Shown in pieces: positions 1 to 64,000 of a stretch of 64,000 nucleotides of DNA. Below the pieces are notes generated by a model. That model did not search any database. It was not told the origin of the DNA and saw only the letters and a list, made by a program, of their open reading frames with translations. The translations under genes and the position numbers were made by a program. Origin of the DNA: Pelagibacteraceae bacterium. Lineage in GTDB: Bacteria > Pseudomonadota > Alphaproteobacteria > Pelagibacterales > Pelagibacteraceae. Positions within the stretch are counted from its first letter, which is position 1, and every line of letters begins with the position of its first letter. The stretch is taken from assembly GCA_018402735.1 (NCBI GenBank), contig JAGYIF010000002.1, positions 124,001 through 188,000 on the forward strand, given 5' to 3'.

Positions 1-1
1 C

Positions 2-172
2 GGCTACCTAGAGCACGCCATGGAACAGATGAATTTCTCCGCCCGCGCCCATGATCGCATCCTCAAGGTTTCCCGCACGTTGGCGGATCTCGCCGGAAAA
101 CAAAACATCCGCCCTAACGACATTCTGGAGGCGATCCAGTTCCGCTCGCTCGACCGGCGGTTGTTCGAGTGA
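2..172 (+). CDS. ComM/YifB Mg-chelatase-like ATPase, C-terminal end only
   Basis: The window opens inside this gene; 56 codons and the stop are visible. The residues ([19 protein letters not shown], then ending SLDRRLFE) match the Mg_chelatase_C domain that closes ComM/YifB AAA+ proteins, which act in natural transformation as branch-migration helicases. The tail agrees at 49 of 56 residues with a second copy ending at 16873, and the roughly 40 bases after both stops are also similar. Whether the 5' part is intact cannot be seen. It may be the living comM of this genome or another displaced fragment. Family call is confident; status is not. Confidence 0.85.
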
Positions 173-540
173 GGTTTCCGAAACGCGTTGGAAGTCGCCC
201 CTCATTTCTTGTGTGTTGCCTCTCCAAGTCTTCCGTCTCTAAACCCCCACCCTCGGCGGAACCTCCATGAGGACATGGACACTACGAAATACATGCTGCG
301 TCTGGAATCTAGGGACGCACCGGGTTCACTGAAAGGGAAAAGGACAGAGGAAGCACGATTCACCCCCTTCACACCCTCTAAAACGCCCCCTTCAGCTCGC
401 GACCAGCCCCGTCCTTGCGGAAGCGGCAGCATGTCCAAAGTGCTGCAGACGCTGATCTTTTCTCTCTAGCCTCACCATATCAACGCGTTATTAATCAGAA
501 TCAACTTGATAAACAACGTGTTTATTTTACGGTAGTCCTC
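173..540. other. Non-coding spacer after the comM tail
   Basis: 368 bases with no convincing gene on either strand. The first 40 bases resemble the sequence after the second comM tail at 16874. The last 60 bases turn AT-rich and hold the palindrome and probable promoter of the ATPase gene that follows. Confidence 0.5.
509..525. promoter_or_regulatory. Perfect palindrome just upstream of the ATPase gene
   Basis: ATAAACA-acg-TGTTTAT is a perfect inverted repeat with 7-base arms, ending 15 bases before the GTG start at 541. It sits in an AT-rich patch with a TTGATA-like hexamer at 506-511. The position suggests an operator or promoter element for the ATPase. No regulator gene for it was identified. 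Confidence 0.4.
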
Positions 541-1926
541 GTGAGACGGGCGGTTTATCCGGAATTACAGGCGTGGCTGACGGACGGGCGGCGGAAGCCC
601 CTGATCCTGCGTGGGGCGCGTCAGGCTGGGAAAACGTGGCTGGTAAGGGAATTGGCGCGTGAGCGGAACCTGGCGTTGCTGGAGCTGAACTTCGAGCGCG
701 ACCCGTCGCTGGCGAAGGTCTTCCTGGACTCGGCGGATCCCTCGCGGGTGTTCGACGACCTGGCCTTGTTGCGGGATCACCGGGCGGCACCTGCGGATTC
801 CCTGCTGTTCATCGATGAGATCCAGGTCGCGCCCGAAGTGCTGGCGAGGCTGCGCTGGTTTGCGGAGGAAATGCCTGAGCTGCCGGTGGTGGCGGCGGGC
901 TCGCTGCTGGATTTCGCACTGGCGGATTTTTCGCACAGCATGCCGGTGGGGCGGGTGAGTTATGCCTATGTGGAGCCGCTGGGATTTCCGGAATATCTGG
1001 AAGCCCACGGACTGGAGCCGTTGCTGGAGCGCTTGCGGTCATGGCAACCGGGAATGGAGATCTCCGCAGCCGTCCATGGGAAGGCCATGGAGTGGTTCGA
1101 CCGCTACCAGATGGTCGGCGGCATGCCAGCGGTGGTGGCTGCGGACGCGCAGGGAGCCGATGCCAAAGCCTGCCGAGATCTCCAGCGCGACCTGCTGCAC
1201 ACCTATCAGGACGATTTTTCCAAATACGCCGGGTGCATCGACACCCGGGTCTTGCGCCAGGTGCTGCTTGCGGTGGTGGCCGCCCTGGGCGAAAAGTTCG
1301 TCTATAGCGCCGTGGGAGACGGGGTGAAGCTGGAGCCCGCGCGCCGTTCCCTGGAGATGCTCGCGGCGGCACGCCTTTGCAAGCTCATCCCGCACACGTC
1401 CGCCAACGGCCTGCCGCTCGCGGCGGAGAAAAACGACCGCCTGCGCAAGGCCGCCCTGCTGGACGTGGGCTTGGCTCATGCCTTGTGGAACACCCCCGCG
1501 CTCCGCCATTTCCCACGCTGGGAATCCCTGGCTCCCTGCATTCGGGGAGGCATCGGCGAGCAAATGGCCGCCCAGCAGCTCCACCTGCTCAGCGGTGGCT
1601 TCACACGCGATGGGCAGTTGTTCCACTGGCGGCGCGAGGGTGGCCGCGCCGGGGAAATCGATTACCTGCTGGAACTCCACGCCGCTGTTCTTCCCGTGGA
1701 GGTCAAAAGCGGAGCCGCCGGTTCCATGAAAAGCCTCCACCAGTTCATGCACGACAAAGCCCTGCCATTGGCTCTGCGCCTCGACCGCAATCCGCCCAGC
1801 CTGCAAGCCATGGAGGTATCCACCACCCAAGGCCAGGCGGTAAGCTACTCGCTGCTCAACCTTCCGCACTACCTGTGCGCGTTTCTTGGTGAAATCCTGC
1901 CCCGGATTTCCGGACAGCGGAGCTGA
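541..1926 (+). CDS. AAA-type ATPase of the DUF4143 family
   Basis: Product of about 461 residues. A Walker A motif GARQAGKTW lies near residues 25-33 and a Walker B motif LLFIDEIQ near 89-96; a DUF4143 region follows. The C-terminal part holds LPVEVKSG near residue 385, the typical end of this family, which resembles a restriction-endonuclease-like fold. These are stand-alone cytoplasmic ATPases, common in accessory regions and of unknown job. The GTG at 541 was chosen because the family N-terminus (RRAVYPELQAWL, then the P-loop) begins there; an in-frame ATG at 415 would add unrelated residues and run through the AT-rich palindrome. No partner gene is adjacent. Confidence 0.85.
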   Translation: MRRAVYPELQAWLTDGRRKPLILRGARQAGKTWLVRELARERNLALLELNFERDPSLAKVFLDSADPSRVFDDLALLRDHRAAPADSLLFIDEIQVAPEVLARLRWFAEEMPELPVVAAGSLLDFALADFSHSMPVGRVSYAYVEPLGFPEYLEAHGLEPLLERLRSWQPGMEISAAVHGKAMEWFDRYQMVGGMPAVVAADAQGADAKACRDLQRDLLHTYQDDFSKYAGCIDTRVLRQVLLAVVAALGEKFVYSAVGDGVKLEPARRSLEMLAAARLCKLIPHTSANGLPLAAEKNDRLRKAALLDVGLAHALWNTPALRHFPRWESLAPCIRGGIGEQMAAQQLHLLSGGFTRDGQLFHWRREGGRAGEIDYLLELHAAVLPVEVKSGAAGSMKSLHQFMHDKALPLALRLDRNPPSLQAMEVSTTQGQAVSYSLLNLPHYLCAFLGEILPRISGQRS

Positions 1927-1983
1927 AATTTCCGTCCCGCACCCGCGTTCGCCTTCCATCGTCTGCACCTTTGGCAAACGGCC

Positions 1984-2583
1984 TCACTCCATCGCCCTTT
2001 GAAATTCAGACGACTTTTCAATATACGCCGCCATCGTTCGCGCTGCCGTCCCGCTTTCCACGATCACGCTTCTGAAACGATCTTCCCAGAGCGTTCCGGT
2101 GCGGTTGTGCGTGCGGTTGAACCAGCGGGTGAAACGCTGCAACAGGGTCTTCATGAAATCGCTCAGATCATGCATCCGCGGCGTGAAACGACCGTGGATC
2201 TCCGCAACACGCTCCGGATTCCCTCCCGCAACACCGCCCTCCGTCCGCGCCGCAAGCAGCTCATCGGCAACGGATTTCACGAAAATCTCCCCATAAAACA
2301 CACCCAGCCGCTTGAACAATTCCGCGTCGCTCAAGTCTCCCTGCGGCATCGGCGGAACCTCAAGGAGGATGTGGAAATGATTCGACATCACGCAGTAAGA
2401 AAGCACCCGGCAACCACTGAAATTCTCCACCATCCGCAGGAACATCCGGAACTTCCCCCGCTCCTCATCCCCAAAAACGAACCGCCTGTCCACCACTCGC
2501 GAAACACAGTGATAAATTGACGGCTTTTCCTCCGATTCCGCCCATGGCGAAATCCAGCGCTTGCTGACTTTCTTGCCTGACAT
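1984..2583 (-). pseudogene. REP-associated tyrosine transposase (RAYT, Y1_Tnp), C-terminally truncated
   Basis: 199 residues. The HUH metal-binding pair is present as NHFHILLEVP (His69, His71), and the segment LLQRFTRWFN followed by a GTLWEDRF motif is typical of TnpA_REP/RAYT proteins. Two points suggest it is inactive. The usual tyrosine in the 'QRYTRYFN' helix is phenylalanine here. The protein also stops right after AAYIEKS, where relatives continue with an NPVRAG-type segment and about 50-100 more residues. RAYTs move or maintain short palindromic repeats. It lies between the DUF4143 ATPase and a truncated secreted protein, so the locus has been rearranged. Family call is confident; loss of function is inferred. 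Confidence 0.75.
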
Positions 2584-2613
2584 GTCCCCACCCCAGCCAA
2601 CTCAGTCCCGTAG

Positions 2614-3141
2614 TCAAAGGAATTCTGTCATTTTTCCGGGAATCTTGAAATACAGGCGTAGGTCAAGAGGCGTGGCAACCGTATGACTTCTAACCGCCGC
2701 ATCAGGAGTTCCTTCGTTCCAGCTGTAGGTATTCGAGCTACCGGCATTGCCTTGTGCAGCCCAGTTGGCAAATACGCCATTAATGACAGTGCCATCCGCT
2801 AAATCAAACGTCCAAGACACCGGGCCGGCGGTCCAGCGGATCGTCGTATTCGCGTAGGTCGTGCCGTCGGGCTCCCAGGCGTTTCGACCGCCGGCGGCTT
2901 GGTTCCCAACGCTCTCACCAAAATTCGTGCCAGTTTGCGTAAAGGTTGTATTCGAAGCCTCAGTCGCGCCACCAATTTTCGGGCCGTCGATGGCATACAA
3001 GGTGCCCGTGACCGTGTAAGTGCTCGCACCGTTGATATTACCAGAGGGTACTATCACAGCCGCATTGGCCATGCTTGCAGTCAACGCAAATCCCGCAATG
3101 CATGCGAGGCGCGTGGTGGTATCAATGAAGTGGGTTTTCAT
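2614..3141 (-). CDS. Secreted protein of unknown function, probably C-terminally truncated
   Basis: 175 residues from the ATG at 3141, chosen because a clear signal peptide follows (MKTHFIDTTTRLACIAGFAL, then SMANAA). The mature part is rich in Gly, Thr, Asn and Trp, with motifs such as TIRWTAGPVSWTFDLADG, which suggests a beta-sandwich extracellular protein like the PEP-CTERM proteins of Verrucomicrobia. No PEP-CTERM anchor is present and the chain ends abruptly with GKMTEFL, 30 bases from the RAYT start. The original 3' end may have been lost when the RAYT inserted. Function unknown. Confidence 0.6.
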   Translation of the reverse strand: MKTHFIDTTTRLACIAGFALTASMANAAVIVPSGNINGASTYTVTGTLYAIDGPKIGGATEASNTTFTQTGTNFGESVGNQAAGGRNAWEPDGTTYANTTIRWTAGPVSWTFDLADGTVINGVFANWAAQGNAGSSNTYSWNEGTPDAAVRSHTVATPLDLRLYFKIPGKMTEFL

Positions 3142-3535
3142 GATTTTCGAGGGGTAGTTGATTGACTCAATGATGGAGGAGTTGGATGAATCAGTGAGTA
3201 TCCAACGACAAAAACCAAATGCAGCCTGTTGTGCAAATAAACTCTCAAATACAACTGGTATTGCTTTGATCACGTTTCCCGGATCACCGATCCAGGACGT
3301 CCGTATCGCATTGAAACTGCGCCACCCCCATTGTCCTACTGCCGTCTATCCTCGATGGCATGGAGGCTGAAAATATCTCCGCTAGCGCGAATGGCACAGT
3401 TTTAAGGACCTATTACGCGATTTCTGATAAAAGGACCATCCTTATTGCGATATGATTGGTGCGGAACTTTGTCGTTTCTTGCATTGCCGGGCACCGGCAG
3501 GCAATTCGTATGATTGATTGGTTAAGATAGATACT
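3142..3535. other. Divergent intergenic region between a secreted protein and the GH99-like gene
   Basis: 394 bases without a supported gene, so the promoters of both divergent neighbours probably lie here. At about 3402-3454 an imperfect direct repeat is visible: AAGGACC..ATTACGCGAT followed by AAGGACC..ATTGCGAT, spaced like a tandem operator upstream of the GH99-like gene. No binding protein can be assigned; the GntR/LacI-type gene at 5089 is an obvious candidate. Confidence 0.35.
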
Positions 3536-4903
3536 ATGAAGAGGATTCGAGCTTCCACCTTGGCAGGGGTGGTCTGTGGGCTGCTACTGGTAGGAGGTGC
3601 GATCGGTTGGATCGTGCCGAACCGGATCGATGTCATGGACGGCAGGCGCGTGCCGATTGGCTCGATAGAGCCTACACGTGTCGATGCATCGTCCCTCACA
3701 GGTAAAGTGATGTGCGGCTACCAAGGTTGGTTCGGCACTCCCGGTGATGGTGAAGGACGGGGATGGAGGCACTACCACAATCCGGCGACGCGGCAGTTTA
3801 CCCCTGGTCATGCCAGCATCGAGTTCTGGCCGGACTTGAGTGAGCTTGGACAGCACGAGCGTTTCGATACCGAATTCCGCCACGCTGACGGTCGAGTTGC
3901 GCAGGTGTTCAGTTCGGCGGTCCGTGACACCGTGGTAAGGCACTTCCAATGGATGAAGGAATATGGGATTGACGGCGTATTCGTGCAGCGATTCGCCACC
4001 GAGGTGACCAAGCAGGGAACCTCGGGCAAGCCGATGGCCGAAACGGTGAACCGGATCCTCGATAACTGCCGTGCTGGAGCTGAACAGCACGACCGCACCT
4101 ATGCCGTAATGTATGATCTCTCCGGCATGAAGTCGGAGCGAATGAGCCTGGTCAAGGATGACTGGCGGCATCTAGTCAAGGAAATGGGAATCCTCGAAGA
4201 TCCAGCTTACCAGCACCACAGCGGCCGACCGGTGGTGTCCGTGTGGGGGGTCGGTTTTGGTGAGGATCGGAAGTACGGGGCGAAGGAGGTGCTTGAGCTG
4301 ATTGATTTCTTTAAAAACGACCCCGAGTATGGTGGGCTCACCGTGATATTAGGCACCTCGACCCACTGGCGGGATGGGATTCGTGATGCCGGGGCGTTCG
4401 CTACATGGGAGCCGGTTTATCGGATAGCCGACATCATCTCGCCGTGGACGGTGGGACGTTACCGCGATGCCAGGCAGGCCCGCGCCTATGCAAACACCCG
4501 CGCCAGGGAAGATCGGGCCTGGTGCATCGCCAACGGTAAGGAATTCATGCCGGTTGTGTTCCCGGGCTTTGGCTGGTCGAACCTGAAGAATTTGACCGCC
4601 GAAGATCCCGATGTCGCCATCGATCGGGATGGCGGTCGGTTTCTCTGGGCGCAATATGACGCGCACATTCGCGATGGCGGCGTGAAAATGATCTATCAGG
4701 CGATGTTCGACGAACTCGACGAGGGCACTCACATCTTCAAGTCCACCAACGACCCGCCGATCGGCGAAAGCAAGTTTCAGACCTATGCCGGACTGCCTTC
4801 CGATTACTACCTGTGGTTGGTCGGTGAAGCCTCCCGTCGGCTAAGGCAAGAGATCGTTTCAACCCCTGACCTCCCGGTGCGGAGTTCAAGTCCAGGTCAA
4901 TAA
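3536..4903 (+). CDS. Glycoside hydrolase family 99/71-like protein
   Basis: About 455 residues. A membrane anchor or signal sequence (TLAGVVCGLLLVGGAIGW) is followed by the family hallmark VMCGYQGWFGTPGDG. Further segments (FQWMKEYGIDGVFVQRF, YDLSGM, FDELDEGTHIFK) resemble GH99-like and xylosidase/arabinosidase-annotated TIM-barrel proteins. GH99 enzymes act on alpha-mannosides, but this subgroup is uncharacterised, so substrate is open. The ATG at 3536 gives a standard signal start; a TTG 18 bases upstream is possible. It stands at the head of a carbohydrate region and is convergent with the regulator gene at 5089. Confidence 0.75.
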   Translation: MKRIRASTLAGVVCGLLLVGGAIGWIVPNRIDVMDGRRVPIGSIEPTRVDASSLTGKVMCGYQGWFGTPGDGEGRGWRHYHNPATRQFTPGHASIEFWPDLSELGQHERFDTEFRHADGRVAQVFSSAVRDTVVRHFQWMKEYGIDGVFVQRFATEVTKQGTSGKPMAETVNRILDNCRAGAEQHDRTYAVMYDLSGMKSERMSLVKDDWRHLVKEMGILEDPAYQHHSGRPVVSVWGVGFGEDRKYGAKEVLELIDFFKNDPEYGGLTVILGTSTHWRDGIRDAGAFATWEPVYRIADIISPWTVGRYRDARQARAYANTRAREDRAWCIANGKEFMPVVFPGFGWSNLKNLTAEDPDVAIDRDGGRFLWAQYDAHIRDGGVKMIYQAMFDELDEGTHIFKSTNDPPIGESKFQTYAGLPSDYYLWLVGEASRRLRQEIVSTPDLPVRSSSPGQ

Positions 4904-4973
4904 ATTCCCATGAACCAACCATCCATCCTTCGGTGGCTTCTGCGAGTGGCTGGCGTTTGAGTTTTTCCTGCTT

Positions 4974-4994
4974 TAGGAGCTTCTGGTGCTCCTA
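4974..4994. terminator. Hairpin between convergent genes
   Basis: TAGGAGC-ttctggt-GCTCCTA forms a 7-base-pair stem in the 185-base gap between the GH99-like gene and the convergent regulator gene. There is no run of T after it, so terminator function is a guess from position and symmetry. Confidence 0.4.
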
Positions 4995-5088
4995 TGTTGT
5001 CGTCACAGCAATCGGGTGGTGATCGCTGATCGGGCTGTGGCGGTAACTGCGTAGTGCTCGCATTGATCCGGCACAGGCCTCGAAACCC

Positions 5089-6156
5089 TCACCTGCCCTT
5101 CGGCACAGGCCCGATTGTCCCGCCTTCGACGAACTTGGACTTGATGAGCGTCTGCCGAAGGTCCTGCTTCCCGTGTGCAATGTTCTCGGCCCAGCGGGTC
5201 ACCCGGCGAATCACGGGGAGATAATCCCAGCGGATATGGGTGACGGGGGGCTCTTGCCACGCGAAGGTCGGGTCCCAATCGTCACACACGAGAGAGACAT
5301 CCCGCGGAGCGATGATGCCCCGTTGCGCCAGATGGTCTCGTGCGGCTGCGAACAGCCTCGGTTCCATGATGATCAGGGCGGTTGGAGGCGTATACCGAAA
5401 GAGAGTGTCCAGTCCGCGGTGAAAATCCTCGGAACCGCTTCCCCAATCGGGTAGGTTGTAGGATCCGATCTCGATTCCCTGGGCCTGCAGTTCATCGAGA
5501 AAGGCTTGTTCGCCAAGGGCCGGACGAGGCTTCCGGCGTTCCTCCTGCACCAGCATCACGATGCGCCGATGGCCAAGGGAAACCAGTCGCCGCACCGCCT
5601 CCTGAATCGCCGGAACCTTGCGGGGACACGCGGCCGCAATCGGAAGATCACTGAAGCGGCCGAACAGAGCCAAAGCTGGGACTGACTGCTCGGCAAACCA
5701 ACTCAGGACTTCGCGGGATCCTGCGGCAACGATCCAGGCATCGGCCGATGTGCGCTTGACCAAGGCCGCGACTCTATCGGGGCGCATCTTCAGATCCCAC
5801 AGGGATTCCCGCGCGAAATGGAATCGAAACCCTGTCTCCTCAAGCTGTTGGCTGAGTGCGGACATAAAGGGCATCTCACGGCTGGACTTGTCATATGGCA
5901 GGCATCTCAGAAGCAAGGGGCGGGGTTCGAGTTGCTCGGCAGACACCTGCACCCGCCGCCGCTTTCCCGCACCCTGCCCTACCAGCAGCCCTTCCTTCTC
6001 CAGCTGCCGCAGGGCCGTGTCCACCGTCTCCCGGTTCACTCCCAATTCTCTTTCCAAGCGCAGGACGCCCGGCATGAAGTCCCTCCATCGCCCCTTCAAC
6101 AATTCGGAACGGAGGTGCTCCGCGACCTGTTCCGAGCGTGTTGGAAAATGAAGCAT
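5089..6156 (-). CDS. GntR-type helix-turn-helix regulator with LacI-like sugar-sensing domain
   Basis: 355 residues. Residues 1-70 form a winged helix of the GntR type (SEQVAEHLRSELLKGRWRDF, then LERELGVNRETVDTALRQLE). From about residue 80 to the end it matches a periplasmic-binding-protein-like LacI/GalR effector domain (GHRRIVMLVQEERR, PTALIIMEPRLFAAA, DVSLVCDDWDPTFAW). This architecture is common in Verrucomicrobia and Planctomycetes for sugar-responsive control. Its place between the GH99-like gene and the PEP-CTERM and lyase genes suggests it controls this locus. A palindrome lies 21 bases before its start codon. Ligand unknown. Confidence 0.85.
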   Translation of the reverse strand: MLHFPTRSEQVAEHLRSELLKGRWRDFMPGVLRLERELGVNRETVDTALRQLEKEGLLVGQGAGKRRRVQVSAEQLEPRPLLLRCLPYDKSSREMPFMSALSQQLEETGFRFHFARESLWDLKMRPDRVAALVKRTSADAWIVAAGSREVLSWFAEQSVPALALFGRFSDLPIAAACPRKVPAIQEAVRRLVSLGHRRIVMLVQEERRKPRPALGEQAFLDELQAQGIEIGSYNLPDWGSGSEDFHRGLDTLFRYTPPTALIIMEPRLFAAARDHLAQRGIIAPRDVSLVCDDWDPTFAWQEPPVTHIRWDYLPVIRRVTRWAENIAHGKQDLRQTLIKSKFVEGGTIGPVPKGR

Positions 6157-6177
6157 TGCGGAAATAACCTACGGGTT

Positions 6178-6187
6178 TATCATGATA
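6178..6187. promoter_or_regulatory. Palindrome upstream of the GntR/LacI-type regulator
   Basis: TATCATGATA is a perfect 10-base palindrome in the 142-base gap between the regulator gene and the divergent PEP-CTERM gene. Position fits an autoregulatory operator. It is short enough to occur by chance, so confidence is low. Confidence 0.3.
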
Positions 6188-6298
6188 GTTGTCGAGAGCA
6201 ATCTTTCTGGACGAAGTTGTAGTGAGAGGGTTCCTTGAGCTCGTCAGTTACGCAACCGTCGAGCCTGACTTGCAATAAAACCTCAAATCAAACCTCAA

Positions 6299-7096
6299 AT
6301 GAAACATCGAAAAACAAGCCTCGTCGTTGCCGCAACCAGCCTTCTGGTCCTCGGCAGTTCAATTTGTCCGTGCCACTCCGCGACGATTATCCATGAAACT
6401 TTCGGCGGCACTGGCTCGGCGCTGAGCGGAACAACCGCTGAAATCTTCAACACTGCCATTGTGACCGCAGGTGGTTCAGCGACGTGGAACGCCAATAGCA
6501 ATTTTCTCGACAATGGCACTGTCAACAATGGGGCGGATGCCGGGGCATCTCTTAGTCTCGGTAGCTATGTCAACGATGCGAAGGGCACGGCTAACGGTAA
6601 GTTTGAACTCACCTATACAGTTTCGCAAACGTCTGGTGCTTGGATTTCTCTTGGATTCTCAGCAACAGCAGCACCGACGGCTCATTTCACGTCGGACGCG
6701 GGGGCTGGACTGGCGACCATCATCTATCGCGGTGTGGACACTGCCTTCGGCAATTTGGGCGAGTTGGATATGTATGCTGGCCCTAGGACTACGGATGCCG
6801 TAGATGGCCCGGATGGCAATACCGGGGCAAGGACGCTTACCGCTACCATCGATTTTACTCCCGCCGCCGGCTACGACGGAACGACTGACTTTGGAACCGT
6901 GACATGGTCCGATAGCGTCTTGGGGGACCTGGGTAGCGCAGCCCTGCCCAATTCAAGCTTCGGCTCCATCCTGATCTCAACGTCGAAAACCTCTGGGACG
7001 ATCAGTAATCTCACGCTAACACAGATCCCCGAGCCCTCAAGCATCATGCTTTCCGGATTGGCGCTAGCCGGGCTGGCCTTGCGTCGTCGTCGCTGA
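6299..7096 (+). CDS. PEP-CTERM sorting-domain secreted protein
   Basis: 265 residues. Signal peptide MKHRKTSLVVAATSLLVLGS up to about residue 26, then a Gly/Thr/Asn-rich beta-structured middle typical of surface lectin-like or adhesin-like proteins. It ends with a textbook PEP-CTERM signal: IPEPSSIMLSGLALAGLALR plus further arginines (Pro-Glu-Pro, hydrophobic helix, basic tail). This signal is processed by an exosortase and is frequent in Verrucomicrobia. The start codon lies in a tandem duplication of AAACCTCAAAT (6278-6301). The signal peptide is nearly duplicated in the next gene. Specific function unknown. Confidence 0.85.
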   Translation: MKHRKTSLVVAATSLLVLGSSICPCHSATIIHETFGGTGSALSGTTAEIFNTAIVTAGGSATWNANSNFLDNGTVNNGADAGASLSLGSYVNDAKGTANGKFELTYTVSQTSGAWISLGFSATAAPTAHFTSDAGAGLATIIYRGVDTAFGNLGELDMYAGPRTTDAVDGPDGNTGARTLTATIDFTPAAGYDGTTDFGTVTWSDSVLGDLGSAALPNSSFGSILISTSKTSGTISNLTLTQIPEPSSIMLSGLALAGLALRRRR

Positions 7097-7129
7097 AGTT
7101 GCCGCCTGTTTACGAATCCTTATTGCAGA

Positions 7130-7155
7130 GAGGCCCGCACCTTCGTGTGGGCCTC
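7130..7155 (+). terminator. Rho-independent-type hairpin after the PEP-CTERM gene
   Basis: GAGGCCCGCAC-cttc-GTGTGGGCCTC forms an 11-base-pair stem (one G-T pair) with a 4-base loop, followed by TTCTGTCT. It starts 33 bases after the stop codon and should end the PEP-CTERM transcript. Confidence 0.75.
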
Positions 7156-7206
7156 TTCTGTCTATGAAGTCTGCCATTGGAAGCCCCCCTGCTCATACCA
7201 CACGGA

Positions 7207-7662
7207 ATGGAACATCAAAAAACAAGCCTAGTCGTTGCCGCGATCAGCCTTTTGGCCCTCGGCAGTTTGATCAGCCCTAGCCACGCCGAGATCCTCGTCA
7301 AATACGAGTTCACCGGAGCGAGCGCGGCCCAGACTTCCGGAAGTGCCACGGGGACAAACGTGACATTCGGTGCCTTCACGGGCGGAGGCGCTGCTGGAAC
7401 CATCGGTTTCTCGGGTAGCACCGATGGTGACCAGTTGGGCGGGGTGACCTACGCCTCCGGCACTGCGCCGGGGCCCACCGATACACCCGACACCACACTC
7501 ACAACGCAGTGGTCCACCGACTTGGAGTTCTGGGAAGACTTCACCTCGCCGCAGAGCGAGACTCCGACTGGTGATGGCCTCGTGAATTGGATCTTTGTTT
7601 TAGAGGGACCGCCGGAGCATTTATTTATCAGACTGCAGGCAACCCCGGAAACAACAGAATAA
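7207..7662 (+). CDS. Secreted protein with duplicated signal peptide, probably a truncated PEP-CTERM relative
   Basis: 151 residues from the ATG at 7207. The signal peptide (MEHQKTSLVVAAISLLALGS) is almost the same as that of the gene at 6299, in both protein and DNA. The mature part starts EILVKYEFTG, a common opening of verrucomicrobial PEP-CTERM proteins, but there is no PEP-CTERM anchor and the C-terminus is unusual. Around 7587-7680 another frame reads GAFIYQTAGNPGNNRIR, which resembles the normal continuation of such proteins. A frameshift or internal deletion near 7580 is therefore likely. It may be a pseudogene; it lies 29 bases upstream of the lyase fusion gene. Confidence 0.55.
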   Translation: MEHQKTSLVVAAISLLALGSLISPSHAEILVKYEFTGASAAQTSGSATGTNVTFGAFTGGGAAGTIGFSGSTDGDQLGGVTYASGTAPGPTDTPDTTLTTQWSTDLEFWEDFTSPQSETPTGDGLVNWIFVLEGPPEHLFIRLQATPETTE

Positions 7663-7691
7663 GAACGCACAGCATCGACCCCACTAACACC

Positions 7692-10600
7692 ATGGCTTCC
7701 TCTCTACGATCACTTCTTTCCCTCGTCCTAGTAACCCTCTGCACCCACGCTGATGAGGTCGCCAAGGACGTGGTGGTTTATGGTGCCACACCCGGCGGCA
7801 TTACCGCCGCGATCTCCGCCTCGCGCGAAGGTCATTCCGTCGTTCTACTGGAGCAGACCCGGCACGTCGGCGGACTGAGCACCAGCGGGCTCAATCGCGA
7901 CGAGGCAGAGCACATGGATACGCGCACCTTCGGTGGTTTGAGTGAGAAGTTCCTGCTCGCCGCCCACCTGCGCAGCCGTGGCTGGACTGAACTCAGGCAT
8001 CCCGACAAGCGCCATCCGCGCACCTGGCAGTCAAAGGTCGCCGAGAAGGTCTTTCTGGAGATGCTTGAGGAGGCCGGGGTCGAAGTGCGCTTTGAGCAAC
8101 TCATCCAATCGGTAGAAAAGCAGGAGGCTTCGATTGTGTCCCTCACCGTGCGCGGTGGCACCACTTACAAGGCCAAGGTCTTCATCGATGCGACCTACGA
8201 AGGTGACCTGATGGCCAAGGCGGGCGTGTCCTACGCGCTGGGTCGCGAATCCCGCGATCAATACAGGGAGTCACTGGGTGGCGTGCGCTATCTCGACGAC
8301 CCTATTCCAGTGTCACCCTACGACAAGGACGGCAAGCTGCTGCCCGGCATCATGCCCGGCAAGCCGCCCGCCGAGTTTGGCGCCAGCCCGCATCCCATCT
8401 GCTACAACATCCGCCTCAACCTGACCACCGATCCGGAGAATAAGGTCGAGATTGAGAAGCCGGAGAACTACGACCCAAAACAGTATGAACTGCTGATTGG
8501 CAGCTTTCAGGCGGGCAAGCTGGGGAAGGTGGGCGATGTGCTTGCGCTCTATGGCATGCCGGGTGACAAACGCGAGTGCAACAACAAGCAGGCGGCCATC
8601 GTGTCCTTGAGCATGCCCGGCGAGCAAACAGCATGGGCGGAGGCAAGCTTCGAGCAGCGCGAGGCCATCCATCAGAAGTATCGCGACTACACCCACGGGC
8701 TATTGTGGTTCATGAAAACAGATCCGCGCATGCCGGAGAAGGTACGCAAGGAAATGGCCAGCTATGGCTTCTGCAAGGACGAGTGGACAGACAACGACCA
8801 CTGGCCCTGGTATCTCTACATCCGCGCCGCCAGGCGCATGATCGGTCCGGTGGTGCTCACCCAGCACGATGTCACAGAGACCCGCGACAAGAAGGACGTC
8901 ATCCACATCGGTTCGCACTACATCGATTCGCACCACGTCGCCCGCTACGCCTACGACGAGAACAGCTTCATCAACGAGGGCCGCATCTGGCAGAAGGGCA
9001 TGAACTTCGACATCCCCTACCGCGCCATCACCCCGAAGCAGGAGGAATGTGACAACCTTCTGGTGCCGGTCTGCGTGTCCGCCAGCGCGGTCGCTTTCTA
9101 CGCCATCCGGCTGGAACCGACATGGATGCACTTGGGTGAGGCCAGCGGCATGGCGGCCTCTCTTGCTATCAAGAACCAGCAGGCGGTGCAGACCATCGAC
9201 GTGCCCACGCTACAGGGTATGATCCAGAAGCAAGAGATTCCGTTGGACGTCCCCACCGATGAGGACGTTCAAGAAATGGTGAAACAGTTCAAGACACGTC
9301 TGAAAACCTCCATCATCGAGGAGAACCAGATTATTTATGATGCGTCTGAATCAGTCAAAACGATGCAGCCGGACGGCAGTTGGCCCGGTATCGATTATGG
9401 CTCGAAGGCTATGCACAATTGGCCTGGCAATGAACATCTGTTTCGCATGGTAGATATGTCCGTCGCCTATGTGGCAGATCCAAAGCACCCGCTATACAAG
9501 AATGATGACCTGTTGGAGAAAATCCTGAGGAGTATTGACTTCTGGTTTGCCAGGAATCCGACCGAAGGCCACCCGAACTGGTGGTATCGATCCATGCAAC
9601 CTCAAATGTCCCTCAGTAAAGTCTGTCTGTTGATGGACCCTTATCTTGGCAAAGAGCGACGAGCCAAAATGGTGGGTATACTGCAATCCGATGTTCATAG
9701 TAGGCATACGGGAGCCAATCTGGTCTGGTTTGCGGAGAACACCTTTTTCAAGGGGATTTTCCTCGAGGATTACGCCATGATGCAACATGCCGTGGCGGCG
9801 CTGAACAGAGCTTATACCCCGGCATACAAGACCCTGCATGAGGTCGCCCTTGAGGGCTTGCAGCCGGATTCCAGTTTCACTCAGCATGGCATGCATTTCT
9901 ACAACAATATGTATGGGCTGGGCTATTTCATGTCCTCCTGCCGCTGGCTCTACTTTCTTCATGACTCGCCCTTGGCATTCAGCAATGCGACGCGAAACCT
10001 GATCAATGACATGGCACTCAATGGAAATCGTTGGATGCTGCGCTATCATCAGAATGACCCGAGTTCTCGAGGTAGAGCCATAGCGACCCGCGTTCCGGAG
10101 AGGGGTAGCGCATCGCCTCTCTTGCACCCGCTCGAACTATTGAAGAAGGCTAATGACGACCCTGAAACGAAATCTCAGATTCAGCATTTTATCGATCATA
10201 TCAATGGGAAACGACCAACCCCGGGCGTGGTGGGTAACCGCTATTTCTGGCGGGTTGACTATATGTCGCACATCAGGGAGAAGTTTTTTGCGTCTGTCAG
10301 AATGGTCTCAAAGGGAGTCAAAGGTTCTGAAGAGACGATCGGGAACAATGTGCTGGGCGGGTTAACGAGCTACGGGCTTACCTTCATCATGCGCACAGGT
10401 AGGGAATACGACCATATCTTTCCTGTTTGGGACTGGGCCCTGCTGCCGGGAGTCTCGGCGCCCCGGGAGACGTTTCGCCCAAATCATCTATCACACATAG
10501 ACTCCACGTTTGTCGGAGGCGTCACCGATGGGACCTATGGTTGTGCCGCCATGGACTTCGCGAAGAAGATACCCAAAATCAACAAGAGTTTTAGCGGAAA

Positions 10601-11360
10601 GAAAGCGTATTTCTTCTTCGATGACGAAATCGTTGCACTGGGCACAGCGTTATCAAGTGATTCCAACAATGAGTTCAATACGACACTGAATCAGTGCTTA
10701 CTCACAGATCAGGTATACATCGACGGCCAGCCAAAGGGTCTGGAGGCATCACCGGTTGCAAAACAATACGAAGGGCGTTGGGTGAACCATGACAGTATTG
10801 GATATGTTTTCCCGGAAAAACAGACATTCATGCTAAAGAACGGAGAACAAAGCGGGTCCTGGAAGCGAATATCCACGAATCTCTCAGACGCTCCTGTAAA
10901 GCACAGTGTTTTCACCCTTTATCTGGAACACGGGATCAAGCCCAAGAATGGCAGCTATGAATACATTGTTGTTCCCGGCATCACCAGGGAGGAAACAGCG
11001 GCTTACTCTGAGAACATGCCTGTAAGGATATTGAAGAACAGTCACCACATACAAGCAGTGGAACATGTGCCGCTAAAGACTGCCGGGGTCGTATTTCACA
11101 AGCCGGGACAGATCAGCCTGACGTCCGGCCTGACAGTAAGTGCGGATCATCAATGTTTTGTCTTAATCAGCGAGAACCCCGACGGGAGTTTCGGGGTCTC
11201 TGCCGCAAATCCGGAGACCCCCGGTCTAAAACTGACGATCACGCTGAAGAACGCAGGCAACCAGAAGAGTGTGGTCTACCGATTCGAAGAGGGCATTGCA
11301 TTCCTGGGAAGAAGCATCACGAAACGAGTGGTCTTATCCCAACTGGAAGCGGACAACTGA
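7692..11360 (+). CDS. Secreted fusion of a FAD-dependent oxidoreductase and a family 8 polysaccharide lyase
   Basis: 1222 residues from the ATG at 7692, chosen because a signal peptide follows (LLSLVLVTLCTHA). Residues about 22-505 are a FAD-dependent oxidoreductase: VVVYGATPGGITAAISASRE dinucleotide fold, then HVGGLSTSG and a late LGEASGMAASLAI segment. Residues about 520-1222 are a PL8 (hyaluronate/chondroitin/xanthan lyase) module: NWWYR near 629, the Asn of TGANLVW near 675, the His and Tyr of FTQHGMHFYNN near 730, an Arg pair in SRGRAIATR near 792, then a C-terminal beta-sandwich. Both halves keep family catalytic features. GC falls sharply at the boundary near 9300. Substrate is probably an uronic-acid polysaccharide, fitting the nearby sulfatase. 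The FAD module's role is unknown. Confidence 0.85.
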   Translation: MASSLRSLLSLVLVTLCTHADEVAKDVVVYGATPGGITAAISASREGHSVVLLEQTRHVGGLSTSGLNRDEAEHMDTRTFGGLSEKFLLAAHLRSRGWTELRHPDKRHPRTWQSKVAEKVFLEMLEEAGVEVRFEQLIQSVEKQEASIVSLTVRGGTTYKAKVFIDATYEGDLMAKAGVSYALGRESRDQYRESLGGVRYLDDPIPVSPYDKDGKLLPGIMPGKPPAEFGASPHPICYNIRLNLTTDPENKVEIEKPENYDPKQYELLIGSFQAGKLGKVGDVLALYGMPGDKRECNNKQAAIVSLSMPGEQTAWAEASFEQREAIHQKYRDYTHGLLWFMKTDPRMPEKVRKEMASYGFCKDEWTDNDHWPWYLYIRAARRMIGPVVLTQHDVTETRDKKDVIHIGSHYIDSHHVARYAYDENSFINEGRIWQKGMNFDIPYRAITPKQEECDNLLVPVCVSASAVAFYAIRLEPTWMHLGEASGMAASLAIKNQQAVQTIDVPTLQGMIQKQEIPLDVPTDEDVQEMVKQFKTRLKTSIIEENQIIYDASESVKTMQPDGSWPGIDYGSKAMHNWPGNEHLFRMVDMSVAYVADPKHPLYKNDDLLEKILRSIDFWFARNPTEGHPNWWYRSMQPQMSLSKVCLLMDPYLGKERRAKMVGILQSDVHSRHTGANLVWFAENTFFKGIFLEDYAMMQHAVAALNRAYTPAYKTLHEVALEGLQPDSSFTQHGMHFYNNMYGLGYFMSSCRWLYFLHDSPLAFSNATRNLINDMALNGNRWMLRYHQNDPSSRGRAIATRVPERGSASPLLHPLELLKKANDDPETKSQIQHFIDHINGKRPTPGVVGNRYFWRVDYMSHIREKFFASVRMVSKGVKGSEETIGNNVLGGLTSYGLTFIMRTGREYDHIFPVWDWALLPGVSAPRETFRPNHLSHIDSTFVGGVTDGTYGCAAMDFAKKIPKINKSFSGKKAYFFFDDEIVALGTALSSDSNNEFNTTLNQCLLTDQVYIDGQPKGLEASPVAKQYEGRWVNHDSIGYVFPEKQTFMLKNGEQSGSWKRISTNLSDAPVKHSVFTLYLEHGIKPKNGSYEYIVVPGITREETAAYSENMPVRILKNSHHIQAVEHVPLKTAGVVFHKPGQISLTSGLTVSADHQCFVLISENPDGSFGVSAANPETPGLKLTITLKNAGNQKSVVYRFEEGIAFLGRSITKRVVLSQLEADN

Positions 11361-11408
11361 TCTGCGGTCAATCTCGATGAGTGAAACCAACAGAAGACCA
11401 CCTACAAG

Positions 11409-12818
11409 ATGAACCAACAAAAAGCCGCTTGCAATCCAATCCTTCTGCCACTCGTGCTACTACTTTCGGCCCCTTGGGCTTTCGCCCAGAACCCGAAGTC
11501 GGAGAATTTCCTTCCCGCGCGGGAACTCTACGCGCCCGCCCACTTCGGCAATGCCTATGAGGTGATGAGCGCCGACGAGATGAGCGCGTATTTGGCCGAG
11601 GTGAAATGGATGGGGTTTAACTCCTATTCGGATTGGTTCACGGCGACCGACGTGAATGATCCCTATTCGCCGCAGCATGCCGACGAAAAGAGCAGGAGCC
11701 GGTTCGAGAAAAAGAAGGCCATCTACCTAGCAGCCCAGGAGGCGGGATTGGCATTGAACGTGATCATTTGCCCTAATCATGTCTATGTGAACCAGTTGGC
11801 GGACAAGGAAATCGCTGCCACGAAGGGGCGTCTGATCCAGGGGCAGTTGATTTGTCCGAGCACCCCGCGCGGCAGGGAAATCATCCTCGCGAACCACCGG
11901 AACTGGTTCGCGGATACCGCCAAGGCGGGGATCACCTTCAACACGGTGACCGCGTTTGCCTACGACTATGGCGGCTGCGCCTGTGATCAATGCAGCCCCT
12001 GGATCCTGACCTCAGCGCAACTGACCAAGGAGATTCATGAGATCGCGAAGGAGTATCATCCGCAGATCGAGCCCTGGTATTGTTCGTGGTGGTGGAGCGG
12101 CGAGGACCACCAGTTGTTCAACGAATGGGCGGCCTCGGAAGCGCCCGGTTGGCTCAAGGGAATGACCATGCACATCGAATACAACCAGACCCGGCCAAAG
12201 AATGTCGCCGTCCCGGAGGGTTGCCGCAAACTCGCCTTCGTGCATATCGGCTATGGCGAAAGGGGCGGCTATGCCACCTACGGGAAGATGGGGCCGGTCT
12301 TCGGGCCGAAGCGCATTCCCGCCACCATCGCCGAGTTGAAAAATCTGGGCTTCGACGGGTTTCAGGCCTATTCCGAAGGTCGCTTTGATGATGTTAACAA
12401 GATGGTTCTGGCCGGCCTCGCGAGCGGAACGCAGCCGAATGCCGACACGGCACTGGAGGCCTATGCAAGGCGCTATCTGAGGGCCACTGAGACTGACGCC
12501 ACCCGCTGGACTGAATTACTCAAGCAATGCGTCGATCCGGTCAGCCCAACCGAATCGCGAAAGGAGCTCGACAGCTTGGCGAAGAAGGTTCCAGGCAACT
12601 GGCGGATCGAGCAATGGCGCTCAAGGCTTTTTCTCGTCGAACATGAGAGAGCGAAGAATGCGGAGCGCTTTCTCGATGCTCAGGATAAGCTCTACCGGGA
12701 TGTCTACGGCCTGGGCAAGGTCGACCATGTCCTGAACCCGGCGGTTGGACGGCCGGGCTGGATCAGAAGAACCAACGGCAAACCCGACAGCCAGAAGGAA
12801 ATGCTTCCGGAACAGTGA
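11409..12818 (+). CDS. Secreted TIM-barrel-like protein, possible glycoside hydrolase of unknown family
   Basis: 469 residues with a signal peptide (NPILLPLVLLLSAPWAFAQN). The chain alternates strands and helices as in TIM-barrel glycosidases (VKWMGFNSYSDWF, LALNVIICPNHVYVN, FNTVTAFAYDYGGCACDQC, IEPWYCSWWWSGEDH, GFDGFQAYSEGRFDD). Acidic residues in FAYDYGG and AYSEGRFD are candidates for catalysis. A CxCxxC cluster near residue 195 is notable and could bind a metal or form disulfides. It starts 48 bases after the lyase fusion on the same strand, so joint expression is likely. No characterised family is recognised with certainty. Confidence 0.6.
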   Translation: MNQQKAACNPILLPLVLLLSAPWAFAQNPKSENFLPARELYAPAHFGNAYEVMSADEMSAYLAEVKWMGFNSYSDWFTATDVNDPYSPQHADEKSRSRFEKKKAIYLAAQEAGLALNVIICPNHVYVNQLADKEIAATKGRLIQGQLICPSTPRGREIILANHRNWFADTAKAGITFNTVTAFAYDYGGCACDQCSPWILTSAQLTKEIHEIAKEYHPQIEPWYCSWWWSGEDHQLFNEWAASEAPGWLKGMTMHIEYNQTRPKNVAVPEGCRKLAFVHIGYGERGGYATYGKMGPVFGPKRIPATIAELKNLGFDGFQAYSEGRFDDVNKMVLAGLASGTQPNADTALEAYARRYLRATETDATRWTELLKQCVDPVSPTESRKELDSLAKKVPGNWRIEQWRSRLFLVEHERAKNAERFLDAQDKLYRDVYGLGKVDHVLNPAVGRPGWIRRTNGKPDSQKEMLPEQ

Positions 12819-12867
12819 GGACGATATGCAGGACGCGGCAAGCGGCCTCCGTCTTGTTAGAAGCGCC

Positions 12868-14598
12868 CTACTTCCAGATGGATTTGAGCGCATGAACTTC
12901 AAGGCGAATCAGCTGGGCTGAACCGCCGTTGGCGAAGGCTTTTACTGCGGAGACATCTCCCAGATGTTTGCGACTTGTTGTGATGTAAACCGCACCGTCA
13001 TTGCCACAGATCTCCATCATCGGCCGGTCCAGGATCACCTGGATGGAGACTTTGCCGTCAACCGGCTTCATGGGCGCACCATTGAGTGTTCCGGCTTCGA
13101 CATCGTAAGTGATTCGATTGCCGCCAATGTCCACCCCGACGGAGCTGGCCTTAACCAGAGCAAACTCCGCTCTGACCTCAAAGAGTTCACCGGAGACATC
13201 GAGGCTCGTGCCGGAATCCTCGGCAAGGTCGGCGGACTGGGTGGCATGCGTTTTCTTGCGGAGCTTGGCAATCTCCCTGACTGGCTTCGCATACATGCGG
13301 ATTCCCTCCGGGGTCTGCCGCAAGGTCAGACGGTGCGGCAACGTGAAAGTCTGGGTGAACGGCATCCCAGGCATTTTGATTTTGGCCCATCCGATCTGGA
13401 TGGCGCGTTCATCCGGCATATTGCTGAAGGTCTGCGCGGCGAAATAGGCGCCGTAATGAACCCGATGTTTGCCCTCGTGCTCCGGGGTAAACATTTTGCC
13501 GTCGAAACTGCCGACCGCGTATTGCGCATCCGCCCCATAGACCACCCATCGTTTCTCACGCGGACCATCGGCTGTCTCGGAGGAGACATAAGGATCAACA
13601 GGCAACTCAAGGATGTCCGGGCATTCCTTGTAGCCCGGCAGGTGGCCCTGCAAGGTCCAGTCCTTCAGATTGATCGATGTGAAGAAGGCGATGTTCGCAC
13701 CATACTTGCGCTCGATATTGTAAGTGACCATCACCCAATGCCCTCCCAGCTCTTTTGCCGCGGCACTGATCGGTTGATCATCCACGTCATACTCATACCA
13801 AATGACTCTCGGATCGTTGCCGCGCTGCTTGAGCACGGGATTATTTTCGTAGTAGGTGAAAGTCCTGCCATGATCGTTCGAGTAGGCCAGAGCTTCTCCG
13901 ACGCCTGCTCCGAAGTCGGAGAACACGGCGACGATGGGCGGCTTGCCACCGGTCTGGAAACCAGCCGTGTTCTGATGATCGACCACCGCACTACCGGAAA
14001 AGCATTGCCCCTTCGCCTGAATGAACGGGCTCAGAGCAATCGGCAACTCCTCCCAGTGAATCAGATCCTTACTGACGGCATGACCCCAGAACTTGTCAGC
14101 GTGGCGGAGAGCCGTCGGGCAATACTGGTAGTAGAGATGCCACTCACCTTCATAGTAAACGAGGCCGTTGACGTCGTTGTTCCAACCGGCCTTCTGACTG
14201 AAGCGAAGCTGGGGTCTCAAGGACTCGGAATACAAGTTGTCCTCTTCGGGAAGTTCGTCTGACTGCCGGATCAGCGCAAAGCTCTGCGCCGTAGCTCCTT
14301 CAGCGGAAATGACTGCGGGCTTTCCCTTGTGGGCCTCAATCGAAAAGTAAGCCCAGAAGTCCACCGATTCGGCATCCGGAGCGAGTTCCGCGTCGCAGCG
14401 AATCACCTTCTTGCCCGCCACCTCTAACTCCAAGGTGCATTCCACGGCCCCGTTTTGAATCGGTATAAGTAGATATTTCTTCCCGACGACCATTTGGTCG
14501 GTAAGCGTATCGACCTTCTCAACACTTTTCGGCGGCGGACCGCCAAAAGCCAATGATATGGAGATTGCGGAGATAAATAATAGAAGTGTGTTTTTCAT
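12868..14598 (-). CDS. Glycoside hydrolase family 32 protein (levanase/fructanase type)
   Basis: 576 residues with a signal peptide (MKNTLLLFISAISISLAFGG). After an N-terminal domain of about 125 residues comes the GH32 five-bladed propeller. The nucleophile motif is WNNDVNG (Asp142; usually WMNDPNG), the RDP-type motif reads NDPR (Asp262), and the acid/base motif is YKECPD (Glu325). A C-terminal beta-sandwich follows. GH32 enzymes hydrolyse beta-fructosides such as levan, inulin or sucrose; the signal peptide points to an exported enzyme. It is convergent with the TIM-barrel gene and divergent from nothing in the carbohydrate cluster, so fructan is a second substrate type. Exact specificity is open because the NDPNG motif is altered. 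Confidence 0.85.
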   Translation of the reverse strand: MKNTLLLFISAISISLAFGGPPPKSVEKVDTLTDQMVVGKKYLLIPIQNGAVECTLELEVAGKKVIRCDAELAPDAESVDFWAYFSIEAHKGKPAVISAEGATAQSFALIRQSDELPEEDNLYSESLRPQLRFSQKAGWNNDVNGLVYYEGEWHLYYQYCPTALRHADKFWGHAVSKDLIHWEELPIALSPFIQAKGQCFSGSAVVDHQNTAGFQTGGKPPIVAVFSDFGAGVGEALAYSNDHGRTFTYYENNPVLKQRGNDPRVIWYEYDVDDQPISAAAKELGGHWVMVTYNIERKYGANIAFFTSINLKDWTLQGHLPGYKECPDILELPVDPYVSSETADGPREKRWVVYGADAQYAVGSFDGKMFTPEHEGKHRVHYGAYFAAQTFSNMPDERAIQIGWAKIKMPGMPFTQTFTLPHRLTLRQTPEGIRMYAKPVREIAKLRKKTHATQSADLAEDSGTSLDVSGELFEVRAEFALVKASSVGVDIGGNRITYDVEAGTLNGAPMKPVDGKVSIQVILDRPMMEICGNDGAVYITTSRKHLGDVSAVKAFANGGSAQLIRLEVHALKSIWK

Positions 14599-14825
14599 AA
14601 GGATTTGGGGAAATTTTTCTTTCCGTTAATCCGTTAGAATCTCAGCGGGCTGGCTGATAGAAATCGATAGGAGGATCCAGTCTCACCTGCTAGCTCCGAA
14701 TGATCTCCCGCGCTGGCAAGGGCCGGTGGAGCCGACTCCTTCAACGGCCTTCACGCAAAAAGCAAACTCCTTGCAATCTTGCAAACTCACGCGGGTGGGT
14801 CATTTCGGCAAAATGACCCTACCCG

Positions 14826-16211
14826 TCATCTCGCGAGCGTGAATCCCTTGGCGAGCAAGGCCGAGAGCCGGTGGCGGGTGTCTGCGTGGGCGGGGTCCTC
14901 GCCGAGGTTGTGGTATTCGCCCGGATCCTCGACGTGGTCGTAGAGCTCGATGCCCGCTTTCCCGCGTTCGCCCCATTCGGTGTAGCGCCAGCGCTCGGTC
15001 CGCACGCTGCGACCGACCGGGCCGCGGTTGACCTGGGTGTAGGCGGCCTCTTTTCCGGGTTGCGCGGGGTCTTCGAGGACGGGGCGCAGGCTCTGGCCGG
15101 AGAGTTTTTGGGGAGGGGTGAGGCCAGCGTAGTCGGCCAGCGTCGGGTAAAGGTCGACGAACTCGGTGATGGCTGCGGTGGGTTTGCCCATACCTTTCGC
15201 GCCGGGGATCCAGACGATCATCGGGGCGCGCGCGCCGAGTTCGTGGACGGTGACCTTGTTCCACCAGCCATGCTCGCCGAGATGATAACCGTGGTCGCCG
15301 ATCAGGATCACGATGGTGTTGTCCCACAACTTGTTCCGCTCCAGCGCAGCGAGAATGCGGCCTACCTGCGCGTCGGCGAAACTAACCCCGGCCTGATACG
15401 CGCGCTTGAACTCGCGGCGCTCGCGGTCGGTGAACGCGGCGAAGTCCGTTTGGTTCGGGATCGCGTGACGTAACTGAGGGCTGCGGTCGGCGGGTTCCTT
15501 CGCGAGTTTCACGGAATCCTCCGGGTAGAGGTCGAAGTAGCTCTTGGGCGCGAAAAAGGGATCGTGCGGCTTGTGGATGCCGAGGGCGAGGAAGAAGGGC
15601 TTGCCGTGGCGTTCATCGAGCACGCGCAGGGCTTCGGTGGTGTTGATGCCGTCGGGTTGGTCGGCGTCGGTGCCCTCGGCGGCGCGCCATTCACACCATT
15701 TGAGGCGGCCTTCCGTCAGGTTGCGGCCTTCGCCCTTGAGGCCGATCGCGGGGGCGGCGTTAAGGCTGTCGGAGAAGTGATCCCATGACTTGGGATCACG
15801 GAATTTCGCATCCTCGCCCTTCGCGTCCTCGCCGAGGTGAAATACCTTGCCGATGCCCGCGGTGAAGTATCCGTTGCGGCGGAAGAGTTCCGGCAAGGAG
15901 ATGCGCTCCGGCATGGTTTTGCGGAATGGCACGTCGTTGGTGACGATCCCGGTTTCGTCCGGCCGCAAGCCCGAGAGAAAAGAAGCACGGCTCGGGTTGC
16001 AGACGGGATACTGGACGTAAGCGCGGCGGAAGAGCATGCCCTTTGCCGCGAGGCGGTCGATGTTAGGCGATTTCACGTCTTCCGCTCCGTAGCAGCCAAG
16101 CTCTGGGCGGAGGTCGTCGAGGATGATGAACACGACGTTCGGTTTTTCCGCCGGAGCGGCCATGGTGTGGGAAAGGAGGGCGAACCAACCCACCGTCAAA
16201 GATACGGCCAT
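14826..16211 (-). CDS. Secreted sulfatase, iduronate-2-sulfatase-like
   Basis: 461 residues from the ATG at 16211, chosen because it begins a signal peptide (MAVSLTVGWFALLSHTMAA); longer in-frame starts add non-family residues. Metal ligands are in FIILDDLRPELGCYG (Asp32, Asp33). Cys71 in VCNPSRASFLSG is the residue converted to formylglycine, in the C-x-P-S-R form. IGDHGYHLGEHGWWNK and KPFFLALGIHKPHDPF are typical of the iduronate-2-sulfatase/choline-sulfatase branch. It likely removes sulfate esters from a polysaccharide outside the cytoplasm and would cooperate with the PL8 module at 7692. The anaerobic or FGE maturase is not in the window. Confidence 0.9.
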   Translation of the reverse strand: MAVSLTVGWFALLSHTMAAPAEKPNVVFIILDDLRPELGCYGAEDVKSPNIDRLAAKGMLFRRAYVQYPVCNPSRASFLSGLRPDETGIVTNDVPFRKTMPERISLPELFRRNGYFTAGIGKVFHLGEDAKGEDAKFRDPKSWDHFSDSLNAAPAIGLKGEGRNLTEGRLKWCEWRAAEGTDADQPDGINTTEALRVLDERHGKPFFLALGIHKPHDPFFAPKSYFDLYPEDSVKLAKEPADRSPQLRHAIPNQTDFAAFTDRERREFKRAYQAGVSFADAQVGRILAALERNKLWDNTIVILIGDHGYHLGEHGWWNKVTVHELGARAPMIVWIPGAKGMGKPTAAITEFVDLYPTLADYAGLTPPQKLSGQSLRPVLEDPAQPGKEAAYTQVNRGPVGRSVRTERWRYTEWGERGKAGIELYDHVEDPGEYHNLGEDPAHADTRHRLSALLAKGFTLAR

Positions 16212-16335
16212 GCGCAGGGAGCGATTCAGGTATGCGGCGGCTGCTTGGCAGAACGGCGGGAAGAGGACACGAGCGTTGATGGCTTCCATGGCGGCTATCT
16301 TACCGTCCGGGAAAGCCATGAACACATTTTTCGGG

Positions 16336-16449
16336 TCAATCCGCGTTCACGCCATAGGCGAAGCGATAGAACGATTCCTTCTCGCCCTCGTTGACGGGGA
16401 CGGTCATTTCCAGTTCACCGCCAGCGGAGGCGTTGATGGCGGTGGATGT
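16336..16449 (-). pseudogene. C-terminal remnant of a secreted-type protein cut by the comM-tail junction
   Basis: On the minus strand 37 codons read TSTAINASAGGELEMTVPVN and continue to FYRFAYGVNAD and a stop. The phrase resembles the end of verrucomicrobial beta-rich extracellular proteins. The frame ends exactly where the plus-strand comM tail begins (16448), so the rest of the gene has been removed by recombination. It lies just upstream of the sulfatase on the same strand and may once have been its operon partner. Identity unknown. Confidence 0.5.
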
Positions 16450-16873
16450 CCAAAACTACCGCCAGAAAATCAGCGGGCCGCTGCTGAACCGCATCGTCAT
16501 CCACGTCGAAGTCCCGCTTGTCGATTTCCTCGAGCTCACCTCGGACGCCATCACCGGCGAGTCATCCGCCGTCATTCGCGAACGCGTCGCCGCCGCGCGC
16601 GGCATCCAAGTGCAGCGTTTCAAATCCGCCAAGCTCACCACCAACGCCGCCATGGGCGCAAAGCAGGTGCGCGAGTCCTGCAAGCTCGACGCCGAATCCC
16701 GCGGCTACCTCGAACACGCCATGGAGCCCATGAATTTCTCCGCCCGCGCCCACGACCGCATCCTCAAGGTAGCCCGCACCCTCGCCGACCTTGCCGGGAA
16801 GGAAAACATCGGCGGCAACGAGGTGCTGGAGGCGATCCAGTTCCGCTCGCTGGACAGGCGGTTGTTCGAGTGA
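16448..16873 (+). pseudogene. Displaced 3' end of a comM/yifB-type gene
   Basis: 141 codons reading VQNYRQKISGPLLNRIVIHV through to SLDRRLFE. Family members have 'ISGPLLDRIDLHVEVP' about 140 residues before their end, so this is the C-terminal quarter of ComM without the AAA+ core. The first matching codon follows directly on an unrelated minus-strand remnant, giving a sharp join at 16446-16450. The tail is a diverged copy of the one at 2-172 (49 of 56 residues in the shared part). It has no plausible start codon of its own and is probably silent. Confidence 0.85.
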
Positions 16874-16990
16874 GGCTGAGAAACGGCTTTGGTAGTAGCC
16901 CCTCTTCTCTTTGATGGTGGCACTTAAGTGGGCAGCACTTGAAAATCAGCCTCGACAAAAAAAATTCCTAGGCGATCGATCATCAGCATC

Positions 16991-17191
16991 ATGTTTATGT
17001 TCCATAAAATCGACTACCCCTTCCTCATCGGCGCGTTTGTGAGTTTCGTCACAAGCGTCTCACTCTGGTTCCTCGTAAGTCATGATTACGGTATTTTTGT
17101 CGGCATCTGGGTGCCCAGCATTCTCAGCCTTTGGGTGGGAGTAAGGGTGGTCATTCTTTCCGCTGGCATCCAAACCCGGAAAGGTTCCTGA
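16991..17191 (+). CDS. Small two-helix membrane protein
   Basis: 66 residues. Two hydrophobic spans are visible: FLIGAFVSFVTSVSLWFLV and GIFVGIWVPSILSLWVGVRV, joined by a short polar loop, with a basic C-terminus (QTRKGS). No family is recognised. Only 3 bases separate it from the next small gene, which also encodes a membrane protein, so the two are probably co-translated. Codon pattern is consistent with coding; expression is unproven. Confidence 0.55.
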   Translation: MFMFHKIDYPFLIGAFVSFVTSVSLWFLVSHDYGIFVGIWVPSILSLWVGVRVVILSAGIQTRKGS

Positions 17192-17194
17192 AGT

Positions 17195-17335
17195 ATGGCC
17201 ATCGTATTTGCCGTTTTTGCCATTGGAGTTGCCGTCACCCTTGTCGTTGCGAAGGGGATGATGCAGGCGAACGATTTCGCCAAAAAGGAATTGGAAAAGT
17301 TGGATCGATCCGCCCGTGACAATAACGGCGGGTAA
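17195..17335 (+). CDS. Single-helix membrane microprotein
   Basis: 46 residues: one transmembrane helix at the start (IVFAVFAIGVAVTLVVAKGM), then a charged tail with KKELEKLDRSARD. It begins 3 bases after the preceding membrane protein's stop. The arrangement of a two-helix and a one-helix protein back to back resembles small accessory subunits of membrane complexes, but no complex is nearby. Function unknown. Confidence 0.5.
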   Translation: MAIVFAVFAIGVAVTLVVAKGMMQANDFAKKELEKLDRSARDNNGG

Positions 17336-17405
17336 TTCTCCGGCAGTTGGGCCTTGATCTGGAAAATTTACTGTCCCCAGCGCCCGGCCACTGTATGGTC
17401 TTGAT

Positions 17406-17795
17406 GTGCTGCCAAACAGCGCATTGGAAAACGTGGATACTTTTCAAATAATCCTGCAAATCATCGTGGCTTTGGGTCTGCTGAATGTGTGGATCGTGCG
17501 AAGGGACAAAAAGACCCCTTATCGCGGCAAAGGCACAGGGAGCATGCAAAGCGAATTCGAAGCCTACGGCTTGCCCGTGTGGGCGATGTGGGTGACGGGC
17601 GCTCTCAAGATCGGAGTGGCGGGTGCCCTGATAGCGGGCATCTGGGCGCCCATGTTGGTTCAGCCCGCTGCGTCGGTTTTAATCGTCCTGATGCTCGGTG
17701 CCCTTGCCATGCACATGAAGGTAAAGGATCCGCTGAAGGCCTCGATTCCTGCGCTAGCCATGTTGTCCATGGCCGTGGCGATTTTTCTTCTCTGA
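17406..17795 (+). CDS. DoxX-like membrane protein
   Basis: 129 residues with four hydrophobic helices (FQIILQIIVALGLLNVWIV, WAMWVTGALKIGVAGALIAG, PAASVLIVLMLGALAMHM, ASIPALAMLSMAVAIFLL). HMKVKDPLKASIPA matches the DoxX-like family, where a His and Lys/Asp in the third loop are typical. The start is taken as GTG at 17406; a later GTG near 17434 is possible. It converges on a second DoxX-like gene (17846-18178), which suggests an old duplication. Role in the family is poorly known. Confidence 0.7.
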   Translation: MLPNSALENVDTFQIILQIIVALGLLNVWIVRRDKKTPYRGKGTGSMQSEFEAYGLPVWAMWVTGALKIGVAGALIAGIWAPMLVQPAASVLIVLMLGALAMHMKVKDPLKASIPALAMLSMAVAIFLL

Positions 17796-17845
17796 TCCAT
17801 ATCCTGATGTGCGGCTCCGCTCCTTGCTAAAGGGTCGCGGTTTCC

Positions 17846-18178
17846 CTACCGGAATCCTGCCGCCGACAGGTAGGCATTGAGGACAAGATAAAAGGCCGCC
17901 GGAAGCGTCTGCATAAGGCTGTCCTTGATGTGGATTCGAAGACCGGTGCCTGCAAGCATCAGGATGGCGAGCCCGGCTGCGGCGAACTGCCCGATGAGAG
18001 GCACGGCAAATCCCGTTAAGAGGCCAAGACCTCCTGCGATCTGCAGACTTCCGATCAAGGGACGGAAATGGGGGACGCCGTAGCGCACATATTCCCTCTT
18101 CATGGGTTGCCAGAAAAAGCACGCTGTTCCGAAACCGAGGAAGGAAACGGCGGAGAAGCAGATCAGGAGCGTGTGCAC
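17846..18178 (-). CDS. DoxX-like membrane protein
   Basis: 110 residues, four helices (LLICFSAVSFLGFGTACFFW, LIGSLQIAGGLGLLTGFAVP, AAAGLAILMLAGTGLRIHIK, QTLPAAFYLVLNAYLSAAGF). The pattern RYGVPHFRPLIGSLQIAGG and IHIKDSLMQTLPA fits the DoxX-like family and parallels the convergent gene at 17406. The start codon is GTG at 18178. It abuts the decayed gene at 18183-18457, also on the minus strand, so they may once have formed an operon. Confidence 0.7.
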   Translation of the reverse strand: MHTLLICFSAVSFLGFGTACFFWQPMKREYVRYGVPHFRPLIGSLQIAGGLGLLTGFAVPLIGQFAAAGLAILMLAGTGLRIHIKDSLMQTLPAAFYLVLNAYLSAAGFR

Positions 18179-18182
18179 CCTG

Positions 18183-18457
18183 TCAGCTTAGGGTATGCGC
18201 GGCATAGCGCATGCGGAAAATTTGCAGCCCGCATATCCTCGCCCGTGGTGCGGGCGGATTCAAGCGGAGGCGAGCATGAGGATCGCACGAACCCGGTTCT
18301 CCAGGTGTGCTGTGCTTCGTAGGCGGCGAAATCCGATTTCCCCATCCTGTCAAAGAGCGGGTAGTGCACGACCTGAACGAACCCAATCAGGCCCGTCATG
18401 AAAAAGGGTGACGAAGGCGTGTGCGGCAAGCAGCCATCTGAGGGTTTCGGCATTCAT
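18183..18457 (-). pseudogene. Frameshifted and truncated membrane-protein gene
   Basis: Two frames must be joined to read a sensible protein: MNAETLRWLLAAHAFVTLF from the ATG at 18457, then, after one base too many in a run of five T, MTGLIGFVQVVHYPLFDRMG and SDFAAYEAQHTWRTGFV. A third frame then gives RAILMLASA before a stop. The combined sequence looks like the N-terminus of a four-helix membrane protein with a conserved VHYPLF motif. At least two frameshifts and loss of the 3' part mark it as decayed, unless the T-run is a sequencing error. Confidence 0.6.
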
Positions 18458-18483
18458 CCTAAATACCGCAGTTGGGTATCAAT

Positions 18484-18684
18484 TTTTCACCGCAGAGTCG
18501 CAGAGGTCGCAAAGGAACGCAGAGCCTTGCATGTGGGAAGATAGAAAATTTGGAAAAACGATGGAACTGCATGGTTCACCCAATGGGTGAAATGGAATTG
18601 CCGTGAAAAATGCCCTGCACTATCCCGAAACACAAACTCTTCTCAGCGTTCCCTCTGCGACCTCTGCGCCTTTGCGGTGAAAAT
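18484..18684. mobile_element. MITE-like element with long terminal inverted repeats
   Basis: The left end (18484-18525, TTTTCACCGCAGAGTCGCAG and on) and the right end (18642-18684) are inverted copies of each other over about 42 bases with few mismatches. Between them are roughly 115 bases without coding potential. Arms built of repeated CGCAGAGG units are widespread in intergenic spaces of several environmental phyla. The element has no transposase and would need one in trans. It sits between a decayed gene and the 3' end of a FAD protein gene. Confidence 0.65.
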
Positions 18685-18710
18685 CTTCGTTTGAACTGCG
18701 GATTTTAGGT

Positions 18711-19943
18711 TCATGGCAGGTCCTCCAAAACTGCCTGCGCCGCAGCGGCTCCGCTGGAAAGAGCCGAATTGAGCGAGGCGATGCCGCAGTGGTCGCCGCA
18801 CTGGTAGAGTCCCTTGCGGAGCCGGGCGGGTTTCTCCGGCGCCAACCGCTGGGATGGCACGGCGTGCGGGATGCGGTCGATGCGCAGAAGCTCCCATTTT
18901 TTCGCGCCGGCACCGAACCAATCGACCAACTGCCGCCGCACGCGTTCTTCCAGATTGATCGCGGCAGCGACTGCGGAGTCCACGACGCTGATGGAAATCA
19001 GATGCCGTCCGGGCGGCGCGTAATCCGGCGAGACCGCGCTGAGCACTGTCAGGTTATTCACAGGTCCCGCGCCCTCGCCATTGAGCAGGAGAATCGGTTC
19101 ACTCACGGGCGCGCTTGCCGCGGTGAAATAGAGACAGGTAACGCTGTTGGAATCCGCAGGTGGATCGCTCCGCCCGAGCAATCGCCCCGTCCCGCCCGCT
19201 TCGGTGGCGATGACCACGGCCTTGGCTGCTAGAATTTCACCTCCCTCCAAATGCACGCGGTTTCCGTCGATGGCCTCGACCCGGGTGTTCAGGTGGATGG
19301 CGGCGGCAGGCAGGGCTGCGGCGAGCTGCCTGGGAATTTCCGCCATGCCCAGAGCGGGAATCGCGGTGTCGCCGCGGGCGAAATTCCGCATCACGAACTC
19401 CAGTTTCCGAACCGTCGTATCGAGTCGGCTCTCCAGAAAGACGCCACCGAGAAAGGGACGGAAAAACCGCCCGATCATCGATTCGGAGAAACCTTCCGCG
19501 CGCAGCGCTTCAAGCGTTGTCAGACCTTGTTCGTGGTGGGAGAAATCGAAACCGCCGAGACGCGACCAGCCCACTCGCAGCTTATCGGCGAAGGAGCCGA
19601 TGGGATTGAACGCACCGCGCAGGCCGTCGATGGGATGGCGGAAGGGATCGGCCACCCGGTGCCATTTACCGCCGTGGCGCACCAGCGCGCCGGGATAGAA
19701 GCGACGCAGGTTAAGCGCGTCGTAATCGAGCACCCGCTGTGCCTCGGGATAGGCGGTGAGCAGAACCTGGAATCCGCGATCCAGACGATAGCCATCGCAA
19801 ACATCCGTGGCGACCCGGCCACCGACGCGGTCGGCCGCCTCGCAGATCATGAAACTACGGCCCGCGGCATGCAACTGGCGCGCGCATGCCAGCCCGGCCA
19901 GACCCGCGCCGATGATCACAGTGTCGATTTCAGGGTGGCTCAT
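18711..19943 (-). CDS. FAD-dependent amine-oxidase-like oxidoreductase
   Basis: 410 residues from the ATG at 19943, chosen because DTVIIGAGLAGLACARQLHA (the FAD Rossmann motif) follows at residue 7. A second FAD signature, ADRVGGRVATDV, is near residue 40. The C-terminal YQCGDHCGIASLNSALSSG is the usual FAD-closing motif of protoporphyrinogen-oxidase, amine-oxidase and phytoene-desaturase-like enzymes. It is probably cytoplasmic or membrane-associated. Substrate cannot be told from sequence. An extended frame reaches 20060 but has no family match there. Confidence 0.8.
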   Translation of the reverse strand: MSHPEIDTVIIGAGLAGLACARQLHAAGRSFMICEAADRVGGRVATDVCDGYRLDRGFQVLLTAYPEAQRVLDYDALNLRRFYPGALVRHGGKWHRVADPFRHPIDGLRGAFNPIGSFADKLRVGWSRLGGFDFSHHEQGLTTLEALRAEGFSESMIGRFFRPFLGGVFLESRLDTTVRKLEFVMRNFARGDTAIPALGMAEIPRQLAAALPAAAIHLNTRVEAIDGNRVHLEGGEILAAKAVVIATEAGGTGRLLGRSDPPADSNSVTCLYFTAASAPVSEPILLLNGEGAGPVNNLTVLSAVSPDYAPPGRHLISISVVDSAVAAAINLEERVRRQLVDWFGAGAKKWELLRIDRIPHAVPSQRLAPEKPARLRKGLYQCGDHCGIASLNSALSSGAAAAQAVLEDLP

Positions 19944-20069
19944 GATGAAAGGCGATCCAAAAGAATTTTCGCGGCAGCCGAGGCGGACTGAGCCGCAACT
20001 TGGCGAAAGCATCGCCCGCCACAGCCCATCGGGATAGCTCAATTTTGAATAGCTAAACATGTGCCCGGT

Positions 20070-20126
20070 GCCGAATCACGCGGCTACCTCGCGCCCGCGA
20101 TGGAGCCCATGAATTTCTCTGCCCAC
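20070..20126 (+). pseudogene. Third, short comM-tail remnant
   Basis: 19 codons read AESRGYLAPAMEPMNFSAH, matching the [19 protein letters not shown] segment of the fragment at 16448-16873, with matching DNA (ATGGAGCCCATGAATTTCTC is identical). Homology begins and ends abruptly, in the gap between the FAD oxidoreductase and a membrane protein gene. Far too short to function. Confidence 0.7.
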
Positions 20127-20137
20127 CCGATCGGCGG

Positions 20138-21007
20138 TTATTTGAATGATTCTTTCCGGAAAACCAGGAGAAGAAAAAGCGGGAGGGCGGCATGGGGGGC
20201 GCGGTAAACGGCTTCGTGCAGAAACTGGTCGGCTCCCCACCATGGCAAGACCAATGACATGCCGGCAACAGGCCGCGCGAGCCCCGTGAGCGCGCCCCAC
20301 AGCACGGCGTACGCGAGGGCGGCCTGGCGCATTCGGGGCCATAGCACGGCGGCGCAAACCAGGAAGTCCAAGGCTCCGGCTCCCTTGAGAAAAAGATCGG
20401 CCGCCCGTTCGCCGAAGCCGAATATCGCATGAGTGAGTCCGTAGAAATGCCCTGGCGTCGGCGCCCAGCCGATCGCGAAGATGCCGTGCCCGGCAAAGGT
20501 CATCCAGAAAGCCAGCAGCGCTGTGCCGAGCGTCCGGCGATCCCCTGCGCCCCGTCGCAAGGCAAGGATCAAGACCCATGGTGCGAGGATCTGGCTCCCT
20601 TGTTCGACGAAAACCACCATCTGTTCGCCCTCCTTGATGAATTTGCAAAAAGCCTGCATCGCCAGCCCGAAGGAGCCGATCCCTAGGCAGATCAGTTGCA
20701 ACGGATGATTCCTTTTCGCGGTCAGCGCAAGGACGGCGAGGGCGGCATAAAACAGGCCTAGCAAACGCACTCCGAGGAGGATGCGCCCATCGGTCATCAC
20801 CTCCGCGACGTAGTTTTCCCAGGAAACGCCGATCATCCTAGCCAGCCAACCGAAATGGCCGGGGCTCCATAGCATGACATCGTAGGGAGCGCCCCAGCGC
20901 AGGTGCTGCCAGGCCCAACCCGCGAAACAGGCGCAAACGCCCGCGCGCAAAACCAAGGACGGCCAGCACCGGATTTCCGAAACCGGATCTGTCGATGGCT
21001 CCCGCAT
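20138..21007 (-). CDS. Polytopic membrane protein of unknown function
   Basis: 289 residues from the ATG at 21007. About seven to eight hydrophobic segments are visible (VLRAGVCACFAGWAWQHL, GVRLLGLFYAALAVLALTA, LICLGIGSFGLAMQAF, APWVLILAL, ALLAFWMTFAGHGIFAIGW, ALDFLVCAAVLWP, ALPLFLLLVF). It has a loose resemblance to DoxX-type proteins. Its start codon overlaps the stop codon of the phosphatase gene upstream (TGATG), so the two are probably translationally coupled. Function unknown. Confidence 0.65.
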   Translation of the reverse strand: MREPSTDPVSEIRCWPSLVLRAGVCACFAGWAWQHLRWGAPYDVMLWSPGHFGWLARMIGVSWENYVAEVMTDGRILLGVRLLGLFYAALAVLALTAKRNHPLQLICLGIGSFGLAMQAFCKFIKEGEQMVVFVEQGSQILAPWVLILALRRGAGDRRTLGTALLAFWMTFAGHGIFAIGWAPTPGHFYGLTHAIFGFGERAADLFLKGAGALDFLVCAAVLWPRMRQAALAYAVLWGALTGLARPVAGMSLVLPWWGADQFLHEAVYRAPHAALPLFLLLVFRKESFK

Positions 21008-22566
21008 CAGCGGCCGTGGCGCAGTTGGTCGATGGTGAGACGGAGTTCCCCGTGCGGCTGGTTGTCGATGTCTAGGATCGTGCAAGTCAGTGCCGGGGGG
21101 CTGGCGGTGGTGTCGAAGGCCAGTTCGGCGAAGGCCGGCGTGGCGTTGTAGCCCATGATATATTCGGAACCCTTGGCACCCTTCACCAGTCCGTGGGTAT
21201 GCACATTGGTTAGCCGGGAACTCATGATATCATAAAGGTCGTAGCCGTCGGGCCGTTGGGTCTTGCGGACATCCACGCGATGGCGGTCGGCGGAAAGGAG
21301 CACGACCCCGTCAAGGCGGCGAGTCTCGATGAAGCGGAAGATTTCCTCGCGCTCTGCGGGGAAGCCGTCCCAGGTATCGCGGCTGCCGGGTTTGACCCCC
21401 GCGCTCCACGGCACCGCGGAGGCCAGCACCTTGAAAGTTCCCTTGGATTGTTTCAGCGTCTCAAACAGCCATTTTTTCTGCACCGGGCCGAGCATGGTTC
21501 CGCCGGAGGTGTCTCGGTAATAGCGGCAGTCTAGGAAGATGAAATGCACGTCGCCGATGTGGGTGTCGAACCAGCATCCCGGTTGTTTGTCGCCGCCCCC
21601 GTAGGCGGGGTTCACCCAGTTGTTGCGGAAGGTTTCCCAGACCGGCCGTTTCCATTCCGGCTTGTCGATGAACGGGCCGGGGATGCAGTCGTCCAGGCCG
21701 AAATCGTGGTCATCGTAAATGGCGTAAACCGGGGTTTTGGCGACGAGAGACCGCCACTCCGGCTGCGACTGGCGCCGGTGGTAGATGAAATCCTGGGTCA
21801 GCTGATGGGTCGGATCATCGATATAGACGTTATCGCCGAGGAGAAACAAGGCGTCGGGCTTCCGGCTCTCGATGGTCGCCCACATCCGTTCGTAGTGCGG
21901 GGTGAAGCCGGCCCCGCCGCCCATCACCACGGTGAACTTGGAGGCCTTGCCGCGATCTGCCGTGGTGCGGAACGATCCCCGTCCCAGCTCGCGCTCTCCG
22001 AGTCGGACGGAAATTTCGTAAGCGGTTCCGGCTTCCAGCCCGTCGAAGCCGACCTCCGCCGTGAAATCCGTCGCGGCCGAAGTGCGAGCCGGCTGTGATT
22101 TCTCCAAGCCGGAGCCGCTGACCACGACGGAAAGCTCCCGCGCCTTGTCTGTGCGCAGCCAGATGCGGGCGGACTGTCCGGTGACGGCCCCCACCATGGG
22201 CCCGTGCACCAGTTCGAGAGGAAAGGACGACAGCCATTCGGCGGCACCCTCGGCACGATACAAAGCGGAAAACGCACCGTCGGACATGGCGGCGAACCGG
22301 CCGGGCCGTGCGCCGTGCCGCACCGCGAGCTTCGCTTCACGCAGGGCGGTCGCTCCGTCCTGTTGCAGGCTGGCCGAGAGCGCCCGCACCACGTGCTTCT
22401 CCGCCTCATCCACCGGGCTGTTCATTTCCCGGATCCGCCCCAGTTCCTTTTCCGCCGCACCATGGTTGCCCTTGGCCAGCTCGCGGACGGCATTGCGCCC
22501 CGGATCGTGCTGGCCCCACAACGAAACCGGCATGAGCAGAACGGCGAACAGATGATATTTCAGCAT
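21007..22566 (-). CDS. PhoD-like alkaline phosphatase/phosphodiesterase
   Basis: 519 residues from the ATG at 22566, which opens a signal peptide (MLKYHLFAVLLMPVSLWGQ). Residues 20-110 are helical and not conserved. A fibronectin-like N-terminal PhoD domain follows (HGPMVGAVTGQSARIWLRTD). The metallophosphatase core shows LFLLGDNVYIDD, IYDDHDFGLDD and LLSADRHRVD, the metal-binding blocks of PhoD. Such enzymes release phosphate from esters or diesters outside the cytoplasm using Ca and Fe. The coupled membrane protein downstream may serve it. Confidence 0.85.
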   Translation of the reverse strand: MLKYHLFAVLLMPVSLWGQHDPGRNAVRELAKGNHGAAEKELGRIREMNSPVDEAEKHVVRALSASLQQDGATALREAKLAVRHGARPGRFAAMSDGAFSALYRAEGAAEWLSSFPLELVHGPMVGAVTGQSARIWLRTDKARELSVVVSGSGLEKSQPARTSAATDFTAEVGFDGLEAGTAYEISVRLGERELGRGSFRTTADRGKASKFTVVMGGGAGFTPHYERMWATIESRKPDALFLLGDNVYIDDPTHQLTQDFIYHRRQSQPEWRSLVAKTPVYAIYDDHDFGLDDCIPGPFIDKPEWKRPVWETFRNNWVNPAYGGGDKQPGCWFDTHIGDVHFIFLDCRYYRDTSGGTMLGPVQKKWLFETLKQSKGTFKVLASAVPWSAGVKPGSRDTWDGFPAEREEIFRFIETRRLDGVVLLSADRHRVDVRKTQRPDGYDLYDIMSSRLTNVHTHGLVKGAKGSEYIMGYNATPAFAELAFDTTASPPALTCTILDIDNQPHGELRLTIDQLRHGR

Positions 22567-22778
22567 GGCTTCAAGTCTGTCTGCATGTTCCGACCCCCAA
22601 AGGATATTTTTTCCCCGCCGTATTTTTTTGGGGATCGGGTGATTTGATGTTGGGGATTTAGACCATTTCCTTTCACCGATCGAGCAGGTGGACGTGGAGG
22701 TAGTAGGTGCCTTGTTCGTAGCGCTCCGGGGCGGGGTTTTGGAGCTTACCCGATTTTTCTCGAACGCCAAAAGCCTGA

Positions 22779-23606
22779 TCACTTCGCGATTTCCTGGATC
22801 CAGATGTTGCGGAAACGGACGGGGTTGCCGTGATCCTGGAGAGAAATGGGGCCTTTGTCGGCGTGCTTCACGTATTCGGAAACGGAGTGCGGGCCGCGCC
22901 AGCCGGTGCCGCCGGTGAGTTCGACGTTGTCGTGAATGACCTCGCCGTTGTGGATGACGTGGAACTTCGCCTTGCGGGTAACCTTGCCTTCCTCGTCGAA
23001 AAGGGGGCGTGTGAAAGTGATGTCGTAGGTCTGCCACTCGCCGGGCGGGCGACTGGCGTTCACGAGGGGCTTCTTGCGACCGTAGAGGGCACCGCACTGG
23101 CCGTCGGGGTAGGTGGTGTTTTCGTAGCTGTCGAGCACCTGGACTTCGTATTGCCCCATCAGAAAAACGCCGCTGTTGCCGCGACCCTGGCCGGAGCCCT
23201 CGGGTTTGGCCGGTGAGGCGAACTCGATATGCAGGCGGCAGGAGCCGAATTCCTTCTTGGTGCGGATGTAACCTGCGCCGCGCACGGATTCCATCGCGCC
23301 GTCCACCAGTTTCCATTTCGTCGGCTCGCCTTTCATGCTCGACCAGTTTTCCATGGTTTCCTCGGTGCCGTCGAAAAGGACGGTCGCGCCTTCGGGGGCT
23401 TTCGCGGCCTCGGCGTCGTAGGGTTTCGGCGTGACGATTTTCGGCTGCGGCTCTCTCGCGGGATCCTCCTCGTGGACTTTCACGTCGTCGATGAACATGT
23501 ATTCCACCTGCTTGCCGTTTTCCTCGCGGATCTCTTTCGTGATCACGGGTTCCTTGGCGAGGGCGGAGGCGCACAGTGCGATTGTCAGAATGGAAAGGTG
23601 TTTCAT
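22779..23606 (-). CDS. Secreted DUF1080 (3-keto-disaccharide hydrolase) protein
   Basis: 275 residues from the ATG at 23606 with a short signal peptide (MKHLSILTIALCASALA). From about residue 70 it is a DUF1080 concanavalin-like domain: ATVLFDGTEETMENWSS, GAGYIRTKKEFGSCRLHIEF, RGNSGVFLMGQYEVQVLDSY, and the ending GPISLQDHGNPVRFRNIWIQ. These blocks are the family hallmarks. Some members cleave 3-keto-glycosides produced by FAD or NAD sugar oxidoreductases; most are uncharacterised. The family is very numerous in Verrucomicrobia and Planctomycetes. Confidence 0.9.
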   Translation of the reverse strand: MKHLSILTIALCASALAKEPVITKEIREENGKQVEYMFIDDVKVHEEDPAREPQPKIVTPKPYDAEAAKAPEGATVLFDGTEETMENWSSMKGEPTKWKLVDGAMESVRGAGYIRTKKEFGSCRLHIEFASPAKPEGSGQGRGNSGVFLMGQYEVQVLDSYENTTYPDGQCGALYGRKKPLVNASRPPGEWQTYDITFTRPLFDEEGKVTRKAKFHVIHNGEVIHDNVELTGGTGWRGPHSVSEYVKHADKGPISLQDHGNPVRFRNIWIQEIAK

Positions 23607-23827
23607 TTCGCCGATATGTGAATGCGTCAAACGCGCTGGGTCAAGGGCGCATACAGGAACGGAACCGCCCCCGCCTGCCATGGGGCGGCGGATCGGAATC
23701 CGCCGATGACCCTTGGAGGTGAATATTTTGCGCGGGAGCGGTAAGGGCAGCGGCCACCTGACTACGGTAGCTCAACCGCCTCTTTCCGCGCCCTTGACTC
23801 GTCCGTCATCCGCAACAAACTCCCCCT

Positions 23828-24832
23828 ATGCCTGAGACATTCACCCTCAAACCCAACATCGCGCTCGGCGTCGTGCCGACACACATCGGTTTCATCGACG
23901 GCCTCGTGCCGGACGCCGGAGGTCATTTCCCCCGCGAGGCCGACGGGCGCATCGCCATCGTGGCGGAGATGGATCGCATCTGCGCCCTGTCGCCCGTTCG
24001 CCCGAGCTGCGTCCAAATTTCCCTTTTCCCCGGCACCAGCGCGGACGATATCGCGGAGATGATGGCTGGCCTCAAGGCGCTCGGTCTCGGAGTCCACCTC
24101 ATCATGATGGTCGGCGGCGCGAACCCGATGAACCCCGCCGACGAGGACACCGTCATCGGCCAACTCGTCCCGTCGCTCAAGGCCGCCATCGAGCACGGCG
24201 CAATCTCTGTCGCCTCCACGTCCATCGAGGAATGGATGAACGGCCCGGCGGACATGGAACTCGACACCGCCATTGCGCAGAATGTGAAACTCCACGTGCG
24301 CGCTGTGAAGGAGGCTGGCCTGCTCGACTCCGCCATCACCGCATGGCACATCGAGTTCCTTCGCCCCGTCGAGTTCAAGACTTTCACCAACATCGAGCGC
24401 GCCTGGGGCTTCATCAAGGCGATCAACAAGGAACTCGGCCGCGACTATTTCAAGCTCCTCATCGACTCCGCCCACATGGGAGACTCCGGCCTTTCCATCG
24501 CGGAAAACGAGTGCCTCATCGCGGAACTCGCCGCCGCCGACCACATGGGCATTTTCCACGCCTCCGCCAAAACTACCCGCGGCTGCCTCAGCACCGACGA
24601 CGGCTGGATCGGCGCGACACTCTCCGCCGCCGCCCGCACCGGGAAACTGGAAACCGTTTTCGTGGAGGCCTTCCGCCACGACGATCCCGCCCTCCAGGCT
24701 CTCCGCGACGCCGTCCCCGGCCACGGCATCGACACCCGCGACGGACGCACCTACACCCAGCTCATCATCGATGGCCTCGTGGAAACAGCCCGCCGCCTGA
24801 ACAACCTCAAGGCGCGCGGTTTCCTCGACTAA
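23828..24832 (+). CDS. Predicted TIM-barrel protein, sugar-isomerase/epimerase-like
   Basis: 334 residues, no signal peptide, so cytoplasmic. The alternating pattern includes PSCVQISLFPGTSADDIAEM, LGVHLIMMVGGANPMNP, FKLLIDSAHMGDSGLS and MGIFHASAKTTRG, which together suggest a xylose-isomerase-like barrel with acidic and histidine metal ligands (Asp in LIDSAH, His in FHAS). No named family is certain. It stands alone on the plus strand between secreted-protein genes. Confidence 0.6.
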   Translation: MPETFTLKPNIALGVVPTHIGFIDGLVPDAGGHFPREADGRIAIVAEMDRICALSPVRPSCVQISLFPGTSADDIAEMMAGLKALGLGVHLIMMVGGANPMNPADEDTVIGQLVPSLKAAIEHGAISVASTSIEEWMNGPADMELDTAIAQNVKLHVRAVKEAGLLDSAITAWHIEFLRPVEFKTFTNIERAWGFIKAINKELGRDYFKLLIDSAHMGDSGLSIAENECLIAELAAADHMGIFHASAKTTRGCLSTDDGWIGATLSAAARTGKLETVFVEAFRHDDPALQALRDAVPGHGIDTRDGRTYTQLIIDGLVETARRLNNLKARGFLD

Positions 24833-24940
24833 TCACCGGTTCGTGCGGGACGTTACGCGTCCGTATCTTTCCTTGATGGATAATTTTCGTCCATGAAGGA
24901 AACTTGCCGAACCGGATCTGCCATTCTATAAACAACGTTT

Positions 24941-25227
24941 ATGAAAGCATTCCGGCATTTCACCCTCCTCTCCGCGAGACCGCTGCGCGCGCTTCTCGTG
25001 CTCGCTTGTGTCGCGGCGCCGACCGCCCGCGCCGCAGAAAAAGCGGCAGAGGAACCTACGAAACCGAAGATCGAGAAACTCGACGAAAGCCATTACCGGG
25101 TGAGCGATGTCATCTTCGACAAGCGCACCCGGGAGAAGACAAAATCAACGATGATGTATGGACAATCATGACCGAGCGCGTGCCCGATCTGGAGACAAAA
25201 GTGACCCTTGTCCTCGCTCCCTCCTAG
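24941..25227 (+). pseudogene. YdjY-like secreted protein gene with internal deletion and frameshift
   Basis: The first frame gives a signal peptide (MKAFRHFTLLSARPLRALLV to TARAA) and then LDESHYRVSDVIFDKRTREK, which resembles the opening of YdjY-domain proteins. After about 25140 the sense moves to another frame, reading VWTIMTERVPDLETKVTLVL, which looks like the C-terminal strand of the same family. About 100 central residues expected for the domain are missing. The simplest reading is a deletion that also broke the frame. The 76-residue product of the first frame could still be exported. Confidence 0.5.
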
Positions 25228-25280
25228 CAACCCTGATTTTTTTCAATCCCCGCCATAACCAAGCCACAGCCTCCAATCCC

Positions 25281-26429
25281 ATGAAAACCAAAGCGTTCCT
25301 TACTCTCGCCCTCTGCCTCGCCGCCATGCCCGCCGGCGCACAGAACAACGAATACCTCTCCATTAAGAAGGAAATCGAGCACTCCATCGCCCGCGGCAAC
25401 GCGTGGCTAGTGGAGCAGCAGAAGGAAAAAGGTTTCTGGGACGATGGTGGCCTGCCTGCCTTCACCGCCCTCGCCCTCACCGCCATTGTGCGTGATCCGA
25501 ACGTCGATCTCTCCGCAGGCAAGCTCCCTGATCACGTCAAAAAAGGCTTTGACTGGCTGCTCGAACAGCAGAAAGAGGACGGCGGCATCTACAACCGCGG
25601 CCTCGCCGTTTACAATACCGCCACGTCGCTGACAGCCATGTCATCCGTTGGACTCAAGGAGTTCGAACCCGCCATCGTAAAAGCCCGCCGCCACCTCATC
25701 GCGAACCAGTGGGACATCGGCGTGAAAGGCGAGACCGACGACAAGAACGACGGCGGCATCGGCTACGGCTCCAAAGACGACCACACCGACATGTCGAACA
25801 CCTACCTCGCCCTCGAGGCACTCGCCCTTTCCGATACCGTCATCGAGGATGGCAACTACGCCGACGAACCCAAGCTGGATTGGGACGCCGCGCTCACCTT
25901 CCTGTCCCGCAGCCAGAACCTCACCGCCACCAACGACCAGGAATGGGCCTCCGATGATCCGAAGAACAAGGGTGGCTTCATCTACACCCCCGGCAGCTCG
26001 AAGGCCGGCACCGACACCACCGCCGACGGCAAGGTCGCGCTCCGCTCCTACGGCTCCATCTCCTACGCAGGCTTGCTGTCCTTCGTTTACGCAAAGCTCA
26101 CCCCGGACGATCCGCGCGTCGCTGCCGTCAAGGAATGGCTGGGCAAAAACTACACCGTCGAGGAGAATCCGAACATGGGTCCCGAAGGCCTTTACTACTA
26201 CTATCAAACCATGGCCAAGGCGCTCAACGCCGCAGGCATCGACAAGCTCGAGCTTGAGGACGGGTCGTTGGGCGATTGGCGTAAAGACCTCGCCGGGAAA
26301 CTGCTTTCCTCTCAGCGCGAGAACGGCTCATGGGTCAACGACAACGGCCGCTGGATGGAGTCCAACCCCGTCCTCGTCACCGCCTACACCGTTATGGCTC
26401 TAGAGGAAATTCACCGTTCCATTCCTTGA
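25281..26429 (+). CDS. Secreted prenyltransferase/squalene-cyclase-repeat protein
   Basis: 382 residues with a signal peptide (MKTKAFLTLALCLAAMPAGAQ). Several alpha/alpha-barrel repeats are seen: AWLVEQQKEKGFWDDGGLPA, FDWLLEQQKEDGGIYNRGLA, and later WVNDNGRWMESNPVLVTAYT. They are the QW-like repeats of the terpene cyclase/prenyltransferase superfamily. The DxDD active-site motif of squalene-hopene cyclases is not evident and the protein is exported, so it is unlikely to be a cyclase. In Verrucomicrobia and Planctomycetes such proteins are numerous and uncharacterised. Confidence 0.75.
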   Translation: MKTKAFLTLALCLAAMPAGAQNNEYLSIKKEIEHSIARGNAWLVEQQKEKGFWDDGGLPAFTALALTAIVRDPNVDLSAGKLPDHVKKGFDWLLEQQKEDGGIYNRGLAVYNTATSLTAMSSVGLKEFEPAIVKARRHLIANQWDIGVKGETDDKNDGGIGYGSKDDHTDMSNTYLALEALALSDTVIEDGNYADEPKLDWDAALTFLSRSQNLTATNDQEWASDDPKNKGGFIYTPGSSKAGTDTTADGKVALRSYGSISYAGLLSFVYAKLTPDDPRVAAVKEWLGKNYTVEENPNMGPEGLYYYYQTMAKALNAAGIDKLELEDGSLGDWRKDLAGKLLSSQRENGSWVNDNGRWMESNPVLVTAYTVMALEEIHRSIP

Positions 26430-26774
26430 GCAAAGGCATCATGGTGATCATGCTGCCTTCTTCCGCGCAGCGCAAGGAGCGGTTGCCTTCAACGGCCGCG
26501 TCCATGATTTGACGACTAAAAAATCCCCAGACCGCGCCGGTAATCGGATTAGAGGTTTGTATCGTCTATCCGGTAAATATTTAAATGGGATAGACAAGAT
26601 ATTAGACATTTTTCTCCGGCAGGGAGGTGGGCTGGATGCGGCGCAGGGATCGCCCGCTCTTCCGTCCCAAGTCATCTCCGATCCATGCGATCCGTGGCCG
26701 TTCGCGCCGGGGGTGTTTTTGCGGGGTATGTGCATGCCCGGAGGCTTGGGGACGCAGCTTATGTCCTTCCGGCT
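26430..26774. other. Non-coding region between the cyclase-repeat gene and SulP
   Basis: 345 bases between convergent genes. No supported gene. The middle is more AT-rich and contains the inverted repeat at 26564-26595. No T-run terminator was seen. Confidence 0.45.
26564..26595. repeat. Inverted repeat with 8-base arms
   Basis: GTCTATCC and GGATAGAC are perfect reverse complements separated by 16 AT-rich bases (ggtaaatatttaaatg). It could be a transcriptional hairpin for the convergent neighbours or a binding site. Nothing more can be said. Confidence 0.4.
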
Positions 26775-28649
26775 TCACGGGTGCTTGTTGGGGTCGTAGA
26801 AGATACGCACATCCGCTTCCTTGGTGCCGAGGAGTTGCTGGGCGCGGCGGAGAGCATCGCGGGTGGAGATGTTCGGGTTGGAGGGCATGGTCAGGAAGAT
26901 GTTGCTCTCGCCCTGCTTGCGGTCGGCGCCTTGCTGCAGGGTTTCGAGGATGCCGGAGCGTTTCAGGACTTTATAAACGTCTTTGGTCGCGCCGGAGATG
27001 AGGAGGTAAAGGCCGTTGCGCCGCATGAAGCTGGAGAGATCCTCCAGCGCTATGACGCTGGTGGCGTCGAGGTGGCGGGCGTTCTTGAGGCGCAGGATGA
27101 CGACCTTGATTGCGGGATCCGCGACGATGCGCTGGATCTGGGTGCGGAACAGTTCCGACGCGCCGAAAAACAGATCGCCCTCGACATGCACGATGGAGAT
27201 CGCGGGGATGGGGCGGGCGCGTTTCCCTTCCCTTTCGCGCAGCTCGCCGACCTCGTTGAACTCGTATTCCGTGAGGTGCGGTTTGCTGGCTTTTCTGAGG
27301 AAAAGGGTGATCGAGATGGCGACGCCGATGAAGATGGCGACGTGGAGAGGGGCGAGCAGGGTGGAGAGGAAAGTGAAGATGATGACGAGCGCGTCATCGC
27401 CGGTGGAGCGCAGGCAGACGCGGATCTGGCGGAGGTTGAAGAGCGAGAACGAGATCGCGATGACCAGCACGGCGAGCGCGGCTCTGGGGATGTGGTCGAT
27501 GAGGTTGATCCCCGTTTCCCCAGACCATGCGATGAGGATTACGAGGATAAGGGTGAAAATTCCCGTGAAAACAGGAGCTGCTTTCGTCGCCGCGCCGGAG
27601 TGGTAGTTCAGGGAGGAGCGTGTGAGCGAGCCGGAGGCCGGCATCCCGCCCGCGAGCGCGGAGCCGAGGTTCGCGTAGCCGATGGAGAGCATGTCCTGGT
27701 TCGAGTCGAGGCGGTCGCCGGTCTGCGAGGCGATGGACTTTGCCATCACGGTGTTTTCCAAGGAGGCGAGGAAAGCGATGGCAAGGGCGAGGCCCATGAG
27801 GGCAGAAATGTCATTGAAAATCCCGGGGCGGATCAACGCGGGCATGGTCGGGATGAGTTCCGTGAAGCCGAAGGTGGTGAAGGTTGCCTGCCCGGCGAAG
27901 GGACCGATATTGAAATGGATCAGCGGGCCGAAGATCGCCGAGCCGAGAACGAGTGCGATGGAGAACGCGGGCCATGTTTTTTTCCATTTCCGGAAAGCCA
28001 GATAGATCAGCAGCGTGACGGTGCCGATGGTGAGCGGCACCCAATCGGTGTGTGCCAGCGAGGCGACGAGTTCCCCCACGAGGCCGAAAAACGTCGCCGT
28101 TTTCTCCGTATCCACGAAAGGGCTGAGGCCGAGCAGGGGCTTGAGCTGGTTGCCGATGATGAGCACCGCCGCGCCCGCCATGTAGCCGACGAGCACGCTG
28201 CGCGAAACGTATTGGAGAAGATCCGCGACCTTGAGCACCGCGCCGATGATGGAGCAGAGGGCGATCAGCAGCACCAGCAGCGGCAGCAGCTCGGGGATGC
28301 GGTTTTGCATGGCGGGGTTGACCGAGAAAAAGCTGAAGAGCATGAAGGCCGTCGCGTTGGTGGGGCCGGGGACGTTGAACCGGGAGCTGGCGAAAAATGG
28401 TGCGACGATGGCCGCGACAGCGGCGCTCACCACTCCGTAGATCACGTCAAGCCCGGCGATGGCGGCGTAGGCGATGGCCTGCGGCAGTGCGAGCAGCGTG
28501 ACGTTCCCCGCGGCGCGGATATCCGCGCCGAGCTTCGCGCGGGAGTATTTCCCGACCGGCCCGATACGGGGCAGGAAACGGATTTTCTCCGTGGCGAAAT
28601 ACCCCCTGACCTGGCGGGAGGCTTTTTTGATGAATTGCCAGGAGATCAT
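26775..28649 (-). CDS. SulP-family anion permease with STAS domain
   Basis: 624 residues. The membrane part (about residues 45-430, 10-14 helices) begins ADIRAAGNVTLLALPQAIAY, the SulP signature, and includes NTVMAKSIASQTGDRLDSNQ and GGMPASGSLTRSSLN. Residues about 480-570 form a STAS domain (VHVEGDLFFGASELFRTQIQ, VVILRLKNARHLDATSVIAL). The family carries sulfate, bicarbonate or other anions across the inner membrane. A final 40-residue tail (ISTRDALRRAQQLLGTKEAD) is extra. Substrate unknown. It lies 15 bases from the LptF/G gene upstream on the same strand. Confidence 0.9.
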   Translation of the reverse strand: MISWQFIKKASRQVRGYFATEKIRFLPRIGPVGKYSRAKLGADIRAAGNVTLLALPQAIAYAAIAGLDVIYGVVSAAVAAIVAPFFASSRFNVPGPTNATAFMLFSFFSVNPAMQNRIPELLPLLVLLIALCSIIGAVLKVADLLQYVSRSVLVGYMAGAAVLIIGNQLKPLLGLSPFVDTEKTATFFGLVGELVASLAHTDWVPLTIGTVTLLIYLAFRKWKKTWPAFSIALVLGSAIFGPLIHFNIGPFAGQATFTTFGFTELIPTMPALIRPGIFNDISALMGLALAIAFLASLENTVMAKSIASQTGDRLDSNQDMLSIGYANLGSALAGGMPASGSLTRSSLNYHSGAATKAAPVFTGIFTLILVILIAWSGETGINLIDHIPRAALAVLVIAISFSLFNLRQIRVCLRSTGDDALVIIFTFLSTLLAPLHVAIFIGVAISITLFLRKASKPHLTEYEFNEVGELREREGKRARPIPAISIVHVEGDLFFGASELFRTQIQRIVADPAIKVVILRLKNARHLDATSVIALEDLSSFMRRNGLYLLISGATKDVYKVLKRSGILETLQQGADRKQGESNIFLTMPSNPNISTRDALRRAQQLLGTKEADVRIFYDPNKHP

Positions 28650-28664
28650 GCGTTTCCGAGCAGG

Positions 28665-29765
28665 CTACCTCAAGCGCGCCCTCCTGAACAGGTGGAAGCC
28701 GAGCAATCCGCAGAAAACATTCGGTGCCCAGAGGGCGATCGTGGCGGCGGTGTCGCTCTTAAAGCCCTCGGCGACCATTGTGAAAAGGAAATACAGCATT
28801 CCGATCCCGAGGCTTAGGATGAGTCCGCTGGAGGTGTCTTTCCTCCGCGTCTTCATCCCCAGCGGAACGGCCACGCAGGCGAAGGCCAGGCAGGCCATGG
28901 AATAGGTGTAGCGCTTGGTGATCTCCGCTCCGAGTTCGATGCGCTTGTCAGGGTGGAGATCCGGATTTTCCGCGAGGTAGCGGCGGATCTCCGGGTTCGT
29001 CATGGCCGAGGAGCGCACCTTGCGGTGCTGCACGGAGCCGAAATCGAACAGCCACGGCTCCGCCTCCCGGGCGAAGGCGAATTCGGAGGTGCCGTCCTCC
29101 CGTTTCGTCTCGATGAACGCTTCCTGGAGCCTCAGCCGGAGCTGTTTCTTGTCGTCATCCACCACCAGTGAGACCTCCCCGGCGTGGACGTAAGCCTCGG
29201 CCCGGACCGGCTCGCCGTCCTCGCCGTCGGAAACCTGATAGAGGTGGAAGCCGTGCAGCGAATCACCTACGCGCTCCTCCACGAAGACCTTCTGATCCTT
29301 GAAACGGGACTGCACCAGGCCGGGATTGAGCAGCGCGCGCGGGTCGCGCCTCACCTGCTCGAGGAGCATCTCCGTGATCGAGGCCTTAGCGAGCGGGACG
29401 ACGTTCACGTTGATCCACAGGCACAGGCCGGAAAGCGCGGCGGCGATCAGGAACACCGGCAGCGCCAGCCGCGCGAGGCTGATGCCCGCCACGCGGAAAG
29501 CCGTGACCTCGTTGTCCCCCGAAAGGCGCCCGAACACCAGTAGCACCGCGGAAAGGAAGCCCCACGGGATTGTGAACATCAGCGAAAAAGGCACCACGTT
29601 GAGCACGAAACGGAACACCAGACCCGGCGGTGCGTGTTGCTCGACGAGCAGCGGGCGCACCTGCTTGAAAAGGTTCCCCATCACCAGCACCAGGCTCAGC
29701 ACCACGATCGCATACAGCGTCGCGACAAGGATTTGCCGTGCGATGTAGCGGTCAGTGAGGCGCAT
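28665..29765 (-). CDS. LptF/LptG-family lipopolysaccharide export permease
   Basis: 366 residues. N-terminal helices (RLTDRYIARQILVATLYAIV, FSLMFTIPWGFLSAVLLVFG), the conserved SGDNEVTAFRVAGISLARLA motif, a periplasmic beta-jellyroll (about residues 130-270) and three C-terminal helices make the YjgP/YjgQ fold. With LptB and its partner it would extract LPS from the inner membrane. Which of LptF or LptG it is cannot be told without the partner. Divergent from asnS across a 117-base gap that holds a short AGTTGCA repeat. Confidence 0.9.
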   Translation of the reverse strand: MRLTDRYIARQILVATLYAIVVLSLVLVMGNLFKQVRPLLVEQHAPPGLVFRFVLNVVPFSLMFTIPWGFLSAVLLVFGRLSGDNEVTAFRVAGISLARLALPVFLIAAALSGLCLWINVNVVPLAKASITEMLLEQVRRDPRALLNPGLVQSRFKDQKVFVEERVGDSLHGFHLYQVSDGEDGEPVRAEAYVHAGEVSLVVDDDKKQLRLRLQEAFIETKREDGTSEFAFAREAEPWLFDFGSVQHRKVRSSAMTNPEIRRYLAENPDLHPDKRIELGAEITKRYTYSMACLAFACVAVPLGMKTRRKDTSSGLILSLGIGMLYFLFTMVAEGFKSDTAATIALWAPNVFCGLLGFHLFRRARLR

Positions 29766-29882
29766 GGCCTAGGTTCGCGACCCGCGCGGGAAGTTGCAAG
29801 TTGCAAGATAGCTCGAAGCAAATGCCTGCAGCTCCTGAGCATCTTTCTTGAGCTTTTGGGGCGCGGAATTTAGCATCCCGCC

Positions 29883-31238
<1,356 letters not shown>

Positions 31239-31421
31239 AGCGTTGACGCTCTTTCTCCCGAGACGCGGGAAGGAACGCGGCGGTGCCTGTTCGTGCCTGC
31301 TATGTCCGTCTGGATCTGCAATCGCCCACCCGTTCCACGTCTGAAACCCTTTGGTTGCGAGCGGATTCCTCAAAAAGCCTTGAATCGGGGGGAAGCCATG
31401 CATTGCGGAAACAAACAGCTG

Positions 31422-32096
31422 TCAATCAACCCGCCGCCCCGGGGAAGGGACGAGCAAGGCCGCCAGCTGCGGCACATCCGCCGCGATGTAATCCGCGCCC
31501 GTGAGCCGTTCGCGGTCGTGGTAGCCCCAGGTGACGGCGATGGAGGCCATGCCGGCGTTGCGTGCGGTGTCGAGATCCATGGTCGAGTCCCCGATGAGGA
31601 CGCAGTTTTCCGGGGCAGTCCCGAGCGTGGCGGCGATCTCGAGGGCTCCGGCCGGGTCGGGCTTGTGGGGCAGGCCTTCGCGGTTTCCCAGCACGGCGTC
31701 GAAGGTGTGTGCGGGGAAAAGTTTCGCGACGATCTCGGTGGTGAAGGCGTGGGGTTTGTTGGAAAGGACAGCGAGCGGGACGCCGCGCGCGCGCAGGTCG
31801 GCGAGCAGGGCGGTGATGCCAGCGTAAGGCCGGGTGCCGTGTTGCCAAGAGGTGGCGTAATCCTCCGCGAAACCCCGCAACACGCTATCGAGATGCAGCG
31901 CCGCGCTGCCGGGAGCCATCGCGCGGGTGACGAGCATCCTCGCCCCATCGCCGATGAAGCCGCGCACCGCCGCGTCGCCATGGCCGGGGAGTCCGTGCAG
32001 AGCCAGCGCACGGTTCAGCGAGGCAGCGATGCCGGGCAGCGATTCCACCAGCGTGCCGTCCAGATCGAAAATTTGTAATTTCCGGATGAGCCTCAT
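31422..32096 (-). CDS. gph: HAD-family phosphoglycolate phosphatase-like hydrolase
   Basis: 224 residues from the ATG at 32096. HAD motif I is IFDLDGTLVESLPGIAASLN, motif II VLSNKP, motif III KPDPAGALEIA, motif IV LIGDSTMDLDTARNAGM. The helical cap between motifs I and II is of the Gph type. It would dephosphorylate 2-phosphoglycolate from DNA repair or a related small phosphate ester; the HAD family is broad, so the gene symbol is by best resemblance. An in-frame start at 32132 is possible but adds non-family residues. Confidence 0.8.
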   Translation of the reverse strand: MRLIRKLQIFDLDGTLVESLPGIAASLNRALALHGLPGHGDAAVRGFIGDGARMLVTRAMAPGSAALHLDSVLRGFAEDYATSWQHGTRPYAGITALLADLRARGVPLAVLSNKPHAFTTEIVAKLFPAHTFDAVLGNREGLPHKPDPAGALEIAATLGTAPENCVLIGDSTMDLDTARNAGMASIAVTWGYHDRERLTGADYIAADVPQLAALLVPSPGRRVD

Positions 32097-32225
32097 TTTA
32101 ATGGATCGGCAACCAGCGCGCCCGCCAGCCATGGATGAGGGGTGAGGAAGAAGGGGTGTTTCATGGTTTATGGAAAACGACCTGAGATCACCCGTTCATT
32201 CCCATCTGACACTGCCTCTGGCTGC

Positions 32226-33632
32226 TCAACGCGCCGCGACGAGGTCGTAACCGCGCCAGTCGCCGATGGTGACTTCCGCGAAGGAGCCGACGGGGAGTTT
32301 CTCATCGACCATCACCGAGCCGTCGATCTCCGGGGCGTCCCATTCGGTGCGGCCGACGCCTTTCTGCTCGACGAGGACGCGGACTTTTTTGCCGACCTGC
32401 GCCTGGTTCGTTTCCGAGGCGATTTTCTGGAGGGCGGACATGGAGCGCGACCAGCGGCTTTTGCGGGTCATGTGGTGGAGGTGGCCGTCGAGCTTCACGG
32501 CGCGGGTGCCCTCTTCCTTGGAGTATTGGAAAACCCCGGCGCGCTCGAAGCGGAATTCCTCGATGAAATCCAGCAGCTCCTGGAAGTCCTCCTCCGTCTC
32601 GCCGGGGAAACCTACGATGAACGTAGTACGAATGCCGAGGCCGGGGATGCCCGCGCGCATGCGGCGCAGCAGGTCGCGGATGTAATCGCCGGAGGTCACG
32701 CGCTTCATGGCGGTCAGCATCCTATCGGAAATGTGCTGGAGCGGGATATCGACGTATTTCGCGACCTTGTCGCACTCGGCGATCGTTTCGATCAACTCGT
32801 CCGACCAATGGGCGGGGTGGGTGTAGAGCAGGCGCACCCAGAAATCGCCTTCGATCTTGTTAATCTCGCGGAGGAGGGTGCAGAGGGAATTGCCCTTCGA
32901 GGAATCGACCGGTGAGCTGGGGTTCGGACGCTGGCCTTCCCATTGGTCCATGCCGAAGTAGGTGGTGTCCTGGGAGATGAGGTTGATCTCCTTCACGCCG
33001 CTTTTCACGAGAGCCTCGACCTCGCGGAGGACGGAATCCTGGGTGCGGGAGCGGTGCGTGCCGCGGATTTTCGGAATGATACAGAAGGTGCAGGTGTGGT
33101 TGCAGCCCTCGGCGATTTTCACGTAGGCGTAATGATCCGGCGTGAGGCGGAAGCGCGGGGTATTGTAATCCGGGACGTATTTCGGCTTCAGCGTGACGAA
33201 ATCGCGGGGATCATTCGTCGCTGCGGGGCCTTCGGTTTTCTGGACTTCGGCGGAGTTCTTCTTTCCTAACAGGTTCTCGATGATCGGCGCGACCTTGGTG
33301 ATCTGGTCGAGGCCGATGAAGGCGTCCACTTCCGGCATGATGCCGGGGAGATCCTTCGCGAAACGCTGCGAGAGGCAGCCGGCGACGATGATCTTCTGCT
33401 TGGCGCGTTCCGGGTTCTCGCCGCGCTCGTTCACCGCGCCGAAAATGGCGTCGATGGATTCCTGCTTCGCCATGTCGATGAACGAGCAGGTGTTGACGAT
33501 GAGCACGTCGGCGAGCTCCGGATCGGGCGTAAGCGCCATGCCGGCCTGTGCGAGGTGGCCGATCATGACCTCGGAGTCGATGAGGTTCTTGGCGCACCCC
33601 AGCGATATCAATCCCACGGTAGTCTGTTGCAT
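32226..33632 (-). CDS. rimO: Ribosomal protein S12 methylthiotransferase
   Basis: 468 residues. N-terminal UPF0004 domain with LGCAKNLIDSEVMIGHLAQA, radical-SAM cluster CxxxCxxC in GCNHTCTFCIIPKIRGTHRS, and a C-terminal TRAM domain ending VGSFAEVTIGDWRGYDLVA. The SLGCAKNLIDSE signature and the lack of a MiaB-type substitution favour RimO. It adds a methylthio group to an aspartate of ribosomal protein S12. It follows the coiled-coil protein gene at 33650 on the same strand, 17 bases away. Confidence 0.95.
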   Translation of the reverse strand: MQQTTVGLISLGCAKNLIDSEVMIGHLAQAGMALTPDPELADVLIVNTCSFIDMAKQESIDAIFGAVNERGENPERAKQKIIVAGCLSQRFAKDLPGIMPEVDAFIGLDQITKVAPIIENLLGKKNSAEVQKTEGPAATNDPRDFVTLKPKYVPDYNTPRFRLTPDHYAYVKIAEGCNHTCTFCIIPKIRGTHRSRTQDSVLREVEALVKSGVKEINLISQDTTYFGMDQWEGQRPNPSSPVDSSKGNSLCTLLREINKIEGDFWVRLLYTHPAHWSDELIETIAECDKVAKYVDIPLQHISDRMLTAMKRVTSGDYIRDLLRRMRAGIPGLGIRTTFIVGFPGETEEDFQELLDFIEEFRFERAGVFQYSKEEGTRAVKLDGHLHHMTRKSRWSRSMSALQKIASETNQAQVGKKVRVLVEQKGVGRTEWDAPEIDGSVMVDEKLPVGSFAEVTIGDWRGYDLVAAR

Positions 33633-33649
33633 AAAATGATGTCCTGATT

Positions 33650-34309
33650 TCAGAGCTGCGGCGGGATGATCAGTTCGTCGCCGGCCACCGGTTCCACCGG
33701 GCCGAAGCCGGGCATGGGGCTGGCGATGGCTCCCTCGGCGGTGACATCGCTGACTTTGACACGGCCGAGGATGCCGGTGTTGCGGCGGATGGCGAGGATG
33801 GTGCCTGACTGTACTTGCTCCGGCATGACCACATCGATCGTGATGAAATTCCCGACTTCCGGATTCGCGATGAAAGAGGATACGCGGCCGATGAGCAGGG
33901 CATCACGGATCAGGCGGGCGCGGCGCAGCTCGTTGTCGCCTTTCTCAAGCTCGCGCTGGCCGATCAGGCCCGCCTCGTCGCGGTAGGTGTCGGCTTTTTT
34001 CTCAGCGTCGGCCTTTTCCTCGGCGAGCCGCGCCATCTCCGCCTCTTTCGCGGCGAGTTCCGCCTTCATCCGTTCCATCTCGGACGGGCCGGCGGTCTCG
34101 GGCACGGGGTTCGAGCGCACTTGCTGGAGCTGTTTTTCCAAAGCGAGCCTGTCCTGCTCCAAGCGGAGCTGGTCGAGCTGGGTCTGGAGCCGCGCGATCT
34201 CGTCCTGCGGGGCGTTTCTCACCCCCTGCTTCATACCGCTGAAAGAGAGCACAACCGCCGCAAGCAGCAGCGCGAAGGTGGCTCCCAGTAAAATCGTCAT
34301 CGTGTTCAC
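33650..34309 (-). CDS. Membrane-anchored coiled-coil protein of unknown function
   Basis: 219 residues. One N-terminal membrane helix (TILLGATFALLLAAVVLSFS), then a long charged coiled coil (about residues 30-130; EIARLQTQLDQLRLEQDRLA, MKAELAAKEAEMARLAEEKA). A C-terminal beta-rich part follows (FITIDVVMPEQVQSGTILAI, GDELIIPPQL), which resembles SH3-like barrels of envelope proteins. It is upstream of rimO on the same strand and probably shares its transcript. Function unknown. Confidence 0.7.
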   Translation of the reverse strand: MNTMTILLGATFALLLAAVVLSFSGMKQGVRNAPQDEIARLQTQLDQLRLEQDRLALEKQLQQVRSNPVPETAGPSEMERMKAELAAKEAEMARLAEEKADAEKKADTYRDEAGLIGQRELEKGDNELRRARLIRDALLIGRVSSFIANPEVGNFITIDVVMPEQVQSGTILAIRRNTGILGRVKVSDVTAEGAIASPMPGFGPVEPVAGDELIIPPQL

Positions 34310-34358
34310 GGGGGGAAAATGTCCGGCGCGGCTCGCGATGTCAACGAGTCCCTCAGGG

Positions 34359-34391
34359 TTGAAAATTCAACTTTCAACTTTCAAGCTTCAA
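34359..34391. repeat. Short iterated TTCAA/CTTTCAA repeat
   Basis: The stretch reads TTGAAAATTCAA followed by CTTTCAA twice and GCTTCAA, an AT-rich tandem of related heptamers in the gap before xseA. It could bend DNA or form a promoter element; no clear role. Confidence 0.35.
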
Positions 34392-34504
34392 GGAAGAGGG
34401 CTTTGCGACCATCGCGGCCTTCGGCTCTCGGTGGATGAAAATTTTCAGGTCTCGGGGTGCTTCGGTGTTGGACGGGAGCGGGCGGATGTCAGAAAGTCCC
34501 GCTC

Positions 34505-35797
34505 GTGGATTTGTTTTCCGACATCCCCAAGAAGCCAGTGAAAGCGCTTTCCGTGACGCAGCTCGTCCGGAAAATGAAGCGCGCCGTGGAGGCGGACGTG
34601 GGTCGGCTGTGGATCGAGGGCGAGGTCTCGAACCTCACCAAGCAAGGCAGCGGGCACTGGTATTTTTCACTGAAGGACGAGGGTTCGCAGATCCAGTGCG
34701 CGATATTCCATGCCCGCAACCGCGAGGGTTCCGAGGCGCTGGAAAACGGCGCGAAGGTGCGGGTTTTCGCGGAGGCGACGGTCTATGAGGCGCGCGGACA
34801 GCTCCAGGTGATCGTTGAAAAGGCGGAGCGCTCCGGCTTGGGTGATCTTCAGGCGCGCTTCGAAGCGCTAAAGCGAAAACTCCACGCCGAGGGGCTTTTC
34901 GATGCGGATAGGAAAAAGGAACTGCCCGTTTTCCCGCGCGTCATCGGAATTGTGACCTCGCCGACGGGCGCGGCGATCCAGGACATCCTCAATATCCTCA
35001 AGCGGCGCGCGCCTTGGGTGCAGCCGGTGCTTTTCCCGGTGCGGGTGCAGGGGAGGGGGGCCGAGCGGGAAATCGCGCGGGCCGTCGAAAAGCTCAACGC
35101 GCCGGAGCGCTACGGATATCCGCGCTGCGATGTGCTCATCGTGGGGCGCGGCGGCGGATCGCTGGAGGATCTCTGGTGCTTCAACGAGGAGATCGTAGCC
35201 CGCGCGATCGCGGCTTCGGAAATCCCGGTCATCTCGGCGGTGGGGCATGAGATTGATTTTACGGTCGCGGATTTCGTGGCGGATCTCCGGGCGCCAACAC
35301 CGAGCGCCGCGGCCGAGATCGCGGCGCCAGATCTCGCGGAGCTGCGCGGGACGTTGCTGAATCTCCGCAACCGCCTTTCCCGCTCGCTGCGGCATCTCCT
35401 GCGCGAACCTTCGCAAACGCTCGACACCCTCCGCAACGACCTCGCCGGGGCGGCGGAAGCGGCGCTTCTCGGTCGCCAGCGGCTCCTGCAACAATACGCC
35501 ATCCGCCACCGCGCCCTTCACCCAGCGAATATCTTGGAAAGGCGCGTCGAGAAACTTGGCTCCCTGCAAAAACATCTCCTAAACCTCGTCACGCAGGGCG
35601 TTTCCCGGGATGCCGAGAAGCTCAAGCGCCTGGAAACCATGCTCCGCACCCTCGGCCCGGAGTCGGCCTTCAAGCGCGGCTTTTCCATCACCCTCACCGA
35701 GGACGGCACCATTCTCCGCAGCACGAAATCCGCGAAACCCGGCCAAATTCTCCGCACCAAGCTCCTCGACGGGGAGGTCGCCTCCACCGTAAGATAA
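34505..35797 (+). CDS. xseA: Exodeoxyribonuclease VII large subunit
   Basis: About 430 residues. OB-fold N-terminus (LWIEGEVSNLTKQGSGHWYF), then the catalytic region with FPRVIGIVTSPTGAAIQDIL, DVLIVGRGGGSLEDLWCFNE and PVISAVGHEIDFTVADFVAD, then a helical C-terminus ending SAFKRGFSITLTEDGTILRS. The GTG at 34505 is chosen because VDLFSDIPKKPVKALSVTQL starts the conserved part; a GTG at 34457 adds 16 unusual residues. Forms a nuclease for single-stranded DNA with XseB, not seen here. Confidence 0.93.
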   Translation: MDLFSDIPKKPVKALSVTQLVRKMKRAVEADVGRLWIEGEVSNLTKQGSGHWYFSLKDEGSQIQCAIFHARNREGSEALENGAKVRVFAEATVYEARGQLQVIVEKAERSGLGDLQARFEALKRKLHAEGLFDADRKKELPVFPRVIGIVTSPTGAAIQDILNILKRRAPWVQPVLFPVRVQGRGAEREIARAVEKLNAPERYGYPRCDVLIVGRGGGSLEDLWCFNEEIVARAIAASEIPVISAVGHEIDFTVADFVADLRAPTPSAAAEIAAPDLAELRGTLLNLRNRLSRSLRHLLREPSQTLDTLRNDLAGAAEAALLGRQRLLQQYAIRHRALHPANILERRVEKLGSLQKHLLNLVTQGVSRDAEKLKRLETMLRTLGPESAFKRGFSITLTEDGTILRSTKSAKPGQILRTKLLDGEVASTVR

Positions 35798-35806
35798 ACC
35801 CACACC

Positions 35807-36133
35807 ATGCCACCGACCGCCTTCGAACCATCGTTTCCTTTCGCCATCACGCTTCTCTGTTATGTCGCGACCGCCACGCTGGTGCTGATCTTGGGAACAC
35901 TGATCCTCATCAACTCGAAGCTCACCGCCCTGTCCGCGAAGCTTTCCCGCACTGCCCGCGCCGCAAAGGTCGAGCATGCCGATGCCGCGCCCGGCTCCGT
36001 GGAAGTCCATTCGGGCACGCACTTCGAGGAGTTTCTCAATGAGGATCCCGAGCGCCGCAGGCTCGTGAAAAAAGAGCAGTTCAAGGCATACCGTGCCTGG
36101 CGCTCGGAAAAAGGCCTGAACTGGTCGAAATGA
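35807..36133 (+). CDS. Small single-pass membrane protein
   Basis: 108 residues starting 10 bases after xseA, probably on its transcript. One hydrophobic helix ([20 protein letters not shown]) follows a short N-terminus. A charged cytoplasmic tail holds [20 protein letters not shown] and [17 protein letters not shown]. The C-terminal motif of acidic, basic and aromatic residues looks conserved-like, but no family is recognised. Confidence 0.65.
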
Positions 36134-36219
36134 GGGGATGTCCCGCCCGCACGGATCATTTTCCCAAACATTTCCACTTTCGGACATCGGGAGCGTGGTC
36201 TAGCATCTCGCCAGTTACC

Positions 36220-36972
36220 ATGAACCTCACTCTGAAAGTCTGGCGTCAGTCCGGCCCCCGCTCCAAGGGCAGCATCAAAACCTACGCTGCGGACAACATT
36301 CCGCCGGAAGCCTCGTTCCTCGAAATGCTCGACATCGTTAACGAGCGGATCATCGAGAAAGGCGAGGAACCGATCCACTTCGACCACGATTGCCGCGAGG
36401 GCATCTGCGGCTCCTGCTCGCTGACGATCAACGGTGTCCCGCACTCCAAGGAAAAGGGCATCACCACCTGCCAGGTTCACATGCGGAAATACCGCGACGG
36501 CGACACGATCTGGATCGAGCCGTTCCGCGCGCAGCCGTTTCCCATCGTCAAGGATCTCATCACCGACCGCGGTGCCTTCGACCGCATCATCGCGGCGGGC
36601 GGTTACATCGATATCCGCACCGGCTCCGCTGTCGATGCGAACTCGATCCCCGTCCCCAAGAAGGACGCCGACAGCGCCTTCGACGCCGCCGCTTGCATCG
36701 GCTGCGGTGCCTGCGTGGCGGCCTGCAAGAATGCTTCCGCCATGCTTTTCGTTTCCGCGAAGGTTTCCCACCTAGGACACCTGCCGCAGGGTCAGCCGGA
36801 ACGCCGCAAGCGCGCCCTCGCGATGGTCCGCCAGATGGACAAGGAAGGTTTCGGTAACTGCACGAACCAATACGAGTGCGAAGCTGCGTGCCCGAAGGAA
36901 ATTTCCGTGGATCACATCGCCCGCCTCAACCGCGACTACGGCAAGGCCGTGCTCGAGGAGCAGTTCGCGTAA
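36220..36972 (+). CDS. sdhB: Succinate dehydrogenase/fumarate reductase iron-sulfur subunit
   Basis: 250 residues. The [2Fe-2S] motif is [15 protein letters not shown], and the two cubane-type clusters are bound by [15 protein letters not shown] and [15 protein letters not shown]. The length and motifs fit the Bacteroidetes/Verrucomicrobia type B enzyme. It would pass electrons from the flavoprotein to the membrane quinone site. The usual sdhC and sdhA genes are not adjacent: upstream is a small membrane protein, downstream msrB. The flavoprotein must be elsewhere in the genome. Confidence 0.92.
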
Positions 36973-37020
36973 CCGCCAAGGGCATGGAATAACCCGCGCC
37001 CCGCGCGCCTCAAACCCGTT

Positions 37021-37560
37021 ATGAAAGCGAAACTCACCCCCTTCCTCGCCATCATCGCGCTCACGTTCAGCGCAGCCTGCGCCGAGGAAAACAAGAAAGG
37101 CAAAGCCATGGAAACCGTCAGCGAAGCCCCCACCGAACCCGAGGGCAAGGTCGTCAAGACCGATGAGGAATGGAAAAAAATCCTCACCCCCGAGCAATAT
37201 CACATCCTCCGTGAGGCCGGCACCGAGCGCGCCTACGGCGAGATTTACAAAGAGTTCAAAGAGCAGGGCGAGGGCGCGTATCACTGCGCGGGCTGCGACG
37301 CGCTGCTTTTCTCCTCAAAGGAAAAATTCGATTCCAAGTGCGGCTGGCCATCCTTTTACGATCCCGCCAAAGCCGAGAACGTCACCACGAAACGCGACAC
37401 CTCGGCCGGCATGGTGCGTATCGAGGTCGTCTGCGCGAAATGCGACGGCCACCTCGGCCACGTCTTCGAGGGCGAGGGCTTCGACACCCCCACCGACAAG
37501 CGCTACTGCATCAACGGCGTGGGGCTGAAATTCGTGCCCGCGAAAGCGGCTGCGAAATAG
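37021..37560 (+). CDS. msrB: Peptide methionine-(R)-S-oxide reductase, probable lipoprotein
   Basis: 179 residues. An N-terminal signal with a lipobox-like FSAAC (Cys20) suggests a membrane-anchored envelope enzyme. The MsrB domain starts TDEEWKKILTPEQYHILREA. Zinc ligands are the CAGC and CAKC pairs, and the catalytic Cys is in RYCINGVGLKFVP. It reduces oxidised methionine in exported proteins. The last codons and the stop lie in a 14-base tandem repeat (37547-37581), which adds one spare copy of the stop region. Confidence 0.93.
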   Translation: MKAKLTPFLAIIALTFSAACAEENKKGKAMETVSEAPTEPEGKVVKTDEEWKKILTPEQYHILREAGTERAYGEIYKEFKEQGEGAYHCAGCDALLFSSKEKFDSKCGWPSFYDPAKAENVTTKRDTSAGMVRIEVVCAKCDGHLGHVFEGEGFDTPTDKRYCINGVGLKFVPAKAAAK

Positions 37561-37581
37561 CGGCTGCGAAATAGCGGCTGC
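37547..37581 (+). repeat. 14-base tandem repeat over the msrB stop codon
   Basis: CGGCTGCGAAATAG occurs twice in full (37547-37560 and 37561-37574) and half a third time (37575-37581). The unit includes the TAG stop of msrB. It looks like a recent replication-slippage duplication and reaches the end of the next gene on the minus strand. Confidence 0.8.
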
Positions 37582-38140
37582 TATTCCTGCCCTTGGGATT
37601 GCTCGATGAGCGGGGCGAGATCCTGGAGGCCGCCCACGCCCTCCATCATCTGTTTTAGGCCGCCTGTGATGGCTCTGCCCGAGTTCACGGCGCGATCGAG
37701 CTGCTCCAGCTCCATGGCCGGAAGGTTCGTGATGTTGGCGGGATCGGCGGCCGCACTGTTTTCGGCGGCGGCGGCTACGCGCTCGGCCCGTTGGTCGAGC
37801 GATGTCTGGAAGGTGCCCGACTGTTCCGGGGAAAGCAGCGCCTGAAAACCGCTGACAAAGGCCTCGTCCGCCATGGGTTGTCCGCCGCGGAAATTGTTGC
37901 GGTCGAGGGGATTCATCACACCCGCGAGATCGCTACCGGACTCGGCCTGCATCGCCTTGTATTCCTCTTCGGAAAGCTCGCCGCGCTTGAACGAGTCGCT
38001 GGCAAGCATGAGCCGCATCAGGGCGGTGGGGTCTTCCTTGAGTTTTCCTATGGAATCCTTAGCCCGTTCCATCTCGCGTTTCTGAAAATCGGCGTAGAGC
38101 GCGGCGGCGGCGGTTTGCTGATCCTCAGAGAGGTTGATGA
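37581..38140 (-). CDS. Unknown protein, 5' end cut off by the composition junction
   Basis: About 186 codons are readable without a start: IINLSEDQQTAAAALYADFQ runs from the junction into the ATG-led part (38072). The chain is helical and rich in Ala, Glu, Gln (ALMRLMLASDSFKRGELSEE, FVSGFQALLSPEQSGTFQTS, VNSGRAITGGLKQMMEGVGG). The wording 'ALLSPEQ' resembles LTXXQ-like or sensor-type helical proteins, but no family is certain. The N-terminus is lost where the GC-rich sequence stops, so this gene is evidence that the join is artificial. Confidence 0.6.
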
Positions 38141-38146
38141 TCGATA
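38139..38146. other. Junction of two unrelated genomes
   Basis: GC content and codon use change here within a few bases from verrucomicrobial (GC-rich) to alphaproteobacterial (AT-rich). On the left a gene lacks its 5' end, on the right cysD lacks its 3' end, both on the minus strand. The sequence at the join contains GATC inside ATCGAT, a restriction site, which would fit ligation of separate fragments, but chance or a mis-scaffolded assembly is equally possible. Confidence 0.85.
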
Positions 38147-38502
38147 GCTTGTTTTAGAGCTTCTGTTTTCATTACATCTGTGTGCACTGATGAATTGCTT
38201 GCAGGATCAATTTTCTTCTTCAGTCCTTCAAGATTGGTATATGTAATTATTTTAATATTTAATTTTTTTTGTATTTTTTCTTTAAAAGCATACATTTCTT
38301 TAAATTTCCATTTGGTATCAATATGCAGCAATGGAAATGGAATGGGTGATGGATAAAATGCTTTTCTTGCAAGATGCAGTAAAACGCTGGAATCTTTTCC
38401 AATCGAATACATTAAAACTGGATTTAATGATTTTGAAAAACCGTCTCTGATAATAGATATGGCTTCAGATTCTAAATCTTTTAATAAAGAACTTTTTTTC
38501 AC
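38142..38502 (-). CDS. cysD: Sulfate adenylyltransferase subunit 2, N-terminal 120 residues only
   Basis: The product begins MKKSSLLKDLESEAISIIRD. It holds the PP-loop pyrophosphatase motif VLMYSIGKDSSVLLHLARKA, then FPLLHIDTKWKFKEMYAFKE and SSVHTDVMKTEALKQAI, all aligned with CysD. Full-length CysD is about 300 residues and continues with [20 protein letters not shown]-like sequence; here the frame runs across the junction and stops after 125 residues. CysD with CysN makes adenosine 5'-phosphosulfate for sulfate assimilation. Cultured SAR11 strains lack this pathway, so the organism may be another lineage. Confidence 0.85.
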
Positions 38503-38522
38503 TTTTGAAAATAGTAACTAAC

Positions 38523-38986
38523 TTATTTTGTTAAAGTATTATCTGGAGATTCTATATTTTCTTTATTAGAAGACAAATCTAAATCTTGATTGTCAGTGTT
38601 AGAATTTCTTCGCTTTCTGAATTAGTATCTGGTTCATCAGTACTATCGTTTGCATTACTATCATTTGTAACCACAGGAGTTTTTTGTTCTGGCAGTTGTC
38701 TTACAAAATGGTCTGCATGCTGAAAATAGCTCTCAGCTAAAATGATATCTCCTGATGCAAGGGCATCGTTAGCTAAAGTCCTATATTTTTCTAACAGTTT
38801 TAAAATGTTGCCAGTATTTCGGCCTCCATTATTATTTCTATTTCGTCCGAATGAATTGCTGTTTCCAGGCTCTCCCAGTGAAACGATTTGTCCTCCAGGT
38901 GCACCATTCCTAAAATTGTTATTAGGTCTACGACCATTTGGTCTCAAATTATTACGACCTCTCGGTCTTCTTACAAAAGTTGTCAT
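38523..38986 (-). CDS. DUF4167 protein with a probable frameshift near its end
   Basis: The first 120 residues fit the DUF4167 family of Alphaproteobacteria: a basic Arg/Asn-rich head (RRPRGRNNLRPNGRRPNNNF) and the conserved helix KLLEKYRTLANDALASGDII and ESYFQHADHFVRQL. The open frame from 38986 ends at 38579 with an odd EEILTLTIKI tail. A second frame offers RKRRNSNTDNQDLDLSSNKE down to a stop at 38523, the basic-then-acidic ending usual for the family. A one-base deletion near 38625 would join them. It may be a real mutation or a read error. Family call is firm; role unknown. Confidence 0.7.
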
Positions 38987-39069
38987 TTTGATTGTTTTGT
39001 CTATTTTAAAAAAAATTACTTAATAGATGATTTAAATTCTCACATTAAGTTACATTTGTCAAAAGATAT

Positions 39070-39921
39070 TTACATCTTAGCTGCAAGAATACAGCGAATT
39101 TCGTTGTTAATTAATTGATATTTATCCAAAATTCTAAAGGAGTGATCTTGTAAAAGTTTACTAATTGTCCTGTATTGCCTATCTCCTAGTTCCAAAGCAA
39201 GATACCCATTTTTTTTCAAAGCTGACTGAGCAAGTGTAATTATTTTTTTATAATACAATACTCCATTAAAGCCGCCAACTAATGCCTGCTTTGGCTCAAA
39301 ATTTTTTACATCGTCAGACAATTTGGCATAATCTGATGAGGATAAATAAGGAGGATTAGAAAAAATGACATCAAACTTATCTTTTGTATGTAGGGTTAAT
39401 AAATCAAGTCTCATAAGTTTTGCTCTGTTATTTAGATTATGCAATTCAATATTTTTTTTAGCAACTTCTAAAGCGTTGCTACTAATATCTACTCCCATTC
39501 CTTGAGATTTGCGCATTTCCTTTAAAAAAGAAATAAGCAAACATCCTGATCCGCAACCAAGATCAAGCACTTTATATGCTTTGTTTTTATCTTTTATTTT
39601 TTTTAATAAAAGTTCAATAAGTATTTCAGTTTCTGGTCTTGGTATCAAAACTCTCTTATCTACAAAATAATTTTCATTCCAAAATTCTTTTTTGTTAAGA
39701 ATGTAAGCAACGGGCTCTTTTTGTTTTCTTCTTTCAACTAATTTACTGAACAAATCTTCTTGCTCTTTGTTAAGAGTAATATCTTGTTTAGTTATTAAAT
39801 TAATTCTGGTCGTATTTAAAATATTTGCCAAAATAACCTCTGAATCTATTTTTGCTGTTTGGATATTGTGATTTAATAAATCTTTATAATTTTTTTGCAA
39901 AATTTCTTGTACTGTATTCAT
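39070..39921 (-). CDS. prmC: Peptide chain release factor N5-glutamine methyltransferase
   Basis: 283 residues. N-terminal helical domain, then the SAM-binding motif VLDLGCGSGCLLISFLKEM and the catalytic NPPY in FDVIFSNPPYLSSSDY. It methylates the GGQ glutamine of release factors; its target gene prfA lies 5 bases upstream on the same strand. This prfA-prmC order is standard in Alphaproteobacteria. Residue VPRPETEILIE-like text (RVLIPRPETEILIELLL) is a further family marker. Confidence 0.95.
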   Translation of the reverse strand: MNTVQEILQKNYKDLLNHNIQTAKIDSEVILANILNTTRINLITKQDITLNKEQEDLFSKLVERRKQKEPVAYILNKKEFWNENYFVDKRVLIPRPETEILIELLLKKIKDKNKAYKVLDLGCGSGCLLISFLKEMRKSQGMGVDISSNALEVAKKNIELHNLNNRAKLMRLDLLTLHTKDKFDVIFSNPPYLSSSDYAKLSDDVKNFEPKQALVGGFNGVLYYKKIITLAQSALKKNGYLALELGDRQYRTISKLLQDHSFRILDKYQLINNEIRCILAAKM

Positions 39922-39926
39922 AAGAC

Positions 39927-41000
39927 TTACTTGACGCTTTCCAATAATTCTTCTTGATGTTTCATTTGCAAAGCATCAGACATTTCTGAAAAATCATCAC
40001 CCGCTAAAAAACCAGTTAATTTATGCATGGTTAAATTAATTCTGTGATCAGTTACTCTTCCTTGCGGAAAATTATAAGTTCTAATTCTCTCTGATCTATC
40101 ACCGCTTCCAATTTGACTTTTTCTTGCAACCGATCTTTCTTTTTCTATTCTTAATCGTTCAGCCTCATACAATTTTGATCTTAAAATTTTTAAAGCTTTG
40201 GCTTTGTTTTTGTGCTGAGATTTCTCATCTTGCTGCGATACTACAACCCCTGTTGGAATATGGGTAATTCTAACAGCACTATCGGTTGTGTTTACAGATT
40301 GGCCTCCTGGACCACTTGATCTAAACACGTCTATTCTAAGATCATTTTCGTCAATTTTAATATCTACTTCTTCAGCTTCTGCAAGCACAGCAACGGTTGC
40401 AGCTGACGTGTGCACTCTTCCTTGAGTTTCGGTATCGGGAACTCTTTGAACTCTATGAACTCCAGACTCAAATTTAAGTTTAGAAAAAACATTTTTTCCA
40501 GTAATTGAGAAAATAACCTCTTTAAATCCACCAGCCTCGCTTGCAGAGGCGCTTAAAACCTCTACTCTCCATCCATTAATCGATGATACTTTTTGATACA
40601 TATTAAATAAATCAGAAGCAAACAAAGAAGCCTCTAATCCTCCCGTACCAGCTCTAATTTCAACAATAGCGTTTTTCTCATCTGCCTCATCTTTTGGTAA
40701 AAGAAATACTTTTATTATCTTTTCAAATTCTATTTCTTTTTTTTTTATTTCTTCCACATCTAATTCAGCCATCTCTCGTATTTCTTTATCAGAGTTTTTA
40801 TCATCTAATATTTTTTTTAAATCTTCTTTATCTTTGTAAAGCTGTATAAAATTTTTAACCGTTTCTACTACTTCTCCAATGGATGAATATTCTTTAGAAT
40901 TTTTAACGAACTCTTTTTTATCCACATCTGTTTTGGATAAACTAGATTCTAAATCATTATAACGTTTTAAAATATTTTGTAATTTCTCTAAGGGTATCAT
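39927..41000 (-). CDS. prfA: Peptide chain release factor 1
   Basis: 357 residues, normal length. The GGQ motif is in [20 protein letters not shown]; the anticodon-like PXT motif region reads [19 protein letters not shown]. Domain 1 is helical and Lys-rich, as expected from the AT-rich genome. Releases the chain at UAA and UAG stops on the ribosome. Followed at 5 bases by prmC and preceded at 12 bases by ispG, all in one operon. Confidence 0.97.
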
Positions 41001-41012
41001 GGTGTTGAATAG

Positions 41013-42116
41013 TTAGTTTTCTGATCTAATCTCAGCAGCTTTTTTCTCTACTAAAGAAACAACATGATCAATAATTTGATCGGAGGGAACTTTATGATCT
41101 GCAAGACCATGAAGGTAAATCATATTATTACCTTTGCCACCGCCCGTTAAACCAATATCCGTTTGTGAGGCTTCACCTGGACCATTAACGACGCAGCCAA
41201 TAATAGAGAGTGTTAATGATTCTTTGATATGCGATAATTTCTTTTCCAATACCTCAACTGTCTTAATTACTTCAAATGCTTGCCTGGCGCAGGATGGGCA
41301 TGAAATAATTCTAACTCCTCTATGTTTTAGATTTAAACTTTTTAAAATCTCTAAACCTGCTTTAATTTCATCAACTGGGTCGGAAGATAAAGAAACTCTA
41401 ATTGTATCCCCAATACCATCCATCAATAACATTCCCATTCCAATAGAAGATTTAACCGTACCTACAAAGTAACTGCCAGCTTCTGTAATTCCTAGATGAA
41501 GAGGATAATCACATTTAGATGCCAGAATTCTGTATGAGTGTGTTGCAAGAAAAATATCTGAGGCCTTAACGCTTATTTTAAAGTTGAAAAAATCTAGATC
41601 TTCTAAAATTTTAATATTCATCATAGCGCTTTCAACTAATGCTTCTGGGCAAGGTTCTTTATATTTTTCTAATAAAGCACTATCTAAAGATCCTCCATTA
41701 ACACCAATTCTGATGGAGCAATTATAATCCTTTGCTGCTTTCACTATGTCGGCAACTCTTTCTTTTGAGCCAATATTTCCTGGATTTATTCGAAGACAAC
41801 TTGCGCCTGATTTTGCAGCCTCTATTGCTCTTTTATAATGAAAATGAATATCGGCAACTATGGGTACATTTATTTGTTTAACGATTTGAGCTAACGCTTT
41901 GGTAGATTCTTCATCTGGACAAGAAACTCTAACAATATCTGCGCCTGCTTCTTCTAGATCATTAATTTGTTTTACAGTTCCTTTAACGTCTGTTGTTAAT
42001 GTATTGGTCATAGACTGAACTGATATGGGCGCATCACCTCCAACCAAAACTTTGCCAACACTAATTTGTCTCGATTTTCTTCTATTTATTGTTCGAAAAG
42101 GTCTGATCTCGCTCAT
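41013..42116 (-). CDS. ispG: 4-hydroxy-3-methylbut-2-enyl diphosphate synthase
   Basis: 367 residues. N-terminal TIM barrel ([40 protein letters not shown]) and a C-terminal [4Fe-4S] domain with CPSCARQAF and [20 protein letters not shown]. Catalyses the penultimate step of the methylerythritol phosphate isoprenoid pathway. The start overlaps the lysC stop by 4 bases. Placed between prfA and lysC in the operon. Confidence 0.97.
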
Positions 42117-43330
42117 TGATCTAGTCCAAACGCATCATGAATAACTTGAACAGCTTCTTTAGTATTTTTCTCATCTACTAAAACAGAAATTTTTATTTCC
42201 GAAGTAGATATAACCTGAATGTTAATTTTTTTTGAGGAAAGAGCATTAAACATTTTATAAGCGACACCTGGATGAGTAATCATTCCAGCGCCAACAATGG
42301 ATACTTTTGAAACTTTATCGTCTGTTAGCAAATGATCATATTCTAATTCTTTTTTTAATTGATCCATAACAGACTTTGTTTTTTTAAGATCATCTCTTTT
42401 AATTGTAAAAGTTATATCTGTTTTTTGATTATCTGCCGAAATATTTTGCACAATCATATCAACCACAATATTGTTTTCATATAATGGCTTAAAGATTGCA
42501 GATGCAACGCCCGGCTTATCTTTTACTCCCTGCAAGGTTACTTTTGCATCATCGCTTGAATAAGCAACTCCTGTGATAACTTTGTCATAAGAAATTTTAT
42601 CCTCCGCTGCAATATGCGTACCAGAATTATTTGAAAAAGTTGATTTAACATAAATTTCAACATCGTTAATCATTGCTTTTTGAACAGAATAACTTTGCAT
42701 TACTTTTGCTCCTAAAGTCGCCATCTCTAACATTTCTTCATATGAAATTTTTTCAATTTTTTTTGCTTTTGGTTCTATAGCTGGATTAGTTGTGTAAACA
42801 CCTTCAACATCAGTATAAATTTCGCAAAAGTCTGCTTCCAAACATTTTGCAATAGCCACAGCCGATGCATCAGAGCCGCCTCTACCAATTGTCGTAATTC
42901 TATTTTCTTCTGACAAACCCTGAAATCCAGGTATAATTGGAACAATACCTTGATCCATCGATTCATTTAACACTTTAGAATTTACAGAAATAATTTTGCT
43001 ATTCTTATAATCACCCTCAGTGACAATAGGGATTTGCCAACCAAGCCAAGATCTAGCTTTAATTCCTAATTTTTGCAAAGCACCTGCTAGTAACGTTGAG
43101 GTTACCTGTTCACCAGAGGATAATAAAGCATCGTATTCATCATTTGGAAAATCATCTGAAATTTTTTTAGATTTTTGAATTAGATCGTTAGTAACACCAG
43201 CCATAGCCGAAACAACCACTGCTACTTTATGATTTTGGTCAATTTTTTTTTTAATTATATTAGCCACGTGCAATATTCTGTCTGTATCTGCGACAGAGGT
43301 ACCGCCAAATTTCATTACAATTTTAGACAT
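42113..43330 (-). CDS. lysC: Aspartate kinase
   Basis: 405 residues. The kinase domain opens [20 protein letters not shown], with [20 protein letters not shown] and [12 protein letters not shown] further on. Two ACT domains follow from about residue 265 ([20 protein letters not shown] and [20 protein letters not shown]), where feedback by lysine or threonine acts. Makes aspartyl phosphate, the entry to lysine, threonine and methionine. First gene of the lysC-ispG-prfA-prmC operon, divergent from ubiG with 66 bases between them for both promoters. Confidence 0.97.
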
Positions 43331-43396
43331 ATAAAGTATATTTTTGGTACATAATTACTCTGGTAGATAAAAATAAGCAATAATACAAAAATATTT

Positions 43397-44125
43397 ATGA
43401 ATAAAAAAACCTCCAGCGACACTGAGATTAAAAAATTTTCAGATATGGCTGCGGAATGGTGGGATCCTAATGGCAAGTTTTCTCCCTTGCATAAATTTAA
43501 TCCTGTACGCCAAGAATATCTTGTTAATAAAATAGCTAAACATTTTTTATTAGACCTTGATAAAAATTTTTCTTTCTCCAAAATTAATCTGCTTGATGTT
43601 GGTTGCGGAGGTGGCTTGCTATGTGAACCATTTGCAAGATTGGGAGCTAAGGTAACAGGGATTGATGCTTCAAAAAATAATATAGAAGTTGCAAAAACAC
43701 ATGCAAAAAAAACAAATTTAAATATTAACTATCTAAATAAATTACCTGAAGACATGACTGGAGCTAAATACGATGTTGTTTTGTGTATGGAAGTTATAGA
43801 GCATGTGGAGAACGTAGATTTATTTGTTAAAAGTTGCGCTAAACTTTTAAACAAAAATGGAATTATTTTTTTTTCTACCATCAACCGTAATCCAAAATCT
43901 TACTTATTCGCAATTCTTGGTGCTGAATATATATTACGATGGCTACCAATAGGAACACACGATTGGAACAAATTTATAAAACCACAAGAAATGATTAATT
44001 ACGTTTCTCCTTATTTTTTAATTCACCAGGAGACAATAGGTGTCACTTTTAATCCTTTAGTTAATAAATGGAAATTAAGCAAAGATACTTCCGTAAATTA
44101 CATGTCTTACTTTACTAAAAATTAA
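43397..44125 (+). CDS. ubiG: Ubiquinone biosynthesis O-methyltransferase
   Basis: 242 residues. The start KFSDMAAEWWDPNGKFSPLH (slightly inside the N-terminus) is a UbiG signature. The SAM site is LLDVGCGGGLLCEPFARLGA, and DVVLCMEVIEHVENVDLFVK and FFSTINRNPKSYLFAILGAE follow. Methylates two hydroxyl groups of the quinone head group in the membrane-associated Ubi complex. Beside it, on the opposite strand, is a DUF1178 gene that converges on it with 3 bases between. Confidence 0.95.
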   Translation: MNKKTSSDTEIKKFSDMAAEWWDPNGKFSPLHKFNPVRQEYLVNKIAKHFLLDLDKNFSFSKINLLDVGCGGGLLCEPFARLGAKVTGIDASKNNIEVAKTHAKKTNLNINYLNKLPEDMTGAKYDVVLCMEVIEHVENVDLFVKSCAKLLNKNGIIFFSTINRNPKSYLFAILGAEYILRWLPIGTHDWNKFIKPQEMINYVSPYFLIHQETIGVTFNPLVNKWKLSKDTSVNYMSYFTKN

Positions 44126-44128
44126 TCC

Positions 44129-44548
44129 CTAGCTATTAGTTTTACTGATCCAAGGCACGGTACTGACTTCTATACCCTCTTCAAGTAATTCATTAGTTTC
44201 TTTAGGGGTAGTATTGCCATAAATATTTCTTATATTTTTTTTATCGTAATAAATAGATCTAGCTTCTGAAGCAAACTTATCACCAACAAATTCTGCATTT
44301 TTTTCAACATAACTTCTTAAATCAGCTAATTTTTTTTGGACGTTTTTAAATATTTCTTTTTGCTTATCTTTCTCCACTTTACTGCCGATCGCAACTTGTG
44401 GTGACATTAATTGTTTTGTTATTTTATTAGAGGTTCCACAAATACAACTAAGCATTTTTTTCTTCTCTAGTTTATCGAATTCTTTTGAACTACTAAACCA
44501 ACTTTCAAATTCTTTTCCGCATTCACATTTAAGTTGGTATTTTATCAT
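44129..44548 (-). CDS. DUF1178 zinc-ribbon protein
   Basis: 139 residues. MIKYQLKCECGKEFESWFSS carries the CxC of a zinc ribbon, completed by CICGTSNKITKQLMSPQVAI. The rest is helical with SYVEKNAEFVGDKFASEARS, where family members have the same wording. DUF1178 is widespread in Alphaproteobacteria, cytoplasmic, without known function. Confidence 0.88.
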   Translation of the reverse strand: MIKYQLKCECGKEFESWFSSSKEFDKLEKKKMLSCICGTSNKITKQLMSPQVAIGSKVEKDKQKEIFKNVQKKLADLRSYVEKNAEFVGDKFASEARSIYYDKKNIRNIYGNTTPKETNELLEEGIEVSTVPWISKTNS

Positions 44549-44590
44549 AACATGTATGTAATAATTATTTGAAAAATTTCAATATACTAA

Positions 44591-45124
44591 CTATTCTTTG
44601 CTGAAGGAGAGAATAACTGTACCTAAATTAATGCCAAATTTATTTATTTTTGCAATATTTAAAAGATTCTTTTCATCTAGCAAAAACATCCAGTCATCAA
44701 AATCAACTTTAAATTTACTATTTCCAATACTTAAATTAAATTTATATTTCCAGTTAAAAGCATTTCCGCTAGTAGATCCTGAAGCAATTCCTATAACCCC
44801 ATCAGCAAATCCAGTATAATAATTATCACCCTCTTTGGTTAATTTCCACACTCTAAGCTCTGTAGTGCCATCATCGTAGACAAAGTCTTCTTTTAAAATT
44901 AACTGTTTGCCATCCCATGTTCCATCAATATGGACAACGAATGATTTTTTAACATTTCCAAATCTGTCCTCAAAAACTCCTCTCGCAATTGTCTTTCCAG
45001 CAAAAAACTCTTCAAGTTTTAATTCTGGTTTCTTTAATTTAAAATCTTCTAATTTCATAGTTGAACAACCATTTAACACGATCACTAACAAAATGCTTAT
45101 AAAAATATTTTTTAGTCTAATCAT
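44591..45124 (-). CDS. DUF3833 lipoprotein
   Basis: 177 residues. A lipobox signal (ISILLVIVLNGC, Cys20) predicts lipid attachment. The remainder matches DUF3833: FFAGKTIARGVFEDRFGNVK, DFVYDDGTTELRVWKLTKEG, and NAFNWKYKFNLSI. The beta-barrel-like fold suggests a periplasmic lipocalin-type function, not shown experimentally. The start overlaps the preceding NUDIX gene's stop by 4 bases. Confidence 0.85.
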   Translation of the reverse strand: MIRLKNIFISILLVIVLNGCSTMKLEDFKLKKPELKLEEFFAGKTIARGVFEDRFGNVKKSFVVHIDGTWDGKQLILKEDFVYDDGTTELRVWKLTKEGDNYYTGFADGVIGIASGSTSGNAFNWKYKFNLSIGNSKFKVDFDDWMFLLDEKNLLNIAKINKFGINLGTVILSFSKE

Positions 45125-45525
45125 GTGTAAAAATTAGATTGTACTCTTTCTAATATAATTTTACTACCCTCTAAAAAATTTAGTTTATTTATTTCGCTTT
45201 TAGATACCCATTTTATTGTTTGCGACTCTCTGGCTTTGATTTTGCCTTTCCATTTTTTTAATAAAAAAACAGCCATGATAATTACTTCATTTTTTTTATA
45301 ACTATGGGTAACGTTATCAATAATATTTAGGTCTTTGATTGTTACGACAATACCAAGTTCCTCATACAGTTCTCTGATAATTGCATCATAAAAATTTTCA
45401 TTCTGCTCTAATTTTCCACCAGGAAATTCCCAATATTCTGCAAAGGTTTTGTGTGATGGTCTTTTGCAAACTAAATATTTATTTTTTTTTTGTAAAATGC
45501 TGCAAGAAACTAACCTTGTCTTCAC
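45121..45525 (-). CDS. NUDIX hydrolase, MutT-like
   Basis: 134 residues. The Nudix box reads GGKLEQNENFYDAIIRELYEELGI, beginning near residue 36, with the metal-binding REL..EELGI glutamates intact. The neighbouring phrases YLVCKRPSHKTFAEYWEFPG and WVSKSEINKLNFLEGSKIIL fit the 8-oxo-dGTP diphosphatase group. It follows argJ in the operon by 2 bases, the usual argJ-mutT arrangement of Alphaproteobacteria. Confidence 0.88.
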   Translation of the reverse strand: MKTRLVSCSILQKKNKYLVCKRPSHKTFAEYWEFPGGKLEQNENFYDAIIRELYEELGIVVTIKDLNIIDNVTHSYKKNEVIIMAVFLLKKWKGKIKARESQTIKWVSKSEINKLNFLEGSKIILERVQSNFYT

Positions 45526-45527
45526 AA

Positions 45528-46787
45528 TTAACTTCGGTAATCTGCGTTAATAGAAACATACTCCTGGGTTAGATCGCAAGTATAAACTGTGAAACCATCT
45601 TTTCCTGAACCCATTTCAACATCAATTACTATATTATTACCAAGCATATATTCTTTAACTTCCGACTCTTTGTAATTTTTTGAAATTTCACCATCCTTAA
45701 AAATTAAATAACCGCCAATTTTTAGGGATATTTTATCTTTATTTATATACTCATTTGTTTTTCCAACAGCCATAATAATTCTGCCCCAATTAGGGTCCGC
45801 AGCAGCGATAGCTGTTTTAACTAATGGTGAATTTCCAATAGAAAATCCAATTGCTTTTGCCAAACTTTTGCTTTTACAATTTTTAATATTAACTGTAATA
45901 AATTTTTTAGCACCCTCTCCATCTATAGCAACTTGCTTTGCAAGATTAAGCATAACTTGTTCCAACTTTTTTTCAAAAACTTTTGCTTCTGCTGAATCTT
46001 TATCTGTAATCATTTTGTTTTTTGATTTATTAGTTGCAAATAATAAAACCATGTCATTGGTAGAAGTATCTCCGTCAACCGTGATAGCATTAAAAGTATT
46101 TTCTACCTTTTTTTTCAATAGATAATTAAGAACAGATGGAGCAATATTTGCATCCGTAAATATAAAGCCAAGCAGTGTCCCCATATTCGGGAATATCATT
46201 CCAGATCCCTTTGCTATTCCAGAAATGTTTACAGCTCTTCCCCCTATGGTAAAAGTTTCAAAGGCCATTTTTGCAATAGTGTCTGTTGTCATGATAGTAT
46301 GAGCCATAGCTACCCAGCTAAGTCTGCTTGGTTCTGCAGTGCTATCCAATAATTTATCTAAAGAATATTTTATTTTAATGGCGGGAAATTTTTCTCCGAT
46401 CACTCCTGTCGAAGCGAATAAAATATCTTTAGTGGAAATATTTTTATTTCTAGATATTAAATAAGCAATTTCATTCAAGCTATCAAAGCCTTGCTGTCCA
46501 TTGAGCGTGTTTGCATTTTTAGTATTAACAAACAGACCTTTAATTTTTTTTGATGTTATTTTTTTGTTCCAAGTTATGCAGTGAGATTTAGCTGCTGACT
46601 TGGTATATACTCCAGCAAAGGAAGCTCCGTCTTTAAAGTAAAAAAAACAAACGTCATTTCTTTTTTTTTTATAAAGATCAGCAGTTCCAAAAGCTAACTG
46701 TAAGCCTTCTATATTGGGTAGTTCTGGAAAATCCTTCACCCTATATTCTGATCTTTTGCCAAAAATTTGATTAAAACTTATTGTCAT
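45528..46787 (-). CDS. argJ: Glutamate N-acetyltransferase / amino-acid acetyltransferase
   Basis: 419 residues. ArgJ is made as one chain and cuts itself before a threonine; here the site is in KGSGMIFPNMGTLLGFIFTD, with Gly in place of the usual Ala before Thr. Other motifs are GVYTKSAAKSHCITWNKK, DILFASTGVIGEKFP and the ending VYTCDLTQEYVSINADYRS. It recycles acetyl groups in the ornithine-arginine pathway. Divergent from secA; the 83 bases between hold both promoters. Confidence 0.95.
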   Translation of the reverse strand: MTISFNQIFGKRSEYRVKDFPELPNIEGLQLAFGTADLYKKKRNDVCFFYFKDGASFAGVYTKSAAKSHCITWNKKITSKKIKGLFVNTKNANTLNGQQGFDSLNEIAYLISRNKNISTKDILFASTGVIGEKFPAIKIKYSLDKLLDSTAEPSRLSWVAMAHTIMTTDTIAKMAFETFTIGGRAVNISGIAKGSGMIFPNMGTLLGFIFTDANIAPSVLNYLLKKKVENTFNAITVDGDTSTNDMVLLFATNKSKNKMITDKDSAEAKVFEKKLEQVMLNLAKQVAIDGEGAKKFITVNIKNCKSKSLAKAIGFSIGNSPLVKTAIAAADPNWGRIIMAVGKTNEYINKDKISLKIGGYLIFKDGEISKNYKESEVKEYMLGNNIVIDVEMGSGKDGFTVYTCDLTQEYVSINADYRS

Positions 46788-46870
46788 AATTAATAATTTG
46801 ATAAAGAAGTGGTTTATAAGTTAGAAATGACAACTTTGCTATTAATAATTAAGATAACGCGCCAACATAA

Positions 46871-49474
46871 ATGCTTAAAAATTTAAATTTTTTAAAAAAA
46901 ATTTTTGGATCTACCAATCAGAGGAAGGTTAGCGCTTTACAACCTATTGTTGATCAGATCAATGCCTTGGAACATTCTTTGCTAAAGCTTTCTGACGGAG
47001 AATTAAAAAACAAAACGCTGGAATTTAAGCAACGACTTAAAAACAAAGAGACCATTGATCAAATTATGCCCGAAGCCTTTGCGGTAGTTCGGGAGGCAAG
47101 CAAAAGAGTCATTGGCCAAAGACATTTTGATGTTCAGTTAATGGGCGGACTTGTTTTACATCAGGGAAAAATTGCGGAGATGAAAACAGGAGAGGGCAAA
47201 ACGCTAGTTGCAACTCTGCCAGTTTATTTAAATAGCTTATTAGACAAAGGTGTTCATGTCGTAACCGTTAATGATTACCTAGCAAAAAGAGACTCGGAAT
47301 GGATGGGTAGAATATACAAATTTTTGGGTTTAAGTATTGGCTGTCTTACTAGTCAAACAAATGATGCAGACAGAAAAAGTATTTATAATTGCGATGTAGT
47401 GTACGGAACTAATAATGAATTTGCCTTTGATTATTTAAGAGACAATATGAAGCTTTCCATTGAAGAAATGGTACAAAGAGACTTCTATTATTGTATCGTA
47501 GATGAGGTCGATAGTATTTTAATTGATGAAGCAAGAACTCCATTGATTATTTCTGGTCCATCAGAAAATAACGCCACTGAATATTTTTTATGCAACAAAA
47601 TAGTTAGTGAATTAAATAAAGATAATTATCAAGTGGATGAGAAAGATCGTAATGTTAATTTAACAGACGCTGGAATAGATGCAGTGGAAACCAAACTTAC
47701 CCAACTTAAACTTTTGCAAGGATCAAATTTTTATGATCCTCAGAACCTCTCGCTAGTTCATCATATCAATCAATCGTTAAAGGCAAATCTTCTTTTTGTA
47801 AAAGATAAAGATTACATTGTAAGAGATAATCAAGTTCAAATTATAGACGAATTTACTGGAAGAGTTTTGGAGGGAAGAAGATATTCTGATGGATTGCATC
47901 AAGCTATAGAAGCCAAAGAAGGAGTGCCTATTCAAAGTGAAAATCAAACTTTTGCCTCTATTACCTACCAAAATTATTTTAGACTTTATAAAAAATTATC
48001 TGGCATGACAGGTACAGCTATGACGGAAGCAGAAGAGCTATTTGATATCTACAAATTAGATGTTGCTGAAATACCAACTAATGTTGAAATGAGGAGAAAA
48101 GATTTAAATGATCGTATTTACAGAACTGAAAATGAAAAACTAAAAGCAATTGTCCATGATATTAAAGAAGCGCATGCTAATAAGCAGCCTATTTTGGTCG
48201 GAACAACAAGTATAGAAAAGTCAGAAAAAATTTCGAATATTTTAAAAAAAGAAAAAATTACACATAGCGTATTGAACGCAAAACAACATGAAAAAGAAGC
48301 TGAAATTATTGCATTAGCAGGCCAGCCTGGTTCGGTAACTATTGCAACCAATATGGCGGGTCGAGGCACCGATATTCAACTCGGTGGTAATTTGGATGCT
48401 AGATTAAAAATAGCAACTAATGAGGATGCTGAAAAAGAGTTACACAAAAAAGATAAGGAACAAGTCATTACCAATGGTGGTTTATTTGTTATTGGAACTG
48501 AAAGACACGAAAGCAGAAGAATAGATAATCAATTACGAGGTAGATCTGGACGACAAGGAGATTCTGGAAAATCAATTTTTTACTTAAGTTTAGAAGATGA
48601 TCTTATGAGAATTTTTGGATCAGAAAAAATTGATTATATGTTGCAAAAACTTGGTTTTAAAGAAGGAGAATCTATTGACCATCCTTGGATCAACAAAGCT
48701 CTAGAAAAAGCGCAGCAAAAGGTTGAAACGAGAAACTTTGATATCAGAAAAACTCTTTTACAATTTGATGATGTAATGAATGACCAACGAAAAGTTATTT
48801 ATGAACAAAGATTACGTGTAATGAAGAGTGCGAATATCTATTCTGTCATTGATAGTATTTTCAAAGAAGTTCTAGATGAGATTTTGCTAGCAAGTAACAA
48901 CTTAAGTGAAAATACAGAAGACAGAAATAATTTTAAACTTAAAATCGAACGAATAACAGGAATGAAAATTTCAGATGATGAATTTAAAAATTTTCTAACT
49001 TACCCAAAAGAAAAAAAAATAGAAATTTTAGAAAAAAATTTTACAAATAAACGAAAATCAAGAATTGAAAAAATTTCCGATATTAACAACCAAGATGTAG
49101 AAAAAAAAATATTTTTGCAAAATCTGGATTTTGAATGGAGAAGTCATTTGCAGTATTTAGAGCAATTAAGACAGGTTATTGGCCTTAGAGGCTATGGTCA
49201 AAAGAACCCTCTGGATGAGTATAAAAGGGAGAGTTTTGAATTATTTCAAAATTTATTAAATAAGATAAAAGAAAATTTAATATTATTTTTATCTAATCTT
49301 GAAGTATCTTTAGAAACTCCTAATAACAAAACATCCAATCAAAAAAATAATTCTAGCACTGAAAAAGTGGAAGGTTGTTTGCTCACTCATAATACAAAAG
49401 AAAAAATATCACGAAACGAAAAGTGTCCCGCTACTGGCAAAAAATTTAAACAGTGTTGTGGTTCTTTAATATAG
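46871..49474 (+). CDS. secA: Protein translocase ATPase SecA
   Basis: 867 residues. Walker A is MKTGEGKTLVATLPVYLN, the DEAD-type box FYYCIVDEVDSILIDEARTP, motif VI GRSGRQGDSGKSIFYLS, and the preprotein cross-linking and scaffold regions follow in normal order. Drives export through SecYEG. The last 20 residues read RNEKCPATGKKFKQCCG, a zinc-ligand motif in which the usual 'PCxCGSG' is altered so that one Cys is missing. The 3' end overlaps the convergent accA by 9 bases. Confidence 0.97.
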   Translation: MLKNLNFLKKIFGSTNQRKVSALQPIVDQINALEHSLLKLSDGELKNKTLEFKQRLKNKETIDQIMPEAFAVVREASKRVIGQRHFDVQLMGGLVLHQGKIAEMKTGEGKTLVATLPVYLNSLLDKGVHVVTVNDYLAKRDSEWMGRIYKFLGLSIGCLTSQTNDADRKSIYNCDVVYGTNNEFAFDYLRDNMKLSIEEMVQRDFYYCIVDEVDSILIDEARTPLIISGPSENNATEYFLCNKIVSELNKDNYQVDEKDRNVNLTDAGIDAVETKLTQLKLLQGSNFYDPQNLSLVHHINQSLKANLLFVKDKDYIVRDNQVQIIDEFTGRVLEGRRYSDGLHQAIEAKEGVPIQSENQTFASITYQNYFRLYKKLSGMTGTAMTEAEELFDIYKLDVAEIPTNVEMRRKDLNDRIYRTENEKLKAIVHDIKEAHANKQPILVGTTSIEKSEKISNILKKEKITHSVLNAKQHEKEAEIIALAGQPGSVTIATNMAGRGTDIQLGGNLDARLKIATNEDAEKELHKKDKEQVITNGGLFVIGTERHESRRIDNQLRGRSGRQGDSGKSIFYLSLEDDLMRIFGSEKIDYMLQKLGFKEGESIDHPWINKALEKAQQKVETRNFDIRKTLLQFDDVMNDQRKVIYEQRLRVMKSANIYSVIDSIFKEVLDEILLASNNLSENTEDRNNFKLKIERITGMKISDDEFKNFLTYPKEKKIEILEKNFTNKRKSRIEKISDINNQDVEKKIFLQNLDFEWRSHLQYLEQLRQVIGLRGYGQKNPLDEYKRESFELFQNLLNKIKENLILFLSNLEVSLETPNNKTSNQKNNSSTEKVEGCLLTHNTKEKISRNEKCPATGKKFKQCCGSLI

Positions 49475-50545
49475 CAACCAAATAATTATTCCCAATACAA
49501 ACAATACTAAAGGAATAATAATCTTTTTGTTATTGAAAACATTTTGTTTAGAAAATTTAAATATATTTTCATTAAAGATATCAGTTTCTTCTGGAAGTTT
49601 TGATCCAATCGATAAAAACTTATTTTTTCTTTCTTCAATAATATCTGTGGAATCTTTGTTAGCAAAAGCTTCAAGATTTCTAACTAAGGCTTGCTTAACA
49701 AAACTAACTGCCTGTTCTGGATTGCGGTGCGCCCCACCCAAAGGTTCTTTTATAACTTCATCAATAATTTCATTTTTAAATAAACTTTGAGCAGTTATTT
49801 GCATGGACTCAGCGGCTTCTTTTGATTTTGATGCATCTTTCCACAAAATAGAGGCACATCCTTCTGGAGAGATCACAGAATAAATAGCATGCTCTAACAT
49901 TAAAACTTTATTTGAAGTTGCTAAAGCAATTGCTCCACCCGAACCACCCTCTCCTATTACTACAGATATGATTGGCTGAGATATGGACAGACAGCATTCT
50001 ATAGATTTTGCTATAGCTTCTGCCTGACCTCTTTCTTCAGCACCTTTTCCTGGGTAGGCACCTGGAGTATCAATAAAAGTGATGACGGGAATTTTAAATT
50101 TTTCTGCAAGCTTCATTAATCTAATGCATTTTCGGTATCCCTCCGGTCGCATCATACCAAAATTTCTTTTTAATCTGCTTTCAGTGTCGCTTCCCTTTTC
50201 CTGACCCAAAACCAAAACAGACTGATCATTTAATTTTGCAAATCCAGCGATAATTGCCTCATCTTCTCCGAACAATCTATCTCCGGAGATAGGCTGAAAA
50301 TTACTAAAAATATTTTTTATGTAGAATTCAGACCTCGGTCTATCGTTATGTCTTGCTACTTTAGTTTTTTGCCAACCATCTAAATTTAAATAAATTTCAT
50401 TTATTTTTTTATCGATTGCAAATTGTGTTTTTTGAATTTCATTACTGTTCAAGGATGACAGACCACTATTCTCAAAAGGATTTTTTAAACCTTCGATTTG
50501 AGCATCGAGTCCTTCTAATTCTTTTTCAAAATCTAAATATTGCAT
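49466..50545 (-). CDS. accA: Acetyl-CoA carboxylase carboxyltransferase subunit alpha with a C-terminal membrane helix
   Basis: 359 residues; usual AccA is about 317. The core is complete: LDFEKELEGLDAQIEGLKNP at the start, RDNDRPRSEFYIKN-like wording, GDRLFGEDEAIIAGFAKLND, IPVITFIDTPGAYPGKGAEE, and GEGGSGGAIALATSNKVLML. The last 26 residues add KKIIIPLVLFVLGIIIWLLY, a clear membrane span at the very end. This would tether the cytoplasmic carboxyltransferase to the membrane. The start is set by the family N-terminus MQYLDFEKELEGL. Confidence 0.95.
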   Translation of the reverse strand: MQYLDFEKELEGLDAQIEGLKNPFENSGLSSLNSNEIQKTQFAIDKKINEIYLNLDGWQKTKVARHNDRPRSEFYIKNIFSNFQPISGDRLFGEDEAIIAGFAKLNDQSVLVLGQEKGSDTESRLKRNFGMMRPEGYRKCIRLMKLAEKFKIPVITFIDTPGAYPGKGAEERGQAEAIAKSIECCLSISQPIISVVIGEGGSGGAIALATSNKVLMLEHAIYSVISPEGCASILWKDASKSKEAAESMQITAQSLFKNEIIDEVIKEPLGGAHRNPEQAVSFVKQALVRNLEAFANKDSTDIIEERKNKFLSIGSKLPEETDIFNENIFKFSKQNVFNNKKIIIPLVLFVLGIIIWLLY

Positions 50546-50708
50546 TTGTTTGATATAATTACATTCAATCTATGCTTTAAAATTATTATATATGCAGAAT
50601 CTTAAATAACAATTAATTTTATTTAAACGCAAAAAATATTGCTCAATTACATTAATTTTTAAATAAATTGACATTTAAATTTTTTAGTCCATTTTACCCG
50701 TTCTAAAA

Positions 50709-52868
50709 ATGAGCTCAAAAAGCATTAGCATACAAAAATCTAAAATTAACGAAGAGCTGTACAACTTCGTAAATAATGAAATCATTCCTGGTACTGGAAT
50801 AGAGGTAAATAATTTTTGGCAAGGGTTTATGGAAGCTGCTAATAAATTAGCTGATAAAAACAAATTACTATTAGAAAAAAGAGATGAAATTCAAAAAAAA
50901 ATAGATAATTGGCACACTAGCAATAAAGACAATTTTAACCTTGAGAACTATAAAAACTTTTTAAAGGAAATTAACTATATAGTTGAAGAACAAGAAGATT
51001 TTACAATAGAAACTGAAAACGTAGATCAAGAAATTTCAAATATTGCCGGGCCACAGCTCGTGGTTCCTGTAGACAATGCTAGGTATGCTCTCAATGCTGC
51101 AAATGCTAGATGGGGCAGTTTATATGATGCCTTTTATGGAACCGACGTTATTGAAGATGACAACGGTTGTGAAAAAGCCACTTCTTATAATCCGAAGAGG
51201 GGGGAGAAAGTAATAGAAAAAGGAAGGATGCTTTTAGATCAGGTTACTCCGCTAGAAAAGGGCAATTGGACTGAAGTATCTGGTTTTTCAATCGAAAAAG
51301 GGAATTTAACAATACACCTATTAGATAAATCCAAAACAACGTTACAAAATAAAGAAAAGTTTATTGGATACAAAGGAACAAAGGAAAAACCGACAATCAT
51401 TCTTTTAAAAAATAATTATTTACATATAGAACTTAATATTGATGCAAAGCATGTAATTGGAAAAGACGACAAAGCGAACATAAGCGACATTGTTATTGAA
51501 TCTGCAATTTCAACTATAATGGATTTAGAAGACTCGGTGGCTGCAGTTGATGCAGAGGATAAAATCAAGTGCTATAGAAATTGGCTTGGGATTATGAAAG
51601 GCACACTTCAAACTGAAATGGTTAAAAATGGAAAAAAATTTGTAAGAAAATTAAATAGCGACAGAGAATATTTAAATAACAAAGACCAAAAAATTAGCCT
51701 TCATGGAAGATCTCTAATTTTGGTTCGAAACGTTGGTCACTTAATGAAAAACCCTTCTATAACATTAGATAACGGTTCAGAAATTCCAGAGGGAATAATG
51801 GATGCATTCATCACTGTACTTTGCGCAATTCATGATTTTAAAAACAAGTTAAATTCACGAACAGGTTCGATTTATATTGTGAAGCCAAAAATGCATGGTC
51901 CTGAAGAAGTTGCTTTTGCTGATGAAATATTTTCAAACGTCGAAAAAGTTCTTAAATTAAAACCTAATACCATCAAAATAGGTATTATGGATGAAGAGAG
52001 AAGAACTACGGTAAATTTAAAAGAATGTATTAGACAAGCTAAAAAAAGAATAGCTTTTATTAATACTGGATTTCTAGACAGAACTGGCGATGAAATGCAC
52101 ACTTCATTTGAGGCTGGTCCTATGATTTTTAAAGGAGAGATGAAAAAATCTAGTTGGTTGCTTGCTTATGAAAACTGGAATGTAGACATAGGATTAAATT
52201 GTGGTTTTTCTGGTAAAGCACAAATTGGCAAAGGTATGTGGGCCATGCCAGATAAAATGAAAGATATGTTGGATCAAAAAGCAAGTCATCCCATAGCAGG
52301 TGCAAATTGTGCTTGGGTTCCATCTCCAACTGCAGCAACTTTACATGCAACGCACTATCATAAAATAAATGTATTTGAGAGACAGAAAGAATTGTTATCC
52401 AGAGATAAAGCTAATCTAAATGACATCTTAACTATTCCAGTAGCAGACAGGCCTAATTGGTCCAAAGAAGAAATAAATAAAGAAATTGAAAATAATGCCC
52501 AAGGTATTCTTGGCTATGTTGTGAGATGGATTGATCAAGGAGTAGGTTGTTCTAAAGTTCCAGATGTAAATAATATTGGACTGATGGAAGATAGAGCCAC
52601 TTTAAGAATATCATCCCAACACATTGCAAATTGGTTGCACCACGAAATTACAACAAAAGAAAAAGTTTTAGAAATAATGAAAAAAATGGCGAAAGTTGTT
52701 GATCAGCAGAACAGTTCAGACAAAAGTTATGTACCTATGTCAAAAGATTTTGAAAACTCAGTATCCTTTAAAGCAGCTTGCGAGTTAATATTTGAAGGAA
52801 AAAATCAACCTTCTGGTTACACGGAACCCATCTTACACCTTAGACGACTTGAAAAAAAATCAGCTTAG
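50709..52868 (+). CDS. glcB: Malate synthase G
   Basis: 719 residues, normal for isoform G. The catalytic region shows [20 protein letters not shown], the acetyl-CoA site [12 protein letters not shown], and [20 protein letters not shown]. Condenses glyoxylate and acetyl-CoA to malate. In cultured SAR11 the gene follows a glycine riboswitch; the 163 bases upstream here are AT-rich and show no such fold. Flanked by accA (divergent) and a helical envelope-type protein (convergent). Confidence 0.96.
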
Positions 52869-52871
52869 AAT

Positions 52872-54662
52872 TTAGCTAGCTATTAGTTCATATTTAATAA
52901 AATCTTGCTTGATCAATCCAAAACCCAATCGATCCAATATTTTAGTGATTACAAGAAAGTCTCTCGCATATTCTTTACTAGAATTAAGATTCTTAACTAA
53001 TTGCAAAACTTCAAGCGTTGCTTTGTTGTTTTCATTTTTTTCTAACATATTGTAAATTTTATTTGGAATATAAATCTCATCAGAATTTACAAATTTTCTC
53101 AAAGAACTTGGTAAATTAACTTTTTGTTGTGCCAACAAATTGATCATTGCTACATCTCTTTTTCTGACTTCGTATTTCTTATCATCAACTAAATCTGCAA
53201 AATTTTCTAAAGATTTTTTTGATTTTATTTCTGGTTTCTCTTCTGTTAATAAAAAAACTGCGTCCGATGTGTGTAAAAATTTATCATTCGTTTCAAGATC
53301 AGATCTCTTTTTTTTCAAACTTTCAAAATACTGAACCATTTGTTCCTGAACTTCTTTAGTTAAATATTTTTGATCGATGTCAGATATGAGCTGATAATAA
53401 ATTTTATTACCAAGGTTCAAAAATTTGCTTTTTTTGTAACTATTTAGCAAAGCCTCAATAAACAAGAATTTTTGCTGCTGATCTTTTGTTAATAAAATTG
53501 CCTGATACAATAAAGCCCTTCCTTTAACAGGATGGTATTTTGTATAAGTGTCGTTTGGATTAAGCAAATCCTCAATTCCAAAAATAATTTTTTTATAGAT
53601 CGCAAAAATATTTTCTGTTTTGAACAATTCAATGTTTGATCCCTGTTCTAAAAATTCAATTAATGCAAAATCTTCTTCTGTTACAAACTCTTTTTTACTA
53701 TCTTTATTCTCTAAAAGAATTTTTTCTACAAAGGGACTATTAAAAAAATATTTTGTTTTATTTAGGTCACCTTTGAAAACTGAAAAACTAGGATTAAACA
53801 TTGGATCTACTAAAGATGATAAATGTATATTTAATAGAGTATCTGTTTTGCTTTCTCCTTGTCTTGCTAGTAACATCCCTAGTAAAAAATTAACTTTTTG
53901 AATAAAGAAATCATCATTAAATCCATTTTCTCTAATTAATTCTAAATTTGCTAAAGCTTTTTTACTTTCTTTGGCTTGAACTAAGCAAAGGATTTTAAAT
54001 TTTTGTAATTCAAAATTTTTTATTTCTGCACCTAAATTTTGTGCATACTTACAAGCCTTGTCCATTTGATAATTTGAAAAATTATTATTAATTAAAAATC
54101 CCAACAACTGTTCATTATTCAGGAGTAGATTATTTTGATCAATTACAGAATCTATTAACTTTGTATCTTGGCTATACGCTAAAAAAAAACTTACAAAATT
54201 TAAGTATGCAATTCCCTTGTCTTCATGATTGGATAGATTAGTTTTGCTTAAAAAAACTCTAGCGATAAGCTGATTAACGGACTGTCTATTATCACCTTGA
54301 GCCATTGTTTGTCTAAAACTATCAAAAGTTTCTGGGGACATATTTTCCCAAAAAGTTAAAGGAATATTTGTGGCACTAGGATCATAAATACCAAAAATGG
54401 CCTGTCTGTTGCTCTGTTCTATTTCGGTTTGGCTTATGTTAGAAATTTCCAGTTCTGTCTTTGGTATTTGTAGAATGGTCGTGGGAGGTAGTTCTTCTTT
54501 GTTTTGTGTTTCTAAATTATTATTTGTTTCAACTTTTTTAATGCTCTTTGACTGTTCCCAAATATCCTTAGGTGTTTCTGAGAAGGAAATTTCTGCTAGT
54601 AGAAAGGTGCTTAATAAAACACCTTGTAATATTTTATTTGACGACTTCCAGAATTTTTTCAT
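52872..54662 (-). CDS. Large exported helical protein of unknown function
   Basis: 596 residues. A signal peptide (KILQGVLLSTFLLAEISFSE) is followed by a polar linker, then a long all-helical stretch (about residues 110-590) in which pairs of helices recur (LIARVFLSKTNLSNHEDKGI, ANLELIRENGFNDDFFIQKV, YHPVKGRALLYQAILLTKDQ), like TPR or solenoid repeats. No catalytic motif is seen. It might be an envelope scaffold. A 50-residue membrane protein gene overlaps its start. No family recognised with confidence. Confidence 0.6.
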   Translation of the reverse strand: MKKFWKSSNKILQGVLLSTFLLAEISFSETPKDIWEQSKSIKKVETNNNLETQNKEELPPTTILQIPKTELEISNISQTEIEQSNRQAIFGIYDPSATNIPLTFWENMSPETFDSFRQTMAQGDNRQSVNQLIARVFLSKTNLSNHEDKGIAYLNFVSFFLAYSQDTKLIDSVIDQNNLLLNNEQLLGFLINNNFSNYQMDKACKYAQNLGAEIKNFELQKFKILCLVQAKESKKALANLELIRENGFNDDFFIQKVNFLLGMLLARQGESKTDTLLNIHLSSLVDPMFNPSFSVFKGDLNKTKYFFNSPFVEKILLENKDSKKEFVTEEDFALIEFLEQGSNIELFKTENIFAIYKKIIFGIEDLLNPNDTYTKYHPVKGRALLYQAILLTKDQQQKFLFIEALLNSYKKSKFLNLGNKIYYQLISDIDQKYLTKEVQEQMVQYFESLKKKRSDLETNDKFLHTSDAVFLLTEEKPEIKSKKSLENFADLVDDKKYEVRKRDVAMINLLAQQKVNLPSSLRKFVNSDEIYIPNKIYNMLEKNENNKATLEVLQLVKNLNSSKEYARDFLVITKILDRLGFGLIKQDFIKYELIAS

Positions 54663-54786
54663 TGGGAAGTTTTATTTCAACTGGTTTTGATGCTGGCGCT
54701 ATATTTAAAGAATTAACTAAAATCATCACTCCTATTATGAGTGAAAAAATTAGAAGTATTGTCCAAATAGGTTTGTTTTTAAACAT
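54634..54786 (-). CDS. Small single-helix membrane protein overlapping the next gene
   Basis: 50 residues: MFKNKPIWTILLIFSLIIGV then MILVNSLNIAPASKPVEIKL and a short charged end. One membrane helix at residues about 8-26. The 3' end overlaps the start of the large exported protein gene by 29 bases in another frame, as often seen in this compact genome. It could be co-translated with it. Evidence is the hydrophobic profile, position and codon pattern only. Confidence 0.45.
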   Translation of the reverse strand: MFKNKPIWTILLIFSLIIGVMILVNSLNIAPASKPVEIKLPNEKILEVVK

Positions 54787-54853
54787 TATTGAAATTAGTA
54801 TATAAAAATTTAAGTCTAAAATATGTTAATAATTTATATAATATTAAAGATCA

Positions 54854-55357
54854 ATGAATAATACCCTTGTTTTAACTGGAATGATGGGATCAGGAAAAAC
54901 CTCTATAGGCAAAGAGCTTGCTCGTAATCTTGGAGTTAAATTTTTAGATATTGATGTCGAAATCGAAAAAAAGACAGACATGAAAATAAAGGATATTTTT
55001 AAAACAAAAGGTGAAAACTATTTTAGAAAAATTGAAGAAGAAGTTTGCACAAGTTTAATCGACGGTGAAAAAAAAGTAATTGCTTTAGGTGGTGGTGCTT
55101 TTTTAAATAACAAGATTAGACAAATTGTATCAAAAAAAGCCTTATCTATATGGATAGATATAAATGTCAAAACCTTGGTTAAAAGAATAAAACAATCGAG
55201 GAATATAAGGCCAATGTTAAATTATGAAAAATTAGAAGATTCTGTTAGAAACATTCTAAAAGAGCGTACATCTACCTACAAATTGGCAAACATAAGAATT
55301 GAAGCTACTAACATGACTAAAAAAAAAGTTGCTAATGAAATAGAAAAATATTTATGA
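54854..55357 (+). CDS. aroK: Shikimate kinase
   Basis: 167 residues. P-loop LTGMMGSGKTSIGKELARNL, DIDVEIEKKTDMKIKDIFK (shikimate-binding Asp), FRKIEEEVC and GGGAFLN, and the lid RNIRPML. Phosphorylates shikimate at the 3-hydroxyl. Its stop overlaps the aroB start by 4 bases (ATGA), the usual aroK-aroB pair of Proteobacteria. Head of a run of four same-strand genes with the CNNM protein. Confidence 0.95.
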   Translation: MNNTLVLTGMMGSGKTSIGKELARNLGVKFLDIDVEIEKKTDMKIKDIFKTKGENYFRKIEEEVCTSLIDGEKKVIALGGGAFLNNKIRQIVSKKALSIWIDINVKTLVKRIKQSRNIRPMLNYEKLEDSVRNILKERTSTYKLANIRIEATNMTKKKVANEIEKYL

Positions 55358-56472
55358 CGTTATTAAAAAACATTAAAATCAAGGTTGCTAACAATAGTTA
55401 TCCCATTGTTCTGGGTAACAATATATTAAAAAATTTTTATAAATTTTATTTTCGTTACTGCACACATTCAAAAAAAGTTTTGTTTGTTAGCAATTCTCAA
55501 ATACCAAATAAATACTTAAAAACAATTAGGGCATCTTTACCGAAAAAAATTAATCACTACTCTTTAATGATTCCTGCTGGTGAAAAGAATAAAAACTTAC
55601 CTCAGGTAAACAAAATCCTGGATTTTTTAACAAAAAATAATTTTGACCGAAATGATACTGTTGTTGCTCTGGGTGGTGGAGTCGTTGGTGATATTGTTGG
55701 ATTTGCTGCTAGTATTTTCAAAAGAGGTATTGGCTTTGTTCAAGTTCCAACAACTCTTCTGGCACAAGTTGATTCTTCTGTTGGTGGAAAAACGGGAGTT
55801 AACAATAATTTTGGAAAAAATTTAATTGGAACCTTTTATCATCCTCAATTTGTATTAATTGATATTGCGGTTTTGTATTCATTATCGAAAAGAGAAATGA
55901 TATCAGGATTTGCGGAAATATTAAAATATTCACTTATAATGAATAAAAAATTCTTTTTTTGGTTATGCGAATATGGACATGAAATTATTGATCGACTGAA
56001 TCGTAAAACAATATTAAAAGCGATCGAAATTAGTTGCAAAAGCAAAGCACTAATTGTTGGAAAAGATGAAAAAGAGAAAGGGTTGAGGGCCATACTTAAT
56101 TTTGGCCACACCATTGGTCACGCTTTAGAATCCCATTTAAAATATTCTTCGAAACTAAATCACGGCGAAGCTGTAATTATAGGCATGATGGCGGCTAGCA
56201 AAGTATCTGTTACTCGAGGATTTCTTAATAAAGTAGAATTACATAAAATAACCCATCTATATTCCAAACTTAATTTAAAATATTCTTTAAAAAAATATTT
56301 GCGTTCAAGCCAAATTCATAATTTTGCAGACATTATGAAAAAAGATAAAAAAAACAACTCGGACACAATAAATTTAATTTTGCTAAAACAAATTGGGAAA
56401 GCATTTATTTACAAAACAACTTTAGGCAAGACCCTAATTCCATTTGTAAAAAATGAACTAATAAATGTCTGA
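55354..56472 (+). CDS. aroB: 3-dehydroquinate synthase
   Basis: 372 residues. NAD site DTVVALGGGVVGDIVGFAAS, metal and substrate residues in VPTTLLAQVDSSVGGKTGVN and the ILNFGHTIGHALESHLKYSS motif with the zinc-binding His. Converts DAHP to dehydroquinate, second step of the shikimate pathway. The start overlaps aroK by 4 bases, the end overlaps the next gene by 8. Confidence 0.96.
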   Translation: MTLLKNIKIKVANNSYPIVLGNNILKNFYKFYFRYCTHSKKVLFVSNSQIPNKYLKTIRASLPKKINHYSLMIPAGEKNKNLPQVNKILDFLTKNNFDRNDTVVALGGGVVGDIVGFAASIFKRGIGFVQVPTTLLAQVDSSVGGKTGVNNNFGKNLIGTFYHPQFVLIDIAVLYSLSKREMISGFAEILKYSLIMNKKFFFWLCEYGHEIIDRLNRKTILKAIEISCKSKALIVGKDEKEKGLRAILNFGHTIGHALESHLKYSSKLNHGEAVIIGMMAASKVSVTRGFLNKVELHKITHLYSKLNLKYSLKKYLRSSQIHNFADIMKKDKKNNSDTINLILLKQIGKAFIYKTTLGKTLIPFVKNELINV

Positions 56473-57736
56473 CGATTTATTAATATCTATTTTAATCATT
56501 ATTTTTTTACTTTTGTTATCAGGTTTGCTTTCTGGTTCAGAAACATCTATTACCTCCGTTTCTAAAAGTAAAATTCATAAAATGGCTATACGCGGCGATA
56601 AAAGAGCAAAACATCTGCTCTACCTAATAAGTAAAAAAAGCGATCTGATTAGTTCATTACTTATAGGAAATAATTTTGTAAATATTTTGGCATCAGTGTT
56701 AGCGACCGCGGTTCTAATTAAATATTATGGTGACAATGCTGTTGTTTATTCAACTATTATCATGTCTTTACTAATTGTTATTTTTTCAGAAGTGCTTCCT
56801 AAAAGCTATGCTTTAATAAAACCGGATAGATTTGCTTTAGCAATGGCAAAATATTTAGTTTTTTTTTCCAAAATAATCACTCCGATCATGCTACTGATCA
56901 AGGGGATTAATTGGTCTTTTTTCAAAATTATGAGAATCGATATGGATAATAAAATAACATCTAAAACAGCAAGAGAGGACATTAGAAACATTATAGATAT
57001 GCACGAAGATGAGGGCAGATTGCTAAAAGATGAGGGTAACATGCTCAATGCAATCCTAGATTTAAAAGAAATTACTGTTGAGAAGATTATGACCCATAGA
57101 AAAAATATTTATTCTATAGACCTGAATAATACTAATGAATTTTTTTCTAAAATTTCAAAAAGTTCATTCAGCAGAATACCTGTGTGGGAAAAAAACCCAA
57201 ACAATATTTTAGGACTTATCCATGCCAAAAATGTATTGACCAACTTAAATGATAAAGGACAATTAGATATTTTAAAAATTAAAGAAAATTTAATTAAACC
57301 TTGGTTTATTCCCGAAACAACTAAGGCCAAAGATCAACTTACTGAATTTATTCAAAGGCATGAAAAGTTGGCGTTTGTAGTTGATGAGTACGGTGAGTTG
57401 ATGGGACTAATTTCGATGGAAGATATTATTGAAGAAATTGTGGGAAACATATTTGATGAAAAAGATTTTTCAACAGTTGGAATTAGAAAAATTGACAGCA
57501 ATACTTACAGAATAAGGGGTGATGTAAATATTCGTGATATCAATCGAGAGCTTGATATTGCAATTCCAAATAATAACTCTTCAACGATCGCTGGGTACTT
57601 AATTCATGAAACAGAATCTTTTCCGGAAGTGGGGCAGATTTTTTCTTTTGGAAATATTTTGTACGAGATTATTAATAAAAATAAAAATCAAATAACTCAG
57701 ATCAAGCTAGTATTGCCAAAAAAAACTAGTCATTAA
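56465..57736 (+). CDS. CNNM/CBS-domain transporter-like protein (UPF0053, CorC-HlyC type)
   Basis: 423 residues. A DUF21 membrane domain of four helices at residues about 5-180 (SILIIIFLLLLSGLLSGSET, ISSLLIGNNFVNILASVLAT) is followed by a CBS pair (EITVEKIMTHRKNIYSIDLN, KLAFVVDEYGELMGLISMED) and a CorC_HlyC end (GDVNIRDINRELDIAIPNNN). The family includes magnesium efflux proteins; hemolysin naming is historic. It is the third gene after aroK-aroB, a placement common in Alphaproteobacteria. Confidence 0.9.
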   Translation: MSDDLLISILIIIFLLLLSGLLSGSETSITSVSKSKIHKMAIRGDKRAKHLLYLISKKSDLISSLLIGNNFVNILASVLATAVLIKYYGDNAVVYSTIIMSLLIVIFSEVLPKSYALIKPDRFALAMAKYLVFFSKIITPIMLLIKGINWSFFKIMRIDMDNKITSKTAREDIRNIIDMHEDEGRLLKDEGNMLNAILDLKEITVEKIMTHRKNIYSIDLNNTNEFFSKISKSSFSRIPVWEKNPNNILGLIHAKNVLTNLNDKGQLDILKIKENLIKPWFIPETTKAKDQLTEFIQRHEKLAFVVDEYGELMGLISMEDIIEEIVGNIFDEKDFSTVGIRKIDSNTYRIRGDVNIRDINRELDIAIPNNNSSTIAGYLIHETESFPEVGQIFSFGNILYEIINKNKNQITQIKLVLPKKTSH

Positions 57737-57989
57737 TTGAAATTTCCAATGAATGAATGGTATATTTTAATTCCTCTTTAAGAATAGCGTAAATTTTTTT
57801 ATGAATTTGAATACGACTTAGTCCTTTCAGTTCTTTAGAAGATACAATTAATCGAAAATGGCTATTGCCATTCTTAGGAGAAGAGCTGTGATGTTGATGC
57901 AAGTGAGAGTTATTAATAACCTCCATATGTAATAGACCTAGTTCGTTTTGAATTTTTTCTTTTATATCTGCAGCAATATTTTTTTCCAT
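57726..57989 (-). CDS. BolA-family protein
   Basis: 87 residues. The BolA/IbaG fold has HMEVINNSHLHQHHSSSPKN and SHFRLIVSSKELKGLSRIQI followed by HKKIYAILKEEL, with the conserved invariant His in the recognition helix. BolA proteins work with monothiol glutaredoxins in iron-sulfur trafficking. It overlaps the 3' end of the CNNM gene by 11 bases and is divergent from the DnaJ gene across 38 bases. Confidence 0.9.
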   Translation of the reverse strand: MEKNIAADIKEKIQNELGLLHMEVINNSHLHQHHSSSPKNGNSHFRLIVSSKELKGLSRIQIHKKIYAILKEELKYTIHSLEISIND

Positions 57990-58027
57990 ATTTATATAAT
58001 TTATTATAGTATCAATTTTTAAAGGTT

Positions 58028-58678
58028 ATGAAAAAAAATTGTGAAAAATTATACTGCAATCAGAGAGCTTATAAGCAAGTTCTTATTAAGGATAAAAAAA
58101 ATAAAGAATACTTGTGGTATTGCATGGATCATCACCAGGAACATATTGATAAGGAAAAATTAGGATGCGACTGGGAAGGCTGCTGCCAGATTGGAGAATT
58201 CAAAGCACCCAGTAAAGATTTGGATAATTTTTTATGGTTTTGTGAAGAACATGTAAAAATTTATAATCAAAAATGGGATTTTTTTGATGGAATGTCTCAA
58301 TCTGAAATAGAAAATTTTATGTATGATGATTTAACTTTTCATAAAAAAACTCAAAAATTTGGAAACAAAGATACTTTTTTTCAGAAATTGTGGAACAATG
58401 CGATTGAAGATGAATTGCTATTTTTTAATAAATTTAAAAGTTCAACTTCTTATACTGGTGCAAAATATAACCACACACAAGTTCTGGCTTTAAAAAAAAT
58501 GGAATTAAATACTGAAGTAAATTGGAGCGATATTAGAGTACAATTTAAAAAACTTGTTAAAAAATATCACCCTGATATTAATGCTGGAAATAAAAAATAC
58601 GAAGAAAAATTAAAAGAAATCACCCTTGCTTATTCTTTTTTAAATAATTCTATTAACAAAAATACTGAGGTTGCATGA
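58028..58678 (+). CDS. DnaJ-domain protein
   Basis: 216 residues. The J domain is at the C-terminus: KKLVKKYHPDINAGNKKYEE has the HPD triad near residue 181, and NWSDIRVQFKK precedes it. The N-terminal 140 residues carry several Cys and His (MKKNCEKLYCNQRAY, CMDHHQEHI, WEGCCQ), a possible metal-binding part. Such genes stand between bolA and cobS in many Alphaproteobacteria. It overlaps cobS by 4 bases, so the two are probably coupled. Confidence 0.88.
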   Translation: MKKNCEKLYCNQRAYKQVLIKDKKNKEYLWYCMDHHQEHIDKEKLGCDWEGCCQIGEFKAPSKDLDNFLWFCEEHVKIYNQKWDFFDGMSQSEIENFMYDDLTFHKKTQKFGNKDTFFQKLWNNAIEDELLFFNKFKSSTSYTGAKYNHTQVLALKKMELNTEVNWSDIRVQFKKLVKKYHPDINAGNKKYEEKLKEITLAYSFLNNSINKNTEVA

Positions 58679-59667
58679 GCACAATACCATTTGAAAACAA
58701 GCCGGACATGAAAATATCTCTCAAAGAAGTGTTTGGCTTTGATAGCAATATGATGGTCGATGGTTTTTCAAAAAAAAACGAATATGTGCCGGATATAGAT
58801 CAAAGTTATATTTTTGATAAAGAAACAACATTGGCAATTTTGGCTGGTTTTTCATTTAATCGAAGAGTGCTAGTGCAAGGTTTTCATGGAACTGGGAAAT
58901 CAACTCATATCGAACAAGTTGCTGCTAGATTGAATTGGCCTTGTGTTCGAGTAAATTTAGACAGTCACATAAGCAGAATTGATTTAATAGGAAAAGATGC
59001 AATTGTTATAAAAGACAATAAACAAATCACAGAATTTAAAGAGGGAGTTCTTCCCTGGTCGCTACAAAACCCTGTTGCTTTAGTATTCGATGAGTATGAT
59101 GCTGGCAGACCCGATGTTATGTTTGTTATTCAGCGAGTTCTTGAAAGTGATGGAAAATTTACTCTATTAGATAAAAACAAAGTTATTAAACAACACGCTT
59201 ATTTTAGATTGTTTGCTACGACTAACACAATAGGCTTAGGAGATACCAGCGGTCTTTATCACGGAACTCAACAAATAAATCAGGGGCAGATGGATCGATG
59301 GAATATTGTCACTACTCTTAATTATTTAAATCCAGATAAGGAAGAGGCTATTGTTTTATCCAAGTGTGCATTTTTAAATAATGTAGAAGGAAAAAAGCTT
59401 ATAAGCAATATGGTTAAAGTTGCAAACTTAACTAGAAAAGGTTTTGCAAACGGAGATATTTCAACCGTGATGAGTCCTAGAACGGTAATTACCTGGTCTG
59501 AAAATTATAATATTTTTAAAAATTTAGGTCATTCTTTTAAAGTTTCTTTCTTAAATAAATGTGATGAATTGGAGAGATCTATTGTTTCTGAATATTATCA
59601 AAGATGTTTTGGGCAGGAGATCAACTCTGCTGCTGCTGCTAAATTAGCAGGGAAGAATAATGGATAA
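58675..59667 (+). CDS. cobS: Cobaltochelatase subunit CobS, MoxR-type AAA+ ATPase
   Basis: 330 residues. Walker [21 protein letters not shown], Walker [21 protein letters not shown], and sensor 1 [15 protein letters not shown]. In cobalamin synthesis CobS, with CobT and CobN, inserts cobalt into hydrogenobyrinic acid diamide. No cobN is visible in the window. Overlaps dnaJ by 4 and cobT by 8 bases, a tight operon. Confidence 0.93.
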
Positions 59668-61432
59668 TAAACAAGAACTAGAAAACTTTAAGAACGCAGT
59701 ATTCTCAACCGCAAAAGCAATAGCTAGAAATACGATTTCCATAGAAGATCAGCAGCAAGTAGCCAAGGTTCATATACCTAAAATTATTTCTGCAGATAAC
59801 CCAGATGAGGTATTGGAAGCAAGAGCTACGGCGGATTCAGAAGCTCTACGTATTAGATATAATAATGAAGACATTTCTAAAAAAAATGAACCACGAGGAA
59901 CTGTCAGCAAGTCACTGTACAAGATAGCAGAAAAAATCAGATATGAAAAAATTGGTTCTGACCAATACTTGGGAATTAAAAATAATCTAAATAATTATTA
60001 TCAAAAAAAAATATTAAATAGCGACGTTCATTCTCAAAACTTTATAGCTGACGCGTTTGAAGCATACTTAAGAAAAAATTTAATGGATTTACCTATTAAT
60101 GAAAATAAAAAACAAGATTTTAAACGATGGGATGATTTGTTTGATAAAAAAATATTAAACAAAATTTCAAAATTAAATACATCCCTAAACAACCAACAAG
60201 AATATACGGTATTAGTAAAATCCATTATTCAAGAACTAGAAATTAACGACCAAAAAAATGAACCTGAAAATTTAGAAAATCAAAATAGTGAAGAAAATAA
60301 TAATGATAGCCAAAATCAACAGAAATCTATGGAAGAAGAGAATCAGCAATCCAAAACTCAGGAATTCGACATGGATAATATTGTTCCCGAAATTGAATTT
60401 GATCCCAGCCTGAATGACCAAGAAACGTCATTAGAAGAAAGTGATGATGAAAATCTTCCTCAAGGACAAAGACAGCCTTTAAAGGACGGAGATCCAAGAA
60501 AATATTCTATTTTTACAAATCAATTTGATAAAATAATTGATGCGAAAGACTTAATTACAGAAGAAGAAATAAAAAAATTACGAAGTAATTTAGATTTGCA
60601 ATTAGCTAGTTTGCAAAATTTTATTTCTCGTTTGGCAAATAAACTACAAAGAAAATTATTAGCAAAACAAAATAGATCTTGGAGTTTTGATTTAGAAGAA
60701 GGAATTCTAGATGCATCTAAATTACCAAGGGTAGTAATGGATCCTTTTAATTCTCTTTCTTATAAAAAAGAAAAAGATGTTGAATTCAAAGATACTGTAG
60801 TAACTCTTTTAATAGACAACTCTGGTTCTATGCGAGGAAGGCCTATTACTATTGCAGCAATTTGCGCCGACATTCTTTCGAGAACATTGGAACGATGTTC
60901 TGTAAAAGTAGAAGTTCTTGGTTTTACTACTCTAAATTGGAAGGGTGGAAAAAGTAGAGAACTCTGGATGAAAAATAAAAAAAATAACCCAGGTAGACTG
61001 AATGATTTATGTCATATTATTTATAAATCTGCCGACACACCTTGGAGAAGGGCTAAAAATAACTTAGGGCTAATGCTCAAAGAAGGAATTCTAAAAGAAA
61101 ATATAGATGGAGAGGCGATATTGTGGGCTTTCAACAGATTGCAAAAGAGAAAAGAAGAAAGAAAAATAATCATGGTAATTTCTGATGGCGCTCCTGTAGA
61201 TGACTCTACTTTATCTGTAAATTCTGGAAACTATCTAGAACAGCATCTTAAAAAAGTGGTGCAATGGGTGGAGGAAAGCAAGGATGTTGAGATTAATGCA
61301 ATTGGTATTGGCCATGACGTTTCTAATTACTACAAACAGGCAATTAAAATAGCGGATGTTCAAGAGTTAGGTGATGCTATGGTAGATAGATTAGTTGAAT
61401 TGTTTTCAGCTGATGGTCGTACGCTTAACTAA
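59660..61432 (+). CDS. cobT: Cobaltochelatase subunit CobT
   Basis: 590 residues. An N-terminal helical part, an acidic low-complexity linker near residues 200-270 ([20 protein letters not shown]), and a C-terminal von Willebrand A domain with a MIDAS motif [11 protein letters not shown] near residue 384 plus [20 protein letters not shown]. It holds the AAA+ subunit CobS to the chelatase core. The 3' end overlaps the convergent VUT/queP-type gene by 27 bases. Confidence 0.93.
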
Positions 61433-61978
61433 TAACAAATTTGAAACGATAATTTTAAATGGAATTAGCATAATAACTGCTAGTAACATTTTTACACAAA
61501 AATCTCCTAAGCCAAGGGTAATCCAAGGGACATCTGTTCCATAAAAAGCAATAGAGAAAAACAACAAAGTATCTATTGCCGACGAAAAAAAAGAAGAAAT
61601 GAATGGTGGAATAAACCATTGTTTGCTAGTTCTTAGTTTATCAAAAATTTTAGCATCCATCATTTGAGCTAATAAAAAAGCAGTTCCAGATCCTATGACA
61701 ATCCTAATTCCAATTAAATCAATTGGACTTAATGTAAAAAAATAAGAAACAATAACTCCCCATACAAATCCTGCTAAAATCACTTTCTTAGCAAATGAAA
61801 AACCATACACTCGATTAGCTATATCAGTAATCAAAAAGGCAACGGGGTACGTAAATGCTCCCCAGGTCAAAATATTTTCTAAATTGAAATAGTAAAAAGG
61901 ATACTGAACTAAATAATTTGATGCTAACACTACCAGCATCATTAAAAAAACGAAAGGGATAATTTTTTTATATTTCAA
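61406..61978 (-). CDS. Queuosine precursor transporter (VUT/COG1738 family)
   Basis: 190 residues with six membrane helices ([56 protein letters not shown], and others). [20 protein letters not shown] and [14 protein letters not shown] are the family signature. COG1738 proteins import queuine or its precursors preQ0/preQ1 for tRNA modification, so this cell may depend on environmental precursors. Followed at 10 bases by rpmB on the same strand. Confidence 0.88.
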
Positions 61979-61987
61979 AAAGATTGA

Positions 61988-62269
61988 CTAAAGAGACTTC
62001 GCCATTATCTCTTTTTTGATTTTTCTAACTCTTAAAGCTAACTTTTTGTTTTTTGCTCTGATTAAAAATTCATCTATTCCGCCTCTAAAATCTACAGCTT
62101 TTAAAGCTCGTGTTGAAATTTTAAATCTGATATTTTTATTTAGTATTTCACTTCTCAAAGTAACTTTTTTAATATTTGGATAAAATTTTCTTTTTGTTTT
62201 GTTGTTCGCATGACTAACTTTGTGACCACTCATTGGTTTTTTTCCAGTTAATTCACATAAATTTGCCAT
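61988..62269 (-). CDS. rpmB: 50S ribosomal protein L28
   Basis: 93 residues from the ATG at 62269: MANLCELTGKKPMSGHKVSH is the L28 start, followed by RKFYPNIKKVTLRSEILNKN and FRISTRALKAVD-like wording. An upstream in-frame ATG at 62284 adds 5 residues that relatives lack. Part of the large ribosomal subunit. The same cobS-cobT-...-rpmB neighbourhood is kept in many Alphaproteobacteria. Confidence 0.95.
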   Translation of the reverse strand: MANLCELTGKKPMSGHKVSHANNKTKRKFYPNIKKVTLRSEILNKNIRFKISTRALKAVDFRGGIDEFLIRAKNKKLALRVRKIKKEIMAKSL

Positions 62270-62388
62270 AAGCTTCTCCGGCAAGGGGTATATTTTGATA
62301 AAGTTTTATGGTCAAGCCATTATTTTGGCGATTTGACATTTAACTACTTGAAGAATATTGCATTATTAATGAGTTTTCTTTTTAATTA

Positions 62389-63450
62389 ATGCTTCAAGTT
62401 TATTTACCCATTGCAGATGTCACGATTAATGTCGCAACTTTTCTTATAATTAGTGTTGTAGTTGGCTTTTTTGCAGGTCTTTTGGGGATTGGAGGTGGAT
62501 TTTTAATTACCCCTATTTTAATTTTTTTAGGCATCCCTCCTATTTATGCTGTTGCTAATGGTGCTAACAATATTTTAGCTGCCTCCGTTTCTGGAACACT
62601 AGCTCATTGGTTTAAAAATCAATTAGATATTAAGATGGGATTACTCATTTTGTCAGGCGGTGTTTTTGGTTCAATTGTTGGGATAATTATATTTAAATTT
62701 TTTTTACTACAAGGTTCGGTCAATAACATTATATCCATAATGTATTGCGTATTGTTAACAAGCATTGGAGTCTCAATGCTGTTTGAAAGTTTGATAGAAA
62801 TAAGAAGGATTAAATTAAACCGTTTTATTCGAAGAAAATTACATAGACACTACTGGGTTCATCATCTTCCTTTTAAAATGAGAATAAGAAAATCTAAATT
62901 ATATATAAGTATTATACCTCCAATATTTTTTGGAATAGTTGTTGGAATTCTTTCTTCAATGCTAGGCGTGGGTGGTGGGTTTTTGTTAGTTCCAATTATG
63001 ATTTATATTTTAGGCATGCCTGCAAGGCTGGTTCCTGGAACTTCACTTTTTATAATGATCTTTATTATGATTATTGTAACTTTGCTACATGCTCTTAATA
63101 ACAATACTATTGATATTTACTTAGTTCTTATTCTGGTGGTTGGGTCAGTTGTTGGGGCTCAAATTGGAACTAAAATTGGCAGCAAACTAAAAAGTGAAGA
63201 ATTAAGAGCTATGCTGTCGATACTTGTCGTTATTTTTGGTTTTAAATTTGGCTACGACTTATTTTTTCACAAAATTATACCCTCTGCAAACATCACTAAA
63301 CAACTACCTGTCTCTCATGAACTAAATATTATTACTGAATTTATTATAAATGTCTCACAAAACTTTCCTTCGCTGTACGCGCTAAGTTCTATATTTCTAG
63401 CAATTATTATAGGAATAATTGCAGCTTATGGATTTAGAAAATTTATTTAA
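62389..63450 (+). CDS. TSUP-family sulfite exporter TauE/SafE-like permease
   Basis: 353 residues with about eight helices in two halves. The repeat signature is GFFAGLLGIGGGFLITPILI in the first half and GILSSMLGVGGGFLLVPIMI in the second, each with the conserved GxGGGF. The family exports sulfite or organosulfonates, or imports small carboxylates; specificity is open. The stop overlaps the next start by 1 base (TAATG). Confidence 0.9.
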   Translation: MLQVYLPIADVTINVATFLIISVVVGFFAGLLGIGGGFLITPILIFLGIPPIYAVANGANNILAASVSGTLAHWFKNQLDIKMGLLILSGGVFGSIVGIIIFKFFLLQGSVNNIISIMYCVLLTSIGVSMLFESLIEIRRIKLNRFIRRKLHRHYWVHHLPFKMRIRKSKLYISIIPPIFFGIVVGILSSMLGVGGGFLLVPIMIYILGMPARLVPGTSLFIMIFIMIIVTLLHALNNNTIDIYLVLILVVGSVVGAQIGTKIGSKLKSEELRAMLSILVVIFGFKFGYDLFFHKIIPSANITKQLPVSHELNIITEFIINVSQNFPSLYALSSIFLAIIIGIIAAYGFRKFI

Positions 63451-63887
63451 TGAATTTAAATAAAAATATTTTATCTCTTAGTTATTTGGGTTTAATTCCT
63501 TTTTATTTTTTTGCAATTATTTCTATTTTCGAAGATTATAACTTTTTTATAGATATATTTTTTTTATATTCTGTAATTATTATTTGTTTTTTATCTGGAT
63601 CCTTGTGGATGAAACTAATGATATTACCTAAACAAAAAAATAATGCTTTTTTTAGAATATTATCCGTTACTTTTCCTCTTATTGCTATGATTTCAGAGTT
63701 GTTTGTAAGTTACTCATTAAAGGTAATTATCTATGCCCTAATTTATATATTGATTTATATTTGTGATAAAAAAACTGCAGCTCATAGCATGCCTGATTAT
63801 ATAAGAATGAGATTTTTTCTAACTGGAAACGTTATTTTAACTCACTTAATTTTATTATATACAATCTTTACCTACGGCATCTTTTAA
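63450..63887 (+). CDS. DUF3429-like membrane protein
   Basis: 145 residues, about five helices. The wording ILSLSYLGLIPFYFFAIISI, SVIIICFLSGSLWM and AHSMPDYIRMRFFLTGNVIL matches DUF3429 (pfam11911-type) proteins, whose function is unknown. Coupled to the TauE/SafE gene by a 1-base stop/start overlap. Its 3' end overlaps the convergent pyrD by 33 bases. Confidence 0.75.
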   Translation: MNLNKNILSLSYLGLIPFYFFAIISIFEDYNFFIDIFFLYSVIIICFLSGSLWMKLMILPKQKNNAFFRILSVTFPLIAMISELFVSYSLKVIIYALIYILIYICDKKTAAHSMPDYIRMRFFLTGNVILTHLILLYTIFTYGIF

Positions 63888-64000
63888 AGTCTCATAACCT
63901 TCAGACTGCAAAAGATCTTCTAATTCTCCATTAATTTTATTCGCAATATAAGGACCCTCATACACAAAGGACGTATAAAGTTGAAGTAAAGAAGCTCCTG
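63855..64000 (-). CDS. pyrD: Dihydroorotate dehydrogenase, C-terminal end only
   Basis: The window stops inside this gene. 48 codons read GASLLQLYTSFVYEGPYIAN and LEDLLQSEGYETLKDAVGKD before a stop at 63855. 'GA..LQLYT..VYEGP' is the C-terminal signature of class 2 PyrD, which oxidises dihydroorotate with quinone at the membrane. The 3' end overlaps the preceding gene by 33 bases. Upstream part not seen. Confidence 0.85.
   Translation of the reverse strand, partial: GASLLQLYTSFVYEGPYIANKINGELEDLLQSEGYETLKDAVGKDCI

Follow-up and report, generated by a model that had tools for sequence, protein, structure and literature searches.

A probable secreted fusion of a PF12831 FAD oxidoreductase and a PL8 polysaccharide lyase in Luteolibacter-like Akkermansiaceae DNA

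A single gene in the 64,000-nucleotide stretch of contig analysed here (the window) joins an FAD oxidoreductase to a polysaccharide lyase of family PL8. We read it, at a probability of roughly 0.6, as a real, rare, secreted bimodular enzyme from a sugar-degrading locus of a Luteolibacter-like member of the Akkermansiaceae, whose two halves would cooperate. Taken singly, the halves have the domain content of ordinary members of known families; their combination did not turn up in the open-access papers that we searched. The gene is one open frame of 1222 amino acids with no internal stop in translation, and the host assembly contains it in one copy, likewise stop-free. Pfam places four domains along this frame in order, every match lying above the curated cut-offs (Table 1). 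The first-pass annotation had described a single exported chain with an intact FAD and an intact PL8 module, a description that the frame, the Pfam matches and the catalytic residues all support.

Table 1. Features of the fusion gene and its surroundings, in window coordinates
Feature	Position	Strand	Basis and remarks
Distant GH99 endo-mannosidase relative	3518..4903	+	Below Pfam cut-off; weak PDB match; matched in G062 and G063
GntR-type regulator with sugar-binding Peripla_BP_3 domain	about 5089..6156	-	Pfam; divergent from the locus
PEP-CTERM protein	6299..7096	+	Domain search
Fusion gene	7692..11360	+	ATG at 7692; frame open from TTG 7587
Likely Sec signal peptide	7692..7751	+	Residues about 1-20, MASSLRSLLSLVLVTLCTHA; read from translation
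FAD_oxidored (PF12831)	7767..9218	+	Residues 26-509, E 5e-97
Fusion point	9252..9266	+	Residues about 521-525; end of FAD module and start of mature PL8, no linker
Lyase_8_N alpha-helical domain	9330..10148	+	Residues 547-819, E 2e-24; N676, H732, Y741, R795
Lyase_8 super-sandwich domain	10236..10982	+	Residues 849-1097, E 2e-69; E880
Lyase_8_C beta-sandwich domain	11025..11219	+	Residues 1112-1176, E 5e-11
469 aa protein, no known family	11409..12818	+	About 50 bases downstream of the fusion gene; hydrophobic leader
GH32-like glycoside hydrolase	12868..14598	-	Pfam
Sulfatase (Sulfatase + SGSH_C)	14826..16325	-	Pfam; 68% identical homologue in G063

The PF12831 match is close to full-length, spanning profile positions 1-414 of 416, and the FAD half carries the dinucleotide-binding motif YGATPGGITAA; VYGATPGGITAA is also found in the fusion protein. 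Relatives of this half with a readable start (L003 and L004) likewise open with hydrophobic leaders. Matches to the FAD half in the PDB mostly cover the FAD-binding part, and an AlphaFold2 model of this half, built from four input sequences, reached a pLDDT of 42, below usable confidence. Membership of the second half in PL8 is indicated by Lyase_8_N, Lyase_8 and Lyase_8_C, all present and in the correct order. The best solved relatives are those of the chondroitinase AC of Pedobacter/Flavobacterium heparinum (1cb8, 1hm2), which match residues 551-1176 with an E value of about 1e-80. We aligned N175, H225, Y234 and R288 of this enzyme, which we take from established enzyme knowledge to be its catalytic residues, with N676, H732, Y741 and R795 of the window protein, and these four are identical in 38 of 38 rows of a PL8 alignment that includes the window protein twice. 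In the same alignment, the column of E880 holds Glu in 34 rows and Asp in four. The earlier claim of Asn, His, Tyr and Arg in the expected motifs is thus upheld at the aligned catalytic positions, with the Glu in addition, while a second Arg (R292 in chondroitinase AC; here T799 or R800) was dropped as a catalytic match because its column is not conserved among relatives.

Chondroitinase AC is a stand-alone protein with its own signal peptide, unlike the lyase half of the window protein, and its substrate cannot be transferred to the window lyase because the two sequences are distant. Against the NCBIfam model for chondroitinase AC (NF043001) the window protein scores 329 bits, below the curated cut-off of 1000, which marks it as related but not an equivalog. 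Aly16-1, a broad-specificity Streptomyces PL8 enzyme with less than 30% identity to characterised ones, is reported to act on glycosaminoglycans, xanthan and alginate, and no oxidoreductase module is mentioned for it, unlike the window protein (PMC11596371). Because the NF043001 score is so far below its cut-off and because of the breadth of Aly16-1, we name no single substrate for the window lyase.

The genes around the fusion include a sulfatase, GH32-like and GH99-like enzymes and a sugar-responsive regulator, a neighbourhood that would suit the degradation of a complex polysaccharide, which may be sulfated. The GntR-type regulator has a 72% identical homologue in G061 (matched over 5102-6199), located on the contig that carries the FAD orthologue, while the GH99-like gene and the sulfatase (matched over 14905-16143) have matches at neighbouring positions of G063. 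Also in this region, the first part of a plus-strand frame at 7177-7662 resembles a 249 aa protein encoded near the homologous regulator in G061, and the frame appears truncated immediately before the fusion gene. An IS200-like (Y1) transposase (1984-2583, minus strand), to which several related genomes have homologous stretches, precedes the fusion gene by about 5 kb. Further downstream, a Mg-chelatase (ChlI) type C-terminal piece (16391-16873, plus strand) is probably a remnant, with similar stretches present in multiple copies in related genomes, and two short stretches at 18468-18526 and 18630-18688 match many places of G185 on both strands, in the manner of dispersed palindromic repeats.

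Other fusions were sought in every one of the family's 260 genomes and in samples of wider groups (387 genomes of the order, 388 of the phylum, 48 of another order and 198 of another class), overlapping sets that hold more than 780 distinct genomes in total. When 72 PL8 frames were screened with the FAD profile, only that of the window was fused (0 of the 71 others), some distant PL8 frames being incomplete or truncated where a stretch ended and L195-L198 lying outside this screen; L195 and L196, at no more than 942 aa, have space for just some 300 aa ahead of the lyase. None of the 18 FAD relatives in the 260 family genomes is visibly fused to a lyase, the longest frame among them being 699 aa, with at least two cut by contig ends. 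In the plasmid collection, FAD or PL8 matches occurred separately and none covered 80% of the query, and the viral contigs gave no relatives. The FAD-PL8 fusion is therefore limited to one known case among everything searched. The domain search for both modules in one protein that the first-pass annotation had proposed hence finds them in the window frame, while a second homologue appeared neither in the genomes nor on plasmids or viral contigs; we do not count the missing fused homologue against the gene, because the join sits at exact module boundaries. The same annotation knew of no described enzyme that joins an oxidoreductase to a PL8 lyase, and we found none joining an FAD oxidoreductase to PL8 among the open-access papers that we searched either. 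Its suggestion that fusions of this kind lie behind the name 'xanthan lyase' given to some FAD proteins found no support and was dropped: none of the 71 other PL8 frames is visibly a fusion, stand-alone relatives carried by plasmids bear the annotation 'FAD-dependent oxidoreductase', and a search of the open-access literature yielded nothing for a fusion origin of the name.

Stand-alone counterparts of both halves frame this single case. The PF12831 proteins of the Akkermansiaceae stop at the FAD domain, where the window protein continues into the lyase, and the stand-alone PL8 protein L091 has no FAD match, unlike the fusion. A similar arrangement occurs in the distant genome G684, in which a PF12831 gene is followed by a PL8 gene (L149) in the same order and on the same strand as in the window, about 42 bases apart; here, however, the two are separate genes, the FAD protein is a distant member with a C-terminal extension, and the PL8 protein has its own hydrophobic leader. 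FAD genes stood beside PL8 genes in 3 of 40 PL8 neighbourhoods and in 1 of 20 control stretches, which were convenience picks from the same genomes, so that there is no enrichment, and a functional association by neighbourhood was dropped. Such figures, like the single instance and the lack of a linker or third module to tie the halves, are what a genuine but incidental fusion might leave, one in which the halves work separately on unrelated substrates and share only export or dosage. We regard this as unlikely, though it deserves serious weight, since the FAD half and the PL8 catalytic residues have been kept intact among other sugar-degrading genes and an unfused FAD-PL8 pair exists in G684.

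The contig itself calls for caution. The host assembly (G000) comprises 1.32 Mb in 27 contigs, and among 60 of its relatives the sole match was one weak FAD-type hit. At about 38,147 in the window, within truncated genes, GC content drops from about 0.62 to 0.30, and the contig runs at about 0.60 over the 162 kb before this join and at about 0.31 over the 86 kb read after it. To the left of the join, an AsnS-type synthetase is 78% identical to its counterpart in the Luteolibacter-like G061 and has no orthologue in the host's relatives; to the right, SecA is 96% identical to that of a genome of the host's own genus. Because of the GC switch and the opposite affinities of synthetase and SecA, we conclude from the sequence that the contig is a chimera of Akkermansiaceae DNA and the low-GC DNA of the host lineage, joined at about 38,147, and findings that span or compare the two sides are affected by it. 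The fusion gene belongs to the Akkermansiaceae part and sits some 27 kb away from the join, with Akkermansiaceae-like genes flanking it on both sides. A second SecA-like frame (G000:C25:2900-5455), about 50% identical to the SecA of the window, may be a paralogue or further contamination.

Because the contig carries this chimeric join, the fusion point itself had to be tested for another, a test that it passes. Those FAD orthologues whose 3′ end is complete (L002, L075, L076, L077) are all stand-alone and 65-85% identical to the window protein, and their termini correspond to window residues about 519-523, while the orthologues L007 and L078 are cut by contig ends. The Luteolibacter sp. protein (L002, JAURCU010000007) shares 85% identity over residues 12-521 and the same C-terminal end, finishing in GMPLEVPDKVEK and a stop where the window protein reads EIPLDVPTDED, and at the DNA level identity to L002 is 83% up to 9253, immediately before the L002 stop. 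On the other side, window residues DEDVQEMVKQFKTRLKTSII align with the first mature-chain helix of stand-alone PL8 lyases, directly past their signal peptides, and the lyase half, without a signal peptide of its own, continues in frame with the FAD half. The two halves thus meet no more than about five residues from the natural end of either module, so that a whole FAD protein is joined, in frame, to a whole mature lyase. GC content drops exactly at this point, from 0.604 to 0.507, and a search within the 162-kb segment found no repeat of 14 or more bases at the join.

These details bear on the possibility that the assembly wrongly linked, at about 9260, a stand-alone FAD gene to a PL8 gene of another place or organism. 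The clear chimeric join at about 38,147 on the same contig, the GC shift coinciding with the fusion point, and the lack of a second fused homologue in the genomes searched would all suit such an artefact. Boundaries this exact, in frame and in the right orientation, are nevertheless hardly to be expected by chance, which argues that the join is genuine; by our rough estimate, a random break would give such a join in fewer than 1 in 10,000 cases, and no repeat of that length lies at the join. Moreover, because Akkermansiaceae-like genes flank both sides, an artefact would need two joins, or one within a related group. Given the module boundaries and these flanks, we consider an assembly chimera at the fusion point quite improbable.

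The two halves appear to differ in history. The PL8 half, at a GC content of 0.505, falls in the lowest 3% of long frames in the 162-kb segment, where the 0.604 of the FAD half is ordinary. The nearest relatives found for the PL8 half reach 36% identity, stand-alone lyases of the Verrucomicrobiota-related genomes G830, G829 and G579 matching it over the full length of PL8 at 35-36%, and PL8 relatives from the Akkermansiaceae are mostly 30-33% identical. Because its GC content is low and its relatives are distant (up to 36%), the lyase half was probably acquired from elsewhere and then fused, which is the simplest account. For the FAD half, dN/dS is about 0.11 against L002, 0 of the 119 columns invariant in 15 relatives have changed, and three lineage-specific changes are counted in the window protein versus 13 in L002. 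These comparisons indicate that the FAD half is under purifying selection and not decaying, although much of the divergence may predate the fusion. The least credible alternative is activity in one half alone, with either the FAD half reduced to a structural or binding role or the lyase half a degenerating acquired fragment. For the PL8 half, the low GC content and the distance of its relatives do suggest recent acquisition, and the selection evidence concerns the FAD half alone, with no close PL8 homologue found; but the FAD half keeps its motif and every column that is invariant in its relatives, and the PL8 half keeps each catalytic residue and domain in a stop-free frame.

For the secreted bimodular enzyme that we favour, we infer the activities, their order, their substrate and the cooperation of the halves as follows. 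A native exported PF12831 FAD oxidoreductase gene would have lost its stop codon and been joined, in frame and with no linker between, to a PL8 lyase that was probably acquired and that kept its mature part but lost its own signal peptide. The signal peptide of the FAD gene would export the whole product, so that both enzymes travel as one chain. PL8 lyases cleave beside uronic acid via β-elimination, and the PL8 half is very likely a lyase for an acidic polysaccharide. It would cleave a uronate-containing chain by this route, with the Asn and its neighbours holding the carboxylate and the Tyr, together with the His and Arg, carrying out proton transfer, and would leave a 4,5-unsaturated sugar. 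The FAD half is predicted to bind FAD and would most likely act on the same substrate, oxidising or reducing either one of its sugar hydroxyls or a cleavage product, a role on a shared substrate or product being the most likely one because of the fusion, the shared export and the retained residues. No described activity was found for close relatives of this half. A tighter coupling, in which oxidation of a polymer residue by the FAD half would let the PL8 half cleave otherwise unusable sites, or in which the FAD half would instead oxidise the freshly cut end, is a speculative idea to which we give little credence.

If true, such coupling would constitute an oxidative route of acidic-polysaccharide breakdown that we have not seen described; if the halves do not cooperate, the gene would be another case of a sugar-degrading locus with shuffled domains. 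The genomes of the family commonly carry PF12831 oxidoreductases, with up to dozens of candidate places in one genome, and we found no role in polysaccharide breakdown assigned to them in the open-access papers that we searched. The fusion of one of them to a lyase of known chemistry hints at the kind of substrate on which PF12831 enzymes may act, and allows this to be examined within one protein.

Follow-up and report, generated by a model that had tools for sequence, protein, structure and literature searches.

Among solved structures, the closest to the lyase half of the protein described here are the chondroitinase AC entries 1cb8 and 1hm2 (274 bits), the first of which we take to be the enzyme of Pedobacter heparinus, with E371 presumably its catalytic glutamate. 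One study names N374 and E376 of chondroitinase AC as substrate contacts by docking and Arg292 as substrate-binding (PMC8733870). For PF12831 (FAD_oxidored), the family of the other half, literal text matching of open papers found no characterised member, nor any FAD–PL8 fusion; the nearest counterparts are stand-alone secreted proteins of Akkermansiaceae and Verrucomicrobiaceae that are 85–65% identical over the entire domain. The present protein departs from both. Like chondroitinase AC, it has all three PL8 domains and aligned catalytic N, H, Y, R, and E residues, but unlike that enzyme its lyase lacks a signal peptide of its own and is fused behind a FAD domain; and where the stand-alone PF12831 proteins with a visible end stop, it runs on into PL8.

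The gene lies in the window, i.e., the whole stretch of 64,000 nucleotides that was analysed (C12:124001-188000, from a genome of 1.32 Mb in 27 contigs), and its features are as follows (window coordinates).

7692..11360, + strand: FAD_oxidored–PL8 fusion gene, 1222 aa from the ATG at 7692
7692..7757, + strand: putative Sec-type N-terminal signal peptide, ~residues 1–22, called by eye
7767..9218, + strand: PF12831 FAD_oxidored domain, residues 26–509 (E 5.3e-97, profile positions 1–414 of 416)
9197..9335, + strand: composition change point, interval codons 502–548, best nt 9257
9258..11357, + strand: PL8-coding block, about 50.5% GC, GC3 0.60
9330..10148, + strand: Lyase_8_N (PF08124), residues 547–819, profile match
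9717..10331, + strand: catalytic positions N676, H732, Y741, R795, and E880, by alignment to Pedobacter chondroitinase AC
10236..10982, + strand: Lyase_8 (PF02278), residues 849–1097, profile match
10338..10346, + strand: substituted substrate-binding loop, I883 and N885, by alignment against 40 other PL8s
11025..11219, + strand: Lyase_8_C (PF02884), residues 1112–1176, profile match

The frame is also open back to an upstream TTG at 7587. The FAD part matches the PF12831 profile over its full length (326 bits) and carries a dinucleotide-binding motif, VVVYGATPGG, at its N-terminus, while all three lyase profiles of the second half exceed their Pfam cut-offs. Directly upstream are two adjoining genes with similar N-termini (6299–7096 and 7177–7662), the former with a PEP-CTERM anchor and the latter without one and truncated in appearance. 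On the other side the gene adjoins that of a 469-aa protein (11409–12818), secreted as judged by eye, for which no match was found in Pfam, NCBIfam, or PDB. At 1984–2646 there is an IS200-like (Y1_Tnp) transposase gene region, about ten copies of which, at 79–82%, occur in genome G121.

We read this gene as probably a recent in-frame fusion of a lyase of foreign composition with a FAD oxidoreductase in an Akkermansiaceae-type verrucomicrobium. The homology break falls at the domain boundary. FAD relatives were found in 6 of 254 family genomes (identities: G001 85, G184 76, G002 73, G003 68, G085 65, and G237 65%), and no PL8 domain is joined to any of them: in four the protein stops at ~residue 518–524 (window protein numbering), and in G002 and G237 a contig end truncates it. 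The lyase starts at ~residue 524, the place where other PL8 proteins (the best 22 in the alignment at the mature start) begin past their signal peptide. Since the closest FAD relative, 85% identical, is a stand-alone protein, the fusion appears to be lineage-specific. We propose that the mature, signal-peptide-less part of a PL8 lyase gene would have come horizontally from a source of lower GC3 and been attached, in a single event, to the final codons of a secreted PF12831 oxidoreductase that had stood alone (~residue 523, nt ~9257), whose signal peptide would now export both domains.

How far the surrounding contig can be trusted bears directly on this reading. C12:1-162,137 has ~60% GC, as against near 30% for the sampled remainder of C12 and most other contigs (one other small contig, C5, has 63%). 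Contig C14 of G121 matches window 34547–38137 at 99.69% over 3,591 bases and then departs, and the departure falls exactly where the window enters a truncated cysD of a 32%-GC genome; a sigma-70-like gene at this place is whole in G121. The contig is therefore chimeric at 38137/38138, with 162 kb of verrucomicrobial DNA joined to an unrelated 32%-GC genome. It is the verrucomicrobial part that holds the fusion gene, and the SdhB encoded there and that of G121, a genome of the host species, are 100% identical. Most of the remaining verrucomicrobial segment is absent from G121—most simply because it was binned elsewhere—so this genome neither confirms nor denies the fusion. The first-pass annotation had described a host half of the window far richer in GC; this needs amending, as the other half (32%) belongs to a different organism. 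A donor within that 32%-GC half was considered and rejected, as that half is another genome brought in by misassembly. The locus carries a warning, in that two unrelated genomes are joined in a 385-kb contig of an assembly with a completeness rating of 96.8%; a story of a low-GC donor drawn from this window would be wrong.

With a proven misjoin 27 kb further on in the same contig, the fusion itself could be an assembly artefact joining genes of two organisms, which would likewise make composition and homology breaks coincide. We nonetheless consider this quite improbable. A 264-bp repeat with partly complementary ends occurs three times in the contig's first 188 kb (252-bp copies at C12 positions 88286 and 94674, and a 264-bp copy at 142453, which is window 18453–18716), the copies being mutually 100% identical; there are about twenty copies at 98–100% in G121 and others at 88–96% in five other family genomes. 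The three C12 copies lie to either side of the fusion gene (131.7–135.4 kb on C12), and host-like GC3 (0.736) returns in the gene that follows it. Flanked in this way by host DNA, the fusion is unlikely to be a product of misassembly, in particular of a single misjoin; an artefact would take a double misjoin. The join moreover keeps the frame and coincides precisely with the C-terminus of one protein and the mature N-terminus of the other, and the junction sequence occurs just once in the contig's first 188 kb. No second genome carrying the fusion was found among the family genomes and the gathered PL8 ORFs; recent fusion thus rests on one contig with a proven misjoin elsewhere.

The base composition of the gene changes where its homology does. 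The first-pass annotation had reported a GC drop at the domain boundary (9200–9400) from single 60-nt lines of 67, 43, and 38% GC, values that we reproduce (66.7, 43.3, and 38.3%). Such lines are weak evidence when taken singly, because across the 162-kb high-GC stretch their GC has an SD of 0.078 and 88 of 2,701 are at or below 43.3%. Over whole domains, the FAD part has 60.7% GC and a GC3 of 0.80, as against 50.7% and 0.60 in the PL8 part, and GC differs between the 26 lines of the former and the 35 of the latter (p = 1.7e-7). The GC3 likelihood change point falls after codon 522, inside the range first named, with a log-likelihood ratio of 25.0, a quantity that never exceeded 9.7 in 2,000 permutations. 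Breaks of this size or larger occur in two more of the 14 ORFs that reach 700 codons; by inspection these breaks lie at internal Met/signal-peptide starts, and we read them as ORF-start artefacts.

Relative to its host DNA, the lyase-coding block is an outlier, though not a solitary one. Within the 162 kb, a 2.1-kb stretch of still lower GC occurs at one other locus only, and the block is nine points poorer than the remainder of that segment (50.5 vs. 59.9%). Codon usage, which had been suggested as a check, was compared with 34 host genes of at least 300 codons, the first third of each trimmed off: the PL8 part is further from the host than 32 of the 34, and the FAD part is ordinary (22 of the 34 deviate equally or more). 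Of the 97 host ORFs with 200 aa or more, 11 have a GC3 equal to or below that of the PL8 part. Low GC intrinsic to PL8 domains was ruled out as an explanation: in 49 other PL8 ORFs with >600 flanking bases the PL8 part averages 2 points above its flanks (minimum −4.9 points), so that a deficit of nine points is not a PL8 property. These figures also bear on whether the fusion is instead old, its domains keeping different GC through codon-usage selection. Codon bias can indeed differ between domains of one gene, and its host has sequences more extreme than the PL8 part, yet PL8 genes elsewhere are on average richer in GC than their flanks, four FAD relatives, the 85% identical one included, stand alone, and a FAD domain was found in none of 74 other PL8 ORFs (75 gathered including the window's, some genes fetched twice; drawn from the best 30 phylum matches plus 20 further regions, mostly with long frames). 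We regard an old fusion as very improbable.

Separate trees of the two domains had also been proposed at first pass. In the FAD tree (loci repeating the same gene left out), the window sequence adjoins Luteolibacter SFB_34D with support of 100/100. In the PL8 tree—made by a quick method from the 40 ORFs that scored 200 bits or more and had 540 or more residues aligned—the window lyase sits on a long branch (1.55; best identity 33%) with no supported small clade around it, and the tree therefore gives no donor. PL8 is matched in 18 of 260 genomes of the family and in 74 of 387 of the phylum, the nearest sampled relatives being 33–35% identical and full-length matches reaching 35% at most; the 18 PL8-carrying family genomes (n = 260) and the six FAD-carrying ones (n = 254) do not overlap at all. 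Together with the stand-alone state of the closest FAD relative, this is the reverse of the congruent trees that would have counted against a recent fusion. Verrucomicrobiota do include PL8 genes with about 50% GC (e.g., L059, L094, and L075), none of them close, and no close donor was found among Verrucomicrobiota genomes and plasmid records (47 plasmid records, none covering 80% of the query). The low-GC donor envisaged at the outset is not borne out, as a part with about 50.5% GC is not extreme.

Host-like codon usage does not by itself make the FAD half resident. Of the original account, according to which the lyase was recently joined in frame to a resident oxidoreductase gene, recency and foreign composition hold up, whereas residency, like the low-GC donor, does not: the genomes nearest the host by SdhB and XseA (G139, G167, and G164; XseA 85–89%) are not among the six FAD carriers, and the FAD part could itself have been acquired. 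In the extreme case, the entire cluster including the FAD gene was acquired, the fusion arose in the donor, and the FAD part matches the host by chance. The scarcity of FAD relatives, none of them in the genomes nearest the host, is compatible with this, as is the FAD identity to G184 and G002 (76 and 73%), which exceeds that of XseA (60 and 61%). On the other hand, SdhB identity to G002 (74%) is on par with that of FAD, FAD codon usage is host-like, and the gene may just be missing from draft genomes. We hold acquisition of the whole cluster to be unlikely.

Residue conservation in the lyase half gives some guide to its activity. N676, H732, Y741, R795, and E880 correspond to N175, H225, Y234, R288, and E371 of Pedobacter chondroitinase AC, and the first four—catalytic residues of PL8—are identical in all 40 other PL8s of the tree set, with E (36/40) or D (4/40) in the column of E880. 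The substrate-binding positions of chondroitinase AC are occupied differently. I883 sits at the Asn374 column, where 36 of the 40 have N, and N885 at the Glu376 column, where 32 have E and 7 have D; T799 is at the Arg292 column, which is variable (R in 18/40). The best profile, the chondroitinase AC equivalog NF043001, scores 329 bits against a cut-off of 1000. Retention of the core catalytic residues together with replacement at the N374 and E376 positions makes beta-elimination likely, on a substrate that may differ from chondroitin. By its sequence, then, the lyase would cleave an acidic polysaccharide in the manner of chondroitinase AC, with an altered substrate-binding loop.

For the FAD domain, structure prediction gave a mean pLDDT of 79.9 and a pTM of 0.87, and the model resembles PDB entries in general flavoprotein fold only (Foldseek TM 0.17–0.37 by query length). 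With VIA, Z reaches 17.4 over 206 residues and no single function stands out; PHROGs returned one weak Rossmann-type match. PF12831-like genes turn up repeatedly in the verrucomicrobial genomes examined, one of three having as many as nine matching loci. The flavin domain is predicted to act on the substrate of the lyase or on the lyase products. Going further, the protein could represent a bifunctional secreted enzyme of very recent origin, whose oxidoreductase and lyase, the latter with its altered substrate-binding loop, would act sequentially on an acidic polysaccharide outside the range of known PL8 enzymes. We advance this proposal tentatively and think it doubtful. If true, it would offer a recent, well-delimited example of signal-peptide sharing through fusion and a first lead to the function of PF12831 enzymes. 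Fusion to a lyase of known reaction type ties a PF12831-like domain to an assayable substrate class.

Gene neighbourhoods lend a shared pathway no support: FAD_oxidored matches occur in 2 of 20 PL8 regions and in 2 of 20 control regions, without enrichment, and functional linkage by neighbourhood was rejected. Two single cases are nevertheless suggestive of a FAD/PL8 link. In G444, a GH92–FAD_oxidored fusion (L208:346-4260, 1304 aa) adjoins a GH125–PL8 fusion (4993–8061, 1022 aa). Like the window protein, this arrangement joins FAD_oxidored to a carbohydrate-active enzyme and shows that such fusions do form; unlike it, FAD_oxidored is C-terminal of GH92 and PL8 C-terminal of GH125, in separate polypeptides. 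In G468 (L209:3200-7570), a stand-alone FAD_oxidored gene lies 42 bp upstream of PL8 on the same strand. A GH32-like gene, named by eye, is found nearby at that locus.
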